A DNA stretch of 17,030 nt, taken from Anaerolineales bacterium. GTDB lineage: Bacteria > Chloroflexota > Anaerolineae > Anaerolineales > Villigracilaceae. The stretch is taken from assembly GCA_016789485.1 (NCBI GenBank), contig JAEURE010000022.1, positions 1 to 17,030 on the forward strand, written 5' to 3'. This document shows, piece after piece, positions 1 to 17,030 of the stretch (the first letter of the stretch is position 1; each line of letters begins with the position of its first letter). The translations under genes were made by a program, and so were the position numbers. The notes beneath the pieces are model-generated. The model saw nothing but the letters and a program-made list of their open reading frames with translations. It was not told the origin of the DNA and did not search any database.

Positions 1-15
1 GTGCAATAACATTTC

Positions 16-417
16 TTATTCACCGCAAAGATAGATCGTCTCATTTCTTTTTGGATTGAAAATGGCGACGATCTGACGCCCATCGTCATAACTGATTTTT
101 GCGGCCATCTTGCGCGCCTCTTCCAAATCTGAGATGCCTGTGGCAACGTCAAGATAATACTCCCCCGAATTGGGGTTGACCCACGTGCCCAGCCAGCAAT
201 CCGCCTGACTCAGAAGCGCTTCGTTCTGGAGGATAAACTTGCGCAGTTCAAATGCCAGATCCACGCTTGACGGCAGAATTGCCGTTCGCGATGGATATTT
301 CGGAAAACTCCACACATCCATTGGCGCCAGAAATTTTTCTTCACCCGGCTTGGATGCAGAGCCGCCGTTTTTCATCGTTTCGAATGCAACCCTCAAAATA
401 TATTCTTCTGAGATCAT
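16..417 (-). CDS. small conserved-looking protein of unknown function
   Basis: A 133-residue soluble protein that I do not recognise. It has no signal peptide, membrane segment or metal-binding motif. The C-terminal half (about residues 60-133) looks like a compact alpha/beta domain: an acidic helix around residues 97-108 (SDLEEARKMAAK) follows a segment reading GTWVNPNSGEYYLDVATG and precedes QIVAIFNPKRNE. Its ATG overlaps the TGA of the upstream acetyltransferase gene as ATGA, so it is very likely translationally coupled to it and is the last visible gene of the three-gene operon. The stop lies only 15 bases from the window edge, so any terminator is outside. The start is supported by the overlap; another methionine at residue 15 is less likely. 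Function is unknown. Confidence 0.75.
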   Translation of the reverse strand: MISEEYILRVAFETMKNGGSASKPGEEKFLAPMDVWSFPKYPSRTAILPSSVDLAFELRKFILQNEALLSQADCWLGTWVNPNSGEYYLDVATGISDLEEARKMAAKISYDDGRQIVAIFNPKRNETIYLCGE

Positions 418-881
418 TTCAGCATGAGAATTAATTCCTCGACCTCACCAGCGTTTGGGTCAGGTGTCCATTTATCCTCGCCGATGACTTCAAACCCGCA
501 TTTTTCCAAGACACGACGGGACGCAAGGTTATGTTTCGCCACGTGCGCGAAAAGCGGGCGCTTCAATTCCTGACCAAGAAACTGCTTCAGTGATTCTGAC
601 GCAATTCCCTTGCCCCAAAATTCCCTTCCGATCCAATAGCCAATTTCCCGTTTCCCTTCCATTTCAAAGCTGGCAATGCTGCCTGCCACCTGTCCATTGA
701 AGAGGATGGTTTTGTTGTTGACATTCTCGTCCGCCATGATCTTTGCCCAATGCCTTGTGAACGCTTCCTTGTCTCTGGATGGGAATGCTGCCATTGCTGC
801 CGCTTCGGGGTCGCGTTGATGCTCAAAGAAAACAGGGAGGTCATCCTGAATCACGTTGCGCAGGGTAATGGTATTAGACAT
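414..881 (-). CDS. GNAT family N-acetyltransferase (RimJ/RimL type)
   Basis: A 155-residue protein with the single-domain GNAT fold, which transfers an acetyl group from acetyl-CoA to an amine. The acetyl-CoA pyrophosphate-binding motif A is visible at residues 86-98 (REFWGKGIASESL, fitting R/Q-x-x-G-x-G/A), preceded by the strand GYWIG. Motif B follows at 118-130 (NLASRRVLEKCGF), the typical N-x-x-S-x-R-x-x-E-K-x-G-F of the RimJ/RimL subgroup. The length is normal for the family. The gene begins two bases after the stop of the upstream methyltransferase and overlaps the next gene by four bases. The substrate (protein N-terminus, small molecule or antibiotic) cannot be told from sequence. The family call is firm; the role is open. 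Confidence 0.9.
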   Translation of the reverse strand: MSNTITLRNVIQDDLPVFFEHQRDPEAAAMAAFPSRDKEAFTRHWAKIMADENVNNKTILFNGQVAGSIASFEMEGKREIGYWIGREFWGKGIASESLKQFLGQELKRPLFAHVAKHNLASRRVLEKCGFEVIGEDKWTPDPNAGEVEELILMLK

Positions 882-883
882 GA

Positions 884-1771
884 TTATTTCTTTCTTCCCA
901 CGGCCAGCATTTTATTGCGGATGGGAAAAATAAAGAAGAAGATATGTACGAACGGCAGAAGAATTTTCACCAGCCGATCAGACCTGATCAGTTTTTTCAA
1001 ATAAAAGCTGTAGGGAAATGACAGCTCATGGAAACGCCGCAGTTCAACCACTTCCAATCCTGCTGCTTCCAGTGCGGACTTCATCTCCGCCAGCGAAAAA
1101 ATCTGCTTATGGCCGAAAGGTTTCGCTGAGTACATGGTATTCAAAAAGGTAGGGTATTTTCCGCGAGAAAGCCAGTAGGTGAATTCACCAAAACGGTGAT
1201 AGAACGCGTCGCGGCAGGGGGTATCGATCAACAGGATACCGCCGCTCTTCAACATCTCCGCCGCGGATTTGAGAGTAGCAAGCGGATAATTGACGTGCTC
1301 GATCACATCCCATAAGGTGACCACATCAAATGTCCCGTGGAACGCCAGCCAATAGTTATCTTCAATAGTACGTTTGACAACTTCAAGCCCGTGCCTGGTT
1401 TTTGCGTAATAAGCACGCGTATCGCTTAGTTCAATGCCAAGCACATCCGCGCCAGCCTTCTTAACCTTGGAGAGGAACAATCCCCCGCCGCAGCCAATAT
1501 CCAAAACTCTTTTCCCGTTGATCTCACCATGTCGTTTGACTGCATCTATTTGATGCTTGACACGTTCAGGGTTTGACTGCAGGGATCTTTCAATATAGGT
1601 TATCTCTTCATCGGTCAGTGCGCTGCCGTCAATGATCGGAGAGATTTCCTCCACAGGATCGAGATGGTCAATAAAGTGGAATCCGTTTGGGGAGACAAAT
1701 ACATTCGCGCTTGATAATTTATATTTTGGGGAACCCGTTATGTTGTGTTTCTGTGAATCGATATTTTCCAT
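884..1771 (-). CDS. class I SAM-dependent methyltransferase (Methyltransf_23/UbiG-like)
   Basis: A 295-residue class I methyltransferase. Motif I is at residues 89-97 (VLDIGCGGG), the acidic residue after strand beta2 is E114 (GIELSD), the post-I motif is at 148-160 (FDVVTLWDVIEHV), and the LKSGGILLIDTP strand is at 174-185. The FSLAEMKSALEAAGLEVVEL segment at 225-244 is typical of the Methyltransf_23 group that acts on lipids, quinones or surface sugars. Residues 268-283 are strongly hydrophobic, which suggests a membrane-associated tail. The roughly 85-residue N-terminal extension before motif I is longer than in UbiG. It is the first gene of an operon with the GNAT and unknown proteins. 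The ribosome site is weak (GAAGG about 9 bases upstream). An extended -10 promoter lies about 40 bases upstream. The substrate is not identifiable. Confidence 0.88.
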   Translation of the reverse strand: MENIDSQKHNITGSPKYKLSSANVFVSPNGFHFIDHLDPVEEISPIIDGSALTDEEITYIERSLQSNPERVKHQIDAVKRHGEINGKRVLDIGCGGGLFLSKVKKAGADVLGIELSDTRAYYAKTRHGLEVVKRTIEDNYWLAFHGTFDVVTLWDVIEHVNYPLATLKSAAEMLKSGGILLIDTPCRDAFYHRFGEFTYWLSRGKYPTFLNTMYSAKPFGHKQIFSLAEMKSALEAAGLEVVELRRFHELSFPYSFYLKKLIRSDRLVKILLPFVHIFFFIFPIRNKMLAVGRKK

Positions 1772-1810
1772 CAGCTTGCCTTCGTTTGCGGTGGTATCTT
1801 CTTGTGTAAA

Positions 1811-1819
1811 AGTATAGCA
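1811..1819 (-). promoter_or_regulatory. extended -10 promoter for the methyltransferase operon
   Basis: On the minus strand the bases read TGCTATACT, an extended -10 element (TGn followed by TATACT). It lies about 40 bases upstream of the methyltransferase ATG at 1771. No good -35 hexamer is seen at 16-18 bases, which is acceptable for an extended -10 promoter. It sits just after the terminator of the upstream lipoprotein gene, as expected for a new transcription unit. Confidence 0.5.
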
Positions 1820-1840
1820 TAATAGAAAATATTGAAAGAC

Positions 1841-1878
1841 AAAAGAAAATCCCAGCGATTGTGCTGGGATTTTCTTTT
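1841..1878 (-). terminator. intrinsic terminator after the SH3b lipoprotein gene
   Basis: A perfect 16-bp inverted repeat (1841-1856 with 1863-1878) has a 6-base loop (GATTGT). The stem core is TCCCAGC, flanked by A-rich and T-rich ends that give a U tract on the minus-strand transcript. It starts 8 bases after the lipoprotein stop. The symmetrical ends mean it could also work on plus-strand transcripts. Confidence 0.88.
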
Positions 1879-1885
1879 TTATATC

Positions 1886-2476
1886 TTACGGGCTAAAAGT
1901 GATTGGAATGAAAATGAACGGAAAGGTCGGTGTTGCAGTAGGAAACAGAAAGATGGGTGGCACTAAAATGATCCCGCCGCCGCTGGTAGGTGTTGCGGAT
2001 GGGGGAGCCGCAACAACCGCAGTGTTGGAAGGTGCGCCCGTTGGCACAATCGGTGTTGGCGGTGCGGCAATGGAAGCCAGAGTGCTGGGAATACAGGACG
2101 GGTTGGTTACTGAAGTGGAAATCCACGCATATCCGCCGGTACCACCCGCAAATTCAATATACCACCAGGCATTATCAAAACTTTTCCCTGCCACGTTGGC
2201 GGTTCCGCCTTGCGGGAGTGTTCCAAGAATGGGGTACACCTGCCCGGGTCCGCTGCGCACGTTGGCTACGACAGAAGTGGTTACAGTGGGTGCGCATGCT
2301 TCAGGCGCTGCGGTTGACGTGGGTGTTTCAGTGAATACAGGTGTGGATGTTGGCGTTGCTGTTTCGCCCCCAGCAGGTGCTTCTGTAGCTGGCGCGCCGC
2401 CCGGCATATTGCAGGCAAGTGCCGCAAGCACAATGAAGATGACCGCTATTAATATATTTTTATTTTTTACAAGCAT
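1886..2476 (-). CDS. SH3b-domain lipoprotein
   Basis: A 196-residue secreted lipoprotein. Residues 1-22 are a lipoprotein signal peptide ending in the lipobox ALAC with C22 as the lipidated cysteine. A Thr/Pro/Ala-rich linker spans about 23-60. A bacterial SH3 domain lies at about 61-129, with the hallmark ANVRSGPGQVYPILGTL and a closing AWIS; it is bracketed by C61 and C128, which may pair. The tail is again Pro/Thr-rich and ends in a hydrophobic stretch (about 169-194) of proline-broken segments. SH3b domains usually bind cell-wall peptides or other surface ligands. The ATG at 2476 is chosen over an in-frame TTG at 2491 because GGAGGAG sits 6 bases upstream of this ATG and overlaps the TTG. 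It has its own promoter and terminator. The ligand is unknown. Confidence 0.85.
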   Translation of the reverse strand: MLVKNKNILIAVIFIVLAALACNMPGGAPATEAPAGGETATPTSTPVFTETPTSTAAPEACAPTVTTSVVANVRSGPGQVYPILGTLPQGGTANVAGKSFDNAWWYIEFAGGTGGYAWISTSVTNPSCIPSTLASIAAPPTPIVPTGAPSNTAVVAAPPSATPTSGGGIILVPPIFLFPTATPTFPFIFIPITFSP

Positions 2477-2505
2477 AAGGTTCTCCTCCAAGAGAATATG
2501 CTTGT

Positions 2506-2533
2506 ATTATAGAATGTATCAGTTGAAACTCAA
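2506..2533 (-). promoter_or_regulatory. promoter of the SH3b lipoprotein gene
   Basis: On the minus strand TTGAGT (2528-2533) is separated by 16 bases from a perfect TATAAT (2506-2511), a sigma-70-type arrangement. The -35 overlaps the last codons of the upstream methyltransferase. The -10 is about 30 bases before the lipoprotein ATG. Confidence 0.6.
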
Positions 2534-3270
2534 CTCCACCGTTTGTCCCATATCGTGATCAGCATCTTTACCCGTACCCGCACGCGCGCATCCGCATTGG
2601 CTGATGCCCACAGGGAACTTGTCTTTTTATAAACATCCTCTTCCAGTTTCTCAAAGTCTTCCCATTCATCTTCCATGAATTCCTTCATTTCAGATGGAGT
2701 ATCCCAATAATAGAAGAATGCAAACTCCTCTTCTTCTCTTTTGATGTACCATCCCCTGGACTCTGCCTCCCGCATGGCTTTGAACGCCGCTTCATCATCC
2801 GCCACCGCCGCAGGCAGATCGCTCAACCTGCCTGCAGCCTGCCAGCCCGCCGACGAAACCACCTCTACCGACCAGTTTGACTCCACGGGGCGCAAATCAA
2901 TGAGAATGCCGTTTGGTTTGAGTGTTCTGCGAATTTCATCCAGAGCATGAACCATGCTCTCATGTTCCATTCATCAGAGAGACCATGCCAGAATGGCGAT
3001 ATCAAATGTCTCTTTGGAGAAGGGAATGTTACTCGCGCTTGCGCCTGCAAAGTGGACATGCTTCTGCATGGTGTGAGGAGAATCGGCTTGGGCGATGCGC
3101 AAGGCATCATGGTCAGGATCAAACCCAACGGTTAAGGATGAGGCGGCGGCATATTTGAAAGTCAACCGCCCTTCGCCGCATCCAATTTCAAGCACGCCCT
3201 TGTCTTTGAAATTGACAAGCTTATGCAGAGTCTTTTGCTCAAATCCTTCAGGGTCTTTTTGCAATGTCAT
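2530..3270 (-). CDS. class I SAM-dependent methyltransferase with two in-frame UGA codons; candidate selenoprotein
   Basis: One continuous 246-codon frame broken only by two adjacent TGA codons (2974-2976 and 2971-2973, codons 99 and 100). Residues 1-98 carry methyltransferase motif I (VLEIGCGEG, about 26-34), the acidic loop (VGFDPDHDALRIA) and the post-I strand FDIAILAWSL. After TGA-TGA the frame resumes with MEHESMVHALDEIRRTLKPNG, the standard helix and LKPxG turn, then a family-like C-terminal region (101-246) with FFYYWDTPSEM. Class I enzymes normally have two residues (often E-H or similar) exactly where the TGAs fall. Reading them as amino acids restores a normal enzyme; no frameshift is needed and nothing else looks damaged. 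A SECIS-like hairpin follows the UGAs. The ATG overlaps the DUF1801 stop as ATGA. Alternatives are a recent pseudogene, or two polypeptides by reinitiation at 2970, which has no ribosome site. The methyltransferase call is firm; Sec coding is inference. Confidence 0.8.
2937..2964 (-). promoter_or_regulatory. SECIS-like hairpin inside the methyltransferase gene
   Basis: On the minus strand AGAGCATG (2953-2960) and CATGCTCT (2942-2949) form a perfect 8-bp stem around a GTT loop (2950-2952). Beyond a small internal loop, a CAT/ATG pairing (2962-2964 with 2937-2939) adds 3 bp. The apical loop begins 18 bases after the second TGA and 21 after the first. Bacterial SECIS elements are known to lie in the coding region just after the UGA, with the loop about 16-37 bases downstream and a G among its first two positions; this hairpin fits. 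No bulged U like that of E. coli fdhF is obvious. Chance cannot be excluded. Confidence 0.5.
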
Positions 3271-3683
3271 TTGGCAAGCTGCTTCATGGTCTTGTAGGAG
3301 TTCTTGATCAGCTCTTTCAGGACCTTCACGTCTACATCATCCAGCTTCTTGATGTACAAACATCCCACGCTGGTTTTGTGCTTGCCAAGTTTTTTCAGCA
3401 AGTCGGCATGTGCTTCAAAACCTCCCATCAAGTAGAGTGTTAGGTTTTGTTTGCGAGGGGAAAAACCAGTCAACATCCAATCACCTTCGCGTCCGCTTGC
3501 GCCTTTGTAATGGTAGCTTCCAAACCCGACGATGCTTGAACCCCACATTTTCGGTTCTTCCTTGGTAGCTTGCTTCATTATTTTCAGGATCTCAAAACAG
3601 TCTGCGCGTGTTTGTCCGTCTTTAACAGAATTGAGAAAATCTTCCACGCTTGCGTCTGTCTGTTTGGTTTTCAGCTCGGCCAT
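3267..3683 (-). CDS. DUF1801 (YdhG-like) domain protein
   Basis: A 138-residue cytoplasmic protein of the DUF1801 family. The diagnostic run is present: KMWGSSIVGFGSYHYK (about 45-60), then GDWMLTGFSPRKQNLTLYLM (about 67-86) and the C-terminal LGKHKTSVGCLYIKKLDDVD. The fold resembles small alpha/beta proteins of unproven function that are common in bacteria of many phyla. A good ribosome site, AAGGAGA, lies 6 bases before the ATG. The stop overlaps the start of the UGA-containing methyltransferase by four bases, so the two are co-translated. It may be read from upp (60 bases upstream, no terminator between) or from its own extended -10. The biochemical role is unknown. Confidence 0.88.
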   Translation of the reverse strand: MAELKTKQTDASVEDFLNSVKDGQTRADCFEILKIMKQATKEEPKMWGSSIVGFGSYHYKGASGREGDWMLTGFSPRKQNLTLYLMGGFEAHADLLKKLGKHKTSVGCLYIKKLDDVDVKVLKELIKNSYKTMKQLAK

Positions 3684-3719
3684 GATTATCTCCTTTTTAG
3701 GTAACAGTAAATTGGAGTA

Positions 3720-3728
3720 ATTTTAGCA
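3720..3728 (-). promoter_or_regulatory. possible extended -10 promoter before the DUF1801 gene
   Basis: The minus strand reads TGCTAAAAT in the 60-base gap between upp and the DUF1801 gene, about 37 bases before the DUF1801 ATG. There is no convincing -35. It has the same TGC layout as the element at 1811-1819. It may only supplement read-through from upp. Confidence 0.35.
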
Positions 3729-3743
3729 TATTTGTTCTAGCTG

Positions 3744-4370
3744 CTAGCCAGTTCCAAACTGCCTGTCGCCTGCATCTCCAAGCCCGGGAACGATGTAGGC
3801 GCGTTCGTTGAGATGATCATCAATTGCAGCGATGTAAATATCAATGTCTGGGTGTGCATCTTGCATGGCTTTTATGCCTTCCGGGGCGGCAATCAACCCG
3901 ACAAATTTGATCTTTGTCACTCCCCAGCGTTTGAGGATATCGGCGGTGGCAGTGGCTGAGCCGCCCGTGGCCAACATTGGGTCGAGAATGAGGCAGACAG
4001 AGACGCGCGGGTCAACGGGTAGTTTGTTGTAATACTCTACAGGTTGGAGCGTGTGTTCATCGCGATACAACCCAATGTGCCATACTTCTGCAGACGGCAT
4101 GAGTTCCCAAATTCCCTCGACCATTCCCAACCCTGCGCGCAGGATGGGGATCAACCCGATCTTCTCCCGCAGTTGCTGGGCTGTCACTGTAGCCAGCGGT
4201 GTTTCAATTTCCACAGGCGTGGTGGCGAGGTCTGCAGTGGCTTCATATGCAAGAAGTCCCGCAATCTCTCGAACGAGTTCGCGGAACTTTTTTGGTTCGG
4301 TGTTCTTGTCTCTTAGTCTTGAAAGTTTGTGGGCAACAAGCGGATGTTTTGACGCGTAAACGTTGGACAT
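3744..4370 (-). CDS. upp: uracil phosphoribosyltransferase
   Basis: A 208-residue enzyme that converts uracil and PRPP to UMP plus pyrophosphate in cytoplasmic pyrimidine salvage. The length is the family norm. Visible signatures are PILRAGLGM (75-83), the PRPP-binding loop [13 protein letters not shown] (129-141), and the uracil-binding C-terminal segment [16 protein letters not shown] (192-207). The start is set by GGAGGAAC immediately upstream and by the usual N-terminus ending in [13 protein letters not shown] (9-21). A promoter lies upstream, facing away from the divergent nitroreductase-family gene. No other pyrimidine gene is nearby, so it appears to be a stand-alone salvage gene whose transcript may continue into the DUF1801 and methyltransferase genes. 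Confidence 0.97.
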
Positions 4371-4394
4371 GGTTCCTCCGAAAAAAGTTGCTTA

Positions 4395-4423
4395 ATTATA
4401 GCCGTGAAGGTGATGTTTGTCCG
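4395..4423 (-). promoter_or_regulatory. promoter of upp
   Basis: On the minus strand CGGACA (4418-4423) and TATAAT (4395-4400) are separated by 17 bases. The -35 matches the last four bases of TTGACA; the -10 is perfect and lies 24 bases before the upp ATG. Confidence 0.55.
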
Positions 4424-4452
4424 ATGACTTTGCAGGGAGTTTTCGATACACT
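4424..4452 (+). promoter_or_regulatory. possible promoter of the nitroreductase-family gene
   Basis: ATGACT (4424-4429) and TACACT (4447-4452) are separated by 17 bases. Each matches the sigma-70 consensus at four of six bases. The pair lies back-to-back with the upp promoter and ends 17 bases before the ATG at 4470. Confidence 0.35.
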
Positions 4453-4469
4453 ACTGCCAAGGAGTTTTT

Positions 4470-4892
4470 ATGCGAGGAAATGATTTTATGTCCTGGGTTT
4501 TGCGTTCGCCGCTGCATGGCATGTTGAGCAGCGGCATGATGCTTATCACCTTTACCGGACGCAAAACGGGAAAGACATACACAACCCCAGTTGGTTATTA
4601 TGTGGAAGGGGAGTACATGTGGGTCCTTACCAGCCGTGATCGAACTTGGTGGAGGAATTTGCAAGGCGGCGCAAGAGTGGATTTGCTGTTGAAGCGCAGA
4701 TCCGTGCAAGGGTTTGCCGATACCGAATTGGATGAAAAATCTGTGGAAGCAAGGATGCATGAATATATCCGTCATGTTCCGCAAGCGGCAAAACCGATGG
4801 GGATTCGTATGGATAACAAAATTCCAAACCCTGCCGATGTTGCGAATATTTCAAAAGATAGATTGTTTGTGAAAATCGAATTAACGGAATAG
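4470..4892 (+). CDS. nitroreductase/deazaflavin-dependent oxidoreductase family protein (DUF385, F420H2-quinone reductase type)
   Basis: A 140-residue split-beta-barrel protein of the family that includes mycobacterial Ddn. The family hallmark is at 26-43 (ITFTGRKTGKTYTTPVGY), followed by the strand GEYMWVLTSRDRTWWRNLQ (about 47-65), whose TWWRNL segment is typical, and by ARVDLLLKRRSVQGFAD. Characterised relatives bind the deazaflavin F420 and reduce quinones or nitro compounds; other members bind FMN or haem, or have no known ligand, so the cofactor here is an inference. AAGGAG lies 5 bases before the ATG, which supports this start over M7. The gene is divergent from upp and its last 12 bases overlap the end of the convergent zinc-ribbon gene. 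Confidence 0.85.
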   Translation: MRGNDFMSWVLRSPLHGMLSSGMMLITFTGRKTGKTYTTPVGYYVEGEYMWVLTSRDRTWWRNLQGGARVDLLLKRRSVQGFADTELDEKSVEARMHEYIRHVPQAAKPMGIRMDNKIPNPADVANISKDRLFVKIELTE

Positions 4893-5240
4893 ATTAAACA
4901 CAAACGGCAGCGCACCCAGTGCTGCGCAGATAATAATGCCGACGACAATTAGAGTCAGGCAGGTGGGAAGCAGCCAGCGGACCCATGTCCAATAGGCATA
5001 AAGATTCCAGGCTTTGACGGCAATAGGCTGCGCTTTGCGGAACAGGTCAGGCGTGTCAATTTCCGGGCTGTTGGCTGGCCTTGCTCTCGATATAGTTTCT
5101 CTCACATTTGGAATTGACTTTGTCCGCAGGTGTTCGGGGATGGTGAGGTTCGCACCACAGTACGCACATGCCATGCGGATCGAATCCGCTTCAGCGTAGT
5201 TCGGTGCTCCGCAGGCGGAGCAGGTGAAAGATTGAGTCAT
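4881..5240 (-). CDS. zinc-ribbon membrane protein (shorter paralogue)
   Basis: A 119-residue protein with an N-terminal zinc ribbon (C7-x2-C10 and C25-x2-C28, each followed by GA) and one strong hydrophobic segment at about 89-113, preceded by an amphipathic Trp/Tyr-rich stretch (AYWTWVRW). A hydrophilic linker of about 45 residues separates the two. The layout suggests a cytoplasmic zinc ribbon tethered to the membrane. It shares its architecture and the CPYCG-type ribbon followed by xIPExLR (TIPEHLR here, AIPENLR in the other) with the gene at 5324-5875, so the two are likely paralogues. The start has only a weak ribosome site (GGAG 12 bases upstream). It overlaps the end of the nitroreductase-family gene by 12 bases. 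Function is unknown. Confidence 0.8.
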   Translation of the reverse strand: MTQSFTCSACGAPNYAEADSIRMACAYCGANLTIPEHLRTKSIPNVRETISRARPANSPEIDTPDLFRKAQPIAVKAWNLYAYWTWVRWLLPTCLTLIVVGIIICAALGALPFVFNLFR

Positions 5241-5266
5241 GAGGCGGTTGTCTCCAGTAGCTGGTT

Positions 5267-5272
5267 ATTATA
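5267..5272 (-). promoter_or_regulatory. possible -10 element before the shorter zinc-ribbon gene
   Basis: A perfect TATAAT on the minus strand lies 26 bases before the ATG at 5240 and directly follows the terminator of the upstream paralogue. No -35 is recognisable because the terminator stem occupies that place. Confidence 0.35.
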
Positions 5273-5280
5273 CTTAAACA

Positions 5281-5310
5281 AAAACGCGGACATGGACTTG
5301 TCCGCGTTTT
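5281..5310 (-). terminator. intrinsic terminator after the longer zinc-ribbon gene
   Basis: A perfect 12-bp stem (5281-5292 with 5299-5310, core CGCGGACA) closes a 6-base loop. On the minus strand the stem ends in TTTTTGTTT. It lies 13 bases after the stop of the gene at 5324-5875 and separates the two paralogues. Confidence 0.85.
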
Positions 5311-5323
5311 GATTGTTTCAAAT

Positions 5324-5875
5324 CTAAAACGAATTGAACGCCGCCCAAATGCTTGCAAATACACCGATCAAAATTGGGAAGACTGTAATGACGATCATGA
5401 ATATGGTAAATGCAGTGATCCCGCAGCCAAGCCACAACCACCATTTTGTCATCGTTTTGGCTGTGTCTGCGTAACTCGCCATGATCGGCGCAAGGTGCAC
5501 GGTGGTGTACCCCGTGCCCGGGGTGAATTCATAAACCTGCGAACTTGCCAATGCGTCTACGGTATGTCTGGCATCCGATTCGCTGATGCTTGTGAAGCTT
5601 AAATACTTCTTTAAGGCTTCTTCTTTCTTTCCGCTTTGAGCCAGTTGTACAACCTGAGCCCATTGCGTTCCATACCCGTTCATTGCGCTGATATCAACAC
5701 CGCTGAAAAGGCTGCCTTGCTCCTGACTTTGTTTCGGGTCTGGTTTGCGTAGATTTTCGGGGATTGCTACCGCGCTTCCACAATAGGGACATTTGACCAT
5801 GCTTTCCCCGCCAGGCGGGTCGATGGGTCCCCCACAGGATGGGCATTTCAATAACTTCATTGTAAAAGTAGACAT
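5324..5875 (-). CDS. zinc-ribbon membrane protein (longer paralogue)
   Basis: A 183-residue protein with an N-terminal zinc ribbon (C11-x2-C14 and C29-x2-C32, reading CPSCGG and CPYCGS), a hydrophilic middle of about 110 residues, and a C-terminal hydrophobic region at about 144-180 that is long enough for two membrane helices. The middle contains a short helical segment SGKKEEALKKYLSFTSIS (about 81-98) that could be a protein-interaction element. GGAGG lies 7 bases before the ATG at 5875. It has its own terminator and a TATAAT upstream, and is divergent from the acyl-CoA ligase gene. The same fold plan as the neighbouring 119-residue protein suggests duplication and divergence. No function is assigned. 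Confidence 0.82.
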   Translation of the reverse strand: MSTFTMKLLKCPSCGGPIDPPGGESMVKCPYCGSAVAIPENLRKPDPKQSQEQGSLFSGVDISAMNGYGTQWAQVVQLAQSGKKEEALKKYLSFTSISESDARHTVDALASSQVYEFTPGTGYTTVHLAPIMASYADTAKTMTKWWLWLGCGITAFTIFMIVITVFPILIGVFASIWAAFNSF

Positions 5876-5904
5876 GGCTCTTCCTCCAGATTGGCGATGC
5901 GCGG

Positions 5905-5910
5905 ATTATA
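5905..5910 (-). promoter_or_regulatory. possible -10 element before the longer zinc-ribbon gene
   Basis: A perfect TATAAT on the minus strand lies 29 bases before the ATG at 5875. At 17 bases upstream the hexamer reads ACCACA, a poor -35. The 133-base divergent gap 5876-6008 must also hold the ligase promoter; a TAGAAT at 5974-5979 is the only candidate seen. Confidence 0.35.
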
Positions 5911-6008
5911 CGCCCATGTTGTTCGTCTGTGGTCTGACATTCGTACTATTCCGAAATTTAACAAAACAAGCGGTAGAATCGGATGAGCCAATTTTAGAGG
6001 AGATGCCC

Positions 6009-7967
6009 ATGACTGAACAATTTAAATTCGGTGGCGAAATCGTTTGGAAGCCAACCCCGCAGCACATCGAACGCGCAAACCTGACAGCCTTCATGCGCAC
6101 GCATGACGTCAAGGATTTTAATGAGCTTATGCAAAAATCCACGGCGGATGTGGCATGGTTCACGGATGCGGTTTTCAAATTTCTCGATATTCAATTTTAC
6201 GAACCATATACAAATGTCGTCGATCTTTCCGATGGAATTCAGTTCCCAAAATGGTGTGTGGACGGGAAGATGAACATTGTCCATAACTGTGTGGATAAGT
6301 GGCAGGGTGCTAAAAACAAGGAGCGGGAGGCGATCATTTTTGAGGGTGAAGAGGGAATTGTAAAATCTTTAACCTATGAAGAACTTTATAAAGAAGTGAA
6401 CAAGACTGCAAACGCGTTGCGTTCGCTCGGCCTTGGTAAAGGGGATGCAATTGGAATTTTCATGCCGATGGTTCCTGAGATCGTAATTGCACTGCTTGCC
6501 ATCGCAAAAATTGGCGGAATTATTTTGCCCCTTTTCTCTGGCTATGGTTCAGGAGCCATTGTCTCGCGCATGGTGGATGCGGATGCAAAAGCGCTCTTCG
6601 CAGCCGATGGCGTATTTCGGCGCGGCAAACCCGTCGAAATGAAATCCATTGCAGATGAAGCCGCCGAACACATTCCAACGTTAAAACACATAATCGTGTT
6701 GCGGCGCACGGGGCAGGATGTGAAAATGAAAGCGGATCGCGATCAATGGTGGACGGCTCTCACCGCGCATCAGCCTGATACTGCTCCAACGGAAATCACC
6801 TCCGCTGAAGACCCGCTGATGATCATCTACACTTCAGGGACAACTGGCAGGCCGAAAGGCGCGCTCCACACGCATAGCGGTTTTCCCATCAAAGCCGCGC
6901 AGGATATGGCTTTTGGAACGGACGTTCATCAAGGCGATGTGATGTACTGGATGACGGACATGGGCTGGATGATGGGACCATGGCAGGTCTTTGGCAGTCT
7001 CTTGCTTGGCGCGACAATGTTTTTGTATGACGGCGCGCCAGATTTTCCAACTCCCAGCCGTTTGTGGGAATTAGTGGAAAAACATAAGATCAATCAAATG
7101 GGCGTGTCACCGACGTTGATCCGTTCGTTAATTCCACATGGCGATGAACATTTTAAAAAGCATGATTTGTCTTCATTGACGTGTTTTGCTTCGACTGGCG
7201 AGCCGTGGAATCCAGATCCTTGGATGTGGTTGTTCGAGAAAGTGGGCGGCAGCAAATGCCCGATCATCAATTATTCGGGCGGAACGGAGATTTCCGGCGG
7301 CATTGTGATGGGAAATCCGCTCATGCCGTTGAAACCGTGTGCATTTTCCGCCCCCTGTCCTGGTATGGATGCGGATGTGGTGAATGAAAATGGAAACCCC
7401 GTCCGTAATGTGGTTGGGGAATTGGTCATCAAAGCGCCGTGGATCGGGATGACGCGCGGCTTTTGGAAGGATAAGCAGCGTTATTTAGATACCTATTGGT
7501 CGCGTTGGGAGAATGTCTGGGTGCATGGCGATTTTGCCGCAATTGACGATGACGGTTTATGGTACATCCTCGGACGCTCGGATGATACGATAAAGATCGC
7601 AGGCAAGCGGCTGGGTCCCGCTGAAGTCGAGTCGATTTTGGTGAGGCACGATGATATTGTTGAAGCGGCGGCGATTGGGGTGCCGCATGATGTCAAAGGG
7701 AGTGAGCTGATTCTCTTTGCAGTGACCAGGCCTGGGGTAGAGAGAAGCGATGCACTTCGTCAGCAATTACATGAGATGGTTGTTGCTGAAATGGGCAAAC
7801 CGCTCGCGCCGAAAGCCATCTTATTTGTTTCAGATTTGCCGAAGACTCGCAACGCAAAGGTGATGAGACGCATGATCCGCGCTGCATATTTGGGGCTGGA
7901 GTTAGGGGATACATCTTCGCTGGTGAATCCGCAGGCAGTGGATGAGATAAAGATGTTGAGGCATTAA
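6009..7967 (+). CDS. AMP-forming acyl-CoA synthetase (acetyl-CoA synthetase-like)
   Basis: A 652-residue ANL-superfamily ligase that activates a carboxylic acid through an acyl-AMP to acyl-CoA. An ACAS_N-like region precedes the AMP-binding domain. The ATP P-loop is at 273-284 (YTSGTTGRPKGA), the A5 motif at 421-431 (NYSGGTEISGG), the A8 hinge at 519-541 (YILGRSDDTIKIAGKRLGPAEVE), and the catalytic A10 lysine at K617 (TRNAKVMRR). Length and layout match Acs, but the acetate-pocket motif WWQTE of true Acs is replaced by YSGGTE, so a bulkier acid than acetate is likely. ATG 6009 is chosen because GGAG lies 6 bases before it; an in-frame extension to 5793 would run antisense through the zinc-ribbon gene. 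No terminator is seen before the next gene, 38 bases on. Confidence 0.9.
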   Translation: MTEQFKFGGEIVWKPTPQHIERANLTAFMRTHDVKDFNELMQKSTADVAWFTDAVFKFLDIQFYEPYTNVVDLSDGIQFPKWCVDGKMNIVHNCVDKWQGAKNKEREAIIFEGEEGIVKSLTYEELYKEVNKTANALRSLGLGKGDAIGIFMPMVPEIVIALLAIAKIGGIILPLFSGYGSGAIVSRMVDADAKALFAADGVFRRGKPVEMKSIADEAAEHIPTLKHIIVLRRTGQDVKMKADRDQWWTALTAHQPDTAPTEITSAEDPLMIIYTSGTTGRPKGALHTHSGFPIKAAQDMAFGTDVHQGDVMYWMTDMGWMMGPWQVFGSLLLGATMFLYDGAPDFPTPSRLWELVEKHKINQMGVSPTLIRSLIPHGDEHFKKHDLSSLTCFASTGEPWNPDPWMWLFEKVGGSKCPIINYSGGTEISGGIVMGNPLMPLKPCAFSAPCPGMDADVVNENGNPVRNVVGELVIKAPWIGMTRGFWKDKQRYLDTYWSRWENVWVHGDFAAIDDDGLWYILGRSDDTIKIAGKRLGPAEVESILVRHDDIVEAAAIGVPHDVKGSELILFAVTRPGVERSDALRQQLHEMVVAEMGKPLAPKAILFVSDLPKTRNAKVMRRMIRAAYLGLELGDTSSLVNPQAVDEIKMLRH

Positions 7968-8005
7968 GCTATAATCGGATAACTACGTATTGTGGAGTTA
8001 ATATT

Positions 8006-10024
8006 ATGGATGTTCGAGCGCGCTTGCGTGAATGGTATTTTGTTCCTCTGCTTTTTTTTGTTGCTGCAATAGCATATTTACCATATATCAATAAGTTCGG
8101 TTATTTTAGAGACGACTGGTACTTAATGTATTCAGCTAATGCAATGGGAGCAAGTGCATTTAATCATATATTTGCCATTGATAGGCCTTTTCGAGGCTTT
8201 CTTTTCTCCCTTGAATATTCGATTTTTGGTTTGAATCCTATTTTTTATAATGTGTTTGGATATATATTTAGAGTATTAGGAGCTCTCGCATTTTTATGGA
8301 CACTGAGGATTATATGGCCAGATCAAAAAAGGGCGACAATGCTCTCGGCTATGCTTTATCTCATTTTTCCAGGTTTTTTATCATCACCAAATGCAATTGA
8401 TTTTCAACCCCATCAAATCGGACTTTTTTTTGCTCATCTTTCGGTTGCGTTAAGCGTTAGGGCAGTTTATGGGCTTCGCCCTTTTAATAAGGGTATTTTT
8501 TGGTTGCTATCGGGTTTATTGACAATTATGTATTTGGGACTGGTTGAACATTTTTTCGGAGTGGAGTTTTTTCGGATTGCAGCAATATTTTTAGTTACGA
8601 GACGAAGGAATATGGATGGTGGATTTTTCAATTGGGTTGCCAGCACTATCTCCCATTTTATTCCATTTTCAGTTGGGTCTGCTTTGTTTGCTTATTGGCG
8701 TTTTTTTATCTTCGAATCATCCCGTAAGGCAACAGATCTTGGTGCTCAATTGATCATTTTTTTTGAATCGCCTTTGTTGATTGGCATCAACTGGGTAGAT
8801 ATCCTCTTAAAAGATGTTTTTGAAATTGTTATCCTTGCTTGGGTGGTTCCATTTTCTAACCTTTGGGATACCCCATTACGATTGAGGGAGTTATTCTACG
8901 CTGGAATCTTAGTGTTGCTTTCATTATTTGCAGTTTCAGTTATGTTAAGAATGGAAATGGAGGAGGAGCCTAACTATAAAATAGATCAAGATATCTGGTT
9001 TAATGAGGCATTCTGGCTTGGTTTGATTAGTGTTGTAACGGGATTTATTCCTGTGATATTGTCGAATCGAAACGCAGACCTTGGCAGCCTTTCCAGATAT
9101 ATGCTTGCTAGCATTTCAGGTGCTGTTGTTATCTTAGCGGCTTTTGTTAATCAGCTTAATTCAGCACGCACTCGTTATTTAATGATATGCTTACTGGTTA
9201 CTACGTCTGTTCTGACCCACTACTATAATGGAGTTCAATGGGCGCGCTCTTCTGAACTTATGAAGAACTTCTGGTGGCAGGTTAGTTGGCGCATACCACA
9301 ATTGGAAGTGGGCACAACTTTGGTTGCAAATTACTCTCACGCTGCAATTGAAGAGGATTATTTTGTCTGGGGACCCGCCAATCTACTCTATCGTCCGCAA
9401 AGTATGAGTGCGAAAAAAATACGGCCTGCTATTTGGGCACTGGTACTTACTAGGGAAGGTGTAAATTCTATTTTGGCAAACTCCGAACCTGAAGCTGTAG
9501 ACAGACGTACGATTTTGACTTTTATGGATTACGGAAATATTCTTGTTGTAACCCAGCCGACCACATCTTCTTGTGTGCAAGTGCTTGATGGGAGATCTCC
9601 ATCTTTATCTGAATATGAACAGGACGATATCCGCTTGATTGCAAGTGAGTCGAATCAAAAACATATTCTTTTGAATGAACAGACATTACTTCCGCCTGCG
9701 AATATTTTTGGGGCTGAGCCAGAACACACTTGGTGTTATTACTATGAAAGCGCGTCTCTTGCTTATCAACGTGGCGATTGGAACACCGTGCTTGCTCTCG
9801 GGGAAGAGGCTCAGAAGATGGGCTTTTCGGCTGAGGATTCGGTAGAATGGATGCCTTTCATTCAGGCTGCTGTTTATCTGGATGATCGAAATACAGTTTT
9901 TGAATTGGCGCCAAAAGTAAAGAAAAATTCGTTTCTTGCTCCTCAAGCATGTGAGATCTTGAGAAACTTGCCCAATCTAGATCTTGAAAAAAAAGATTTT
10001 GTAGAAGATGTTTTTTGTAGGTAG
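8006..10024 (+). CDS. polytopic membrane protein, GT-C glycosyltransferase-like, with helical soluble tail
   Basis: A 672-residue protein. Roughly nine or ten hydrophobic segments fill residues 11-405. After the first one, the outer loop carries FRDDWY (34-39), a paired-aspartate motif in the place where GT-C glycosyltransferases (PMT/ArnT-like, lipid-phosphate sugar donors) keep their catalytic acid. Residues 405-672 are soluble; about 575-665 reads as helical TPR-like repeats (YYESASLAYQRGDWNTVLALGEEAQ in pieces). A role in adding sugars to surface proteins or lipids is plausible but not shown. The gene is visibly richer in A and T than its neighbours, with many T runs. A GGAG 11 bases before the ATG is a modest ribosome site; TATAAT at 7970-7975 overlaps the end of the ligase gene region. 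It is followed by a terminator. Confidence 0.75.
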   Translation: MDVRARLREWYFVPLLFFVAAIAYLPYINKFGYFRDDWYLMYSANAMGASAFNHIFAIDRPFRGFLFSLEYSIFGLNPIFYNVFGYIFRVLGALAFLWTLRIIWPDQKRATMLSAMLYLIFPGFLSSPNAIDFQPHQIGLFFAHLSVALSVRAVYGLRPFNKGIFWLLSGLLTIMYLGLVEHFFGVEFFRIAAIFLVTRRRNMDGGFFNWVASTISHFIPFSVGSALFAYWRFFIFESSRKATDLGAQLIIFFESPLLIGINWVDILLKDVFEIVILAWVVPFSNLWDTPLRLRELFYAGILVLLSLFAVSVMLRMEMEEEPNYKIDQDIWFNEAFWLGLISVVTGFIPVILSNRNADLGSLSRYMLASISGAVVILAAFVNQLNSARTRYLMICLLVTTSVLTHYYNGVQWARSSELMKNFWWQVSWRIPQLEVGTTLVANYSHAAIEEDYFVWGPANLLYRPQSMSAKKIRPAIWALVLTREGVNSILANSEPEAVDRRTILTFMDYGNILVVTQPTTSSCVQVLDGRSPSLSEYEQDDIRLIASESNQKHILLNEQTLLPPANIFGAEPEHTWCYYYESASLAYQRGDWNTVLALGEEAQKMGFSAEDSVEWMPFIQAAVYLDDRNTVFELAPKVKKNSFLAPQACEILRNLPNLDLEKKDFVEDVFCR

Positions 10025-10044
10025 AAATTAAATGCAATATATTT

Positions 10045-10094
10045 ACGATAAAAAGCGGAACCGGTATCTGATTGTCGGTCCCGCTTTTTATCGT
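10045..10094 (+). terminator. long-stem intrinsic terminator after the GT-C-like gene
   Basis: A 14-bp perfect stem (10045-10058 with 10081-10094; ACGATAAAAAGCGG against CCGCTTTTTATCGT) continues past one A/C mismatch with four more pairs (ACCG/CGGT). The end of the stem gives CTTTTTA on the plus strand. A further AATGCA/TGCATT pairing (10031-10036 with 10095-10100) could lengthen it past an 8-base bulge. It starts 20 bases after the stop. Confidence 0.8.
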
Positions 10095-10099
10095 TGCAT

Positions 10100-10105
10100 T
10101 ATAAT
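10100..10105 (+). promoter_or_regulatory. possible -10 element before the first FGE-like lipoprotein gene
   Basis: A perfect TATAAT lies 40 bases before the ATG at 10146 and directly after the terminator stem. No -35 hexamer is found at a normal distance, because the terminator occupies that stretch. Confidence 0.35.
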
Positions 10106-10145
10106 AATATGTATCTTGCATTTAAGGCGAGAAAAAGGAGATTGA

Positions 10146-11912
10146 ATGAAAAAAGCTCGATATGTGATGCTTGCATGCATTCTGATTGTTACTTTTATTT
10201 TATCAGCATGCGGTGCAACACCAACCCCGCAATTGATCGTGGTGACTGCGACTTCGGCTCCTGCAACTGAAGCGCCTACTGCGGTGCCGACTGCCACGCT
10301 TGTTCCTGTCGCTCTTTCGGGACCTCAGAATGGATCCACCGTGAAATGGGTGGATGGCAGCACTCTGGTATATATCCCTGCCGGTGACTTTACGATGGGA
10401 GATGACGTTTTTGCTCTCTCTCATAATGTGACTTTGGATGGGTACTGGATCCAGAAGACCAAGATCACCAACCGTATGTACGAACAATGTGTCAAAGTTG
10501 GGATTTGTACAGCGCCATCTCAGGAGTTGGGTGGACCTGTTTTTAGCAACCCAGAGTTTGGAAATCATCCTGTTATAGGTGTGAACTGGTCTCAGGCACA
10601 GGCCTATTGTGCATGGGCGCAGGGAAGTCTGCCTACCGAGGCCCAATGGGAGAAAGCCGCCCGCGGGACGAGTGGAAATACCTATCCTTGGGGAAGCGCC
10701 GCTCCAACATGCGGCCTTCTTAACTTCGCTAATTGTTATAAGAGTACGAGCGGTGTGGAAGCTTTTGCTGCCAGCGGTGCAAGTCCTTATGGTCTGCTGG
10801 ATATGGCGGGTAATACGTTTGAATGGATAAATGACTGGTATGCTGAAAACTACTATTCCACGTCACCGCTTGCCAACCCCACTGGCCCGGAGAGCGGGCA
10901 ATATCGTGTGGTGCGCGGCAGTTCTTTCGAAACTGACGATCAACTGATTGCTTCTGCAATTCGTCGATACAATGAGCCTGTTGATAGCGAACGCGATACC
11001 GGCTTCCGTTGTGTGGTCGCTAGTCCCCAGCCAATTGCTCCGTATTGTCAGCTCTCTGCTTTTGTTCCAACAAACACAAATGTTTCTACAAGCTGTGAAT
11101 TGCCTGAGGGCGTTGTAACGAATCAATATTGCGCACAAGGTGAAACGTATGCCGTAGTGCAACTCTCGTTTGATTCATCATGGAAGGTTCGCGGGACGCG
11201 CCTGATATGTACTGAAGCTATTAGTGGCGGTTTTCGCCAATTAACCTGTGCTGGTCCAGAGACCATCGAATCAACGAATGAGATCGTTGTTTGTAATGAT
11301 TCTTGCTCAAATAGCACTATTGCTGAGAACGTTGCACCTGTATGTGATTCTGGATATACGCTTGACCCAGCAACTGGCATGTGCAATTACACCCCCATCC
11401 TGGCCCAGGTGAGTATTGCTGGTTGTCCCGTTGGGTATTCCATGGTTGATCGTGGCGGGCAGCAAACATGTGCCATTAGTAAGGATGCAAATGGTTCCTG
11501 CCCGGCTGGTTTGTATTTCGACGAGCTGGCTGGCATGTGTGTGCCCCCCAATGGAGAAACCTCTGCACCCTATGGATTTGACAATGCTGCGCTTGCTGCA
11601 CAGACCTATGCTGGCTGTGCGACTGGCTATACCTATAATGAGGGTTTCCAGTGTTGTCAGACAACAACAGGGGGAACTTATCCGGGGTGTGCGCCCGGCT
11701 ATTCATACAATGCTGACCGGAAGTCCTGTGCGCCTACAGGGACTGAACTTAGCGGAGAAGGCTGCACTACTGTGCGTGTGACTACCATTAAGTGTAGTGA
11801 GCCTGTGAATACCTGTGCCCAATATAGCAATAGCGAATCGCGTTGCGTGGCGAATTTCTGTTCGTGGAATGAGGCTGCCGCCAAGTGTGAAATGAGAACC
11901 CCGACCCCATAA
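10146..11912 (+). CDS. FGE-sulfatase-domain lipoprotein with cysteine-rich tail (first paralogue)
   Basis: A 588-residue secreted lipoprotein. The signal peptide ends in the lipobox LSAC (C22). A Thr/Pro/Ala linker runs to about 60. An FGE-sulfatase (SUMF-like, C-type-lectin-related) domain spans about 75-291: YIPAGDFTMG, the LPTEAQWEKAARG signature (162-174), LLDMAGNTFEWINDW (217-231), RVVRGSSF and the closing TGFRCVV. True formylglycine-generating enzymes have two copper-binding cysteines shortly after the GGS segment; here that stretch (258-274) has none, so oxidase activity is unlikely and a binding or structural role is inferred. Residues 301-588 are cysteine-rich with five repeats of a C-x2-G-Y-like module and a final CxW module. 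AAAGGAG lies 6 bases upstream of the ATG. Terminators flank the gene, so it is probably transcribed alone. Confidence 0.85.
   Translation: MKKARYVMLACILIVTFILSACGATPTPQLIVVTATSAPATEAPTAVPTATLVPVALSGPQNGSTVKWVDGSTLVYIPAGDFTMGDDVFALSHNVTLDGYWIQKTKITNRMYEQCVKVGICTAPSQELGGPVFSNPEFGNHPVIGVNWSQAQAYCAWAQGSLPTEAQWEKAARGTSGNTYPWGSAAPTCGLLNFANCYKSTSGVEAFAASGASPYGLLDMAGNTFEWINDWYAENYYSTSPLANPTGPESGQYRVVRGSSFETDDQLIASAIRRYNEPVDSERDTGFRCVVASPQPIAPYCQLSAFVPTNTNVSTSCELPEGVVTNQYCAQGETYAVVQLSFDSSWKVRGTRLICTEAISGGFRQLTCAGPETIESTNEIVVCNDSCSNSTIAENVAPVCDSGYTLDPATGMCNYTPILAQVSIAGCPVGYSMVDRGGQQTCAISKDANGSCPAGLYFDELAGMCVPPNGETSAPYGFDNAALAAQTYAGCATGYTYNEGFQCCQTTTGGTYPGCAPGYSYNADRKSCAPTGTELSGEGCTTVRVTTIKCSEPVNTCAQYSNSESRCVANFCSWNEAAAKCEMRTPTP
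11343..11729 (+). repeat. five copies of a short cysteine module in the first FGE-like protein
   Basis: Residues 400-528 contain CDSGYTLDPATGMC, CPVGYSMVDRGGQQTC, CPAGLYFDELAGMC, CATGYTYNEGFQCC and CAPGYSYNADRKSC. The shared pattern is C-x2-G-[YL]-x-[YFLM]-x(5-8)-C with variable spacers of 9-26 residues. It is a protein-level repeat; the DNA copies are diverged. Each pair of cysteines could form one disulfide, like a reduced EGF-type or knot-like unit. Confidence 0.6.
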
Positions 11913-11914
11913 TA

Positions 11915-11951
11915 AAAAAAATCCCGCAGGATAATCCCTGCGGGATTTTTT
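11915..11951 (+). terminator. intrinsic terminator after the first FGE-like gene
   Basis: A stem of about 15 bp (AAAAAATCCCGCAGG against CCTGCGGGATTTTTT) closes a 6-base ATAATC loop (11931-11936) and ends in a T tract. It starts three bases after the stop codon. The A/T-symmetrical ends make it bidirectional. Confidence 0.92.
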
Positions 11952-12047
11952 ATGACCTTTGGGTGATGATAAATTTGATACAAAAGGAAATGCAGGGAGT
12001 TATAATTTTTGATATTTGTTGAGCGTGTATTTGAGAAGGAGAATGAG

Positions 12048-13670
12048 ATGAAGAGAGTAGTTGCATTTATTTCCCTCATCGTGTTGACAGCACTAATTTT
12101 GACAGCCTGTAACGTGCCGGTTGAAACAACGCCAACAGAACCGCCGCAAGTTACTGAAGAGCCGTTGGCGGCAACGCAAGCACCTGTTGTTGCATCCACT
12201 GAAACTGCATCTTCTACGCTCGTCACAGTAGATCTGGCTGGTCCGCAAATGGCAGTCGGTTCTAAATACACCTATGTCGATGGGACAGTTCTGGTCGCGG
12301 TCCCGGGCGGCCCATTTATTATGGGATATAACTTTGCGGATAATCCCGAACGCGAGATCAGCGTAGGGGATTTCTGGATTTATAGCACCAAAGTGACCAA
12401 CGCTCAGTACGCCCTGTGCGTGCAGCTCGGGAAGTGCTCCCCGCCAAAAACCGAAGACAGCCCCACCTATGGGGACGCGCGATTTATCAAATTCCCTGTG
12501 ACTGGCGTAACCCATGCACAAGCCACAGATTATTGTTCTTTTGTACATGGTCGCCTTCCCACGGAGGCTGAATGGGAAAAAACTGCCCGAGGACCGGAAG
12601 GGAATCTTTTCCCTTGGGGGAATGGGGGACCAAATTGCAATTTGTTGAATTACAAATTCTGCGTGAGTAAAACCACCTGGGTGAACGAATACAAAGATGG
12701 AATAAGTTATTACAGTGCATTTGATATGTCTGGTAATGCACGTGAATGGGTGGCGGATTGGTACAGCCCCACCTATAACATAGAATCCCCTGAACCAGAC
12801 CCGCTGGGACCGGAACTCGGCGAGAAACGCTCCGTGCGCGGAAGCAGCTATCAGGATAGTGCCGACCCGTCCCTGTCTGCGCATCGCTTCTCTCTGGACC
12901 CGGAAGAGACTCTGCCCGATCTGGGATTTCGCTGCGTTGTAGAAGATCCCACTTACTTTGCTCCCTGGTGTGAACAATTAATATATGTTGGTGAAGGTCT
13001 TGACGGCTCCCAGCCGGATTGTGCCCCCATCGTGGAATGCAATGATGTTTCCATTTCACAAGGATTAAATTGCACGGAAAATTTCACCCCATATACTATT
13101 GTTACTTTCAATTTATCGAATACTCCTCCTGATAATTGGGATTATCAAATGCCGGGTTGTTCGCAATTGCCCGGTGAGCAAACTCCAATAAAAGACAAAT
13201 TCCTATGTAACCCCGGTGATGTGGGACCTGCAAGTGCGCAAGGGGGGTGTTTGTACGGCGTTCCGGCTTTCTGTGAGGCCTGCCCGGCAAATTACAACAA
13301 AGTGGATGGCAAGTGTGTTTGGGATGGCAGCGGAACGGCCGGTACGGCCTGCCTTCCAGGTTCCACCTACGATCCATTGACGCAGTGCTGTTCTGCAATT
13401 CCCGGTGTTGGCGAAGACATTGGCCTCTGCCCGGCTGGGACATATCCTCTGAACGGCGCTTGCGTGGATAATCCCAGTGCTGTACCGGAAAGTGTCGTGC
13501 AAAATATACTCTTTGATAAGTGTACCCCGCCGGTGATTATCACTGTCACTCCGGGCGGCGGGGATGACACGCCTGATGATGGTTGCCAGCCTCCCCCAAA
13601 TGGTTGTGGAAATCAGGTTTTTTGTTCTGCAAATTGTTCCTGCCAATCGCGAACGGCCCCTTGTCCTTGA
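12048..13670 (+). CDS. FGE-sulfatase-domain lipoprotein with cysteine-rich tail (second paralogue)
   Basis: A 540-residue secreted lipoprotein. The signal peptide ends in LTAC (C21); a Thr/Pro/Ala/Val linker follows to about 65. The FGE-sulfatase domain spans about 80-298 with VPGGPFIMG, GRLPTEAEWEKTARG (168-182), FDMSGNAREWVADWY (225-239), SVRGSSYQD and LGFRCVV. As in its neighbour, no cysteine occurs in the region after the GSS where true FGE binds copper. The tail (308-540) carries about three copies of the cysteine module and ends in a Cys-dense segment (513-539). ATG 12048 is preferred to an upstream in-frame TTG (12009) because AAGGAG lies 6 bases before it and the signal peptide then starts normally. 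TATAAT at 12001-12006 may be the -10. The two FGE-like genes share order, linker and domains, so they look like a tandem duplication, now strongly diverged. Confidence 0.85.
   Translation: MKRVVAFISLIVLTALILTACNVPVETTPTEPPQVTEEPLAATQAPVVASTETASSTLVTVDLAGPQMAVGSKYTYVDGTVLVAVPGGPFIMGYNFADNPEREISVGDFWIYSTKVTNAQYALCVQLGKCSPPKTEDSPTYGDARFIKFPVTGVTHAQATDYCSFVHGRLPTEAEWEKTARGPEGNLFPWGNGGPNCNLLNYKFCVSKTTWVNEYKDGISYYSAFDMSGNAREWVADWYSPTYNIESPEPDPLGPELGEKRSVRGSSYQDSADPSLSAHRFSLDPEETLPDLGFRCVVEDPTYFAPWCEQLIYVGEGLDGSQPDCAPIVECNDVSISQGLNCTENFTPYTIVTFNLSNTPPDNWDYQMPGCSQLPGEQTPIKDKFLCNPGDVGPASAQGGCLYGVPAFCEACPANYNKVDGKCVWDGSGTAGTACLPGSTYDPLTQCCSAIPGVGEDIGLCPAGTYPLNGACVDNPSAVPESVVQNILFDKCTPPVIITVTPGGGDDTPDDGCQPPPNGCGNQVFCSANCSCQSRTAPCP
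13281..13463 (+). repeat. three copies of the short cysteine module in the second FGE-like protein
   Basis: Residues 412-472 contain CPANYNKVDGKC, CLPGSTYDPLTQCC and CPAGTYPLNGAC. They fit the same C-x2-[GN]-x-x-x(4-6)-C pattern as the modules of the neighbouring paralogue, including the doubled CC ending seen once in each protein. Confidence 0.55.
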
Positions 13671-13685
13671 TTGATTTTATTAAAA

Positions 13686-13730
13686 CCGGTCCCGTCCTGT
13701 CTTGGATGGGACCGGCCTGTTGTTTTTTCT
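13686..13730 (+). terminator. intrinsic terminator after the second FGE-like gene
   Basis: A 12-bp stem (13686-13697 with 13704-13715, CCGGTCCCGTCC against GGATGGGACCGG, one G-T pair) closes a 6-base TGTCTT loop. It is followed by CCTGTTGTTTTTTCT. It begins 15 bases after the stop. Confidence 0.85.
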
Positions 13731-13784
13731 TGAGCATTTCATATTAATTGCATTTCTATTGATTTCAGATATTAAATACAACCC

Positions 13785-13790
13785 TATAAT
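13785..13790 (+). promoter_or_regulatory. possible -10 element before the secreted-protein gene
   Basis: A perfect TATAAT lies 53 bases before the ATG at 13844 in an A/T-rich gap. At 17 bases upstream the hexamer is ATTTCA, a poor -35. The rest of the 13731-13843 gap shows nothing else. Confidence 0.35.
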
Positions 13791-13843
13791 TATTGCAAGG
13801 TTTGTTATGTTTTTAATTTAATGGTAACAGAGGAGATTGATGT

Positions 13844-14434
13844 ATGCGAAAGATTTTGTTTGCTGGTTTTGTTTTATTGTCCCTTTTAGCGTTGGTGACT
13901 GGTACAGTCTCTGCTGCACCGCAGGCAGATGGTCTGATCACCCTTGTGGAAGTCCGTAATGACAGATACGGGAGTGTTATATTTGTATTCAATGTTAGTG
14001 GGGAATTTGCCCGCCATAAGTTAAATGGTACTGTTGATGTTCAAGGTGAGGACGCCAAATATGGCTTGCATTGTTCTTTGGTGAGTGATGATACGATCCA
14101 ATGCACCACCTCCAAAAAAACTGGCGGCAGAAATGTGATTGTCTACCTGGCCGGCTTCGTCTTTTGGGCTTTCGTCCCTGAAGTAAGCGGCCCCGCAGGT
14201 CCCAGCCAATATTGCTACAACGTTTATGATGTCTGGTTTGACGAGCAAAACGAGGATGTTTATTGGTATCCGTTCACAACTCACTGTCAAGAGACCCCTG
14301 CCAATTACGGCGACGTAGAAAATATTTACAACCCTGATTATCAAGATTATTATGACTATGAGTTCCTGCCCTCAAGCCCGGGCTGCTTCGATCCTGTTGT
14401 AGAAGATGCATACTATTACGTCTGTGGTTCTTAA
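13844..14434 (+). CDS. small secreted protein of unknown function, Cys- and Tyr-containing
   Basis: A 196-residue protein that I do not recognise. It has a clear Sec signal peptide (MRKILFAGF start, hydrophobic core, likely cleavage after VSA at residue 24) and no lipobox or later membrane anchor except one hydrophobic patch (VIVYLAGFVFWAFVPEV, about 98-114) that is probably a buried strand. The mature part has six cysteines, including a C-terminal YYVCGS, which suggests disulfides, and a Tyr/Asp-rich stretch at about 164-176. GAGGAG lies 8 bases before the ATG. A strong terminator follows. Its place beside two Cys-rich lipoproteins hints at a shared extracellular setting, but no function is assigned. 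Confidence 0.75.
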   Translation: MRKILFAGFVLLSLLALVTGTVSAAPQADGLITLVEVRNDRYGSVIFVFNVSGEFARHKLNGTVDVQGEDAKYGLHCSLVSDDTIQCTTSKKTGGRNVIVYLAGFVFWAFVPEVSGPAGPSQYCYNVYDVWFDEQNEDVYWYPFTTHCQETPANYGDVENIYNPDYQDYYDYEFLPSSPGCFDPVVEDAYYYVCGS

Positions 14435-14442
14435 GTTTATTT

Positions 14443-14492
14443 CCACATAAAAACAGCCCCGAGAATTTAATCTCGGGGCTGTTTTTATGTGG
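14443..14492. terminator. bidirectional terminator between convergent genes
   Basis: A perfect 22-bp stem (14443-14464 with 14471-14492) closes a 6-base ATTTAA loop. The core is CAGCCCCGAGA with A runs before and T runs after, so both strands give a usable U tract. It lies 8 bases after the stop of the secreted-protein gene and 5 bases after the stop of the convergent membrane/propeller gene, and serves both. Confidence 0.93.
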
Positions 14493-14497
14493 ACGAC

Positions 14498-16027
14498 TCA
14501 CTCGGAAATATATTTTACTTTGAATAAATTGCGCACGGTGGAAACATATGCAATACCATTTTCGACATCCAGTGAGATCGTGCGGATCCATGGCCCGATG
14601 TAAAAACTGGCAATTCGTTCATAGGTGTTCAAGTCGATCACTTGAATGCGATTGTTGATGAAATTCCCCACCAGCAGTAAATTCCGTTTTGTGTCAATTG
14701 TTAATGTGCGGTCGCCGATGCTGACATTTATTTTCCCCTTGTACTCCAAAGTGTCTGCATCATACCGAAGAATGTATCCTTCCATCGTTGATGCTACCAG
14801 CACTTCTGATGTGTCAGGATTGTAAACCAGCCTGTCTGTGTTGGGGCTGGTTTCTACTTGTTGAAGCACCTCGTGTGTGTTCATGTCCCACGAAACCAGG
14901 TAGGTATCTTTGAAAGAATTGAAATACAAAAGATCTTTTTCAGGCGAAAATGCTACATTGGTTGGAACCATGGGCAGGGGCAGGCTGGCAATCACTTCAC
15001 CGCTTTCCCGGTCAAGCATCACAAATGGGATTCCAACTTCATAATCTGCTTCGGATGCAATGGTGATGCTGTCCGTGCCTGGTTGCCAGTTGACCCATAC
15101 ATCACCAGGTGAAAGATTTATCACTGGCACAGAACGAAAGGTTTCCAGTGTCACAGCATCAATATAATGCAGCTGCATCGTCCCTGCCTCGTACGCATAA
15201 ATCTCTTTACGCTGCGGATTGTATGCAAAGCTCTGCATCTTTCCAATGTTCTTCGATTTGCGTGGCGGAATATTGAGATGCTCCGTATCAAAAGCAAGTA
15301 AATAACTCGTTCCATGTCCAACTACAAAGATTTGCTTCAAGTCTGCGTCGAACTCGATCCAGTTGTATGCCCCGGCCGCAAACTTCTCCACAGACGGGCT
15401 GGCGTGTATTTTTTCACCAAGAGTGAGAATTCTTTGATTATCGTAAGGTGTCAGCAGGAACAGCCAAAAGAGCGGGGCGATCAAAACACCGCTTAGCCAT
15501 GACCATTTTTTGATGGAAAGCCCCGCTTGGAATTTCTCCACCAGCCATAGGATATATGCCTGCGGGAACAACGCCTCGCACAACCCGACCCCTGCAAGGA
15601 AAACGAGATTCAGGATTCCACTTCCAGATATTCGTTTTGCAATCCATCCCACCGGCAGGGTGTTGAGCGCGAGGATCGCTAAAACGACCAGCGATCGCTC
15701 GGCTGCATTCGACGTTATTAGTAAGTATTTGAATGAAATATAGAAAATGATCGCCATTCCGCCGAGTGCAAGAATGTATCCCCAACCTTCCGAAGCTGTC
15801 CATTTTTTTATCAGCCAATATCCAAGTGCCATCGCGGCCACAGTTACAAGGTAAAGCTCAAACCTTGTCTCAAATGTGTTGGCGGAATAGACAGCGAAGT
15901 CAATAATGTAACGCAGCTCGATGTGTGCTTTTACAAATTCGGAAATCGGGTCCCGAAACAAATACAAACCTGCCGCTAGGATCGGCAGGCGTATGAATGT
16001 CCAAAGGATCAAACCTGTTCGTTTCAT
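14498..16027 (-). CDS. membrane protein with C-terminal beta-propeller (YVTN-like repeats)
   Basis: A 509-residue protein. About six hydrophobic segments occupy residues 6-193 (near 6-24, 57-74, 83-104, 112-130, 138-163 and 176-193). Residues 215-509 look like a beta-propeller built of about 40-residue repeats, each with a D-x-x-T/S-x-E turn: DAVTLETF, DRESGEVI, DMNTHEVL, DADTLEYK, DLNTYERI. The last repeats (LLLVGNFINNRIQVIDLNT) resemble YVTN/NHL-type propellers of surface proteins. The propeller is probably extracellular, but topology is inferred. The gene starts 8 bases after the amidase stop with no recognisable ribosome site, so translation may rely on coupling to the amidase gene. A TATAAT (16034-16039) sits right before the ATG. 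Function is unknown; sensing or ligand binding is a guess. Confidence 0.8.
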   Translation of the reverse strand: MKRTGLILWTFIRLPILAAGLYLFRDPISEFVKAHIELRYIIDFAVYSANTFETRFELYLVTVAAMALGYWLIKKWTASEGWGYILALGGMAIIFYISFKYLLITSNAAERSLVVLAILALNTLPVGWIAKRISGSGILNLVFLAGVGLCEALFPQAYILWLVEKFQAGLSIKKWSWLSGVLIAPLFWLFLLTPYDNQRILTLGEKIHASPSVEKFAAGAYNWIEFDADLKQIFVVGHGTSYLLAFDTEHLNIPPRKSKNIGKMQSFAYNPQRKEIYAYEAGTMQLHYIDAVTLETFRSVPVINLSPGDVWVNWQPGTDSITIASEADYEVGIPFVMLDRESGEVIASLPLPMVPTNVAFSPEKDLLYFNSFKDTYLVSWDMNTHEVLQQVETSPNTDRLVYNPDTSEVLVASTMEGYILRYDADTLEYKGKINVSIGDRTLTIDTKRNLLLVGNFINNRIQVIDLNTYERIASFYIGPWIRTISLDVENGIAYVSTVRNLFKVKYISE

Positions 16028-16034
16028 GAACGTA

Positions 16035-17030
16035 TTATAACGATGCTATTTTAGGTTTCATAGTGTGCCAGTTCGTGGCTTGTTGATAAGCATATCCAGC
16101 CCTCAACACACCTGATTCGTTCCACGGGCGTGAAACGATCTGCAAGCCGATCGGCAGGTTCTCGGATGTAAAGCCGCAGGGGACACTCAGCGCAGGCAGC
16201 CCGGTCAAGTTGAAGGGCGCAGTGAAGCGGGTCAACTGACGGGCACGTTCCACGGCATTCTCTCCCTCCAAAACAGGCGCAGCGATGGGCGTAGTGGGCA
16301 GAATGAGCACATCAAATTGATCGAAGAGGATCTCGCATTTGCGTCTCGCTTCAACCTGAGTGCGCCGTGCAAGCACGTACTCACTGGAAGTGTATGCCGC
16401 TCCCGTTTCCAGCCGCTGACGGACATCCGCGCCGAACCAGTCTGGGTGTTCCTTCAAGCGCTCACGATGGAAGGCAGCACCATCCGCCTGGGTCATCAGG
16501 GAATTGGCGTACGCTGCTTCTTTGAGAAAATCCACGTTCACTTCGGAAACGATGACACCCTGCTCTTCCAAAACCTTTGCGGCATTGCGGATCGCAGCAA
16601 GGACTTCCGCGTCGGCCGCTTCTTCGATGTAGTTTCCAACAGCAAGAGCGACTTTGCGTTCATGCATTGAATCCATCAGGTGGCTGGAATAATCACCGGG
16701 TAAGGTTTTTATGCAGGTTGGATCCTGCTCGTCGTACCCGCCCATGACTTGCAGCATGAGCGCCGCATCTTCCACCTTGCGAGTGATGGGACCTGCGTGA
16801 TCAAGATTCCACGAAAGCGGCAGAATTCCGCGCAGACTCACGCGCCCGTAGGTGGGCTTGAGACCAACAACGCCGCACAACGCAGCAGGGATGCGGATCG
16901 AACCGCCCGTGTCGGTGCCAATTGCGGCCATGGCCATGCCTGTGGAAACAGCCACTGCGCTTCCCCCTGAAGAACCTCCGGGTGTGCGGGTGATGTCCCA
17001 CGGATTTTTGCATGCTCCAAAATGCGGAGT
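16035..17030 (-). CDS. amidase signature family protein (partial, N-terminus outside window)
   Basis: The visible 331 residues are open to the right edge. The amidase signature is complete from the edge inward: NPWDITRTPGGSSGGSA, then GTDTGGSIRIPAA. The cis-serine of the Ser-cisSer-Lys triad is in GGSSGG (fragment residue 20) and the nucleophile is the serine of GTDTGGSIR (fragment residue 44); the catalytic lysine would lie upstream, outside the window. The C-terminal part has LILPTTPIAAP, FNLTGLPALSVPCG and LPIGLQIVSRPWNE, all normal for the family. Members hydrolyse amides or act as GatA in Glu-tRNA(Gln) amidation; GatB/GatC are not in view, and the sequence looks like a general amidase. 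The stop lies 7 bases before the membrane/propeller gene, suggesting an operon. Confidence 0.92.
   Translation of the reverse strand, partial: TPHFGACKNPWDITRTPGGSSGGSAVAVSTGMAMAAIGTDTGGSIRIPAALCGVVGLKPTYGRVSLRGILPLSWNLDHAGPITRKVEDAALMLQVMGGYDEQDPTCIKTLPGDYSSHLMDSMHERKVALAVGNYIEEAADAEVLAAIRNAAKVLEEQGVIVSEVNVDFLKEAAYANSLMTQADGAAFHRERLKEHPDWFGADVRQRLETGAAYTSSEYVLARRTQVEARRKCEILFDQFDVLILPTTPIAAPVLEGENAVERARQLTRFTAPFNLTGLPALSVPCGFTSENLPIGLQIVSRPWNESGVLRAGYAYQQATNWHTMKPKIASL

Follow-up and report, generated by a model that had tools for sequence, protein, structure and literature searches.

Adjacent UGA codons very probably encode a selenocysteine pair in a family of class I methyltransferases from Chloroflexota

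Background

In the majority of characterised selenoproteins, a redox motif is set in a thioredoxin-like fold (PMC13188914). Several described systems bear comparison with the gene reported here, a methyltransferase with two adjacent in-frame UGA codons in a 17,030-nucleotide stretch of Anaerolineales DNA (hereafter the window). MduS (NF045649) has, like the family of this gene, a methyltransferase domain and two selenocysteines (Sec) according to the family table of a recent catalogue (PMC13188914); its model spans 338 positions as against about 245 in the window family, from which it is set apart by model score and listed motif. The selenoprotein arsenite methyltransferases, including the fusions NF041536 and NF041537, are likewise SAM-dependent methyltransferases with Sec, their listed motif being UxxG (PMC13188914). 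We infer that this UxxG lies in motif I, where the window family keeps Cys31. HgcA, SaoL, SaoC and MbdU are CU-motif selenoproteins listed with metal or organometal chemistry (PMC13188914); they share a vicinal Sec-containing pair with the window family but are not methyltransferase-domain entries, whereas the latter is a SAM methyltransferase, mostly with Sec-Sec. Finally, TleD (PDB 5gm1 and 5gm2) and other class I natural-product methyltransferases provide a structural comparison, TleD having Cys156-His157 where the window protein has Sec99-Sec100.

The window protein has 41 NCBIfam matches, of which the best 25 all score below their cutoffs, and the best E-value recorded for other family members is 8.9e-22. 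The best match of the window protein, the corrinoid protein-associated methyltransferase CpaM (NF043040), which matches 61 of 61 members, gives 58.5 bits (cutoff 180), and we take it to reflect probable generic domain resemblance; of the arsenite methyltransferase models, NF041536 gives 25.1 bits (cutoff 575) and NF041537 27.6 bits (cutoff 510). The adjacent Sec-Sec motif is absent from the 119 families as tabulated in the 2026 catalogue, some rows of which carry no motif (PMC13188914), and neither bacterial decoding of tandem UGA-UGA nor this family was found by title or abstract among the matches listed from the open-licence literature. As far as the NCBIfam matches of the window protein and the 119-family catalogue go, the family appears to be uncatalogued.

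Results and discussion

A methyltransferase frame interrupted only by tandem UGA codons

The gene for the class I SAM-dependent methyltransferase occupies positions 2530..3270 of the minus strand and comprises 246 codons followed by an ordinary TGA terminator (2532-2530). The sole interruption of the frame running from 3270 to 2530 is a TGA-TGA at 2976-2971, formed by codon 99 (2974..2976) and codon 100 (2971..2973) and flanked by FDIAILAWSL on one side and MEHESMVHALDEIRR on the other; with both UGAs read, the product has 246 residues. The N-terminal part (codons 1-98; 2977..3270, minus strand) ends just beyond strand beta4, and purifying selection acts on the C-terminal part (codons 101-246; 2533..2970, minus strand) in the read-through frame. 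A first-pass annotation, made from the letters of the window, had held that the two halves share one frame with the TGA-TGA alone between them and that UGA is not globally reassigned; both statements are borne out, the latter by the stops at 414, 3267, 13670 and 14498, all of which are TGA.

Conservation of the codon pair across the phylum

Among 96 distinct homologous loci from Chloroflexota, the codon pair is TGA-TGA in 76, TGA-TGC or TGA-TGT in 18 and TGT-TGA in two. Codon 99 is accordingly UGA in 94 loci and TGT in two, and codon 100 is UGA in 78, TGC in 11 and TGT in seven, so that the exchange for Cys mostly affects the second Sec (18 loci as against two for the first). All 96 loci are thus of the UU, UC or CU type (U, Sec; C, Cys), UGA being replaced by Cys alone. 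Neither Cys-Cys nor any other pair occurs at codons 99-100 in the 96 loci, and TGA is the only stop codon at this site, with no TAA or TAG in the set. The suggestion of the first-pass annotation to look for Cys at these codons in homologues was therefore answered with nothing other than Cys or a further UGA. This set consists of 100 rows less four that are identical over 156 nt, after prior removal of L103 (a repeat of L082), the repeats L088-L099 and six viral loci.

The pattern recurs in searches of different design and goes far beyond what chance would give. A contig scan, a single query that recovers close relatives, yielded 22 loci in other genomes with TGA-TGA in 20 and TGA-TGT in two (L027 and L035), all at the same position. 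These loci were collected with six peptide patterns, and since the only one touching the pair site was spelled with Cys, the scan is not biased towards TGA. Reading is straight through in 21 of the 22; the remaining locus, L033, is frameshifted near its 5' end (about 4000-4290), perhaps through an assembly error, and retains the TGA-TGA and the part downstream of it. Surveys of a single phylum, Chloroflexota, with up to 400 genomes sampled around the window's own genome and five to seven candidates scored per genome in the protein searches, recovered the gene in 46 of 396 genomes at the level of the class and, by profile, in 47 of 400 at the level of the phylum. Each of the 48 class matches and each of the 52 phylum matches carries one or two in-frame TGA codons and none has an internal TAA or TAG; a few local alignments extended beyond the C-terminal end as far as a TAG or TGA.

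When the 396 class genomes were searched by profile, the 48 matches with TGA scored at least 174 bits, and three more lay beyond a gap at 68, 66 and 61 bits. The best of these three, L160, has TGA-TGA at the pair column, and the other two have Cys-Ser (L161) and Asn-Asn (L162). L160 (contig 47 of genome G053, 1197-1202, plus strand) is a far relative from another family of the class, at 65-68 bits to the profile, and may perhaps represent a separate branch of double-Sec methyltransferases. Viral contigs yielded six generic methyltransferases, all devoid of TGA, and plasmids a single methyltransferase relative with Cys-Ser at the pair site.

A quick tree of 92 rows, from which L033 (frameshifted), L017 (a near repeat) and the shortened L032 and L036 were omitted, implies at least 14 changes among the UU, UC and CU states. 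One genome has two family copies about 5 kb apart on the same contig (L044 and L087; G148, contig 16), both in the Sec-Cys form. Three loci carry the labels Solirubrobacterales (L017), Herpetosiphon (L021) and Brevefilum (L022), and their genes share 76-81% identity with the Anaerolineales-like gene of the window; these bins may be misnamed.

A covarying SECIS-type hairpin downstream of the pair

Downstream of the codon pair we found a bSECIS-type hairpin, AGAGCAUG-GUU-CAUGCUCU (2942..2960, minus strand), which was not part of the first-pass annotation. On the coding strand the order is UGAUGA, AUGGAACAUG and then the hairpin, whose loop lies 18 nt past the second UGA and 21 nt past the first. 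The published bSECIS rules ask for a stem of 4-16 bp, a loop of 3-9 nt with a G in its first two places, a distance of 16-37 nt from the UGA and a minimum free energy of at most -7.5 (PMC13188914). The window hairpin conforms to them with an 8-bp stem, a GUU loop and distances of 18 and 21 nt, the 57-nt stretch folding at -14.5 kcal/mol. A stem of at least 5 bp, the loop G and the spacing are found together in 95 of the 96 loci and an energy within the limit in all 96. Because 50% of control stretches also have a stem of at least 5, this loosest rule alone is weak evidence for the hairpin; a stem of at least 7 at the allowed spacing is present in 92 of the 96 loci as against 426 of 2832 control stretches from the same loci (15%).

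The fold of the window taken alone is unremarkable (z = -1.71; 15 of 200 shuffles equal or better it), and the case for the hairpin therefore rests on comparison. In the alignment of 91 distinct rows, pairing is kept in 93.5% of 728 cells, as against 21-58% when the partners are slid, and the covariation score is reached by none of 500 shuffles. Two-sided changes are seen at seven of the eight base pairs; they are concentrated at columns 19/33, where A-U alternates with G-C and which contribute 33 of the 44 cells, the other pairs showing them in one to four rows each. Pairing is lost at one end of the stem in 24 of the 91 rows and at the other end in 21. The hairpin is part of the minimum-energy fold in 88 of the 96 loci (73 of 76 UU, 14 of 18 UC and one of two CU) and missing from it in eight. 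Such a hairpin is retained at 20-21 nt in the 18 UC loci, where only the first codon is UGA; of the two CU loci, where only the second is, one has it at 18 nt and the other, L101, lacks a perfect one. The codons themselves are constrained: synonymous codon entropy is 0.25 in the six hairpin codons versus 0.71 in 34 others (35 rows, p = 9e-4), which puts synonymous variation at about one third of the level elsewhere. In the distant relative L160, a 6-bp hairpin (GGACGC/GCGTCC) is possible in the same register at -9.3 kcal/mol, and its minimum-energy fold is a different one at -12.3 kcal/mol.

Selenocysteine machinery and selection on the read-through frame

The genome from which the window derives (2.83 Mb, 75% complete, 477 contigs) encodes SelB (361 bits), SelA (542 bits) and SelD (358 bits), all above cutoff, together with a tRNA-Sec that scores 68.5 bits, likewise above cutoff, and has the anticodon TCA as assigned by ARAGORN. 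All four genes named in the first-pass annotation as a check, selA, selB, selD and selC, are thus present. The selD gene of this genome (L068; G000, contig 355) itself has one in-frame TGA and so is probably a selenoprotein gene too. Across the class, tRNA-Sec was detected in 44 of 46 carriers of the methyltransferase versus 251 of 350 other genomes (p = 1.2e-4, kinship being ignored), with survey filters that lose weak matches; the two carriers in which it went undetected are G186 (64% complete) and G307 (94% complete, 780 contigs). Median dN/dS is 0.15 upstream and 0.13 downstream of the UGAs (22 rows, of whose 231 pairs 72 were usable), and the low downstream value indicates that the part following the UGAs is translated in the read-through frame.

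Based on the conservation of the codons, the hairpin, the Sec machinery and purifying selection, we propose that both UGAs of the methyltransferase very probably encode Sec and share one hairpin, a reading to which we assign a probability of roughly 0.93 from comparative sequence evidence. The earlier proposal that one or both codons specify Sec is in this way upheld by homologue codons, machinery and the covarying hairpin.

Two in-frame stops in one gene, in an assembly as incomplete and fragmented as this one, might suggest a decaying pseudogene or a sequencing or assembly error; given that the same codons recur across many separate assemblies of the phylum, that purifying selection is similar on either side of them, that the frame is intact up to its stop and that the site has TGA, never TAA or TAG, we regard this as extremely improbable. 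Hardly more credible is a split gene in which the UGAs are true stops and a second polypeptide re-initiates at the adjoining ATG (TGATGAATG). Such an ATG does exist in the window at 2970-2968 and the two halves are listed as separate ORFs, yet re-initiation there does not fit because a start codon is not maintained at this place: in 35 near relatives the codon is ATG in 20, GTG in two, CTG in one and ATT, ATC or TTT in 12, and it is ACC in L113. The single-UGA loci, moreover, carry Cys at the other position, and the break would land in the loop after beta4, inside a single domain.

Two further readings are slightly less remote, though both remain very unlikely. That the UGAs are read as Cys or Trp, whether by a suppressor tRNA or by an altered code, would accord with Cys being the sole alternative residue at the pair site and with the RNA-dependent synthesis of Cys in some Chloroflexi (PMC5424206); against it stand the termination of other window genes at TGA, the covarying bSECIS-type hairpin downstream, the Sec machinery with its TCA tRNA-Sec in the same genome and the fact that the main text of the paper on Cys synthesis contains the term "UGA" 0 times (PMC5424206). 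The family might instead be equated with MduS, itself a methyltransferase-domain selenoprotein with two Sec (PMC13188914, Table 1), whose model NF045649 is matched by 54 of the 61 family members at E <= 0.001 (best E-value 1.5e-13). The window protein, however, reaches 36.6 bits, about one tenth of the cutoff of 380, and is scored higher by four models of ordinary methyltransferases, and the catalogue gives the motif of MduS as CxxU (PMC13188914). Furthermore, MduS above cutoff occurs in none of the 400 phylum genomes, 47 of which have the window's family, and the three weak phylum matches to its model (93-101 bits) lack TGA.

Fold, position of the pair and proposed chemistry

The window protein matches the Pfam methyltransferase profiles PF13649 (64.0 bits, cutoff 27) and PF08241 (61.6 bits, cutoff 21.2), and its AlphaFold2 model, built from a 61-row alignment with Sec written as Cys, has a mean pLDDT of 95.7 and a pTM of 0.91; matches above cutoff together with the Rossmann-like fold place it among the class I methyltransferases. 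In each fold comparison, SAM-dependent methyltransferases make up nearly all of the best 50 rows. These comparisons yielded no pointer to a substrate, the class I methyltransferases listed varying in this respect. In the model the pair occupies a short helical turn (98-100) between a strand (89-95) and a helix (103-116), and such a place after beta4 presumably lies near the methyl group of SAM in the class I fold. Ten columns are invariant in the 61 rows: the pair, five residues of motif I, M106, V107 and L110, of which M106 and V107 vary in the wider phylum set. The SAM-binding motif I, EIGCGEGRL (codons 28-36; 3163..3189, minus strand), contributes E28, G30, G32, G34 and L36, and its Cys31 is present in at least 90% of the rows.

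In a profile alignment the pair aligns with Cys156-His157 of TleD (numbers counted along the alignment), which fits the statement of the first-pass annotation that class I methyltransferases have two residues at exactly this point. Two generic relatives, L161 and the plasmid-borne one, have Cys-Ser at the same site. These two relatives suggest that Cys at position 99 may have come first, selenium and the second chalcogen perhaps being peculiar to this family.

We posit that SelB with Sec-tRNA-Sec, brought by the single hairpin, would decode the two UGAs in turn, and that Sec99 and Sec100, in the loop after beta4, would face the SAM methyl. With less certainty, the selenol pair would sit where TleD has Cys-His and the two generic relatives have Cys-Ser. 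There it might bind or activate a soft substrate, such as an arsenic or tellurium metalloid, a chalcogenide or a thiol, for methyl transfer; alternatively, its part in methyl transfer might be that of a redox or nucleophilic pair. As substrate we prefer a soft metalloid, chalcogen or thiol; taken more narrowly, a metalloid or metal on the one hand and a thiol, sulfide or selenide on the other are each a doubtful guess to which we attach the same low weight, what is left falling to other substrates. Somewhat less tentatively, though still at short of even odds, the family may comprise phylum-wide, obligately selenium-dependent methyltransferases in which a vicinal Sec-Sec or Sec-Cys at the SAM site serves as bidentate ligand or redox nucleophile towards a soft metalloid or chalcogen and in which one SECIS has been selected for two UGAs; no Cys-Cys form would then occur, since at least one selenol would be indispensable to the chemistry.

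Gene neighbourhood

Directly upstream lies a DUF1801 gene (3267..3683, minus strand), which overlaps the methyltransferase start by ATGA. When neighbouring ORFs were clustered around 58 loci, many with about 1.5 kb of flank, and the 25 largest clusters were considered, a DUF1801 relative was found close to the gene in 23 loci, a uracil phosphoribosyltransferase cluster in 16 and, as assigned by eye, a putative amidase cluster in 16 and a putative alcohol dehydrogenase cluster in 14. Of 20 distant loci, 15 supplied the 20 neighbours scanned with Pfam, and agreement was limited to close kin (a Bmp protein in L073 and L075, a GH57 protein in L114 and L124). Neither the 58 clustered loci nor the 20 scanned neighbours gave a lead to a shared pathway or substrate. 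Elsewhere in the window, two neighbouring plus-strand genes (10146-11912 and 12009-13670) encode proteins that combine FGE-sulfatase (SUMF1-like) domains with C-terminal parts rich in Cys.

Conclusions

In this family Sec very probably occurs as two neighbouring residues at what would be the active site of a methyltransferase, as against the usual thioredoxin-like redox setting of this residue, and among the loci examined Cys has been swapped in repeatedly at one position of the pair and never at both. This raises the questions of which chemistry requires a selenol pair beside SAM and of how SelB handles two successive UGAs with one hairpin. As automatic annotation halts at UGA, the gene is probably split in two across many Chloroflexota genomes.
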